DNA of 44,863 nt from Syntrophomonadaceae bacterium (GTDB taxonomy: Bacteria; Bacillota; Dethiobacteria; DTU022). The notes under the pieces were generated by a model, which was given only the letters and a program-made list of their open reading frames with translations, ran no database searches and was not told the origin of the DNA. The stretch is taken from NCBI GenBank assembly GCA_003554615.1, contig PWGX01000047.1:1-44863 (forward strand), read 5' to 3'. Shown here in pieces: positions 1 through 44,863 of the stretch (positions are counted from its first letter, which is position 1; every line of letters starts with the position of its first letter). The position numbers and the translations under genes are program-made.

Positions 1-192
1 TGGGTCACAAAAAGAAATTGCACCCCCAATAACCTGTCCCTGAGCTTGGATATTATGATATAATTCTGATATGCATTGTTGATAATTAATATCAATGAGC
101 TCGCCTTTAACCCGGGCATCACCGTTGATAAGAGCGGGATAATGAGATATGTTTTCATTTACTGCCGGGTGAAGGCAGATTAAAGAAAATCT
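1..192 (-). other. Open minus-strand reading frame running off the left edge (possible 3' part of an unidentified gene, or a remnant)
   Basis: Minus-strand translation of 192..1 is open: RFSLICLHPAVNENISHYPALINGDARVKGELIDINYQQCISELYHNIQAQGQVIGGAISFCDP. No ATG/GTG/TTG in this frame within 1-192; family not recognised. Confidence 0.2.
79..95. promoter_or_regulatory. 17-bp palindrome TTGATA-ATTAA-TATCAA upstream of znuA; possible Fur/Zur-type operator
   Basis: Perfect 6-5-6 inverted repeat about 100 bp upstream of the zinc-transport operon, which also encodes a Fur-family regulator. Confidence 0.35.
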
Positions 193-213
193 TTGATTAA
201 GGAGAGAAGTTTC

Positions 214-1197
214 TTGCAAAAAAGAATTTTTCTGATATGTGCCTGCCTGTTGATTGTTTTTGTGCTTTCCGGCTGTTCAACTGAAGAGGTTATCCCTGAC
301 GGAACAGAACCGGACCTAAAAGTAGTGACTACGATCTATCCCCTGGCCGATTTTGTTAAACAGCTGGGCGGAGACCGGGTGGAGGTGTCCCATCTTTTAC
401 CGGCCGGATCAAGCCCTCATACCTATGAGCCTACCGTAGAAAAGGCGCGGCTGGTTGAACGGGCGGACCTGTTTGTCTATGTGGGGGCGGACCTGGATAA
501 CTGGGCCGTAAATATGGCCGAAGCGGCCGATACCGAAATTGCAATTTTGGATTTATCAGAGCAAGCCGATTTAATAGAAGCGGTCGAGTATCATGATCTT
601 GAAAATGATGATCTGGAGGAAAATAGCCATGAACATGACCACAACAATCACGACCACCATGATAGTGACCATGACCATGGCCCGGAAGATCCCCACTTCT
701 GGCTTGATCCTTTAGTGGTACGTGATTCGATTTGTCCCGCTATTCATAAAGAACTGGTTGCCCTGGCTCCCGGAAGCGAAGATTATTTTAAAAACAGGCT
801 TGAGCAGTATCAACAGGACCTGAATGTTTTACATGAAGAAATCGTAGCGGCGGTAGACGGCTTCTCCAGGGACAGCTTTATTGCTTTTCATTCAGCCTGG
901 CAGTACTTTGCCGATCGATACGGTTTGGAGGAGCTGGCTGTAATAGCCCAGTTCCCCGGCCAGGAGCCATCGGCCGGATGGATTGCCGAGCTGGTGGAGC
1001 TGATCAGGGAAAAAGAAATAGGCGCTATTTTTACCGAGCCCCAGTTTTCACCTGAGCTGGCTGAAAGGATAGCTGAAGAAAGCGGCACTGAAGTAAAGAT
1101 TATCGATCCCCTGGGAGGAGAAGGTGTCCCCCGCAGGGAAACATACCTGGAGCTAATGAGATTTAACCTCTCTGTTTTCAAAGAGGCCATGGAATAA
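214..1197 (+). CDS. znuA: Zinc ABC transporter substrate-binding lipoprotein (ZnuA/AdcA-like)
   Basis: Lipobox VLSGC; His/Asp-rich loop HEHDHNNHDHHDSDHDHGPEDPHFWLDP; KVVTTIYPLADFVKQLGGDRVEVSHLLPAGSSPHTYEPT is typical of family 9 binding proteins. TTG start with aaggag upstream; the ORF track extends to 193. Confidence 0.93.
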   Translation: MQKRIFLICACLLIVFVLSGCSTEEVIPDGTEPDLKVVTTIYPLADFVKQLGGDRVEVSHLLPAGSSPHTYEPTVEKARLVERADLFVYVGADLDNWAVNMAEAADTEIAILDLSEQADLIEAVEYHDLENDDLEENSHEHDHNNHDHHDSDHDHGPEDPHFWLDPLVVRDSICPAIHKELVALAPGSEDYFKNRLEQYQQDLNVLHEEIVAAVDGFSRDSFIAFHSAWQYFADRYGLEELAVIAQFPGQEPSAGWIAELVELIREKEIGAIFTEPQFSPELAERIAEESGTEVKIIDPLGGEGVPRRETYLELMRFNLSVFKEAME

Positions 1198-1227
1198 AAC
1201 CGCCGGAAGTATGAGGAGTAGAGGATA

Positions 1228-1992
1228 TTGAACGAAGTAATAAAAGCCAACAACCTGACCGTTACCCTGGGCGGTAAAACAGTCTTGGAAGATATTACTT
1301 TTACGGCCGGCAGCGGAGAATTGACGGGAGTTATCGGCCCGAACGGTGCAGGTAAAACAACCCTGCTGCGGGCGATCCTTGGTTTGGTCTCCGTTCAGGG
1401 GGGCAGCCTGGCCGTGCTTGGAATTTCAGGGCAGCGGTTGAAAGAAGTCAGGCCCCGGATCGGTTATATGCCTCAGCGCCAGTCTTTTGAAAGGCGGTTT
1501 CCGCTTTCCTCTGCCGATGTAATCGCTACGGGGCTCCTTTCCCCGCGGACACTTTTTCGCAGGGTGCCGGGTAAAGAAGAGCACGTTAAAAAAGCACTCG
1601 GGTTGGTGGGGATGGAAGGTTTTTATGACCGCCCTTTCCAGGACCTCTCTGGAGGGGAACAGCAGCGCGTCCTGCTGGCCCGGGCCCTGGTCAGGCGCCC
1701 CAACCTGCTCCTGCTGGACGAACCAAATACCGGTCTTGATTTTCCGGCCCAGCAGAGTTTTGTTGAATTGCTGCGTGAGTTGAAAGAAAAAGAAAATTTA
1801 ACGATCCTCCTGGTTTCACATGACCTGGTTTCCATCGCCCCTGCGGCAGATATATTGCTTTGCATTAACCGGACCATGCATATTCACGGCCATCCGGCTG
1901 AAGTTTTGCGCAGCCCCCAGCTAGATGAGGCGTACCGCTGTCAGTTTGATTTCCTGACCACCGGGGGCGATAATGAGAGGTGCTGGCATTGA
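1228..1992 (+). CDS. znuC: Metal ABC transporter ATP-binding protein (ZnuC-like)
   Basis: Walker A GPNGAGKTT, signature LSGGEQQR, Walker B LLLLDEP; between znuA and znuB. Confidence 0.93.
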   Translation: MNEVIKANNLTVTLGGKTVLEDITFTAGSGELTGVIGPNGAGKTTLLRAILGLVSVQGGSLAVLGISGQRLKEVRPRIGYMPQRQSFERRFPLSSADVIATGLLSPRTLFRRVPGKEEHVKKALGLVGMEGFYDRPFQDLSGGEQQRVLLARALVRRPNLLLLDEPNTGLDFPAQQSFVELLRELKEKENLTILLVSHDLVSIAPAADILLCINRTMHIHGHPAEVLRSPQLDEAYRCQFDFLTTGGDNERCWH

Positions 1993-2801
1993 GCGAGATG
2001 TTTTCCTACGGCTTCATGCAAAGAGCCCTGCTTGCCGCCTTACTGGTAGGAATCCTCTGTCCTACCATATCGTTCTTTGTGGTTTTAAAACGGCTTTCAT
2101 TCCTGGGAGCGGGCATTTCTCACACTGCCCTGGGGGGGATAGCGATCGGCCTGGCTTCAGGATTGGACCCGGTCCTGACCGGGAGTATTTTTGCCGTTGG
2201 AACCGCTATGAGTACCGGTCATATCAGCCGGCTTGGCAAAATAAGCGAAGATACGGTAATCGGTATCTTTTATGCTTCGGGTATGGCCCTGGGAATTGCC
2301 CTGATCAGTACTTTTAAAGGGTATTATCCTGAGCTCTTTTCCCTGCTTTTTGGAAACATCCTTGCCGTTTCAACCCGTGACCTGCAGATTATGGCCGGTG
2401 TCCTGGCCGTGATCATCGTCTTTATCCTTCTTTTTTTCAAAGAATTGCTGGCGATTTGTTTTGATGAAGAAATGGCCGTTGCGGGAGGATTGCCGGTCGG
2501 CCCGCTCTATATGGGCCTTCTGGCTGCAATTGGTTTAACAGTAATGGTGTCCATCCAGCTGGTCGGTGTAGTGATGGTAGCGGCCCTGATAGTTATTCCA
2601 GGTGCCACGGCTTATCGCCTGAGCGGCAACTACCGCAGTATGGTTGCCTATTCGCTGGCTACCGGGTTAACCGGAAGTTTTGGAGGGCTTTTTATTTCTT
2701 ACTATTTTCCGGTGCCTCCGGGTGCAGCAATTGTTCTGATCCTGGCGCTTCTGTTTGGTATTGCTGTTGTGTTAAAATACCATTTTGAAAAGCACACCTG
2801 A
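1980..2801 (+). CDS. znuB: Metal ABC transporter permease (ZnuB-like)
   Basis: Multi-TM ABC-3 permease; GAGISHTALGGIAIG motif; overlaps the 3' end of znuC. Confidence 0.92.
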   Translation: MLALSEMFSYGFMQRALLAALLVGILCPTISFFVVLKRLSFLGAGISHTALGGIAIGLASGLDPVLTGSIFAVGTAMSTGHISRLGKISEDTVIGIFYASGMALGIALISTFKGYYPELFSLLFGNILAVSTRDLQIMAGVLAVIIVFILLFFKELLAICFDEEMAVAGGLPVGPLYMGLLAAIGLTVMVSIQLVGVVMVAALIVIPGATAYRLSGNYRSMVAYSLATGLTGSFGGLFISYYFPVPPGAAIVLILALLFGIAVVLKYHFEKHT

Positions 2802-2868
2802 TTTTTGTTTAAAATTTGGCGCCGGCTATGGATTTAATGCTTTTTATGGAGGAGGCAGTATTTGAATA

Positions 2869-3330
2869 ATGAATGATTCTTTCTTGGAGGAAGCCAAAGC
2901 GAAACTGCGCCGAAAGGGGTTTAAACTTACCGGTCCGCGGCTGGCGATTCTTAATTATTTGGCCAGAGAAAAAGGGCACCCCGATGTGCAGGGTATTTAT
3001 GAGGGAATCAGAACCGAATATCCGGGTATCGGCATGGCCACTGTTTATCGCACCGTGGATTTGCTGGTGGATATCGGGCTCCTGCGGGCTTTGGTATTGA
3101 AAAATAACCGGGTCCGATATGAACTGAACCGGCCCGGCGATCATCACCATCACCTGGTTTGTACGGCCTGCGGGGAGATTACCGAATTTGGCAGCTGTAA
3201 TTTCAAGTTGATCTGCGAAGAAATAGAAGATGTAACCCGGTTTAGAATTGAAGAGCATGCGCTAGAGGCTTACGGCCACTGCCCGGGCTGTTTGACTGAA
3301 AGCGGGGATTATTCCACGGAAAAAATGTAA
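2869..3330 (+). CDS. Fur-family transcriptional regulator (Zur/PerR-type)
   Basis: GPRLAILNYL...GIGMATVYRTVDLLVDIGLLR; HHHHLVCTACGEITEF and CPGC zinc-site motifs. Confidence 0.92.
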   Translation: MNDSFLEEAKAKLRRKGFKLTGPRLAILNYLAREKGHPDVQGIYEGIRTEYPGIGMATVYRTVDLLVDIGLLRALVLKNNRVRYELNRPGDHHHHLVCTACGEITEFGSCNFKLICEEIEDVTRFRIEEHALEAYGHCPGCLTESGDYSTEKM

Positions 3331-5012
3331 TAGTAAATTGGTTGGCCGCCGTGCTGAAGCTCAACTTCCAGTTCCGGATTTTTTTCAGCTACCGCATTGG
3401 CCAGGAGCGATGCCTCTGAGCGGGAAATATCACGCCCGTAAAAAATGGTCACAATATCGTTATCCTCAGTTATTATTTCCTCTGCCACTTCAAGAGCGGT
3501 CTGGTTCAAATCTTCCCCGGCGGAAACAATTTCATCTTCAAAGAGCCCTAGATACTGGCCGGTTTTAATATTTGATCCCCTGATGGTGGTATCCCGGGTT
3601 GCATAGGTAACCAGGCCTGTTTTCACCCTGGTTATCCCCTCCACCATGGCTGTGAGGTTGTTTTCAACCGGCTGGTACGGGTTGTAAGCCAGCAGGGCTG
3701 CCAGTCCTTCGGGCAAAGACCTGGTTTCAACAACTTCTACGTATTTATCTGCCAGGGTCTTAGCCTGTTCGGCAACCATAATGATATTTTTATTATTGGG
3801 AAGAATAACCGTCGCCTTCTGGGGTAGTTTTTGGACAGCGTGCAAGAGGTCTTCCACCTTGGGATTCATGGTCTGCCCACCAAAGACTATCTCATCGGCA
3901 CCCAGGCTGAGAAAGATCTCCCGGAAACCTTCCCCGAAGGATACTGAGATAATACCAGCTTCACCCTGTTCATGGCGCCCGGCTTTGGGTAAAATAATCG
4001 GCGTTTCCACCGGCGCTTTAGATGAAGCAGCTTCTTCGTGTTGATCTTCCATATTTTGAATCTTTATATCATGCAGGGTGCCGTAATCAAGTGCAGCCTG
4101 CAGGGCTAAGCCGGGCGATGCCGTATGGAGGTGAATTTTAGCCAGGTTTTTATCGGAGGCTACAATCAGGGAATCTCCGTAAGAAGATAATTCGCTTTCA
4201 AGGCCGGAGAAGGCCCCGTTTTCCGATTTGATGATCATTTCGGTACAGTAAGGATGTTGAAGATCTAACGGTTCAGAGGGGATCGGTCTTGTATGTTGTC
4301 CGGAGGGAATGGTGCTTGCCGGAAAGCCTCCTCCCGGCAGACTTTTTTGTTTGTGGTTGAGCAGATCATCAAGGGATTGTTTCATGGCATAAAGGCAGCC
4401 TTCAAGAAAAACCAGCAGTCCAAGCCCGCCGGCATCGACTACTCCGGCATCCTTGAGGGCGGGAAGCATTTCAGTGGTTTTTTCAAGGGCTGCTTTACCG
4501 CTTTTAATGGCTTCTTCCATGCTGTTGTGCACATTTTCGCCCTTTTTAACGGCATTCCTGATACCGCGGGCCATTTCCCTGGCCACGGTTAAAATTGTCC
4601 CTTCGACCGGGGTGGAAACAGCCTTATAAGCATAAACTACTGCATACTGAAAGGCTTTGCTAAATTCGCCCGGGGAGATGTAATCTTTTTTTTGCAAACC
4701 GTGGGCAATGCCCCGCAGGATTTGGGACAGGATAACCCCCGAATTGCCCCGGGCACCCATCAGGGCATGTGAGGCTACAATTTCGGAGAGTTCTCCTATG
4801 GATTCCCCTTCGTAAGACAAAGATCCTTTGACGGCGGCACCTAAAGTCATGCTCATATTTGTCCCGGTGTCGCCGTCGGGAACAGGGAATACATTAAGGG
4901 CATCGATTTTTTCTTTTTCACGTTCAAAGAAATAACTGGCCCCTAAAATCATTTTTTTAAAATCTTCCACGGATAATAAATAGTCTTGTGAAATTCTGGC
5001 TTCACTTGCCAT
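3309..5012 (-). CDS. DAK2-domain protein (FakA/YloV-like fatty acid kinase ATP-binding subunit)
   Basis: NVFPVPDGDTGTNMSMTL, GARGNSGVILSQILRG, DAGVVDAGGLGLL; 3' end overlaps the convergent fur-family gene. Confidence 0.88.
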   Translation of the reverse strand: MASEARISQDYLLSVEDFKKMILGASYFFEREKEKIDALNVFPVPDGDTGTNMSMTLGAAVKGSLSYEGESIGELSEIVASHALMGARGNSGVILSQILRGIAHGLQKKDYISPGEFSKAFQYAVVYAYKAVSTPVEGTILTVAREMARGIRNAVKKGENVHNSMEEAIKSGKAALEKTTEMLPALKDAGVVDAGGLGLLVFLEGCLYAMKQSLDDLLNHKQKSLPGGGFPASTIPSGQHTRPIPSEPLDLQHPYCTEMIIKSENGAFSGLESELSSYGDSLIVASDKNLAKIHLHTASPGLALQAALDYGTLHDIKIQNMEDQHEEAASSKAPVETPIILPKAGRHEQGEAGIISVSFGEGFREIFLSLGADEIVFGGQTMNPKVEDLLHAVQKLPQKATVILPNNKNIIMVAEQAKTLADKYVEVVETRSLPEGLAALLAYNPYQPVENNLTAMVEGITRVKTGLVTYATRDTTIRGSNIKTGQYLGLFEDEIVSAGEDLNQTALEVAEEIITEDNDIVTIFYGRDISRSEASLLANAVAEKNPELEVELQHGGQPIYYYIFSVE

Positions 5013-5152
5013 TACCTTGCTCCTTAATTAATATTGAAAACGACTAATCAGAATAATATCATAAAATAAGTTCTTTTTCTACTGACCAGGAACCTTGTTT
5101 TTCCAAACCGGATCCCTATCCTTTACATCCCTGTCCTTGTTTCCCGGATCAA

Positions 5153-6103
5153 TCAGACATGGTTGCGGAGCATTAATTCTGATGGATGCGGTTCCAGGTA
5201 AACCTGGTTCTGGAGGTATGATACCCCGTACTTGCGCACGTAATGACTGACCATAGTCAGGGGTACCACCAGGGGAGTAGTGGAGCGGGCATAGGCATCA
5301 ATAATTTCTAAGAGCTCCGCTTTTTCATCACCGGCAAGGAAAGTTTTGAAATAGCCCATAATATGATAGAGGACGTTTACGTTTTTCTTTATTGTGGCTT
5401 TTAAAGCCATCGCTTCCATTAGGTAAGCCTGGTATTGATCCAGCAGCTCTTCACGGGGCATTGTTTTGCCGCCAGCAACCAGTTTGCCCATCTTCGACAG
5501 GTGTTTGGGGCTGTGGGCCATTAACTGCAGTTTGTGCCTGGTGTGAAATTGGACCAGCTTTTTATAATCCGGTGTGCTTTCCAGGAAAGACTGCCAGCGA
5601 TGGTAACAATAAACCCGCTCGATAAAATTTTCCCGGAGTTTTGCGTCGTGCAGGCGCCCTTCCTCTTCCAGGGGAAGAAGGGGAAAATGGTTTGCCACGG
5701 CAGAAGCAAAAAGACCCCGCCCTTTTTTTTGGGCCTGGCCGGAGTGTCCGTAAATCTTAACGCGATGCAGGCCTGAACTGGGGGAACCTTTTTTGAAAAT
5801 AAAGGCGCTTAACTTTTCGTTTTGCAGTTCCCTGATCATTTCTGCACAGAACTTTTTCATTTTGGCCGTATGATCGATGTTGCTCCTGGTGGTGACAAGC
5901 CGGGGCTGTTCAGGATCGCCTTCCAGGTGCATTGTTTCACGGGGCACAGGCAGGCCGCATTCCACTTCAGGGCAGACAGGTATAAAGTGGAAATATTCCG
6001 CCAGCACATCGGTAATATAGCGGTCCCGCTTGTGGCTGCCGTCATACCTGACCTGGTTGCCGAGCAGGCAGGAACTGACCCCCACTTTAATCCTGTCTTC
6101 CAT
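5153..6103 (-). CDS. DUF523 + DUF1722 (YbgA-like) domain protein
   Basis: VGVSSCLLGNQVRYDGSHKRD...PVCPEVECGLPVPRE (DUF523); HTRHKLQLMAHSPKHLSKMGKLVA (DUF1722). Confidence 0.88.
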   Translation of the reverse strand: MEDRIKVGVSSCLLGNQVRYDGSHKRDRYITDVLAEYFHFIPVCPEVECGLPVPRETMHLEGDPEQPRLVTTRSNIDHTAKMKKFCAEMIRELQNEKLSAFIFKKGSPSSGLHRVKIYGHSGQAQKKGRGLFASAVANHFPLLPLEEEGRLHDAKLRENFIERVYCYHRWQSFLESTPDYKKLVQFHTRHKLQLMAHSPKHLSKMGKLVAGGKTMPREELLDQYQAYLMEAMALKATIKKNVNVLYHIMGYFKTFLAGDEKAELLEIIDAYARSTTPLVVPLTMVSHYVRKYGVSYLQNQVYLEPHPSELMLRNHV

Positions 6104-6260
6104 CTGACCTGTTGCCTCCTCTTAACATAAACAGGTGTGGTAAAAAAACAAATTATGCTTTATATTAATTTTAAACTATTATAGTATAGATATGCAAAAA
6201 ACAGTATGGTGGGAACCTGATCCTGCAGCAGGTGGTCATTTAGGTAGAACATATGAAAGG

Positions 6261-7226
6261 GTGAGGGCTGTGTACAAAAAAGCCGGTTTTATCCTGACAG
6301 TGATTATTTTGGTGGCCGGTATTGCAGGGGCTGGATGTCAGCCCGGCAATGAAGAAATTGATGTCGAAACAGAAACAGAGGAGGAGCGAGACGAGCAGGT
6401 TGAATATATTCAAAGCGAGGGCATCTTTGTCGGTCAAATTGACAGCCAGTCTGTAGAAATTGAGGTAGCAGGCCAGCCCAGGGCTTTTGCCCTTTCTGAA
6501 GGAATAGATGTCTCAGGAATAGGCAGCGGCTCCAGAGTTTCTTTTACCTATGACGATCGGGGAGAGCGGCCTCTACTGCAATCGATTGAGGTTACAGATA
6601 AACCTTCAGATGAGGTTATCCAATCCGAGGGGACTTATGTCGGTCGAATTGACAGCCGTTCGGTGGAAATAGAAATTAATGGAGAGTACAGGGCTTTCAC
6701 GATAGACCGGGAAGCGACAGTGGAAGACTTAATCGATGGTTCAATAATAGCATTTACGTACAGGGAAACCGACTCCAGGCCGGTTTTGATGTCGGTTGAA
6801 ATTATCGAGGAGCCTGACCCTGGACAAGATGGTGAAACCATTGAAGTCAAGGGTGAAGGAATCTATATCGGCCAAATTGACAGCCGATCGGTTGAGATTT
6901 TTAGAAGCAGGGCTTTTACTCTTGGCCGGGGAGTAAGCGTTAATAATATTGCAGACGGCTCAAAGGTGGCTTTTACTTATACTGAAACCAGGGAGCGTGC
7001 AACCCTGAAGCAAATCGAAGCTGTTGACAGCCCTCCGGAGGGTGAGGTTATACCGGGGACATATAATGGACGGATCGATAGCCATTCAGTTGAAATTGAA
7101 TATGATCAGGCTTTTACCCTCGGGGAAGAGGTAGATGTGGAGAGCATTGCTGAAGGGTCAGAAATTGTTTTCACTTACCGGACAGGGCCGGCGAGACCGG
7201 TCCTAGTTTCAATTTCTGAACGGTAA
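6261..7226 (+). CDS. Predicted lipoprotein with four internal repeats (GxYxGRIDSxSVEIE...AFTL...GSxVxFTY)
   Basis: Signal peptide and lipobox (VAGIAGAGC), then four tandem repeats of about 65-75 aa. Start uncertain (GTG 6261 or 6270); the track starts at 6192. Confidence 0.7.
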   Translation: MRAVYKKAGFILTVIILVAGIAGAGCQPGNEEIDVETETEEERDEQVEYIQSEGIFVGQIDSQSVEIEVAGQPRAFALSEGIDVSGIGSGSRVSFTYDDRGERPLLQSIEVTDKPSDEVIQSEGTYVGRIDSRSVEIEINGEYRAFTIDREATVEDLIDGSIIAFTYRETDSRPVLMSVEIIEEPDPGQDGETIEVKGEGIYIGQIDSRSVEIFRSRAFTLGRGVSVNNIADGSKVAFTYTETRERATLKQIEAVDSPPEGEVIPGTYNGRIDSHSVEIEYDQAFTLGEEVDVESIAEGSEIVFTYRTGPARPVLVSISER

Positions 7227-7379
7227 AACCTGCTGGAGCCGGATCATTTTACCTGTTTATTCATGCTTTTTAATGTTGATATAAACCATAACAATAAGTA
7301 CAATAGTTTAAAAACTGTATTCATAATTTATTTTCGCTGTTTTCTAGCGGAGTCTCTGATCGGCGGGAAGGGAAAGGTC

Positions 7380-8039
7380 ATGAAGCACTTATTATTGGTT
7401 GTGATTGTAACTGCAGCTGCTTTAGCCTTCGGGTGTGCGGCTGAAGAAACAGGAGAATCTAAAAAAGAAGCCCCTGATGAACTAAAAGCCGCCGAGATCG
7501 ATATTCAGTTGACTGATTATGTTTCAGAAGACGGCAAAGTTACAATAGCATTGGACCGTTACCTGGTTGATGATGACATCCCAAAAGAGATCAGCACTTT
7601 TTTTACGGCTGAAAAAGATGAGCATACCGGCAAGGACGAAAAAGAGGATTCTGAAGGAAAATTATACTTTGAAAGCTCCCAGATCAGGCTGTTGGAAAAA
7701 GAAGTACATTACCTGGCCATATTTGTAAATGTAAAAAATATTGAAGATGGATATTTTAAAATCCCTCCCGATTTTGATGACGAACAGCCGGTACTGGTAA
7801 GCGAGGATGGGGCCAGGTATGAACGGGTAATTACTCAATTCAAGTATACAGGCGGTGCTGAAAACTACTCCGGGTATAATGATCTACCGGAAGGATCCGA
7901 AGGAGTAATAGTTTTTGCCTATCCGGTTGAGGATGTGCCTGCTGAAGTTCATTATGTCTACTTTCTGGAAGAAAAACATAGGTCAGGAGTGGAGAAAGGG
8001 ACAATCATTGTTCCTTTAAACTTTTTAACAAATAATTAA
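7380..8039 (+). CDS. Predicted lipoprotein of unknown function (possibly DUF5067-like)
   Basis: MKHLLLVVIVTAAALAFGC lipobox at ATG 7380; the N-terminal extension in the track (7263) is unlikely to be translated. Confidence 0.65.
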   Translation: MKHLLLVVIVTAAALAFGCAAEETGESKKEAPDELKAAEIDIQLTDYVSEDGKVTIALDRYLVDDDIPKEISTFFTAEKDEHTGKDEKEDSEGKLYFESSQIRLLEKEVHYLAIFVNVKNIEDGYFKIPPDFDDEQPVLVSEDGARYERVITQFKYTGGAENYSGYNDLPEGSEGVIVFAYPVEDVPAEVHYVYFLEEKHRSGVEKGTIIVPLNFLTNN

Positions 8040-8161
8040 TTTATTGTAATCGGGTGCAGGCAGGAATAATGTCGTCGATGTAGAAATTCCTTTGATGCTG
8101 AATATATGGAGTTTAAAATTCTTGCCTCTGTCAGGAAGGCAAGGTTTTTAACATTAAGAGA

Positions 8162-8199
8162 AAGCTGTTTCACGCGCTGCCCTGTCAGTGAAACAGCTT
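8162..8199. repeat. Perfect 12-bp inverted repeat AAGCTGTTTCAC-N14-GTGAAACAGCTT
   Basis: Arms 8162-8173 and 8188-8199; no T-run follows on the plus strand. Confidence 0.8.
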
Positions 8200-8280
8200 A
8201 TCTATGGCCTGATTTAATCAAATGAGTTTAATCAGTTCCAGGTATCAGGCCGGCTTAATTGTCATTGAGAGGGGTATTAT

Positions 8281-9624
8281 ATGATAGATTGCCAAAGTTG
8301 TGGTATGAATTACGATGAGAATGAATACGGATTTTGCCCTTACTGTGGGGAACAGCCTCCGAAAAGCCAGGCCCAGGATGAAGAATACTTGCTTAAGAAA
8401 GAAAAAGAACCTGAAAAATCAGCACCGGGCCAACAGAAAAAAACAGGGCCTGCCAACAAAACATTCAAGTTCGTTGTAATTGGTTTAGCAGCGGTTGCTG
8501 TTATCGGTGTGGCGATATCGGCAATATTTGCCCTGGGCAGCAGTGATGTTACTGTTCCGGATAAATATCCAACCATCCAGGAAGCAATAGATGCTGCTGA
8601 AGATGGCGATGAAATTATAGTTGATATTGGTGTTTACAGGGAGAACATAGATTTTAGAGGAAAGAGTATTACCCTGCGCAGCACCGATCCCGATGATCCT
8701 GAAGTGGTTGATTCAACCATAATTGACGGGGGGAACAGTGGCGCTGTTGTTTCATTCAGAAGCGGGGAAAGCGAAGAAGCTGTTTTAAGCGGTTTTACGA
8801 TTACCCGTGGTGGCGGTTTGCTGATATCAGGAGGCAGCTCTCCGGTAATCAAAAAAAATAACATTGAAGATAATTCGGCCGAGGTCGGTGCAGGTATAGC
8901 CATTTTTGATTCTTCTCCCACGATCCTGGAAAATACAATTACCGGCAACTCAGGTTTCTGGGGTGGCGGCCTCCACATCGAGGAATCTTCACCTTTGATC
9001 GAAGGCAACATTATTCAAAGAAACAATGCCGAGTACGGAAGCGGGATAGTTATTTATTCCAATGCTTCCCCAACTCTGCTTAATAACACTATCTCTGGCA
9101 ACTCTTCCGATCAACTTGGAGGGGGAGTGGCAATAGCCGGCAGATCTACTCCCACCCTGGAGGGGAACACAATTACCGATAATTCTGCCGAGCGAGGCGG
9201 CGGACTTTACATCGAAGATTCTGAGCCAGTTGTTGAAAGCAATATAATAACCGGCAACCGTGCAGCCAGGGGAGGCGGTCTTTTCCTGGTCAATTCATTA
9301 AGCACCGCCCTTATGGTCATCGGCAATGAAATTGCCGACAACCTGGCCTCCTTTGCCGGCGCCGGACTCTACATGGAAGGCTCCTCCCCCACAATAGAAG
9401 ACAATGTTTTTATCGATAATATTTCAGAGCGAGTGGGCGGCGGACTTGCTGTCAACAATTCAGCGCCTTTGCTGCTCAGGAATGTTTTTGAAAGCAATGA
9501 AGCGCGGGGTGATGAGGGTGGAGGAGCAGTATGGGTTTCCGGTGATTCGGAACTGGAACTGGAAGATCCTGATGATAATGTTTATACAAACAACACACCT
9601 GATGATATATTCGAAGAGCAGTAA
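8281..9624 (+). CDS. Zinc-ribbon + TM + right-handed parallel beta-helix (pectate-lyase-like fold) protein
   Basis: N-terminal CQSCGMNYDENEYGFCPYCG, one TM helix, VPDKYPTIQEAIDAAEDGDEIIV, then repeated SSPTIEDNxIxxNxAxxGGGL rungs. Confidence 0.88.
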   Translation: MIDCQSCGMNYDENEYGFCPYCGEQPPKSQAQDEEYLLKKEKEPEKSAPGQQKKTGPANKTFKFVVIGLAAVAVIGVAISAIFALGSSDVTVPDKYPTIQEAIDAAEDGDEIIVDIGVYRENIDFRGKSITLRSTDPDDPEVVDSTIIDGGNSGAVVSFRSGESEEAVLSGFTITRGGGLLISGGSSPVIKKNNIEDNSAEVGAGIAIFDSSPTILENTITGNSGFWGGGLHIEESSPLIEGNIIQRNNAEYGSGIVIYSNASPTLLNNTISGNSSDQLGGGVAIAGRSTPTLEGNTITDNSAERGGGLYIEDSEPVVESNIITGNRAARGGGLFLVNSLSTALMVIGNEIADNLASFAGAGLYMEGSSPTIEDNVFIDNISERVGGGLAVNNSAPLLLRNVFESNEARGDEGGGAVWVSGDSELELEDPDDNVYTNNTPDDIFEEQ

Positions 9625-9658
9625 TTTTTATGTATAACTGAAAGGAGTATGGAATATA

Positions 9659-11410
9659 ATGGATCAAGATAAAAATATACAAAAAGATATACAAAATGAA
9701 AATAATAAACAGCACTCCAAAAATATTTCTTCCTGGGGGAAAATAGTTGGCCTGGCCTTGGGTGTTGTGGCCGTGGTGGCTGTTGTAATCCTGGTGGCTG
9801 TGTTTTTACATAGCCCCTATATTTCTGTTCCCGGTGATTACCGGAGTATACAGGAAGCCATTGAAGCAGCCGGTGATGGAGATGAGATCGTTGTAGAACC
9901 GGGTCTTTATTACGAGCAGATTGATTTTCTAGGTAAAGATATTACGATACGGAGCACTGACCCGGAAGATCCGGGAGTCATTGCTGAAACGGTTATTGAC
10001 GGACGCAGGAGAGGATCTGTAGTAACTTTCCAGAACGGTGAAAGTGAAAACGCCATCTTAAAAGGCATGACCATCGCCGGGGGGACAGGCACAAGGGACA
10101 CCCTGGTTCACGAATATGAGGGTGAGGAGTACGTAGAAGATTCTTATTACGGCGGAGGGATTTACATAAGCGGTAATAGCTCTCCGATAATAACCCTTAA
10201 TGTTATCGAAGGCAATGAAATTGAACATGACAAATCCGCCGGGGGGGGTATTGCCGTCCTTGATAATTCAAACCCGACCATTTCCGGAAATACCATCGAA
10301 TATAACAAATCATTTAACGGAGCCGGAATTTATACCTGGAAATCCGATCCGCTTATCGAAGAGAATATTTTGCGCGAAAATGATGCCAGAAATTACGGTG
10401 GAGGCATATTTATAGACTTTGAAGCAAATCCCAGCATTAGCGTTAACGACCTTCATAATAACAGATCTACCAGCGGAGGCGGAATTGCTGTTTTTTATGC
10501 GAACCCTTTGATCAGCGGCAACACTGTAAACAACAACCGATCCATATGGTATGGAGGAGGAATTGCCGTTTTTGATGCTTCTCCGACTATCGAAAACAAT
10601 GATGTTTCCAACAATTCGGCCAGGAACAATGGCGGCGGCCTGGCGTTGGCTGAAGGCTCTTCGCCGGATATAATCAACAATACGATCATGGAGAATTATA
10701 CAGAAGAAAACGGCGGTGGATTGGCGATCCTGGAAGGATCTGAACCCAACGTAATTGATAACATCATATCAGAAAATGTTGTGCTGCTTGGCGGTGGCGG
10801 AATTTATATCAAAGAATCTTCACCGCTAATAGAGGGCAATAACATTGTTGAGAACCTGGTGCAGCAGGATGGCGGCGGAATAGCAATTTTAACCGATTCT
10901 TCACCGCTTGTGACAAATAATGTGATTGACGAAAATACCGCAGGCCGTATGGGCGGCGGAGCGGTAGTTCACGGCAATTCTTCCCCGGTATTTGAAGACA
11001 ATACTATATCCAACAATACGGCTGTGGCTTCAGGTGGAGGATTATTTGTACAGCGATCCACGATTACCATGGAGCGAAATGTCATCTCGGACAACATGGC
11101 TCAGGGAGAACTTGCCGACCTGCCAGGGTCAGGCGGCGGTATTATTCTTGTAGCCAACTCCACTGCTACAATTCTTAATAACGAATTCACCGGTAATATC
11201 GCAGTGGAATTAGGTGGCGGCGTGGTCGCTTTTGATGATTCTGTAATTGAGCTTAAAGAAAATGATTTTATTGCCAATGAAGCTGACGAAGGCGGCGCTT
11301 TTATCGGGTTTGGCGAGGCCAGTATTGAAAGAAGCGATCCTGACGACAATACTTACCGAGACAATGTTCCTGAAGACCTGGAAGAAGATGAAGATAATAA
11401 CGATCAATAA
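9659..11410 (+). CDS. TM-anchored right-handed parallel beta-helix protein (paralogue of the upstream gene, without zinc ribbon)
   Basis: TM helix, then VPGDYRSIQEAIEAAGDGDEIVVEPGLYYEQIDFLGKDITIRSTDPEDPGV, then many GGGIxIxxxSxPxIxxNxIxxN rungs. Confidence 0.88.
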   Translation: MDQDKNIQKDIQNENNKQHSKNISSWGKIVGLALGVVAVVAVVILVAVFLHSPYISVPGDYRSIQEAIEAAGDGDEIVVEPGLYYEQIDFLGKDITIRSTDPEDPGVIAETVIDGRRRGSVVTFQNGESENAILKGMTIAGGTGTRDTLVHEYEGEEYVEDSYYGGGIYISGNSSPIITLNVIEGNEIEHDKSAGGGIAVLDNSNPTISGNTIEYNKSFNGAGIYTWKSDPLIEENILRENDARNYGGGIFIDFEANPSISVNDLHNNRSTSGGGIAVFYANPLISGNTVNNNRSIWYGGGIAVFDASPTIENNDVSNNSARNNGGGLALAEGSSPDIINNTIMENYTEENGGGLAILEGSEPNVIDNIISENVVLLGGGGIYIKESSPLIEGNNIVENLVQQDGGGIAILTDSSPLVTNNVIDENTAGRMGGGAVVHGNSSPVFEDNTISNNTAVASGGGLFVQRSTITMERNVISDNMAQGELADLPGSGGGIILVANSTATILNNEFTGNIAVELGGGVVAFDDSVIELKENDFIANEADEGGAFIGFGEASIERSDPDDNTYRDNVPEDLEEDEDNNDQ

Positions 11411-11465
11411 ATAACTCTGTTTTATTAAAGATAAGCCGCTAAGGCTTTTCACTAAAAAAGTTGGC

Positions 11466-11494
11466 CAACAACCTGTCATTATGGCAGGTTGTTG
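11466..11494 (+). terminator. Candidate terminator after the beta-helix gene (10-bp stem)
   Basis: CAACAACCTG-TCATTATGG-CAGGTTGTTG followed by atttc; the T-tract is weak. Confidence 0.5.
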
Positions 11495-11665
11495 ATTTCA
11501 GGAGTGTTTTCTGCGCGTCACCTGGGTCGATAAACTTTTTATTTATTATCTGAGCTACGCATTTTATAATTAAAAGAAGATCCTGACTGAATATAACCGG
11601 GAAATACCCAGCTCAGGGTTGGTTTATTATTTCAGGTACGTTATTATAATTATATAAGTGTTTGA

Positions 11666-12049
11666 ATGTGCGGAGGCCTTTTAATTATGTCGCCAAAACA
11701 AAAGGAACCGGATCGCTGCGAGATATTTTGCAGTGATCCGGTAAAAGTAGATCATGTCAAAAGCCGGCTTGATGGCCTGGAAGTGGCGGTGGATATTTTC
11801 AAGGCGCTGGGAGATCAGACCAGGTTCAAGATTGTTTATGCCCTCTGGCATGAAGAACTTTGTGTCTGCGATCTGGCCCTGGTCCTTGGCCTACCGGTTG
11901 CAGCTGTGTCATATCACCTCCGTTATTTAAGGAGCCTGCGCCTGGTAAAATCGGAAAAAAGGGGCAAAATGGTTTTTTACAGCCTTGCCGATGAACACAT
12001 TGCCAGCCTGGTTAATTTGAGTATAAAGCACATTCGCGAGAACGGCTAG
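11666..12049 (+). CDS. ArsR/SmtB-family metalloregulator (CadC/CmtR-like)
   Basis: CEIFCSDPVKVDHVK, FKALGDQTRFKIVYALWHEELCVCDLALVLGLPVAAVSYHLRYLRSLRLV. Confidence 0.9.
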   Translation: MCGGLLIMSPKQKEPDRCEIFCSDPVKVDHVKSRLDGLEVAVDIFKALGDQTRFKIVYALWHEELCVCDLALVLGLPVAAVSYHLRYLRSLRLVKSEKRGKMVFYSLADEHIASLVNLSIKHIRENG

Positions 12050-12074
12050 ATTAGGGAGGTATGAAGCAATAATT

Positions 12075-13100
12075 ATGCCCGCGGGTTATGAACTGATAAA
12101 AAATAACCTGGTTATTGAAACTGCAGCAGGTGCCGGACTGCTGGCCCTGCGGATAATTCCCATGCTGGTTGCAGCGATATTTATTGCCGAATCAGCCAGG
12201 TTGTGGCTTGGTAATGAAAAACTGAGATCTTTACTGGCTGGCAGGAGCGCCTGGACGGGGCGCTTAAGGGCGGTTGGCCTGGGAGCCGTCCTTCCTTTTT
12301 GTGAGTGCGGTGCTTTTCCGGTTATGCTGGGCCTGGTCAGGGCCGGGGTACCAACGGGGGCCGTCCTGACATTTTTCCTGGTCAGCCCGGTGGTCAGCTT
12401 GCCTGCTTTCATGATTTTGATCGGTGTCTTCGGGTTGCCGTTGGCCCTGGTTTACCTGCTCATTACTTCTTCGGCCGCCCTGGCAGCCGGATTGCTGCTG
12501 GAACCTGCAGGCAGGCGCTGGGGAATTTTTAAAAGCGGTATTGCAGTAGGAGAAGAAAAAAACGAAAAAGCTTCCCTGGCCATGGCTTCTGATTCTTCTG
12601 CATGCGGTTCCGGCGGTGAAAGCAACTGCTGCTCTCCTACGGGATCGCCTGATGTTGGAAACAAGAAAGGTCTTTCCTCCATAGCCGGCCCGGCCTGGGT
12701 TCAAACTGTTGACCTCATAAAGAGGATCTTTCCCTATGTTGCGGCTGTAATTGTCATTTCCGCCCTTCTGCAGAACCTTGTTCCCCAGGAATTAATCAAG
12801 CAGGCCCTGGCTGAAAGAGCTCCTTTTGATGTCCTGATTGGGGCTTTAATCGGGATTCCTTTTTACAGCGGTGATTGCGCTATGATAGCCCTGGCTGCAC
12901 CGCTGATTGGAGCTACGGGGGCGGTAGCGGCAGGCATAGCATTCATTATAGCCGGCTCGGGGACCAGTATAAATGGGATTATTTTTATGAGCTCGGTATT
13001 TAAACGCCGCTTTCTTGCCCTTTATGTTTTAACGGTGTTTTGTATAGCCCTGGTAGTGGGTTACCTGATCTCAATGTTGTTGGCCCTGGGCCTTGTATAG
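12075..13100 (+). CDS. Permease of the DUF318/SO_0444 heavy-metal efflux type
   Basis: Two multi-TM halves with GAVLPFCECGAFPVMLGLVRAGVPTGAVLTFFLVSPVVS and GIPFYSGDCAMIALAAPLIG; Cys-rich linker SACGSGGESNCCSPTG; follows the arsR-type gene. Confidence 0.85.
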   Translation: MPAGYELIKNNLVIETAAGAGLLALRIIPMLVAAIFIAESARLWLGNEKLRSLLAGRSAWTGRLRAVGLGAVLPFCECGAFPVMLGLVRAGVPTGAVLTFFLVSPVVSLPAFMILIGVFGLPLALVYLLITSSAALAAGLLLEPAGRRWGIFKSGIAVGEEKNEKASLAMASDSSACGSGGESNCCSPTGSPDVGNKKGLSSIAGPAWVQTVDLIKRIFPYVAAVIVISALLQNLVPQELIKQALAERAPFDVLIGALIGIPFYSGDCAMIALAAPLIGATGAVAAGIAFIIAGSGTSINGIIFMSSVFKRRFLALYVLTVFCIALVVGYLISMLLALGLV

Positions 13101-13210
13101 TAAGATGATTGTGCAGGGCGGATTGCGGCAGGGCTCTGATTTATGGATCAGGGCGAAAAAATGATCAAGAAGGAGTTAAAACCAATTCGTAACGGTAAAG
13201 GAGAATATCC

Positions 13211-13987
13211 ATGTATATAGAGGATATCAGCCCGATCATCTTTGAAGCAGGTCCGATTGCCATCAGGTGGTACGGCCTGATGTTTGCGGTTTCGGTACTG
13301 ACCGGTTTTTATTACCTGCGCAAGAATGGTTTAAAGCACGGTTTTAATGAGGATATACTTTTTAGCCTGTTTATCCTGGTTGTGGTCTTTCTGATCATAG
13401 GCGCCCGGGCTGTTTTTGTTGCCGTCAACTGGCCGTATTTTATGGAAAATTCCCATCTAATTATTCGGATTGATCAGGGAGGGCTTGCTTTTCACGGAGG
13501 CCTCCTGGGCGGTATTTTAAGCAGTTGGATTTACTGCCGGGTTAAAAATTTAAACTGGTGGATTCTGGCCGACCTGGCTGTCCCCGGAGTTGCACTTGGA
13601 ATTGCTTTGATCCGGATCGCCAACATTTTTAACCAGGAGATACTGGGCCGTGAAGCGGCAGTGTTCTTTTTTGAAAGGCACCCGGCCCAGATTTATGGGA
13701 CTTTAATTGGTATAGCCCTGCTTTTGTTCCATAACTACCTGGTCAGGCACCGGGAACTCAAACCGGGTTACTTGTTTTGGAGCTTTGTTCTTGGTTATAC
13801 TTTACTGCGCGGGCTGATTGAAGAAACATTCCGGGATAATCCTCTTGTAGCCTGGAATTATGTCAGTGAAGCCTGGGGAGCAGGTTTTTTTACGACTGTC
13901 CATCTTTTTACGCCCCCGATCATAGTCCTCTGTCTGCTGATGCTGCGGCAGATTAACAGGAACCCGGAACCAGAGCAAAAGATTTAA
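13211..13987 (+). CDS. lgt: Prolipoprotein diacylglyceryl transferase
   Basis: ISPIIFEAGPIAIRWYGLMFAV, GGLAFHGGLLGGIL, RIANIFNQEILGR, HPAQIYGTL. Confidence 0.88.
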   Translation: MYIEDISPIIFEAGPIAIRWYGLMFAVSVLTGFYYLRKNGLKHGFNEDILFSLFILVVVFLIIGARAVFVAVNWPYFMENSHLIIRIDQGGLAFHGGLLGGILSSWIYCRVKNLNWWILADLAVPGVALGIALIRIANIFNQEILGREAAVFFFERHPAQIYGTLIGIALLLFHNYLVRHRELKPGYLFWSFVLGYTLLRGLIEETFRDNPLVAWNYVSEAWGAGFFTTVHLFTPPIIVLCLLMLRQINRNPEPEQKI

Positions 13988-14155
13988 TCTATTTTAATCA
14001 AAATAGTAGCGATTATTAATAAATGATATAATAATTTAGCGGGAGCATGAAGATCGATATGAGTTTGGAGCAAGCAGTAGAATAAGTTTAGGACTGCGGT
14101 TGTGATTATGGAGAATCCGTGAATTAAGAAGCTGTTTTGTTAGGGAGGGGTAAAT

Positions 14156-14437
14156 ATGTTAAAAGCAGTTTGGAAAATTACAATCCTGGCTGAAAGTGAA
14201 AATACAATTAGTATTGAAGGAAATCATTATTTTCCACCCGGGGATGTCAAACAGGAATACCTGGTTGAAAGCGACTACAGGACCAGGTGTCCCTGGAAAG
14301 GGCTGGCTCATTATTACGACCTTGTAGTTGATGGAGAAAAGAAGGAAAACGCTGTTTGGTCCTACCCGGATCCAAAAGAAAAAGCCCGCCATATAACCGG
14401 CTATTTTGCCTTTGGAAAGGGTGTTACAGTTGAATAA
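14156..14437 (+). CDS. DUF427 domain protein
   Basis: [62 protein letters not shown]. Confidence 0.88.
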
Positions 14438-14993
14438 AACCTGCGGTTTATTGCTGCTGTCCGCGCTGTTTATTACTGTTTCCGGATGCGAGGCGGTCCG
14501 GGGAGAAGGCGATCCGGATAGTTCGTCCTGTCCTGGACAGGCCGTAGAAATGGAGGAAGATGAAGAGATGGGTGATTTAAGAGAAAGGTTAACGGAACTG
14601 CAGTACCGGGTAACCCAGGAGGGCGGAACTGAACCTCCTTTTGACAATAAGTACTGGGAAAACAAGGAAGAAGGTATCTACGTGGATATTGTTTCCGGGG
14701 AACCGTTGTTCAGTTCAACGGATAAGTATGATTCCGGAACAGGTTGGCCCAGCTTTACCAGGCCGATTGAAGAAGAAAGAATCGTTGAAAAAGATGATTA
14801 CAGCTATGGGATGCACCGCACCGAGGTCCGCAGTAAAAAAGCAGATTCCCACCTGGGGCATCTTTTTGGAGATGGGCCTGAACCAACCGGCATGCGCTAC
14901 TGTATCAACTCAGCGTCCCTGGAGTTTATTCCTAAAGAAAAAATGAATGAAAGAGGGTACGGTGATTACCTGTGGCTTTTCGAATCGGAATGA
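14430..14993 (+). CDS. msrB: Predicted exported lipoprotein methionine-R-sulfoxide reductase (MsrB domain)
   Basis: Signal peptide and lipobox (ITVSGC), then [40 protein letters not shown]...[16 protein letters not shown] start overlaps the DUF427 stop. Confidence 0.88.
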
Positions 14994-15016
14994 TTCAGCT
15001 TTTGTCACAGCACCCA

Positions 15017-16198
15017 TTAACCGGAGCAGGAATTTTTGCCTGCTGCCAAACTGATCAGGGCGGCAGCCGCAGAGGTGTAAAAAGGGAATATGGCCGGCAG
15101 GCTCTGCCAGATCAGTCCGCTTATGGGAGGCATAATAGCTACTCCCAGGGAATAGGCGGCAAAAAATACACCGATGGCCCGGCCCCGCCAGGCTGGATCA
15201 GAGTTTTCCATGACTAGGCCCAGCATGCCCTGGAAGGAGAATCCAAACCCGGTTCCGTATAGAACCATGGCGGCATATAGAAGCCCTGCTGCCGGGGCTA
15301 TAGCGGCCAGGACCAGCGAGGCGCACAAGAAAGTTAGGCCGGCAGTGCAACCGGGAAGATTTTGTTTAAACAGAGGTTTAATTAGCCCCGGCCATAACAA
15401 CTGGATTATGATTGCCGTAACGGCAAAAGTTGCAAACAGCATTCCGGTCCGGGCGTGATCCAGCCCCAGCGCTGCTGCCCGTTCAGGCAAAAAAGAAGCC
15501 AGGGTCCCTGTTGAGCCCATTGTCCCGAGGGCGAAAATAAAAGCGCCTTGCAGTCCGGGCCTGGCCAAGATCCATCTTATGGATACTGAAGGTGCAGCAG
15601 TCCCTGTACCTGGGTTCATCTTTTTTTTCAAAAGGACTAAAGCGGCGGCCAAAGCCAAAGCCATGAACAGGGCCAAACCGTAATAAACGGCATGAAACCC
15701 CAGGCGGTTTGCGGTTATTCCCGCAAAAAGAGGCCCGGTTACTGCCGCCAGGCCGATTATAGCTCCAAACAGGGCCAGGCGTTTACTGTAAAGAGGGGTT
15801 ATGGTTTTTCCGGCAGTCAGGGAGGCGAGGGCGGCGGGAACAAGCAATCCACCCATGAAACCGTGACCGGCCCGGACAATAACCAGATGGTAAGCACTTC
15901 CAGCCTGGGTATAGAAAAATAAACCCAGTGATGCTCCGGCCAGCCCTAAAAATAAAGGGAGATGCCATCCCTTCTTGTCAATCATGATTCCCCCTGCAAA
16001 ATTACCGATTATATTGAACAGGGAATAGAACCCGATTACCAGCCCCAGCAGAAAAGGAGTTGCTCCCATTGACATGGTATAAGGGGCCAGAACCGGCATT
16101 TGCGCATGTGTGTCAAAAAACGCGCAGAATACCACCAGATAGACTGGAATTAATAATAAAAGGTTGCCGTTTTTATTATCCTTATTGCCCTGCTGCAA
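15017..16198 (-). CDS. Major facilitator superfamily transporter
   Basis: About 12 TM segments; GNFAGGIMIDKKGWHLPLFLGL; RAGHGFMGGLLVPAALASL. Confidence 0.85.
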   Translation of the reverse strand: MQQGNKDNKNGNLLLLIPVYLVVFCAFFDTHAQMPVLAPYTMSMGATPFLLGLVIGFYSLFNIIGNFAGGIMIDKKGWHLPLFLGLAGASLGLFFYTQAGSAYHLVIVRAGHGFMGGLLVPAALASLTAGKTITPLYSKRLALFGAIIGLAAVTGPLFAGITANRLGFHAVYYGLALFMALALAAALVLLKKKMNPGTGTAAPSVSIRWILARPGLQGAFIFALGTMGSTGTLASFLPERAAALGLDHARTGMLFATFAVTAIIIQLLWPGLIKPLFKQNLPGCTAGLTFLCASLVLAAIAPAAGLLYAAMVLYGTGFGFSFQGMLGLVMENSDPAWRGRAIGVFFAAYSLGVAIMPPISGLIWQSLPAIFPFYTSAAAALISLAAGKNSCSG

Positions 16199-16282
16199 GT
16201 TCTCACCTCTAAAGCGACTTGTTTTTAACCTTGTCCACTAATATACACTAACTTTTTATCTTTTTGTATAATCGCTTTTAAT

Positions 16283-16311
16283 TTGACACCAGGAAAATGA
16301 GATGCTATATT
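16283..16311 (+). promoter_or_regulatory. Sigma70-type promoter TTGACA-N17-TATATT for the dtxR-feoAB operon
   Basis: Exact -35 at 16283-16288, 17-bp spacer, -10 at 16306-16311. Confidence 0.75.
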
Positions 16312-16317
16312 GTAACT

Positions 16318-16334
16318 GTTAGATTAACCTAACA
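16318..16334. promoter_or_regulatory. DtxR/IdeR-type operator (CTGTTAGATTAACCTAACAG core)
   Basis: Inverted repeat resembling the DtxR consensus TTAGGTTAGSCTAACCTAA, just downstream of the -10; a further half site TTATCCTAA follows at about 16337-16345. Confidence 0.7.
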
Positions 16335-16373
16335 GATTATCCTAATACCAATTATTTTAAGGTGGTGGTCCTG

Positions 16374-16805
16374 TTGACGGAATCATTTCCGGTTACCTCT
16401 TCACTGCAGGATTATCTGGAAGTTATTTTAAACCTGCTTCAGGAGAAAAAAACAGCCAGGGTGACTGATATTGCCGATCGGCTGGATATTGCCAAGCCCA
16501 GCGTTATCCAGGCCCTGGCCATATTAAAAGAAAAGGGTTTGATCAGGCAGGATCGTTACGGCCCGGTGGAATTGACCGAGAAAGGTCGACGTTATGCTCT
16601 CAAAGTGAGGCACAGGCACAAGATAATCTACGGGTTTTTAACCCAGGTATTAGGAGTGTCTCCTAAAGCGGCGGAAGAAGATGCCTGCCTGCTGGAACAC
16701 GATTTAAGCAATGAAACTTTTGACAAATTGCTCCAGTTTCTTTTGGAGCAGGATATTAATGCCGGCTTAAAAAAAGAATTGGCCTGGCATGACGAGAATG
16801 AGTGA
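16374..16805 (+). CDS. DtxR/MntR-family metal-dependent repressor
   Basis: LQDYLEVILNLLQEKKTARVTDIADRLDIAKPSVIQALAILKEKGLIRQDRYGPVELTEKG...HRHKIIYGFL. Start may be GTG 16362 or TTG 16374. Confidence 0.9.
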   Translation: MTESFPVTSSLQDYLEVILNLLQEKKTARVTDIADRLDIAKPSVIQALAILKEKGLIRQDRYGPVELTEKGRRYALKVRHRHKIIYGFLTQVLGVSPKAAEEDACLLEHDLSNETFDKLLQFLLEQDINAGLKKELAWHDENE

Positions 16806-16828
16806 TCCTTGGACGGGAGTGACATCTG

Positions 16829-17092
16829 ATGGAAGTATCACTGGTTGAAATGAAACCCGGACAAACCGGGGTGATTTACAAGATGCGAGGTGGTTCAAAC
16901 TTAACCCTGAAATTAAACCAGCTTGGATTAAGAGAAGGAAAACGCATTAAAAAGATCAGCTCTATTTTTAACCGCGGACCGGTAACAATAAATGTTGACA
17001 ATTACCAGGTTGCAGTTGGATATGGAAAAGCAACCCGTATTATGGTGGAGGTAGATGAACTTGAGAAAGATAGTCCTGGCCGGCAATCCTAA
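16829..17092 (+). CDS. feoA: Ferrous iron transport protein A
   Basis: Small SH3-like FeoA protein directly before feoB; L-NQLGLREGKRIKKIS...VAVGYGKATRIMVE. Confidence 0.88.
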   Translation: MEVSLVEMKPGQTGVIYKMRGGSNLTLKLNQLGLREGKRIKKISSIFNRGPVTINVDNYQVAVGYGKATRIMVEVDELEKDSPGRQS

Positions 17093-18890
17093 CGTCGGAA
17101 AAAGTGTGGTTTTTTCCCAGCTCACCGGTTCCAGGGTTATGATCTCCAATTACGCTGGAACTACCGTGGAATTTACAAAGGGCCTGCTTAATACCGGCGA
17201 AGAACCCTTTGAGGTTTTAGATGCCCCCGGCACGTACAGCCTGGAGCCAACTTCAAAAGTAGAAGAAGTAGCTTCAAGCCTTGTTGCTCAGGCAGACATA
17301 GTAATTAACGTTGTTGATGCCACCAACCTGGAACGCAACCTTTTTCTAACTACTGAATTACTGGAAAGGAATGTGCCCCTGATTGTGGCCCTCAATATGA
17401 TCGATGAGGCAGGGCACAAAGGGGTAAAAATTGACGTCGAAAAGTTGGAAGACCTGCTTGGGGTGCCGGTTGTGCCAACCGTTGCTGTAAGCGGGGAAGG
17501 CCTTAAAGAACTTGTTGGTTCTCTGTCAAAGTCGGTTAATAGGAAAAAGGCGCCTTTAAATATTTCCGATCGCTGGTCTTATATCGGGAATCTGGTAGGA
17601 CAGGTCCAGGAAATAACTCACCGCCATCATAGTTGGCTGGAAAAGCTGCAGGATGCAAGTTTAAGGCCACTGACCGGCTTCCCGATAGCTGCAGCAGTTC
17701 TTTTCCTGGCTTTTCAGCTGGTTATCGGGCTGGGAGAGTTTATCCATGAGGCCATGGAAGATTATATTTTCGAAGGGTTTTATGAAACATTGCTGCTATA
17801 CTTGAGTGAAGTTCTTGGTAGCGGCGGTTTTTTGCATAACATTTTAATTGGCAAGCTGGTGGACGGAAACATAGATTTTGAAGAGTCGCTCGGAGTTCTG
17901 ACAACCGGAGTTTTTGTCGAGCTGGGCGTAGTCCTGCCTTTCCTGGCAGTTTTTTACCTGGTTCTAGGTTTCCTGGAAGATTCAGGTTACCTGCCCCGCC
18001 TGGCGGTTATGGTTGACCGCAGTATGCACCGGCTCGGCCTTCATGGTTATTCAATAATCCCCATGGTTCTTGGTTTTGGGTGCAATGTGCCGGCGGCCCT
18101 GGCTGCCCGTAACCTGGAAAGCCGGCGGGAAAGGTTTATTGCCTGTACCCTGATGTCGGTGGCTATCCCGTGTATGGCCCAGCTGGCCCTGATTGTAGGG
18201 CTGGTGGGGCGCCATGGGTTTGATTATTTGGCCGTGGTATTTGCCGCCCTCTTTTTTATCTGGGTGGTGCTGGGCCTGATCATTGACCGGGTCATGCCCG
18301 GTTACACCCCTTCCATGGTGGTGGAGATTCCTCCCTACCGGATCCCCAGCTTTAAAGCCCAGGCTAAGAAACTGGCTATGCGAATCTGGGGATTCCTGGT
18401 TCACGCCACCCCCTATATCCTGGGTGGAATTTTGGTTGTGAACATCCTTTATACCCTGGGTATAATCCATTTCCTGGGGGTCCTCTTTGCCCCGGCCGTG
18501 CAGGGGCTGCTCGGTTTGCCCGGCGATGCTGTTTCAACCCTGTTAATTGGGTTCCTGCGCAAGGATGTTGCAGTAGCGATGATGATACCGCTGGGGCTGA
18601 GCGCCCGCCAGCTTGTAATCGGAGCTGTGGTTCTGGCTGCTTATTTTCCCTGTGCTGCTACTTTTACAGTTTTGGTCAAAGAGATGGGTGTTGCCGATAT
18701 GGCTAAGTCGGCGGCAATTATGATCGTGACGGCTTTTTCGGCCGGTTTTATCCTCAACCTGCTGCTGGACACCGTTGTTCCCGCCGCTTACCTGGCCGCC
18801 GGGCTGGTCGTATTGAGCATAATTCTGCCCATGGTACTGGGGAGTACCTCGGACCGGCGGGAGCTGTCCGATTTGGACGAAACTGCCTGA
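17055..18890 (+). CDS. feoB: Ferrous iron transport protein B
   Basis: GTPase motif AGNPNVGKSVVFSQLTG, DAPGTYSLEP, NMIDEA; FeoB core GYLPRLAVMVDRSMHRLGLHGYSIIPMVLGFGCNVPAALAARNLESRRERF. Overlaps feoA by 38 nt. Confidence 0.96.
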   Translation: MNLRKIVLAGNPNVGKSVVFSQLTGSRVMISNYAGTTVEFTKGLLNTGEEPFEVLDAPGTYSLEPTSKVEEVASSLVAQADIVINVVDATNLERNLFLTTELLERNVPLIVALNMIDEAGHKGVKIDVEKLEDLLGVPVVPTVAVSGEGLKELVGSLSKSVNRKKAPLNISDRWSYIGNLVGQVQEITHRHHSWLEKLQDASLRPLTGFPIAAAVLFLAFQLVIGLGEFIHEAMEDYIFEGFYETLLLYLSEVLGSGGFLHNILIGKLVDGNIDFEESLGVLTTGVFVELGVVLPFLAVFYLVLGFLEDSGYLPRLAVMVDRSMHRLGLHGYSIIPMVLGFGCNVPAALAARNLESRRERFIACTLMSVAIPCMAQLALIVGLVGRHGFDYLAVVFAALFFIWVVLGLIIDRVMPGYTPSMVVEIPPYRIPSFKAQAKKLAMRIWGFLVHATPYILGGILVVNILYTLGIIHFLGVLFAPAVQGLLGLPGDAVSTLLIGFLRKDVAVAMMIPLGLSARQLVIGAVVLAAYFPCAATFTVLVKEMGVADMAKSAAIMIVTAFSAGFILNLLLDTVVPAAYLAAGLVVLSIILPMVLGSTSDRRELSDLDETA

Positions 18891-18962
18891 CATAACTAAT
18901 CTCCTGCGAACGGATACCTATAACAACAAGGCAGTAGCAAAGTAGCAATAACAAAACAGGTC

Positions 18963-18991
18963 TTGACAAATGATTCAACAACGGCTATTAT
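18963..18991 (+). promoter_or_regulatory. Promoter TTGACA-N17-TATTAT upstream of metY
   Basis: Exact -35 at 18963-18968, 17-bp spacer, -10 at 18986-18991. Confidence 0.7.
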
Positions 18992-19012
18992 TTATACCAT
19001 TATATATTAGTA

Positions 19013-19035
19013 ATATGATAGTAATAATATCATAT
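19013..19035. promoter_or_regulatory. AT-rich palindrome ATATGATA-N7-TATCATAT (candidate operator in the metY leader)
   Basis: Perfect 8-bp arms 19013-19020 and 19028-19035, about 22 bp past the -10. Confidence 0.5.
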
Positions 19036-19050
19036 CAGGAGTGTTTGAAT

Positions 19051-19188
19051 ATGCTGTCAGGCAAAGTCAAAAAACTTGCCGAAACAAAAAAAGTGATTTC
19101 CATTTTATTTCCCTCTCCTTTTTGTTATTCTTCCACCGCGCCCCACCGGTTCACCTGCCGGGGCGGGATTTCTTCCATGCGCCTCTAA
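19051..19188 (+). CDS. Possible 45-aa leader ORF before metY
   Basis: ATG preceded by caggagtgtttgaat: MLSGKVKKLAETKKVISILFPSPFCYSSTAPHRFTCRGGISSMRL. Confidence 0.35.
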   Translation: MLSGKVKKLAETKKVISILFPSPFCYSSTAPHRFTCRGGISSMRL

Positions 19189-19244
19189 ATTATTGTGCCG
19201 TCAACAGCTGAAAAAGCACAAATATCTAAGGAGGCAAATAAATC

Positions 19245-20567
19245 ATGACCTATAATTTTGATACTTTATCTATTCACGCCGGACAAAAGGCGGATCCGGC
19301 CACCGGTGCGCGTGCCGTGCCGATTTATCAGACCACGTCTTATGTTTTTGATTCGGCGGAGCATGCGGCGGCCTTATTCGGGCTTAAAGAACAGGGCAAT
19401 ATTTATTCCCGGATTATGAACCCCACTGTCGGAGTGTTAGAGGAACGATTGGCCAGCCTGGAAGGCGGCAGCAGTGCCCTGGCCCTGTCATCCGGCCAGG
19501 CGGCTATAACCTTAACCATATTTAACCTGGCCCGGGCCGGGCAGAACATAGCCAGCAGCAGCCACCTGTATGGGGGTACTTATAACCTGTTTTCATATAC
19601 CCTGCCGCGATTTGGTATTGAAACCAGGTTTTTTGATCAAAACGATCCGGAGAACCTGGAAAAGGCAATTGATCAAAATACCCGGGCGGTATTCCTGGAA
19701 TCTATTGGCAATCCGAGAAACAGGATTGCCAGGTTGGAGCAGATCGGCGAAATTACCCGCGAGCATGGAATACCGCTTATAGTTGACAATACCGTTACCA
19801 CCCCGTACCTGTGCCGCCCCTTTGAGCATGGAGCCGACCTGGTGGTCCACTCCCTGACCAAGTTTATCGGGGGCCACGGCAGCTCGATCGGTGGAGCGGT
19901 GGTGGAAAAAGGAGATTTTCCCTGGGATAACGGTAAATACCCTGATTTTTGCAGTCCAGATCCTTCCTACCACGGTGTTAATTACTGGGGAAGTTTTGGG
20001 GCGAAAAACGAAGGCGATCAGGGAGTAGCCTTCTCGGTAAAGGCGAGGGTGCAGTTGTTGCGGGACATGGGCAGCTGCCTTTCACCGTTCAATGCATTTT
20101 TGTTCCTTCAGGGGCTGGAGACCCTTTCACTGCGCATGGCCAGGCACAGTAAAAACGCCCTTACTGTGGCCAGATGGCTTGAGGGACATCCTGCAGTGAA
20201 ATGGGTTAATTACCCCGGCCTGGAAAGCCACCCCGACTACCATTATGCCCGGGAAGTTATGCCCCGGGGCCAGGGGGCCGTGGTTGGTTTTGGCATTCGG
20301 GGCGGGCTTGAAGCGGGAACCCGGCTAATCGATTCCTTGAACCTGGTCTCGCACCTGGCCAATATCGGTGATGCCAAAACCCTGATCATCCATCCGGCTT
20401 CCACAACTCATCAGCAGCTTTCACAGGAAGAACAGCTAGAATCAGGGGTAACAGAAGACTATATCAGGCTTTCGGTAGGGCTTGAAGATCCTCCCGACAT
20501 CATAGCCGATTTGGAACAGGCCATAGCCGTCAGCCAGAATCAAGTTGCTGGAAGGAGGGGCCAGTAG
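19245..20567 (+). CDS. metY: O-acetylhomoserine aminocarboxypropyltransferase/sulfhydrylase (Cys/Met metabolism PLP enzyme)
   Basis: [71 protein letters not shown] taaggagg. Confidence 0.95.
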
Positions 20568-20568
20568 A

Positions 20569-21774
20569 ATGACAGATCCCTTAAATGCTGTAACAGAAAA
20601 GGAAAAAGGGCACGATCTCCCTGATTCGCCCCGTTCGGTGGGCTGGACCCGGCCTGAAAGGGCTCTTCTTGCCGATGAAGACACCCCCCTTCCCCTTGAC
20701 TGCGGGGAAAACCTGTACCCGGTTACTGTTGAATTCGAAACCTACGGTAAACTCTCTGCCGCCAAAGACAATGCCGTTTTTATACTGCATGCCCTGTCGG
20801 GAGATGCCCATGCCGCCGGCTGGGATGCTGAATGGGAAAAGCACAAACGGCCCTGGAGAAAGGACCGGCCGGGCTGGTGGGATGAGATGATCGGCCCGGG
20901 AAAGGCCTTCGATGCTTCCCGCTACTTTGTGGTCTGTGCCAATCTGCTGGGCAGCTGCTACGGCACTACCGGACCCTGGGAAACCAATCCGAGAACCGGG
21001 AAGCCTTACGGCCTTGATTTTCCGGTGGTAACAGTGGAAGACTGGGTCCGGCTGCATGTAAGGCTCCAGGATTATCTGGGTATAGAAAAGTTTTTGGCTG
21101 TAGCAGGAGGTTCTCTCGGAGGACAGCAGGCCCTGGCCTGGGCCATCAATTACCCTGATCGGATCCGGTCGGCGGTTATTATGGCCGCCTCGGCCCGAAT
21201 CGGGGCCCAGGGCCTGGCGTTTAACGCTGTGGGAAGAGAGGCAATTTTAAGCGATCCCTGCTTTCACGAGGGCCAGTATTACCAGCACGAACCCCCGCGC
21301 TGCGGGCTGGAACTGGCCCGGATGCTGGGCCATATAACTTACCTTTCACAGCGGTCCATGGAAGGCAAATTCGGCCGCCGTTTCCAAAACGGAACGGAAC
21401 CGGGCTACCGGCTGAACAAAGAATTTTGCGTGGAAAGTTACCTTGAGCATCAGGGGCGTTCATTCGTTCAGCGTTTTGATGCCAACAGTTACCTGTACCT
21501 GACCCGGGCTATGGATTATTATGATGCCGCCGGCACCGGCAGTGGGCTTGAGGCGGCTTGTTCCGCCATAAAAGCCCGGCTGCTCCTGATGTCATTTTCT
21601 TCCGACTGGCTTTATCCGCCCGAGGATACCAGGGAAGTGGCAAAGGCGATGCTGGCCAACAAAAAGCCCGTATCCTATATTGAAATACCCTCTGATTACG
21701 GTCATGATGCTTTTCTCCTGGAAGCGGATCAAACATCTCCCCTGGTGGCATCGTTTTTAGGGAGGTGTGATTAA
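20569..21774 (+). CDS. metX: Homoserine O-acetyltransferase
   Basis: FETYGKLSAAKDNAVFILHALSGDAHAAG, AVAGGSLGGQQALAWAINYPD, DYGHDAFLLE; ATG 1 nt after the metY stop. Confidence 0.95.
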   Translation: MTDPLNAVTEKEKGHDLPDSPRSVGWTRPERALLADEDTPLPLDCGENLYPVTVEFETYGKLSAAKDNAVFILHALSGDAHAAGWDAEWEKHKRPWRKDRPGWWDEMIGPGKAFDASRYFVVCANLLGSCYGTTGPWETNPRTGKPYGLDFPVVTVEDWVRLHVRLQDYLGIEKFLAVAGGSLGGQQALAWAINYPDRIRSAVIMAASARIGAQGLAFNAVGREAILSDPCFHEGQYYQHEPPRCGLELARMLGHITYLSQRSMEGKFGRRFQNGTEPGYRLNKEFCVESYLEHQGRSFVQRFDANSYLYLTRAMDYYDAAGTGSGLEAACSAIKARLLLMSFSSDWLYPPEDTREVAKAMLANKKPVSYIEIPSDYGHDAFLLEADQTSPLVASFLGRCD

Positions 21775-21776
21775 AT

Positions 21777-22376
21777 ATGGCCAATCACGAACGTTGGGAT
21801 CACTGCTTGATCTATAAATTAATCGAAACCGGTGCTTCTGTCCTGGATCTGGGCTGCGGCAGTGGTGAATTGCTGGGCCGCCTGGTTAAACAGAAACAGG
21901 TATGCGGCCAGGCAGTTGAAGCCGATCCCCGCCGGGTTGCGGAGGCAATATGCTGCGGGGTAGATGTTTATCAAAAAGATATGGACCGGGGCCTGCCGGA
22001 GTTTAAGACCGGGGCTTTTGATTATGTTATTTTGGAGAAAACCCTGCAGGTCCTATATCAACCCATGGTGGTGATGGAGGAAATGCTGAGAATAGGGAAA
22101 TCCTGCATTGTTACATTTCCCAATTTTAATTACCGGGAGGTTGTGGGCACATTAACGAGCACAGGAAGGATGCCTGTCACCTCATCGCTGCCCTACCAGT
22201 GGTATGAAACTCCCAACATCCACCTGTTTACCATCCTTGATTTCCTGGACTGGGTTGATGAACACGGGATTGAAATAGTTGACGGTTATGCCTGGAGCAA
22301 TAACCGTTCCTGGCCTGTGGATCTGCCTGCAGACAGCAGGGAAGCTGAAGAGCTGCTTTTTGTGTTGCAGAAATAA
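21777..22376 (+). CDS. metW: Methionine biosynthesis protein MetW
   Basis: ASVLDLGCGSGELLGRL...DYVILEKTLQ...GKSCIVTFPNFNYR...TPNIHLFTILDF; follows metX. Confidence 0.93.
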   Translation: MANHERWDHCLIYKLIETGASVLDLGCGSGELLGRLVKQKQVCGQAVEADPRRVAEAICCGVDVYQKDMDRGLPEFKTGAFDYVILEKTLQVLYQPMVVMEEMLRIGKSCIVTFPNFNYREVVGTLTSTGRMPVTSSLPYQWYETPNIHLFTILDFLDWVDEHGIEIVDGYAWSNNRSWPVDLPADSREAEELLFVLQK

Positions 22377-22427
22377 GGCGGCATTACGTTGAGGTTTATG
22401 GTTGTGACAATGGACGGTCATGTTAGC

Positions 22428-23663
22428 TTAAGCGCCAAGGCGCCTGTTTAACCGGTTTAACCTGTGCCGGAGGGCTTGCAGGCTGAATTCGCTGCATCCG
22501 CGCAGGGATGGGGTACCGCTTAACCTGGCCAGGGCAAACGCTTTTTCAGTTAATTCCAGGGCGGTGCGATATTTTCCTGCCCGGTGTTCGTAGTACTTGG
22601 CCAGTTCAACAAGAGCCGGGATGTTGCGGGGGTTGTTTGCCGCTGTTTTCTCCCATATTTTAACAGCTTCTTCCCAACGGCCCTGCTGTTTAAAATGGAA
22701 GGATAGTTTCAGGGCCGCTTCTTCGGCCAGAGGATCAGGGGCCCAACTGGCGGCCTCGCGGAGGTGGCTTATCCCTTCATAGCAGCGCCCGGCTTCCAGG
22801 CAGAGGCAGCCCAGGGCCAGGGATTCGGCGGGATGTTTGACCAGCTCTCCGGACGTGGTGCGGTAAACCCTTTCCAGCAAGGTGGCCATCGACAGGATAT
22901 CAAGTACATTATGGTGAAATACCTTTTTAAGCAGTTCGGTTTCCCCCCGCCTGAGATAATTAAAATATACCTCCGGAATTTCTGCGCCCGGGATGTCGTC
23001 GATTCGCCTTAGGCCTAAAAGCGATTCTTCCAGCGAACGCAGGGAACGAGAAGCAAGCCTCTTTTTCCAGAGGGACCGGGCGCACTGAAGCAAATCAAGG
23101 TGCTGTTCCGGTTCAAACGGTCTGAATCCGGCCAGCACCTGCCGGTTCCTGATCAGGGGCAGATCAAACTGCTTGCCGTTGAAGGTAACCAGGACCGGGT
23201 TATCCGAGACTGATGCTTTTAAGTGGCTTAAAATAGCCCTTTCTTCGGAAGGGCGGCGCATGAAATACTGGCGCAGTGTAAAGTGGCCTCCATCGGCCCA
23301 GCCCAGGCCAATCAAAAAGGCCCAGGTTCCGGTTCCCCCGGAAAGACCCGTGGTTTCAATATCCAGGAAAATTGTATTTTCAGGTTTAAAACTGAGCAGG
23401 CTTTCGTCCCGTGCGGGCAGGGCCAGCACGGGCCCTGAGCAGGAAAGGAAGCCTGACAAAGTGTATTCACCGTGTTTGTAATCCAGGGGAAATTTTAGTT
23501 CACGCAAATAACAGCGCCCGTAAGAGGTTTCTTCTTCCCTTCCTTCGCCGGGAAAGAGATCAATCCTGGTTTCGGTTTCCAGTTCTTTAGCCACCTGGCG
23601 GCCTGTCTTTATTTCGCCGGTCCCCCGCAGGGCGGAAAGGCGCGAACCAAAGTTTCGCTTCAC
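22428..23663 (-). CDS. RNase H-like exonuclease-domain (YprB/MrfB-like) protein with TPR region
   Basis: FLDIETTGLSGGTGTWAFLIGLGW, FNGKQFDLPLIRNR, HHNVLDILSMATLL. GTG start at 23663 overlaps the yprA-like stop (GTGA); the track starts upstream at 23747. Confidence 0.88.
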   Translation of the reverse strand: MKRNFGSRLSALRGTGEIKTGRQVAKELETETRIDLFPGEGREEETSYGRCYLRELKFPLDYKHGEYTLSGFLSCSGPVLALPARDESLLSFKPENTIFLDIETTGLSGGTGTWAFLIGLGWADGGHFTLRQYFMRRPSEERAILSHLKASVSDNPVLVTFNGKQFDLPLIRNRQVLAGFRPFEPEQHLDLLQCARSLWKKRLASRSLRSLEESLLGLRRIDDIPGAEIPEVYFNYLRRGETELLKKVFHHNVLDILSMATLLERVYRTTSGELVKHPAESLALGCLCLEAGRCYEGISHLREAASWAPDPLAEEAALKLSFHFKQQGRWEEAVKIWEKTAANNPRNIPALVELAKYYEHRAGKYRTALELTEKAFALARLSGTPSLRGCSEFSLQALRHRLNRLNRRLGA

Positions 23664-25921
23664 TTCAAGATCACCTCGATTAATTGAAGTGCCTGCAATT
23701 TGCCGGGTTCTACGCCCTGGGAGGCGGGCCCGGTGCAGGAAGGGCACCCCTCACTACAGTGGCAGTCGGTGATTACTTTTCTGGCGGCCTGGAAGATATC
23801 CCGGCAGCTGCGGTATATTTCTGCGGAATAACCGACTCCGCCCGGGAAATTATCATAGAGGTAGAGGGTAGGCAGTTCGGTGAACGGTGCCTTGACCTGG
23901 CTTACCGCCCGCAGGTCGCGCGGATCGCCCATCAGGAAAAAGGCCGCCACCTGGGGCAGCAGGTGGGCCAGCCCCATCAGGCCGGATTGGACGGCGGATA
24001 AGGGCATACCGCCCAGCGCTGCCCTGGTAAATGAAACCCAGAAGGCGGTGGTATGCATCTCGGTTTCCGGGAGGTCGACCGGCCCGGCGCCCAGGTTTTC
24101 GTGGGTATTGAAACGGATTTTTTTGAACATCGAAACCAGGGCATTAATCCTGACATCGCCCCAGGCCCTGTTGACGGTGCCGGCTTCTTCTTCAAAAACT
24201 TCCAGTGTTTTTAAATCGACTGAGAGGTTGGCATCGGTGAAGTAATTTACGTCGACCTGGCGCACGTAAGCCTTTTTTTCTTCGAAATCAAGTTTTTCCA
24301 CCTGGTACTGGGTGCCCCCGTGTATGTAGATGGCTTCTTCATGCACCAGCATCGGGGCGCTGAAGCGGTCAACTTCGCCGATTACCCGGGGGCTGGGACC
24401 GGTAATATCGATTATGATCACATTTTCCCGGGTGGCGCTGCGCAGGCTAATCTCTTCAGCCGGATAGGTGTTTTCCATCCAGTGATAGCGGTTGTCGCTA
24501 AAGTACAGGACATTCTCGTCTTCCAGGAAGCGGAGTATTTCGCCGATGTCGGCGCGGCCAAACCGTTCATTCTGCTCAAAAGGCAGTTCAAAGGCGGCAC
24601 AGCGGATGTGGTTGGTCAAAATGATCAGGTTGTCGGGATCGGCAAGGGCCCGTTCAGGAGTGCGGCCGAAAAAATACTCGGGGTTGGCCACAATGTACTG
24701 ATTAAGAGGTTCGCTGTTGGCAATCAGGATTGCCAGGGAAGTGCCGCTGCGCCTTCCTGAACGGCCGGCTTGCTGCCAGGTGCTGGCAATGCTGCCCGGG
24801 TAACCGGTCATCAGGCAGGCATCGAGGGCCCCGATGTCGATCCCCAGTTCCAGGGCATTGGTGCTGATCACGCCCTTGATGGTCCCCTGCCGGAGCCCTT
24901 TTTCTATGGCCCGCCTTTCCCGGGGCAGGTAACCGCCCCGGTAGCCCTTGATGGCGCTGTCTTCGCCGGGATTTAATTTCAACCCCTGGCGCAGGTAGGT
25001 CAAGAGCACCTCTACGCCCAGGCGGCTGCGGGTAAAAATTATGGTTTGCACGTCCCGTTTGATCAATGCACCGGCCAGGTTTTGAGCTTCCAGGAGTGTG
25101 CTCCGCCTCAGGCCCAGTTCGGGGTTAACCATTGGTGGGTTGTAGAAAATAAAATGTTTTTCCGCACTCGGCGCCCCGTTTTCAGTGATTACTTCCACCG
25201 GTTCTTCGACCAGCAAATCGGCCAGTTCACCGGGATTGGCGATGGTGGCGGAGCAAAGTATAAATTTGGGGTCGGATCCGTAAAAGGAGCAAATGCGCTT
25301 CAGGCGGCGCATGACATTGGCGACGTGGCTACCAAAAACTCCCCGGTACTGGTGCATTTCGTCGATCACTATGTACTTGAGATTTTGAAATAATTGAACC
25401 CACTTGGTGTGATGGGGCAGGATTGCCGAATGGAGCATGTCCGGATTGGTGACTACAATGTGCCCGCTGCGTCGGATCCCCTGGCGTAGGCCCGGCTCCG
25501 TATCCCCGTCGTAGGTGTGGCAGTTTAGATCGGCCTCGAGGTTGGCCGTTAGATCGCGCAATTCGGCCACCTGGTCCTGTGAAAGGGCCTTGGTCGGAAA
25601 AAGGTAGAGGGCCCGGCTGGAAGGATCATCAATCAGTGAGCTGACTACGGGCAAATTGTAGCAGAGAGTTTTTCCGGAAGCGGTGGGGGTTACGACCACG
25701 ACATTATTGTTTTCCAGGGCGGCATTGACGGCCCTGGCCTGGTGGCTGTACAGTCTGCTGATGCCACGGTTTTGTAAAGTTTCCTGCAGCTGTCCGTCCA
25801 GCCGTTCCGGAAAGTCGGAAAAACTGCCCTCTGAAGGGGGGACCACTCCCCAGCGGGTAACATTGCTCATGAAAACAGGGTCATCTTTCCATTGCTGCAG
25901 CAGTTCATTTAAACCGGCCAT
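23660..25921 (-). CDS. DEAD/DEAH-box helicase with DUF1998 (YprA/MrfA-like)
   Basis: VVVTPTASGKTLCYNLP, DEMHQYRGVFGSH, LCSATIANP, TNALELGIDIGALDACL, QQAGRSGRR, C-terminal CHCSEGCPSCTGP. Confidence 0.93.
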   Translation of the reverse strand: MAGLNELLQQWKDDPVFMSNVTRWGVVPPSEGSFSDFPERLDGQLQETLQNRGISRLYSHQARAVNAALENNNVVVVTPTASGKTLCYNLPVVSSLIDDPSSRALYLFPTKALSQDQVAELRDLTANLEADLNCHTYDGDTEPGLRQGIRRSGHIVVTNPDMLHSAILPHHTKWVQLFQNLKYIVIDEMHQYRGVFGSHVANVMRRLKRICSFYGSDPKFILCSATIANPGELADLLVEEPVEVITENGAPSAEKHFIFYNPPMVNPELGLRRSTLLEAQNLAGALIKRDVQTIIFTRSRLGVEVLLTYLRQGLKLNPGEDSAIKGYRGGYLPRERRAIEKGLRQGTIKGVISTNALELGIDIGALDACLMTGYPGSIASTWQQAGRSGRRSGTSLAILIANSEPLNQYIVANPEYFFGRTPERALADPDNLIILTNHIRCAAFELPFEQNERFGRADIGEILRFLEDENVLYFSDNRYHWMENTYPAEEISLRSATRENVIIIDITGPSPRVIGEVDRFSAPMLVHEEAIYIHGGTQYQVEKLDFEEKKAYVRQVDVNYFTDANLSVDLKTLEVFEEEAGTVNRAWGDVRINALVSMFKKIRFNTHENLGAGPVDLPETEMHTTAFWVSFTRAALGGMPLSAVQSGLMGLAHLLPQVAAFFLMGDPRDLRAVSQVKAPFTELPTLYLYDNFPGGVGYSAEIYRSCRDIFQAARKVITDCHCSEGCPSCTGPASQGVEPGKLQALQLIEVILK

Positions 25922-26184
25922 CGGGTAAGTATCCGCCTTAAACGTAAGTTTGCCTTGCTTATAATATATTCGACGTTTAACAAATAAACTCCTACCTCTT
26001 CCGGGCAGCTTTTTAAACTTTAAACCAGGTGCGTGCCTGTTGGAGGAAGCGCCGTTTTTGCAGCGAATTAAATAGTGGCAGCAATATATAATCTTAATAT
26101 ATCTGCTCAGCCGTTACCAGGCTGTTAATTAAATTGCTTGAAATGAAATCTTTGCTAACAGATCGTTCAGGCAGAAGAGGAGGA

Positions 26185-27288
26185 ATGGCATTGGGTCATT
26201 TTGCAGGCGGCAAAGAAGAAGCATACCAGGCCCTGGCGGACAGGTTGAGCCGGTTTCCGGTAGGAGTTGTCATTAACGATACCTTGATGGAGATTTTGAA
26301 ATTGCTCTATACGGAAAAGGAAGCTAAAACGGGGAGCAAATTCCCTCTGAAGCCGCGCCCTTTTGAAAAAATCAAGGAGCTGACCGGTATGGAAGAAGGC
26401 AAGCTGTCTTCTTTACTGGAAGGAATGGCTAAAAAAGGCCTGGTTGTGGATATCCCGCGCAAAGGGACGACTTATTATATGCTATCGCCGGTGGTGGTCG
26501 GTTTTTTTGAATACAGCCTGATGCGCACGGACGGAGCCAATGTTAAAGAACTGGCAGCCCTGTACGAACAGTATTTCCAGAACCGGGAGGTGGCCGAAGA
26601 AATATTCGGCACTGAGCCGAAAATGTTCCGGGCTCTGGTATATGAAGACTATATTCCCGAACTAATCCAGACCGAGGTTTTAAATTATGAAAAAGCGGAA
26701 GCGGTAATTCGCGAATCGGGAGGCGGGGGGCTTTCCGTTTGCGCCTGCCGGCATAAAGCCAGCCATTCGGGTTATACGTGCCGATTTCCGATGGAAGATA
26801 TCTGCACATCGCTGGGGAGGCCTGCCGATTGGTTGCTCAGGCGCGGTTTTGCCCGAAAAGCTTCCGTGGATGACCTCCTCAAGAACCTCGAACGCAGCTA
26901 TAACCTGGGCCTGGTCCTGACCTGTGACAACGTGATCAACGAACCGGCCTATATCTGCCATTGCTGCGGCTGCTGCTGCGCCCCCCTGCGAGCGATTAAC
27001 GAGCACGGCGTAATAGGGATCCAGCCCAGCAATTTTATACCTTCCATTGATCCACAAGAATGCACCGGGTGTGAAACCTGCGTTGATATCTGCCATATCG
27101 GGGCCTTAAAAGCGTCGTCCCCGCAAGAACCCTCTCTTGATCGGGATACTTGTATCGGGTGCGGGGTTTGCGCCACTGCCTGCCCGGCCGATGCCCTGAG
27201 CATGGCGCGTAGGGAAAATATTTACACGCCGCCGGAAAATAAGCTGGCCCAGCTGATGACCATAGCCATGGAGAGGAAAAGGTTTTAA
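26185..27288 (+). CDS. 4Fe-4S ferredoxin-type protein with N-terminal winged-helix-like region and Cys-rich middle segment
   Basis: Two clusters CTGCETCVDICHIGAL and CIGCGVCATACPADAL, plus CHCCGCCCAPL. SD gaggagga before ATG 26185 (track start 26134). Confidence 0.85.
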   Translation: MALGHFAGGKEEAYQALADRLSRFPVGVVINDTLMEILKLLYTEKEAKTGSKFPLKPRPFEKIKELTGMEEGKLSSLLEGMAKKGLVVDIPRKGTTYYMLSPVVVGFFEYSLMRTDGANVKELAALYEQYFQNREVAEEIFGTEPKMFRALVYEDYIPELIQTEVLNYEKAEAVIRESGGGGLSVCACRHKASHSGYTCRFPMEDICTSLGRPADWLLRRGFARKASVDDLLKNLERSYNLGLVLTCDNVINEPAYICHCCGCCCAPLRAINEHGVIGIQPSNFIPSIDPQECTGCETCVDICHIGALKASSPQEPSLDRDTCIGCGVCATACPADALSMARRENIYTPPENKLAQLMTIAMERKRF

Positions 27289-29255
27289 TTATTGTTCGTT
27301 TTTTTACGGCTGCTGTTTCCCGGATCTCCCTTGCGCATTTTGGCCAGGAGTTCCGGCCGTTCCAGGTAAAGTAGGAGGATGGAAAGGTCGGCCGGGGTAA
27401 CGCCTTCCATGCGGCTGGCCTGGCCGATTGTAGCGGGGCGAACCTGCTCCAGCTTTTGCCGGGCTTCGCTGGATAAGTTCTTTGCCTTTTGATAATCGAA
27501 ATCTTCGGGGATCTTTTTATCGTGCATGCGGGCGGTCTTTTCCACCATCAGGCCCTGCTTGGCGATATAACCGGCATATTTAATCTGGTTTTCCAGCTCC
27601 CTGATCGCCCCCGGCGGGAGGTCGGGCAGGGGTTTATTTTCCCATTTCAGGTAAGACGGGTAGCTGATTTCCGGTCTCCTGATCAATTCCAGGGCGGTAA
27701 CCGGCTGCCTGGGCGGGGATGAATTATATTCGGCCAGGAAGGTTTCGATCTCACTCCCGGGATTGTACCTGGTTTTTTCCAGTCTCTCCAGTTCGCTTTC
27801 AATAAAAACTTTTTTCTCCAGGTGCAATTTATAGCGCTTTTCGTCGATCAAACCGATGGACCGGCTTTTTTCTGTCAACCGCAGGTCGGCATTGTCCTGG
27901 CGCAGCAGCAGGCGGTACTCGCCGCGGGAGGTAAAAATCCGGTACGGTTCACGCACTCCCCGGGTAACCAGGTCGTCGATCAAGACCCCGATATAAGCTT
28001 CGCTCCTCTTTAATACCATCGGGTCCATATCTTTTAAATATATGGTAGCGTTAATCCCGGCCATCAGGCCCTGGGCGGCCGCTTCTTCGTAGCCGGTGGT
28101 CCCGTTTATCTGTCCGGCTAAAAACAGTCCTTCTACAGCCCTGGTTTCCAGGGAATTTTTCAGCTGGGTGGGCGGAGCGTAGTCGTATTCTATGGCAAAT
28201 GCCGGACGCATAATTTCCACGTTTTCCAGGCCCTTGATGGTGCGCAGGAACATTTGCTGGACTTCCGAGGGAAGGCCGGTGGTGACACCTTGCAGGTACA
28301 CTTCTTCGGTATCCGGACCTTCGGGTTCGATAAACACGGGGTGGCGATCCCGGTCGGTAAATCGAGCCACTTTATCTTCAATAGAAGGGCAGTAACGGGG
28401 CCCGGCCCCCTTGATCAGGCCGCTGTGAAACGGGGCCTGGGCAAAATTTTCGTGGATTATTTCATGGGTGGCCGGGTTGGTGTACGTCATCCAGCAGGGA
28501 ATTTGCTCAGCCGGGGCCCCCTGTCTGACAATAGAAAAGCCGGGCGCGTCAGGATCACCGTAAACCGGTTCCAGCCCGGTGAAGTTAATGCTGCGCCGGT
28601 ATATTCGGGGCGAGGTGTCGGTTTTAAAGCGCTCCAGGGTAAGGCCAAGTTCCTGCAGGCTGTTGGCCAAATTGTAAGAAGGGGTCAGGCTTCCCGGCCC
28701 GGCAGGGTAATGGAGATCGCCTAGGAAGAGTTCGGCCCCGAGGTAAACCCCGCTGCAGACAATTACCGCCCGGGCCGGATAAAAAGCACCGCTGCGCCCT
28801 TTAACCCCGGAAATACGGCCGCTTTCAGTTTTTATTTCCTCGGCCATATCTTCCCGTAGGATCAGTCCTGGTTCTTGCTCCAGGGCGATGCGCATGGTGC
28901 GCTGGTAGCCCCACTTGTTTATTTGGGCTCGCAGGGCCTGCACGGCTGGCCCTTTGCCGGTATTGAGCATCCGGACCTGCAAAGTATTTTTATCGGCAGC
29001 GCGGGGCATTTCTCCGCCTAATGCATCAATTTCCCGGACCAGGTGGCCTTTGCCCGGCCCCCCAAGTGAGGGGTTGCAGGCCATAAAGGCGATCATGTCC
29101 AGGTTCAGGGACAAAAGCAGGGTGCGGCAACCCATCCGCGAGGCTGAGAGGGCGGCTTCACATCCGGCGTGGCCGGCGCCAATGACCACCAGGTCGTAAT
29201 ATGAACCCGGTTTATATTTTTTAGGGCTCGGATGGTTGTTTTCGATGGATGCCAA
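27285..29255 (-). CDS. mnmG: tRNA uridine 5-carboxymethylaminomethyl modification enzyme MnmG (GidA)
   Basis: YDLVVIGAGHAGCEAALSASRMG, HLVREIDALGGEM, RMLNTGKGPAVQALRAQ, GTTGYEEAAAQGLMAGINA, EYRLLLRQDNADLRLTEKS. Confidence 0.96.
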   Translation of the reverse strand: MASIENNHPSPKKYKPGSYYDLVVIGAGHAGCEAALSASRMGCRTLLLSLNLDMIAFMACNPSLGGPGKGHLVREIDALGGEMPRAADKNTLQVRMLNTGKGPAVQALRAQINKWGYQRTMRIALEQEPGLILREDMAEEIKTESGRISGVKGRSGAFYPARAVIVCSGVYLGAELFLGDLHYPAGPGSLTPSYNLANSLQELGLTLERFKTDTSPRIYRRSINFTGLEPVYGDPDAPGFSIVRQGAPAEQIPCWMTYTNPATHEIIHENFAQAPFHSGLIKGAGPRYCPSIEDKVARFTDRDRHPVFIEPEGPDTEEVYLQGVTTGLPSEVQQMFLRTIKGLENVEIMRPAFAIEYDYAPPTQLKNSLETRAVEGLFLAGQINGTTGYEEAAAQGLMAGINATIYLKDMDPMVLKRSEAYIGVLIDDLVTRGVREPYRIFTSRGEYRLLLRQDNADLRLTEKSRSIGLIDEKRYKLHLEKKVFIESELERLEKTRYNPGSEIETFLAEYNSSPPRQPVTALELIRRPEISYPSYLKWENKPLPDLPPGAIRELENQIKYAGYIAKQGLMVEKTARMHDKKIPEDFDYQKAKNLSSEARQKLEQVRPATIGQASRMEGVTPADLSILLLYLERPELLAKMRKGDPGNSSRKKTNNN

Positions 29256-29361
29256 TTAAGCGATCACCTGTTCCTGTTTTGGATAGGTTCAGTTAAGCAT
29301 CGGGGTTAATTATAACAATTTTTCAGGCCGACAAAAAAGCGTACATTTTATAACAGCGCAA

Positions 29362-31011
29362 TTAATAATAGTCATAGCCCCGGGCAATGGGCATCCGCCT
29401 GCCCGCCCCGAAAGCATAAGGTGAAATGCGCAGGCATGTGGCAGCCTGCCGGCGTTTATACTCGGAGGTGTCGACCATTTTAACTACCTTTTTAACTGTT
29501 TCTTCCTCGTAGCCGGCGGTAATAATTTCTGAAGGGGACCAGTTTTTTTCCAGGTAGAGTTCCAGGATAGGATCCAGAACTCTGTAGGGCGGCAGGGAAT
29601 CCTCATCTTTTTGGTCGGGCCTGAGTTCAGCCGAAGGAGCTTTGGCAATAATTCTTTCTGGTATGACCTTTTTGACGTGAATATAATTAATATGGTGGGC
29701 CAGTTCATAGACCATTATTTTGCGGACATCGGCAAGTATGGCCAGGCCGCCGGCCATATCTCCGTACAGGGTGCTGTAGCCGACAGCCAGTTCCGATTTA
29801 TTGCCGGTAACCAGGGCCAGGTACCCCTCCCGGTTTGAAATTTGCATCAGTATTAAACCCCTCAGGCGGGCCTGGAGGTTTTCCTCCGCCAGGTCCAGTT
29901 CGGGTTCCTTACTCTCGTTAAGGAGGTTGATAAAGGTGTCAAAAGGCTGATCGATCCTGATCGTCCTGTAGTTTATGCCCAGGTTTTCAGCCAGTTTTTT
30001 AGCATCTTCCAGGCTGTGTTCGGTAGAATATGGCGAAGGCATGAGAATGGCGAGGATATTTTCCGGACCCAGGGCTTCTGAAGCCAGGGCGGCAACCACA
30101 GCTGAATCAATCCCTCCGCTTAACCCCAGGACGGCTTTTTTGAAGCCGGTTTTGACAAAATAGTCCCTGGTTCCAATTTCCAGGATTTGTTTTATGGTCC
30201 CTATATCATCGCGGTCGGGGGGCGCTGTTTGAGCGGCAGGTTTAAACAGATCGTCTGTTTCGATGAAAAACAATTCTTCTTGATCGGCCGGGGCGCGGTA
30301 GAGCAATTCGCCGCGGTTGTTGTAAACCAGGCTGGAGCCGTCAAAAACCAGTTCGTCGTTTGCGCCCACCTGGTTCAGGTAAATAACGGCAGTATTATAT
30401 TTTTTTGCCAGGTAGGGCAGCATGTCTTCTCTTAAGGCATGCTTGCCGTAATGATAAGGTGAAGCAGAGAGGTTAATCAGCAGGCGTGCACCCTGGGTAA
30501 AAAGCCATTTTAAAGGATCGAGATCATAAAGGGGTTCATTAAAATAGTCCATGTCATTCCAGATATCTTCACAGACGGTGATAGCTGTCGGCAGGTCGCC
30601 CAGCACCTCAATTTTTCGTTCCGTACAGCGGGTATAATACCTGGTTTCATCAAAAACATCGAAATATGGCAGGAGGGTTTTTAAATGGGTCGATTTAATT
30701 TCGCCATTTTCAAGTAGCAGGGCCGCATTGTAAAGCCTGATTCCCTGGCGCTGGTTGGCGCCGATCAGGATTGGGACCCCTGTTTTTGCGGTCAGGGGCA
30801 TTAGTTCGTTTGTGATTAACTTTCTTTCTTGATCCAGAAAGCCCTTGTAGTTAAGCAAATCGCGGGGCGGGTAACCGGGCAAGGCCAGTTCGGTAAATAC
30901 AACCAGGTCTGCGCCCCTCTCCACCCCCCTCTGGTAATGGTTTTTTACTTTTTCCAGGTTGTGGTTTAAAGCTCCGATGGTGGGGTTAAGCTGGGCCAGG
31001 GCAATCCGCAT
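29362..31011 (-). CDS. nadE: Glutamine-dependent NAD+ synthetase
   Basis: N-terminal nitrilase-like domain; GLSGGIDSAVVAALASEALG; TGNKSELAVGYSTLYGDMAGG. Confidence 0.96.
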   Translation of the reverse strand: MRIALAQLNPTIGALNHNLEKVKNHYQRGVERGADLVVFTELALPGYPPRDLLNYKGFLDQERKLITNELMPLTAKTGVPILIGANQRQGIRLYNAALLLENGEIKSTHLKTLLPYFDVFDETRYYTRCTERKIEVLGDLPTAITVCEDIWNDMDYFNEPLYDLDPLKWLFTQGARLLINLSASPYHYGKHALREDMLPYLAKKYNTAVIYLNQVGANDELVFDGSSLVYNNRGELLYRAPADQEELFFIETDDLFKPAAQTAPPDRDDIGTIKQILEIGTRDYFVKTGFKKAVLGLSGGIDSAVVAALASEALGPENILAILMPSPYSTEHSLEDAKKLAENLGINYRTIRIDQPFDTFINLLNESKEPELDLAEENLQARLRGLILMQISNREGYLALVTGNKSELAVGYSTLYGDMAGGLAILADVRKIMVYELAHHINYIHVKKVIPERIIAKAPSAELRPDQKDEDSLPPYRVLDPILELYLEKNWSPSEIITAGYEEETVKKVVKMVDTSEYKRRQAATCLRISPYAFGAGRRMPIARGYDYY

Positions 31012-31033
31012 CTGATAAATCCTCCCCTATAAT

Positions 31034-31071
31034 AATTGCTCACGGGAATGCGAGTTTCCCCGTGAGCAATT
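31034..31071 (-). promoter_or_regulatory. Perfect 13-bp stem-loop in the nadE 5' leader
   Basis: AATTGCTCACGGG (31034-31046) and CCCGTGAGCAATT (31059-31071); just upstream of the nadE SD (aggggagg) on the minus strand. Confidence 0.75.
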
Positions 31072-31223
31072 TTCCCGTTTAGAGTACAAGTTTATTCTGG
31101 GAGAATTATAATCAAGCGCGGCCTTAAAGTCAAGGCAGGGCCACCATCCTTGCCATCTCCGGGCCGGGCAAATATAATTAAAGGGAACAGTGGTTGTTAT
31201 ATTTTATCAACGGAGGTGCCGGT

Positions 31224-31442
31224 ATGCTCGAAGTGTATATCAAAGATGGCTGCCCTTATTGCGAGAAACAGCTTGAAGCGCTAAAGAAGAAAGAAGTAGA
31301 CTATAAGCTGTATAATGTCAGTTCCGATCGGGAAGCTCTTAAAAGAGCCCGTCAGCAGTACAAGGCCGACAAAGTCCCTGTGGTTGTTGAAGACGGTGTT
31401 GTCCAGAGTGTAGGCTTTGGCGGTGGGGGCTGAGGAATTTAA
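31224..31442 (+). CDS. Glutaredoxin-like protein, candidate C-terminal selenoprotein (Uxx-star type): ...GFGGGG-U-G-I-stop; conventional stop is TGA at 31431-31433
   Basis: SD acggaggt then ATG 31224; MLEVYIKDGCPYCEKQLEALKKKEVDYKLYNVSSDREALKRARQQYKADKVPVVVEDGVVQSVGFGGGG, then TGA GGA ATT TAA. The glutaredoxin-like call is strong; TGA recoding is inferred. Confidence 0.7.
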
Positions 31443-31445
31443 AAA

Positions 31446-31464
31446 AAGCCGCCGTGAGCGGCTT
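31446..31464. terminator. Hairpin AAGCCGC-CGTGA-GCGGCTT: intrinsic terminator of the minus-strand CDF gene, and candidate bSECIS for the plus-strand gene
   Basis: On the minus strand GCCGCTCACGGCGGCTTTTTTT follows the CDF stop codon. On the plus strand the stem starts 12 nt after the TGA. Confidence 0.8.
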
Positions 31465-32404
31465 ATTGTTCTGAAGGAGTGAAGTCTTCGGCAGGGTCAA
31501 GGTGGACGATTGTGTCACAATGATACTTATTGCACACATGATCTTCCACCTTCTGGGCAATCTCATGAGCTTCTTCCAGGCTCAACCGGCCGTCAACCTC
31601 GATATGGATGGTAAGCACTTTCCAGGAGCCGTAATCATGGACTTCCAACCGGTGGGCATCGATAACACCGTTTATTTCTTTGGCGCGGTCGACGGCACCT
31701 TCTTCCAGATCGTTTGCCGGAGCGGTGCCAAGAAGCCGGCTGCATGAGTTGCGGACAATCCTAATTCCTGTAAAGATTATAAAAAGAGCGATGGCTATGG
31801 CGAAAAAGGCATCAAGGAGATATAGACCAAAATACCCCCCGATTAGCGCTATTAAAACCAGGGCTGAAGAAAGGGAATCTGAACGGTGATGCCAGGCATC
31901 ACCTTCCAGAGTTTCAGAATCGATCAGGCTGCCAAGCCGGGAAGAGAAAAAATACATAAATTCTTTTATAATAATGGCGGCAATAACTGCAACAATGGAG
32001 GCGAGGGAAGGTGTGGCAAAAATTTCGCCGGCCAGCCTGTTGTATGCAGCGTATACAAAGGCTCCGCCGGCCCCGATCAGCATTAGCCCGATGACCAGTC
32101 CGGCCAGGTACTCGGTCCGGCCGTGACCGTGGGGATGTTCACTGTCAGCTTTTTTGCCTGCCAGCAGGAAGCCGATCAAAACAACCAGCGAAGAGAAAAT
32201 ATCGGATGCGCTGTGGACTGCGTCGGCAATCAGGGCAATACTGTTGGTAAGCAGGCCGAAAACTAATTTTAAAAGAGCTAAGAAGACATTGCCGCCCACA
32301 CCCACCCAGCTTTCAATGATCCCGACCCGGCTTCTTTCGGAGGGTTTTCTTAAATCCCGGTTTTCTGTTATTTTTTCGGCTATTCGGTCGGCAAGATTTC
32401 TCAT
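31463..32404 (-). CDS. Cation diffusion facilitator family transporter
   Basis: NSIALIADAVHSASDIFSSLVVLIGF, HPHGHGRTEYLAGLVIG, EGDAWHHRSDSLSSALVLI; C-terminal cytoplasmic domain DAHRLEVHDYGSWKVLTIHIEVDG. Confidence 0.94.
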   Translation of the reverse strand: MRNLADRIAEKITENRDLRKPSERSRVGIIESWVGVGGNVFLALLKLVFGLLTNSIALIADAVHSASDIFSSLVVLIGFLLAGKKADSEHPHGHGRTEYLAGLVIGLMLIGAGGAFVYAAYNRLAGEIFATPSLASIVAVIAAIIIKEFMYFFSSRLGSLIDSETLEGDAWHHRSDSLSSALVLIALIGGYFGLYLLDAFFAIAIALFIIFTGIRIVRNSCSRLLGTAPANDLEEGAVDRAKEINGVIDAHRLEVHDYGSWKVLTIHIEVDGRLSLEEAHEIAQKVEDHVCNKYHCDTIVHLDPAEDFTPSEQ

Positions 32405-32721
32405 GAATTAATACCCGTTCTTTCCAAATTACCAATTATTATAACACAACTGCGATACTGATCCACGTGCTGCAACTCAAATATGTCTACAAGCTCATAT
32501 GACCCCTTCCTTGTGAGTTATTTGCTTAATATTTCCATGATTAATCAGTAAATACTCTATATAAGAGTGTAATTCTTGGCTATACTACCTCGTTTCCCTT
32601 TTGCGAAAAGGTAAATATTATGACATAATAATATAGTATTGAATGTACCATGATCTGGCAGTAATAGGAAGGCGCCTCCGGTAAACGGGCCGGATTATAT
32701 TGAATGCTTTTTATAAAATAC

Positions 32722-32775
32722 CCGTATAACAATCAGAATCAGGCGCGCCCTGAACGATGTAATACGGTTTTTTTT
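32722..32775 (+). terminator. Intrinsic-terminator-like structure in the leader of the mttB-type gene
   Basis: CCGTAT (32722-32727)...TCAGG-CGCGC-CCTGA (32739-32753)...ATACGG (32762-32767), followed by TTTTTTTT. Confidence 0.5.
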
Positions 32776-32830
32776 ATTTTTAGCATTTACCCGCTTTCCT
32801 AAAATATGCCGGTGTTATTAAAGCAACCAA

Positions 32831-32864
32831 AGGAGGTGAACAGCCCGGGCAAATAACCGGGCTG
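32831..32864 (+). promoter_or_regulatory. Shine-Dalgarno plus hairpin translation-initiation structure of the mttB-type gene
   Basis: AGGAGGTG (32831-32838), AA, CAGCCCGG (32841-32848)-GCAAATAA-CCGGGCTG (32857-32864), GACGA, TTG start at 32870. Confidence 0.6.
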
Positions 32865-32869
32865 GACGA

Positions 32870-34405
32870 TTGAGTGAAAGAGGAGTAGTAGTAGCTAAGC
32901 CGTATGAACGTTTAAGTCAAGAACAGGTTGAACTGGTTCATCAAACATCTTTAGATCTTTTAGAGACGCCGGGTATTCTCTGTTACAACGAAGAAGCTGT
33001 TGCATTGTTGGAAAAAGCAGGTGCCACTGCCAAGAAAACACGCGAGGGAGAGCATGATGCCTGGTGGGTAAGTATTCCGGAAAAAGTGGTTCAGAAGGCG
33101 TTGGATAGTGCTCCAACAAAGGTAACTCTTGGAGCAAGAAAACCGGAAAATCAGGTTGTTATGGATGCTGAAGGTTCCAGGGTTTATTTTGGCACCGGTT
33201 CGGAAACCAACTATTGGTTGGAAGTTGAGCCGGAGACTTTTGTCTCCAAGCAGGATGGACGAGAACAGGTCTTTCCGGTAACGAAAAAAAACCGGGGCAG
33301 TCTGGAATATCTTTGTCGCTCAGCACATCTTGCAGAACAACTTGATAACTTAGATTTTTTCCTTCGCAACGTTAATGTGCAGGATTCCGATATCAGTGGC
33401 GAAAATAAAGATGTCAACGTTTTTTTTGCCGCCTTAAATTATACTACCAAGCCGATAGTTAGCGGAGTAGCCGATCCTGAACAACTTGAAAACGTAGTTG
33501 CCATGGCTGAAATAATAACAGGCGGGCGCGAACAACTGATCAAAAACCCGATAGTTACATTTATTACCAGTGTGATCAAGAGTCCTTTACAAATAGTGGA
33601 TGAAACTGCAGACAAACTGATGGCCATTTCCAAACTTGGTTTACCAGTTATTATTTCCACTTCACCTCAGGGTGGATCAACGGCCCCCATAGAAGAATTT
33701 GGTATGGCGGCACAGGTAAATGCGGAAACTTTAGCTGGAATAGCAATCAACCAGCTGGCCAATCCGGGGGCACCGGTTATTTATGGTGCGGTGCCGGTAC
33801 GAGCGCGCATGGACGATCTGCACGACATGTACGGTGTGCCTGAATTTTGTCATTACAACATGATCTGTGCCCAGATGGCCCGGTATTACAAGGTGCCGTG
33901 TTATTCAACCGCCGGTGTTGCCGATGCAAAGGTGCCGGGTGTCCAGGCGGCCGTGGAAAAAATGTTTACATACACAGCAGTCCCTTCTTCAGCACCCGAT
34001 TTAATTCACTATGCCTTCGGTTTATTGGACAAAACACAAACTTTTTGTCCGGAGCAGGCTGTTCTTGAAAACCATCAGATTGCTATGGTTAAGTCACTTT
34101 ACCGGGAAAGTGGTGTGGAAGCAGGAGAGGCCGGACGGATAAAGAGTATGATCGAAGAAGTAATGAACAGTCCTTACAGGCTCTATGCACGTTTTGCCCG
34201 TAAGATGCTGCGTCGCGGTGAAATCTTCCCCGGTTTCCCCTTTGAAGGTGATTTGGAGGAAGAGGATCAGACTTTGCTGGCAGCCCATGACAAGTTAAAA
34301 GAACTTGAAAAACAGGAGCCGGAGCACCTTTCAGAAGATATTTGCAAGCGTATTTTTGAGCAGATACCCGGATTGCTGCCCCGTTTAAATCCATATAAAA
34401 AATAA
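32870..34405 (+). CDS. Trimethylamine methyltransferase (MttB) superfamily protein, non-pyrrolysine type
   Basis: LSQEQVELVHQTSLDLLETPGILCYNEEAVALLEKAGA; VYFGTGSETNYW; GGSTAPIEEFGMAAQVNAETLAGIAINQLANPGAPVIYGA. Single uninterrupted 511-aa frame; TTG start. Confidence 0.9.
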   Translation: MSERGVVVAKPYERLSQEQVELVHQTSLDLLETPGILCYNEEAVALLEKAGATAKKTREGEHDAWWVSIPEKVVQKALDSAPTKVTLGARKPENQVVMDAEGSRVYFGTGSETNYWLEVEPETFVSKQDGREQVFPVTKKNRGSLEYLCRSAHLAEQLDNLDFFLRNVNVQDSDISGENKDVNVFFAALNYTTKPIVSGVADPEQLENVVAMAEIITGGREQLIKNPIVTFITSVIKSPLQIVDETADKLMAISKLGLPVIISTSPQGGSTAPIEEFGMAAQVNAETLAGIAINQLANPGAPVIYGAVPVRARMDDLHDMYGVPEFCHYNMICAQMARYYKVPCYSTAGVADAKVPGVQAAVEKMFTYTAVPSSAPDLIHYAFGLLDKTQTFCPEQAVLENHQIAMVKSLYRESGVEAGEAGRIKSMIEEVMNSPYRLYARFARKMLRRGEIFPGFPFEGDLEEEDQTLLAAHDKLKELEKQEPEHLSEDICKRIFEQIPGLLPRLNPYKK

Positions 34406-34418
34406 CAGTGGCAGGTAT

Positions 34419-34460
34419 CCTTTGTTATACAACCCCGGGGTTGTATAACAAAGGTTTTTT
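34419..34460 (+). terminator. 18-bp perfect-palindrome intrinsic terminator between the mttB-type gene and the corrinoid-protein gene
   Basis: CCTTTGTTATACAACCCC (34419-34436), GGGGTTGTATAACAAAGG (34437-34454), TTTTTT (34455-34460). Confidence 0.9.
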
Positions 34461-34547
34461 GCAAAAAATATTTTATCGGATCGTGTGAACACGCATGGTA
34501 GGTTATATTGCTTTAATAATAAAAGACTGCGAAGTTAAGGAGGAAGA

Positions 34548-35249
34548 ATGTTGAAGGAAGAACTGATTAAACGCATAGTGGAAAATGTCCTGCAGGGGCG
34601 CCGCAATAAGGATGATGAAGGTATTGAAGAAGATTATGTCGGTGAGCCGGGAGTGGCGGAGCTGGTCCAGGAAGCACTGGATAACGGGATCGATACCAAC
34701 ACGATTCTGCTTGAAGCCCTCAGCAAAGGCATGAAGCAGGTCGGGGAAAAATATGAAACAGGAGAATATTTTATTCCGGATATGCTAACTGCTGCAGAAG
34801 CTGTTGAAGCGGGCATGAAAGTCATGGAACCGCACCTGGCCAGCGCAGGTGAAAGTGAACGCAAAGGAAAAGTGATCATGGCGACAGTAGAAAAAGACCT
34901 GCATGATATTGGTAAAAACCTGGTTTCGATTATGCTTAAAGGAGCCGGTTTTAATGTAGTAGATTTGGGCATTGATGTACCTGCTGCCCGGATTGCAGAA
35001 GCGGCTGAACAAGAAAAAGCGGATCTGGTTGGGCTTTCGGCCCTGCTCAACACTACCATGGTTAACATGGAGGATGTTGTTAAAGAACTTGAGAATAAAG
35101 GGCTTCGAGACAAGGTTAAGGTTATAATTGGCGGAGCACCCACTTCTGATGATTTTGCGGCCGAGATAGGCGCCGACGGATACGGAAAAGATGCTTTTGC
35201 CGCAATCCGGGTGGCAGAGAATTTATTACAATCAGGAGGGAAAAATTAG
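34548..35249 (+). CDS. Corrinoid (B12-binding) methyltransferase protein, MttC/MtaC-like
   Basis: EKDLHDIGKNLVSIMLKGAGFNVVDLGIDVPA (DxHxxG motif), GLSALLNTTMVNM, VIIGGAPTSDDFAAEIGADGYGKDA; cap domain LLEALSKGMKQVGEKYETGEYFIPDML. Confidence 0.94.
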   Translation: MLKEELIKRIVENVLQGRRNKDDEGIEEDYVGEPGVAELVQEALDNGIDTNTILLEALSKGMKQVGEKYETGEYFIPDMLTAAEAVEAGMKVMEPHLASAGESERKGKVIMATVEKDLHDIGKNLVSIMLKGAGFNVVDLGIDVPAARIAEAAEQEKADLVGLSALLNTTMVNMEDVVKELENKGLRDKVKVIIGGAPTSDDFAAEIGADGYGKDAFAAIRVAENLLQSGGKN

Positions 35250-35250
35250 C

Positions 35251-36498
35251 ATGGATGCCGATAAGGCTTATCAAGAAGCGATACGACATGGGAGGTACAG
35301 CGAACACGTAAAGAGTTTGCGCGGCAAGTACGACCATGTCAGGACCCAGTTTGAAGATTTTATTACTAAATACTATCTCAGGCCCTATGTAGAAGAAATT
35401 TTAAAAACGAAAGCCAATAAAATTGGCGAAGGGTTGCGTTTTTATGACCTGGGTTGTGGAACAGGCGACGGATATGAACTGCTCAGCAACATGGCCAGGG
35501 GAGCCAGGTTGTCCCAGTTTGATACCCGTTTAATCAAAGACGAAATGATGGACCAGTATAAGGGCATTGATTTAAGCATTGAACTGCTTAAAGAAGCTGA
35601 AAACCTGTTTGGCGATTACGACCATGTTAATTTCTGCAAGGGAGACTTTTCCAACGGCCTGCCCCTGGACGAGGGTGAAGAGCCATACGATCTTTATTTC
35701 ACTTCCTACGGGACCCTTTCTCACTGTACCAATGAAGAATTGGAAAAGCTGTTTGTAGATATGGGCAAGCACGGTAACAATGGAAGCCTGATCCTGGCTG
35801 ATTTTATCGGCCGCTACTCGTATGAATGGCAAAACCTGTGGACCCATGATCCGGAAGAAGTATCCTATATCGACTATGTGATTAATTACCTCTATGCTGA
35901 GGGAGACAGGGATAATGTAGAGCTGTCTTCATTTTCGCTGCGTCTTATGACACCGGCTGAGGTTTTCAGGATCCTGGAAAGTGCAGCCCAAAAGGCCGGA
36001 GTGGAGCTGAAGGTATTGCGCTTTTTTGACCGCTCCCTGTTTGTGGGCCGGCACATCGAGACCGGCACCTATAACGGCAATCCTCAGCCTCTGCGCCTGA
36101 TGGTTTCCTCCCTCTTTGAGCGCGGTTTGAGGACCTATTTTCCGGATCTCAAAGTGGACTACAGGCCCAAGGAAGGGTTCGACTGGCAGAATGGAGCCCT
36201 CCAGAGGCTGGCCGACAGCTGGAATGCCCTGGTCGATTACACTATGGTCCTGATGGAGCATTATGACAGTGATGAAGAGCTGCTTCCCTATCCCCCGCAA
36301 ACCGATATAAAACCGCTGGAGAAAGCTTACCGGGTTATGCGGCAAAGCCTGGAAGGCAGCAAAGGGCTTTACGGCGATATCAGGGGGGATTTGATCGAAG
36401 CCCAGCTCGGATATGCCATTCGCAGTTTGGAAATGAACCTTCAACAGGGCCACGGCCTGGGCCACGGCCTGGTCGGGATTATCCAGGTCGTTAAGTAA
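35251..36498 (+). CDS. SAM-dependent (class I) methyltransferase-like protein of unknown specificity
   Basis: LRFYDLGCGTGDGYELLSNMA motif I; ATG 1 nt after the corrinoid-protein stop; track start 35191 is upstream of the likely start. Confidence 0.75.
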   Translation: MDADKAYQEAIRHGRYSEHVKSLRGKYDHVRTQFEDFITKYYLRPYVEEILKTKANKIGEGLRFYDLGCGTGDGYELLSNMARGARLSQFDTRLIKDEMMDQYKGIDLSIELLKEAENLFGDYDHVNFCKGDFSNGLPLDEGEEPYDLYFTSYGTLSHCTNEELEKLFVDMGKHGNNGSLILADFIGRYSYEWQNLWTHDPEEVSYIDYVINYLYAEGDRDNVELSSFSLRLMTPAEVFRILESAAQKAGVELKVLRFFDRSLFVGRHIETGTYNGNPQPLRLMVSSLFERGLRTYFPDLKVDYRPKEGFDWQNGALQRLADSWNALVDYTMVLMEHYDSDEELLPYPPQTDIKPLEKAYRVMRQSLEGSKGLYGDIRGDLIEAQLGYAIRSLEMNLQQGHGLGHGLVGIIQVVK

Positions 36499-36542
36499 GG
36501 TTGAATTCCGGCTGTATAGAGTAAATATTCATTGTTTATAAG

Positions 36543-36589
36543 GTTTTCGCCACAAGGATCCGCTTTACAGGTATTCATGTGGCGAAAAC
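36543..36589. repeat. Perfect 12-bp inverted repeat GTTTTCGCCACA-N23-TGTGGCGAAAAC
   Basis: Arms 36543-36554 and 36578-36589, flanked by tttata/tataaa that extend the symmetry. Confidence 0.8.
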
Positions 36590-36874
36590 TATAAATAGGT
36601 CCGGATAATAACGTTTTACAGCTAATTACTACTAAATGTATTAGTTGTAACCGTGGTTTATATGTGAAATAATTTTATCAAATACCAGGAAATTAGAATA
36701 CCCACATAGAATTATACAGTTTATAAAACTTCGCAATTTTAATTAACTGGGGTTCTTCCCAGAAGATTATCCCGGGTCTATTTAAATCAACCTAGTAAGT
36801 ACTTAAACAACAGGGGTTACCCGGTTACTTAAATGAATTGAAATATAAAATACAGAGAGGGGGATTGCTGATTC

Positions 36875-37612
36875 ATGGACCAATTATTAGGGATGGCGTT
36901 TGATGTATTCAGGGCGGCGGGAAATGGCATTGAGTCGATAGCCCAGGCAGGAGACCGGGGTATTATTGCCCACACGATTGACTACATTTCTCGTCGAAGT
37001 GACTTGATTTTGGAATTGATGCTTGAACACCTCTGGCTGGTTGTATTGACCTTGATAATTGCAGTAACCATATCTGTAACGGTCGGTATAATTATCAGCT
37101 ACTATGAAAGCTTTGCTCAAACTGTTCTGGGGATATGCCAGGTTTTGATGGTTATTCCCAGTATGGCCATGCTTGCCTTTATGGTTCCATTGTTTGGGAT
37201 CGGTTTTACTACCGGGGTGGTAGCCCTGGTTCTTTACAGCTTACTGCCGGTTGTTAGAAATACATATACCGGGATCAGGGAGCTAGATCCGGCGATTGTT
37301 GAAGCGGCCAAGGGAATGGGAATGACGGAGCGGCGTATTCTCTTCAAAATTAAAATCCCTCTGGCCAGGCCTGTAATCATGGCCGGGGTTCGGACTGCAG
37401 CGGTTATGATGATCGGTATTGCCGCTATTGCCGCTTATGTAGGAGCAGGCGGACTGGGTGAACTGATCTTTTCCGGTATTTCCAGGGGACACCAGCCGAT
37501 GATTATTGCCGGTGCAATTGGGGTATCCATAATCGCAATTGCCTTCGATTACCTCTTTTATTATGGAGAGAAGCGGTTTTCCGTAGAAGGCAGCACAAGG
37601 GAGGGGAATTGA
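36875..37612 (+). CDS. OpuC/ProU-type betaine/choline ABC transporter permease
   Basis: HLWLVVLTLIIAVTISVTVGIII...QVLMVIPSMAMLAFMVPLFGIGFTTGVVALVLYSLLPVVRNTYTGI...EAAKGMGMTERRILFKIKIPLARPVIMAG. Confidence 0.92.
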   Translation: MDQLLGMAFDVFRAAGNGIESIAQAGDRGIIAHTIDYISRRSDLILELMLEHLWLVVLTLIIAVTISVTVGIIISYYESFAQTVLGICQVLMVIPSMAMLAFMVPLFGIGFTTGVVALVLYSLLPVVRNTYTGIRELDPAIVEAAKGMGMTERRILFKIKIPLARPVIMAGVRTAAVMMIGIAAIAAYVGAGGLGELIFSGISRGHQPMIIAGAIGVSIIAIAFDYLFYYGEKRFSVEGSTREGN

Positions 37613-38727
37613 ACATGATAAAATTGGAAGGATTGACTAAAGTTTTCAAGGGGCATAATATTCCCGCGGTCAAGGACCTGAACCTGGAAGTAAATGAGGG
37701 GGATGTTTGTGTCCTGGTTGGCCCTTCGGGTTGCGGAAAAACTACAACCATGAAAATGATCAACCGCCTTTATGAGCCAACCGGGGGGAAGATATATATC
37801 CGGGATGAAGACGTCCTTCAAATGGACCCGATAAAACTGCGCCTGGATATTGGCTATGTGATCCAGGAAATCGGATTGTTTCCTCACATGACAATTTATG
37901 AAAATATCGCTACCGTCCCCAATGAAAAACAGTGGCCCAAAGACCAGGTAAAAGAAAAAGTAGATAACGTGATGAGTCTGGTAGGGCTCGACCCGGATGT
38001 TTTCAAAAATCGCTATCCTTCGGCCTTGAGCGGTGGCCAGAGGCAAAGGGTCGGCGTGGCCCGGGCGATGGTATCCGATCCGTCTATTATGCTCATGGAC
38101 GAGCCTTTCGGCGCGGTCGACCCGATCACAAGGGCTCGCCTGCAGAACGAGTTTTTAAGGATCCAGGAAAGGATGGATAAAACCATCGTTTTCGTTACCC
38201 ACGATATTGATGAAGCGATTAAAATGAGCGATACCATCGCTGTGATGAAAGAAGGCCAACTGGTCCAGCACGCCACTCCGAGCGATCTTCTCAGCGCGCC
38301 GGCCGATGAATTTGTTTCCAATCTGGTCGGCCGAAACCGTTCCATCAAGCGTTTGCACCTGATCCGAATCAGCGAAATTTTGGAAGATGTCGACAGGGCA
38401 CCGGCAATCAAGGATGACACAAAGGAAGAAGAGGTTAAAAAACGGCTTGATGAAAGTGATCTCAGGACAGTTATAGTTGTCGATCGCGATAACAAACTGA
38501 AAGGGGTTGTCGGGGTAAATGATCTAAAACGAAAAACAGGTGAAGTGGCAGGCGATTACTACCAGGAAGTATCTGACACTGTAACCGACGATGCCACTTT
38601 GAATGATGCCCTTTCGGTTATGCTTGAGATTGGTGAAGGTTATGTTGCCGTAGTTAACGAAGATGAGAAGTATCAAGGAACAATCACCCTGGGCGACCTG
38701 CTCAACGTGGTCAGGGAGGAGAGCTAA
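37609..38727 (+). CDS. OpuC/ProV-type ABC transporter ATP-binding protein with CBS domains
   Basis: GPSGCGKTTTMKMINRLYEPTGGKI; LSGGQRQRVGVARAM; LMDEPFGAVDPITR; C-terminal CBS pair. Confidence 0.94.
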   Translation: MNMIKLEGLTKVFKGHNIPAVKDLNLEVNEGDVCVLVGPSGCGKTTTMKMINRLYEPTGGKIYIRDEDVLQMDPIKLRLDIGYVIQEIGLFPHMTIYENIATVPNEKQWPKDQVKEKVDNVMSLVGLDPDVFKNRYPSALSGGQRQRVGVARAMVSDPSIMLMDEPFGAVDPITRARLQNEFLRIQERMDKTIVFVTHDIDEAIKMSDTIAVMKEGQLVQHATPSDLLSAPADEFVSNLVGRNRSIKRLHLIRISEILEDVDRAPAIKDDTKEEEVKKRLDESDLRTVIVVDRDNKLKGVVGVNDLKRKTGEVAGDYYQEVSDTVTDDATLNDALSVMLEIGEGYVAVVNEDEKYQGTITLGDLLNVVREES

Positions 38728-38729
38728 CC

Positions 38730-39452
38730 ATGCTACGAACTTTGTGGGTTTGGATCGGAATTCCACTGATCATGATCGGGATTGCATCAGCAATTGTTAT
38801 CTATTCTGTCAATAACCCTCCTGATACTATAGTTGCCCGGATGCTCACCTATGAGCGGATTTTTAGAGTTATCAGGGAGCATATGGGTCTGCTTCTGGTA
38901 TCGATGATCGGGGCTACGATCGTCGGTGTAGCCGGGGGGATTATGCTATCCCGCCCCAGCCTGTACCGGATCGGCCGGGTAATGGAAACTCTAGTCAACA
39001 TCGGCCAGACTGTGCCCAGCCTGGCCGTGCTGGCTCTTTTCTATACCATATTAGGCCTGGGGTTCAGGGTAGCGGTATTTGCCCTGTTTCTCTACTCGAT
39101 TTTGCCCATTCTGAGGAACACTTTTGCCGGTATAGACGGAGTTGAACACAGTATTATTGAAGCGGCCAGGGGAATGGGTATGCGTCCCCTACGTGTTTTA
39201 ACCAAGATTGAACTACCGATCGCTTTTCCGATTATTGTGGCCGGCCTCAGGACTGCTATCGTGATTAATGTCGGTGCGGCTACCCTGGCTACCTTTATTG
39301 GCGGCGGTGGCCTCGGCGACCTGATCGTGACCGGGCTTTCAGTTCACCGGGATATGATTATCGTGAATGGAGCGGTTATTGCTGCTATTACGGCCATTTT
39401 ATTGGATTATTTGATTGGCAAAGCCGAAGAACGGGTTGTCCGCTGGTCTTAA
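38730..39452 (+). CDS. OpuC/ProW-type ABC transporter permease (second)
   Basis: VNIGQTVPSLAVLALFYTILGLGFRVAVFALFLYSILPILRNTFAGI...EAARGMGMRPLRVLTKIELPIAFPIIVAGLRTA. Confidence 0.92.
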   Translation: MLRTLWVWIGIPLIMIGIASAIVIYSVNNPPDTIVARMLTYERIFRVIREHMGLLLVSMIGATIVGVAGGIMLSRPSLYRIGRVMETLVNIGQTVPSLAVLALFYTILGLGFRVAVFALFLYSILPILRNTFAGIDGVEHSIIEAARGMGMRPLRVLTKIELPIAFPIIVAGLRTAIVINVGAATLATFIGGGGLGDLIVTGLSVHRDMIIVNGAVIAAITAILLDYLIGKAEERVVRWS

Positions 39453-39597
39453 TCGTATAAGCTTCGAGAGACTTTGATATATATTAGCAAAAATTTGTGA
39501 TTGGATGTTATAATAAAGGTTAAGAGTTAAAGTGAAATAGAGTTAGAGTTTGGCTGTTTTCCCAAACCAAATGAGTAGAAGGGGGTAGATTATATTT

Positions 39598-40521
39598 ATG
39601 AGTATTAAAAGATTGTTGACACTGTCTTTAGTCTTGATGTTGCTGGTAGGTTCGTTGTTTGTAATGGGCTGTGAGCCTGATGAGCCTACAGTAACAGTCG
39701 GCTCGAAAGAGTTTACCGAACAGCTGATCCTGGGCCAGATTGCCCTGGTTGCCCTGGAAGATGCCGGTATCCCGACGGAAGATGAAACCAACCTGGGAGG
39801 GACCGTTATTGCCCGTGAAGCCCTGGAAAGAGGGGACATAAATATGTACTGGGAATACACCGGCACAGCATTGGTTGAGTTTATGGCGCACGAAGTGATC
39901 ACCGACCCGGAAGAAGCATATGCTACTATCTCTGAGTGGGACCAGGCGGAAAATGATCTGGTCTGGCTGGAAAAAACACCGTTTAACAATACTTACACCG
40001 TCATGATGCGCCAGGAAGATGCCGATGAGATGGGCATCGAAACAATCAGTGACCTGGCTGAAGCCATTAACGAAGGCGTAGAAGCTCCCGAACCGGGCGA
40101 ATGGACTTTTGCTACCGACCACGAATACGAAGCTCGCGATGACGGTCTGGAACAGCTGCAGGTGCATTACGGTTTTGAATTTGAAAGTTACGAAGTTATG
40201 GACCTCGGGATTACCTACGGCGCATTGAATGATGGGATGCATGCCACTGCAATGGGCTTTGCTACCGATGCCAGGATTGCTGAGTTCAACCTGGTCAACC
40301 TGGCAGACGACCAGGAATTCCATCCGGTTTATAACTGCTCACCGGTTGTGCGCCAGGAAATACTGGATGAATATCCTGAAATCCCGGACATTCTTAATCC
40401 AATCGCGGCTGCGTTGACCCCGGAAGTAATGTCTTCACTGAACATGAAAGTAGACCTGGAAGAAGAACTTCCGAGAGAAGCTGCAGAAGAGTGGCTGCGT
40501 GAAGAAGGGTTTATCGAGTAA
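39598..40521 (+). CDS. Glycine betaine/choline-type ABC transporter substrate-binding lipoprotein (OpuCC-like)
   Basis: Lipobox LFVMGC; TVGSKEFTEQLILGQIALVALEDAGI...LGGTVIAREALERGDINMYWEYTGTAL. Confidence 0.92.
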   Translation: MSIKRLLTLSLVLMLLVGSLFVMGCEPDEPTVTVGSKEFTEQLILGQIALVALEDAGIPTEDETNLGGTVIAREALERGDINMYWEYTGTALVEFMAHEVITDPEEAYATISEWDQAENDLVWLEKTPFNNTYTVMMRQEDADEMGIETISDLAEAINEGVEAPEPGEWTFATDHEYEARDDGLEQLQVHYGFEFESYEVMDLGITYGALNDGMHATAMGFATDARIAEFNLVNLADDQEFHPVYNCSPVVRQEILDEYPEIPDILNPIAAALTPEVMSSLNMKVDLEEELPREAAEEWLREEGFIE

Positions 40522-40589
40522 GCAGAAAAATAGGCTGTAAAATGATGAAGCAGTTAATATAGTAAGGGAAAAACAGCCAGTTTTAGATG

Positions 40590-40623
40590 GGGCAAGCAGG
40601 AACATTCTTGCTTGCCCTTTTGT
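40590..40623 (+). terminator. Intrinsic terminator after the substrate-binding protein gene
   Basis: GGGCAAGCA (40590-40598) / TGCTTGCCC (40609-40617), then TTTTGT. Confidence 0.8.
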
Positions 40624-40688
40624 CATTGTGCAACGGTTTATTTGAGCCGGGAAAATGTCTATTGACAAGCATTTATGGAGGGATTAGT

Positions 40689-41186
40689 ATGGCGATATTG
40701 GCAAAAGAAATTATGACCTCTCCGGTGATCAGCGTCAAACTGGACACTTCACTGAAGAGGGCGGCTGAGATTTTGGATGAGAATAGTTTTAGCGGGATGC
40801 CGGTTACTGATGATGAGGATAACTTAATCGGGGTTGTATCTGAGACCGATATCCTTCGTTACACCCAGCAAATAATCGGTCAGCCCCTGCGCGATCCTCA
40901 CCAGGTATTTACCAAGGGCAAAGAAGTACTTCATGTCGACATTACTCACCGGGGTGTGGAAGTGATAGAACTGGTTGCTTCCACAACCGTCGAGACCCTT
41001 ATGACGACAGAAGTGATTTCAGTTAAAGAAGATACTCCTGTATATGAAGTAAGCCGTTTAATGTATGAAAACGGCATTAATCGTATCCCCGTTACCGACG
41101 AGAACAATAAACTAACAGGGATTATTACCAGGGCGGACTTAATCAGGGCCATGGTACAAAAGTGGGAGACAATTAACCAGACTTAA
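40689..41186 (+). CDS. Two-CBS-domain protein
   Basis: MAILAKEIMTSPVISVKLDTSLKRAAEILDENSFSGMPVTDDEDNLIGVVSETD...VETLMTTEVISVKEDTPVYEVSRLMYENGINRIPVTDENNKLTGIITRADLIR. The track start (40587) lies inside the terminator; ATG 40689 preferred. Confidence 0.9.
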   Translation: MAILAKEIMTSPVISVKLDTSLKRAAEILDENSFSGMPVTDDEDNLIGVVSETDILRYTQQIIGQPLRDPHQVFTKGKEVLHVDITHRGVEVIELVASTTVETLMTTEVISVKEDTPVYEVSRLMYENGINRIPVTDENNKLTGIITRADLIRAMVQKWETINQT

Positions 41187-41239
41187 AAGGGTAGCAAAGC
41201 AAAGAGTTATTAAATATAGTACGTCGGGGGGCAGGAACT

Positions 41240-42724
41240 ATGGAAAAACCGACTTATGAAGGCGGGGGCTATAATGTCCTTTCTGAAAAGGAGATAAGCC
41301 AGATCCATGAAACATCGATCAAGGTGTTGGAAAAAGTAGGATTTGAAATTAATTACCAGCCGGCCCTCGAGCTGTTTGAAAAAAACGGGGCAAGAGTTGA
41401 TTATGACCGCCACCGGATCTATGTGACCAGGGATCTTGTATCCCGCTGTATCAAACAAGCTCCGGCCGAATTTGTCTTTTACGGCCGCCAGGAAGGAAAA
41501 GATATTACCATTGGCGGCAAGAAAGTTAATTTTGGCACCGGAGGACTGGCCCTTTATGTTTTGGATCTTGAACGCAACAAGCGACCCGGGGCCATCCACG
41601 ATGTCGCTGAGCTGGCCCGGCTTGCCGACAGGCTGGAATACCTGAACTTTTTTATCAATCCCCTTTACCCGCATGATATCAATATCGAGACTGTGGGTAT
41701 CAATACCAAGTACCAGGCTTTTCTGAATACCGGTAAACCGGTAATGGGCGGTATTTTCAGCAAGCAGGGGCTTGAAGACTCAATTAGAATCGCCTCAATT
41801 ATCGCCGGAGGTCTGGAAAATCTACAGCGCAGGCCCTTTGTCGGTTTTATTTCATCGATAACCAGCCCGTTAAAAATCAGCCCCGAGCATGCGGAGTATA
41901 TCATGGAAGTAGCCCGCTATGGTCTCCCCCTGGCTACATCAACTGCCCCTGCAGCCGGCGCAACGGCGCCGATCACCCTGGCCGGCACCCTGGTTCAGCA
42001 AAATGCCGAAGCGCTGATGGGAGTTATGCTTACCCAGCTTGTTAACCCGGGCACGCCTGTCCTGTACAGCGCTGTTCCGGTAACCATGGATATGCGGACC
42101 ATGTCCTTCTTGATGGGCAGTATTGAATCGGGCCTGATGAACGCAGCCATTACCCAGATGGCCCATTATTACCGCCTCCCCTGTTACCTGACTGTGGGAA
42201 CCACTGATTCCAAGCTGCCTGATGCCCAGGCTGCTCATGAAGGAGCGACCACAGCCATGCTGGCTGCCCTGGCCGGAGGGAACTTTATTCATGAAGCGTT
42301 TGGCATGCTTGACGGCGCCCTTACCGTTTCATATGCTCAGTATATTATTGACAATGATATTGTTGGAAGCTGCCTGCGTACTTTACGGGGCATCGAAGTC
42401 AATCAAGATTCCCTGGCCTATGATGTCATAGCCAAGGTTGGCCCCGGTGGCAATTATCTTGGTGAAGAACATACAGTCAGGTACATGCGCACTGAAAGCT
42501 TTGCTCCGCGGGCCAGCGATCGACAGCCTTACCAGCGCTGGATCGATGCCGGGAGCAAGGACAGCTGGAAGCGGGCGGAAGAACTTGCTGTGCAGATCCT
42601 CCAGGAGCCTTCCGAGCCGATTGTTCCCCCGGAAATCGATGCCAGGGTCAGAGAGGAATTTCCAGCCCTGGTTACCGTAGAAAAAGGAGACGGGATCCAT
42701 TGGGAGACTGAGTCGTCAGGATAG
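41240..42724 (+). CDS. Trimethylamine methyltransferase (MttB) superfamily protein, second paralogue, non-pyrrolysine type
   Basis: LSEKEISQIHETSIKVLEKVGFEINYQPALELFEKNGARVDYDRHRIYVTRDLV; VNFGTGGLALYVLD; AAGATAPITLAGTLVQQNAEALMGVMLTQLVNPGTPVLYSAVP; uninterrupted frame. Confidence 0.92.
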   Translation: MEKPTYEGGGYNVLSEKEISQIHETSIKVLEKVGFEINYQPALELFEKNGARVDYDRHRIYVTRDLVSRCIKQAPAEFVFYGRQEGKDITIGGKKVNFGTGGLALYVLDLERNKRPGAIHDVAELARLADRLEYLNFFINPLYPHDINIETVGINTKYQAFLNTGKPVMGGIFSKQGLEDSIRIASIIAGGLENLQRRPFVGFISSITSPLKISPEHAEYIMEVARYGLPLATSTAPAAGATAPITLAGTLVQQNAEALMGVMLTQLVNPGTPVLYSAVPVTMDMRTMSFLMGSIESGLMNAAITQMAHYYRLPCYLTVGTTDSKLPDAQAAHEGATTAMLAALAGGNFIHEAFGMLDGALTVSYAQYIIDNDIVGSCLRTLRGIEVNQDSLAYDVIAKVGPGGNYLGEEHTVRYMRTESFAPRASDRQPYQRWIDAGSKDSWKRAEELAVQILQEPSEPIVPPEIDARVREEFPALVTVEKGDGIHWETESSG

Positions 42725-42749
42725 GAAAGGACTGCTTGCCTGCAAACAA

Positions 42750-43787
42750 TCAGGGGAAAGAGACCACCAGCCTGACTATATTTTCCTCTTTTTCCCTAAG
42801 CATTTCCAGGCCCCGGTTAACTTCTTCCAGAGGCAGTTCCCTGGCGACCGAATACGACATATCCAGCCTGTTTTGGGCAGCCAGTTCGATAATCACCGGA
42901 AAATCAATCCTGCTTTGATCGGCACTACCAAGCAGGGTCATTTCTTTCAGGAGTAGATCGTGATAGGGGCTGATCCCTACCTCTTCAGGACAGATGCCCA
43001 CAATTACGGTCCTTCCTCCGACGGCCGTGCAGTCGATAGCCTGCCTGACTGTTTCGGGCAGTCCGATTAGTTCAGCTGCCACATCGGCTCCGCCCCCGGT
43101 TAAAGTTCTAATTTTTTCTAAAGCATTGTCTTGACGGGGATTAACCGTGGCGGTTGCTCCTACTTTTTGGGCCAGATCCAGCTTGTCCCGGTCCAAATCC
43201 ATGGCGATGACCTGTCCGGCTCCCATTATTTTCGCGATTTGAACGGCATGAAGGCCGAGGCCGCCAATGCCAATAATCAAAACGCTGTCTCCTGTTTTTA
43301 CTCCGGCCCTGGTCAGGGCATGAAAAGGTGTGGCCACGGCATCGGTTAAGAGGGCAGCCTGGGAATAGGGGATCGATTCCGGAAAAGGAAAAGCATTGCG
43401 GGCGGGGATCACCAGGTATTCGGCAAACCCACCGTCAATATTTTTGCCCAGCATTTCGGCTTCACTGCAATAATTGTCATTTCCAGTGCAGCAGGCCATG
43501 CATTCGCCGCAGGTAACCAGATAGAAGAGGCATACCCGGTCACCGGCCTTGAGTCCTTTTACTTCTTCGCCGCATTCAACAACTTCGCCCGCTATTTCGT
43601 GGCCCAGGGTAATCGGCAGCTTTGTTACCTGGCTTCTTCCGTCCTGGTAGTGCAGATCGGAGCTGCAGATACCTGCCGCTTTCACTTTTAGTAAAATTTC
43701 GCCCCGCCCCGGCCTGGGAATGGGCACTTCAATCAGCTCCAGCGGCCTTCCCGGCTTTGTTAACTGTGCCGCCCGCATTGTTTTCAT
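42750..43787 (-). CDS. Zinc-dependent alcohol dehydrogenase (MDR superfamily)
   Basis: GICSSDLHYQDGRSQVTKLPITLGHEIAGEVVECGEEVKGLKAGDRV; CGECMACCTGNDNYC; VLIIGIGGLGLHAVQIAKIMGA. ATG at 43787 with SD gggaggtg (track start 43832). Confidence 0.93.
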   Translation of the reverse strand: MKTMRAAQLTKPGRPLELIEVPIPRPGRGEILLKVKAAGICSSDLHYQDGRSQVTKLPITLGHEIAGEVVECGEEVKGLKAGDRVCLFYLVTCGECMACCTGNDNYCSEAEMLGKNIDGGFAEYLVIPARNAFPFPESIPYSQAALLTDAVATPFHALTRAGVKTGDSVLIIGIGGLGLHAVQIAKIMGAGQVIAMDLDRDKLDLAQKVGATATVNPRQDNALEKIRTLTGGGADVAAELIGLPETVRQAIDCTAVGGRTVIVGICPEEVGISPYHDLLLKEMTLLGSADQSRIDFPVIIELAAQNRLDMSYSVARELPLEEVNRGLEMLREKEENIVRLVVSFP

Positions 43788-44027
43788 TTCAAGCACCTCC
43801 CGGTGATGATTAGAGTTAGTTTTATTTAACATTCGGTACTTTGCTTTTAATGCGATACTTCGCCCGGGTTACCTTCAAATCCTTCAAAAAACTGCGGATT
43901 AGAGGCTTGCCTGTTACCTGCCGATAAAAACCGGTTGGGGGAAGGGAAACAGGTGCGGTACGTAGAAATCTATTTTCACATTTTCTCTATTCTAAACTAA
44001 AAACTAAGCCAGGTGGTGAACCGTTGG

Positions 44028-44863
44028 ATGAAAATAAGAAAGGCTGTAATACCGGCTGCGGGCCTGGGAACCCGTTTTTTGCCGGCATCAAAAGCGCAGC
44101 CCAAGGAAATGCTGCCCATAGTAGACAAACCGACTATACAGTACGTTGTTGAGGAGGCGGTTGATGCAGGTATCGAAGATATCCTGATCATTACCGGCCG
44201 CAATAAGCAATCGATTGAAGATCACTTTGACCGAAGTATAGAACTGGAACAGGCCCTGGGGCAAAAGAACAAAGAACAAGAGCTGCAAGAAATGAAAAAG
44301 ATCAGTGCCCTGGCCAATATATTTTATGTGCGGCAGAAGGAACCGCTTGGATTGGGCCATGCGGTGTTATGTGCCCGCCGTTTTGTTGGCAGCGAACCTT
44401 TTGCCGTCCTGCTTGGCGATGATGTGATCCATGCCCGGGTTCCTTGCATCGGACAGATGGCCGATGTTTATGCGCAAATGGAAAATACCGTTTTGGGTGT
44501 ACGCAGGGTGGGTTTTGATCACATCCATAAGTACGGGGCAGTTGAGTCCGATGATCCGGAAGGCAGTGTGGTCAGTGTCAGCCGCTTAACTGAAAAGCCT
44601 TCCCGGGAAGAGGCTAAAACTGACCTGGCCGTGCTGGGACGCTATATTATAGTTCCGGAAATTTTTGATATTCTTGAAAAAACGCCGCCCGGTTCGGGAA
44701 GAGAGATTCAGCTTACCGATGCTTTAAATACTCTTGCCGAACAACAACCGGTCTGGGCTTATACATTTGAAGGGCGGCGATACGATGTGGGAGACCGCCT
44801 CGGTTTCCTGGAAGCCACGATTGAATATGCTCTCAGGAGAAAAGATTTAGCTCCCGGGTTGAA
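44028..44863 (+). CDS. galU: UTP-glucose-1-phosphate uridylyltransferase (partial, runs off the right edge)
   Basis: MKIRKAVIPAAGLGTRFLPASKAQPKEMLPIVDKPTIQYVVEEAVDAGIEDILIITGRNKQSIEDHFDRSIELE, read from the sequence; not in the ORF track because it is truncated. Confidence 0.94.
   Translation, partial: MKIRKAVIPAAGLGTRFLPASKAQPKEMLPIVDKPTIQYVVEEAVDAGIEDILIITGRNKQSIEDHFDRSIELEQALGQKNKEQELQEMKKISALANIFYVRQKEPLGLGHAVLCARRFVGSEPFAVLLGDDVIHARVPCIGQMADVYAQMENTVLGVRRVGFDHIHKYGAVESDDPEGSVVSVSRLTEKPSREEAKTDLAVLGRYIIVPEIFDILEKTPPGSGREIQLTDALNTLAEQQPVWAYTFEGRRYDVGDRLGFLEATIEYALRRKDLAPGL

Follow-up and report, generated by a model that had tools for sequence, protein, structure and literature searches.

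A hairpin between a distant Shine-Dalgarno sequence and the start codon of an mttB-type gene, one case of a recurrent arrangement in Bacillota

Background

A hairpin located between the Shine-Dalgarno (SD) sequence and the start codon can shorten the spacing between the two, as described for two genes of phage T4. For gene 38, a reduction from 22 to 5 nt was experimentally established (PMC3014915). For gene 25, the spacing is reduced from 27 to 11 nt, which is supported by mutations and DMS probing, and the arrangement is conserved in T-even phages (PMC3014915; the work of Nivinskas 1999 and of Malys and Nivinskas 2009 is taken here as reviewed there). In the open-access literature the arrangement was found described only in T4-related text and a conserved chromosomal class was not found, an observation that is weak evidence in itself.

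Two further kinds of initiation regions are related to these. The ordinary extended SD sequences of Firmicutes, as described for S. aureus (PMC13009471), consist of a strong GGAGGTG-type motif at a spacing in the ordinary range. RNA thermometers and translational riboswitches place structure within the initiation region and sequester the SD or the start codon.

Here we analysed the initiation region of a methyltransferase gene of the mttB superfamily (called mttB below) within a stretch of 44,863 nt (the window). According to the original prediction, the only strong SD of this gene lies 31 nt before a TTG start and is separated from it by a perfect 8-bp hairpin, whose removal leaves a spacing of 7 nt; a similar arrangement is known for T4 gene 38, and the hairpin could act as a structural or thermal switch on methyltransferase synthesis. 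The locus shares with T4 gene 25 a hairpin between SD and start, which here would likewise cut the spacing. In contrast to that phage gene, the cases reported here are bacterial chromosomal genes of many functions from several Bacillota families, with constant 2 + 5 nt linkers in the mttB genes of the family of the window, preferred CCYGG stems and TTG, GTG or ATG starts. Gene 38 is likewise a single phage gene, for which no recurrence within a genome is reported in PMC3014915, whereas the arrangement here is recurrent. With the extended SDs of S. aureus it shares the strong motif and, once the hairpin is removed, a spacing in the ordinary range, but no spacer hairpin is described there (PMC13009471). 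Unlike in thermometers and riboswitches, SD and start codon both lie outside a stem that is predicted to be stable.

Methods

The window, contig C37, belongs to a 983-kb assembly that is 71% complete. Families are referred to by the anonymous codes f1, f3, f4, f5, f40 and f65; the window belongs to f1. The compared sequences are mostly metagenome-assembled or representative genomes, in which start codons were inferred from the open reading frames (ORFs), and the names of further genes were assigned by reading translations. A protein search in 60 related genomes yielded 21 mttB orthologues of at least 64% identity besides that of the window. Searched with a covariance model of the mttB site, 17 f1 genomes each yielded one strong copy. 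The pattern GGAGGTG-N1-5-CCYGG-N3-20-CCRGG was searched in 23 f5 genomes, while the orthologues of rpsN were collected by protein similarity, independently of any stem pattern.

Results and discussion

The mttB ORF (32870–34405, on the forward strand as are the SD, the hairpin, the promoter, the leader element and the corrinoid gene described below) starts with TTG, encodes 511 aa and matches Pfam PF06253 (E 3e-62). Its SD, AGGAGGTG (32831–32838), is followed by the 2-nt linker AA, the 5′ arm CAGCCCGG (32841–32848), the loop GCAAATAA (32849–32856), the 3′ arm CCGGGCTG (32857–32864) and the 5-nt linker GACGA (32865–32869). The raw spacing of 31 nt minus the hairpin is 2 + 5 = 7 nt, or 9 nt if counted from AGGAGG. 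Direct reading confirmed the predicted SD, the perfect 8-bp hairpin, the TTG and the residual spacing. An in-frame TGA (32837–32839) overlaps the SD 33 nt before the TTG, so that the ORF has no start further upstream, and no ATG, GTG or TTG occurs in frame between the two, again as predicted. The one other SD-like run nearby, GAGGAG (32880–32885), lies within the ORF with no usable start after it; hence, for the leader, the statement that there is only one strong SD is valid.

The stem is located wholly between SD and TTG. The spacer folds at −18.5 kcal/mol with a pair probability of about 1, only one of 200 shuffles gave a better fold than the region itself (z −3.4), and both the minimum free energy and the centroid structure contain the hairpin. 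A repeated or mobile palindrome is ruled out by the single exact copy in the assembly and by the covariance model, which returned a second strong copy from none of the f1 genomes.

The nearest named relative is a Syntrophomonadaceae metagenome-assembled genome, with 98% identity to the encoded protein. Since its TIGR02369 score of 236 bits is below the cut-off of 525, it is a member of the MttB superfamily only and not the trimethylamine equivalog; together with the lack of UAG within the ORF this rules out the pyrrolysine enzyme, trimethylamine methyltransferase MttB. Downstream follow genes for a corrinoid protein of the MtgC/MttC type (34548–35249; NF047996/TIGR02370 below cut-off, Pfam B12-binding), a SAM-type methyltransferase and a glycine betaine/choline-type ABC transporter. 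From these neighbours a quaternary amine appears the likely substrate, and the corrinoid protein, the gene of which has an ordinary AAGGAGG SD, is the probable cognate methyl carrier.

Between the methyltransferase and corrinoid genes, a perfect 18-bp palindrome, CCTTTGTTATACAACCCC/GGGGTTGTATAACAAAGG, followed by T6 (34419–34460) has the shape of an intrinsic terminator within the operon. About 59 nt (35191–35249) are shared by the end of the corrinoid gene and the listed ORF of the SAM-type methyltransferase, which probably starts in reality at the internal ATG found in MDADKAYQEAIRHGRYSEH. A match to Rfam PYLIS_3 above the gathering score (42200–42299) lies inside a second mttB homologue (41240–42724). 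It was rejected as a sign of pyrrolysine use, because there is no UAG there; the match probably reflects coding similarity to mttB. In the frame of that gene, the only UAG is the terminal TAG itself.

The SD-hairpin-TTG layout was present in all 24 readable close mttB orthologues (19 from f1, 5 from f5), with an invariant SD and the start at the same place, while four more distant homologues (44–49% identity) lacked the AGGAGGTG-hairpin-TTG arrangement. Among the 19 f1 sequences, the total SD-start spacing was 31–34 nt and the hairpin span 24–27 nt. The distances from SD to stem (2 nt) and from stem to start (5 nt) were constant with the sole exception of L021, in which the predicted stem is extended by extra weak pairs; the loop varied in sequence and length. 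The corresponding linkers in f5 measured 3–4 and 6–8 nt. Because insertions and deletions here are not in steps of three nucleotides, coding sequence can be ruled out for the hairpin. In L028 the hairpin is weak and imperfect (−8.9 kcal/mol).

Covariation of the stem in orthologous leaders had been named as a check of the original prediction, and it was found. Double-sided compensatory changes occurred at four of the nine stem pairs among the 19 f1 sequences, with pairing kept (A-U to G-C, U-A to C-G, G-C to A-U, and changes at the innermost pair); the other five pairs never varied. Twelve compensatory cells were observed against 4.0 in shuffles, and none of 500 shuffles reached the covariation score, a control that is optimistic since the sequences are related. 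Sliding the pairing partners, a control with the same relatedness, destroyed the covariation, and the real score exceeded those of all slid structures. Two of these orthologues, L324 and L326, came from the search with the upstream leader and so were not selected for the hairpin; both possess it, and L326 adds a new G-C to A-U change. The comparison of sequences, with conservation in every close orthologue and compensatory changes, argues that the mttB hairpin is not a product of chance. The site combines a distant SD, no alternative SD or start, a stable internal structure, a functional spacing once the hairpin is excised, and compensatory changes, as expected for a split initiation region.

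The mttB site is one case of a recurrent class in Bacillota, judging from the same layout before other genes. Weak matches of the covariance model in order-level relatives turned out to be this layout before trpD, clpB and a CooC-like ATPase gene. In the f5 genomes the pattern matched 103 times, compared with 7 matches of the reversed pattern and 8 of the permuted stem GGYCC/GGRCC of equal composition. The bridged starts belonged to rpsN (ribosomal protein S14), trxA (thioredoxin), an L25-type gene, clpB, glmM, trpD, ilvC, ilvE, glyA, an EF-G homologue, a bifunctional-nuclease-like gene and others; in other Bacillota families remA, ilvC, clpB, an Asp23-type gene and argS were bridged. A start codon (TTG, GTG or ATG) followed the hairpin in 72 of the 80 fetched matches. 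In 66 of these 72 the raw spacing of 22–45 nt became 7–12 nt after excision, and the stem-start distance was 5–7 nt in 57; ordinary f5 genes have their start mostly 5–10 nt after GGAGGTG. Among the EF-G homologue genes, bridging occurs in several f5 genera (L353, L387, L197, L207), and the hairpins there differ in size (about 28–36 nt). With only a few sites per genome, bridging as a pervasive feature of every gene is ruled out.

Most members of the class were found by the CCYGG pattern. Of the rpsN genes collected by protein similarity, all 19 from f5 were bridged and none of the 11 from outside (f1, f3, f4), in which the SD lies at ordinary distance. Upstream of one f3 rpsN (G037:C184, locus L265) the sequence reads AAGGAGGTCCTGGTGGTTTGGC, with ordinary spacing yet with the CCTGG of the bridged f5 genes, possibly an intermediate in the gain or loss of the hairpin. 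When remA was collected across the phylum in the same way, the upstream regions read included a single bridged case, that of f40, and the phylum pattern search showed it bridged in members of f65, too; hence, bridging has been gained in particular lineages.

A first scan with loose settings, which covered ~0.4 Mb from each of the two families f1 and f5, did not reveal a clear excess in f5. In a stem-agnostic scan of 1.55 Mb of f5 DNA, part of it contigs chosen for holding known cases, 17 of 67 SDs with a distant start were bridged, ten of them by CCYGG stems, against 1.6–1.8 expected from shuffled spacers and 1–4 obtained with four decoy motif sets. The seven sites with other stems alone exceed the 1.8 expected (Poisson about 0.003), and at trxA of G049 the layout is kept with the unrelated stem GCCGCU/GGCGGC. 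In 0.4 Mb of f1, the same scan returned mttB only.

Taken as sequence evidence, these results make it highly probable that the hairpin is a permanent structural bridge within a split translation initiation region. The 30S subunit would pair with AGGAGGUG, and the 24-nt hairpin just behind it would fold the surplus spacer out of the mRNA path. The UUG, otherwise 31 nt downstream, would be presented at an effective distance of 2 + 5 = 7 nt, and the ribosome would initiate at this UUG (32870) owing to the fold. The effect of the hairpin would be to permit or enhance initiation constitutively. Selection may have favoured it for accuracy in choosing the start, for an unfolded start region or as a point at which expression is adjusted. 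The predicted accessibility of the SD is moderate (mean unpaired 0.2–0.6 at 37 °C). Folding the spacer away, and so bringing SD and start back to an ordinary distance, would explain the constant linkers, the variable loops, the covariation and the use before unrelated genes. Strong support for the proposed shortening of the effective distance, as known from T4 gene 38, comes from the constant linkers, the compensatory changes, the shared start and dozens of independent cases, all at the level of sequence comparison.

A second question is whether the sequence of the stem is read as well. Stems favour CCYGG/CCRGG, the rpsN stem CCTGGTT/AACCAGG is nearly invariant without any double-sided change, and more than half of the mttB pairs do not vary, so that something may read the stem sequence. 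Conservation beyond what pairing needs may reflect folding economy or recognition. Recognition of the stem beside the SD by an RNA-binding protein or a ribosomal component, acting as a specific enhancer or repressor of a gene set, would account for the excess of CCYGG stems in f5 over permuted and reversed ones and for the rpsN stem. We consider it unlikely, as loops vary freely, the target genes have no common function and other stems exist, at trxA of G049, L27, an acyl-CoA dehydrogenase and a thiolase, and as CCTGA in L326; moreover, the bias may reflect stability or folding speed. Somewhat less doubtful, and still speculative, is the broader proposal that hairpin-bridged SDs are a dedicated, sequence-preferring initiation device of Bacillota. 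The initiating ribosome or a factor would recognise a CCYGG/CCRGG stem placed 2–4 nt behind GGAGGUG; the stem would have been acquired and fixed gene by gene (as for rpsN in all of f5) and would give a co-ordinated gene set a property absent from ordinary SDs. Pairing of the 5′ arm with 16S helix 45, considered for the similarity of CAGCC to the complement of the 16S 3′ end, was unsupported, as the arms vary among genes; the pattern search for the 16S 3′ end had no match in any genome.

Upstream of the SD, a likely promoter of the extended −10 type consists of TTGCGA (32601–32606), a 17-nt spacer and CATAAT (32624–32629), preceded by TG. A ATGACATAAT-like box is conserved in the aligned f1 leaders. 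Alignment and a covariance model defined a conserved leader element of 122 nt (32653–32774). Its first part is a CCGG(UAAACGGG)CCGG hairpin (f1 consensus CCGG-UAARCGGG-CCGG), its second a three-tier stem CCGTA..ATC..TCAGG/CCTGA..GAT..TACGG with conserved internal loops, followed by a T run. Of 71 genomes of the order, 20 contain the element, as a single copy; all 20 are from f1, and in 18 of them the position before mttB was confirmed. The model of the element had no match in f5. From its shape it is possibly an attenuator resembling an intrinsic terminator, perhaps controlled by a ligand or a protein. By eye, ACGGG of the first hairpin (32685–32689) can pair with CCCGT of the 5′ arm of the terminator-like stem (32721–32725), a possible antiterminator. 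A known riboswitch was rejected, as Rfam 15 gave no gathering-level match in the leader and only chance-level matches at a lax threshold. For regulation of the operon, this element is more likely the relevant candidate than the bridging hairpin.

A hairpin within an initiation region is a classic control site, and the conserved terminator-containing leader precedes the same gene, both in favour of a switch as suggested by the original prediction. Melting by temperature, or remodelling by a ligand or the leader, would then alter the spacing and hence the amount of methyltransferase. The switch proved unsupported, and we regard it as very improbable. In silico, the pairing probability of the stem was at least 0.97 from 10 to 70 °C, both in short and in whole-leader context, which predicts no melting and no rival pairing partner within the leader. 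This, with SD and start codon left uncovered by the hairpin, rules out an RNA thermometer. Moreover, the same device precedes rpsN, trxA, clpB and other genes without a shared leader, and five f5 mttB genes keep the hairpin in a family in which the leader model has no match. Predicted to be stable and used before housekeeping genes, the mttB hairpin looks like a constitutive, fixed strut rather than a thermal switch.

Stable hairpins often protect transcripts or mark processing sites, and an element of RNA stability or processing (e.g. a stem that protects the 5′ end, or a site for RNase III or RNase Y) could have come to lie between SD and start by chance. Such a coincidence is likewise very improbable, as it leaves unexplained the constant 2 + 5 nt linkers and the match of excised to ordinary spacing in dozens of genes. 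Least probable of all is a DNA operator for a dimeric transcription factor, in favour of which are the perfect palindrome and the conserved sequence at its base: the half-site distance varies (loops of 4–10 nt in mttB, 3–22 nt elsewhere), G-U pairs occur in L014 and L018, the site follows a terminator-like stem and is placed between SD and start, and rpsN is normally part of the spc ribosomal operon.

Conclusions

With the hairpin of mttB read as a structural bridge, a mechanism described for two genes of phage T4 would recur in cellular genes and be fixed there by evolution; one of these genes, rpsN, encodes a ribosomal protein and is bridged across the whole bacterial family f5. Gene finders and models of translation rate that score only the linear SD-start distance would misplace such starts or call the genes SD-less. 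The same gene being bridged in one family and ordinary in a sister family provides a natural series, which makes the effect of a hairpin in the mRNA channel on initiation directly testable.
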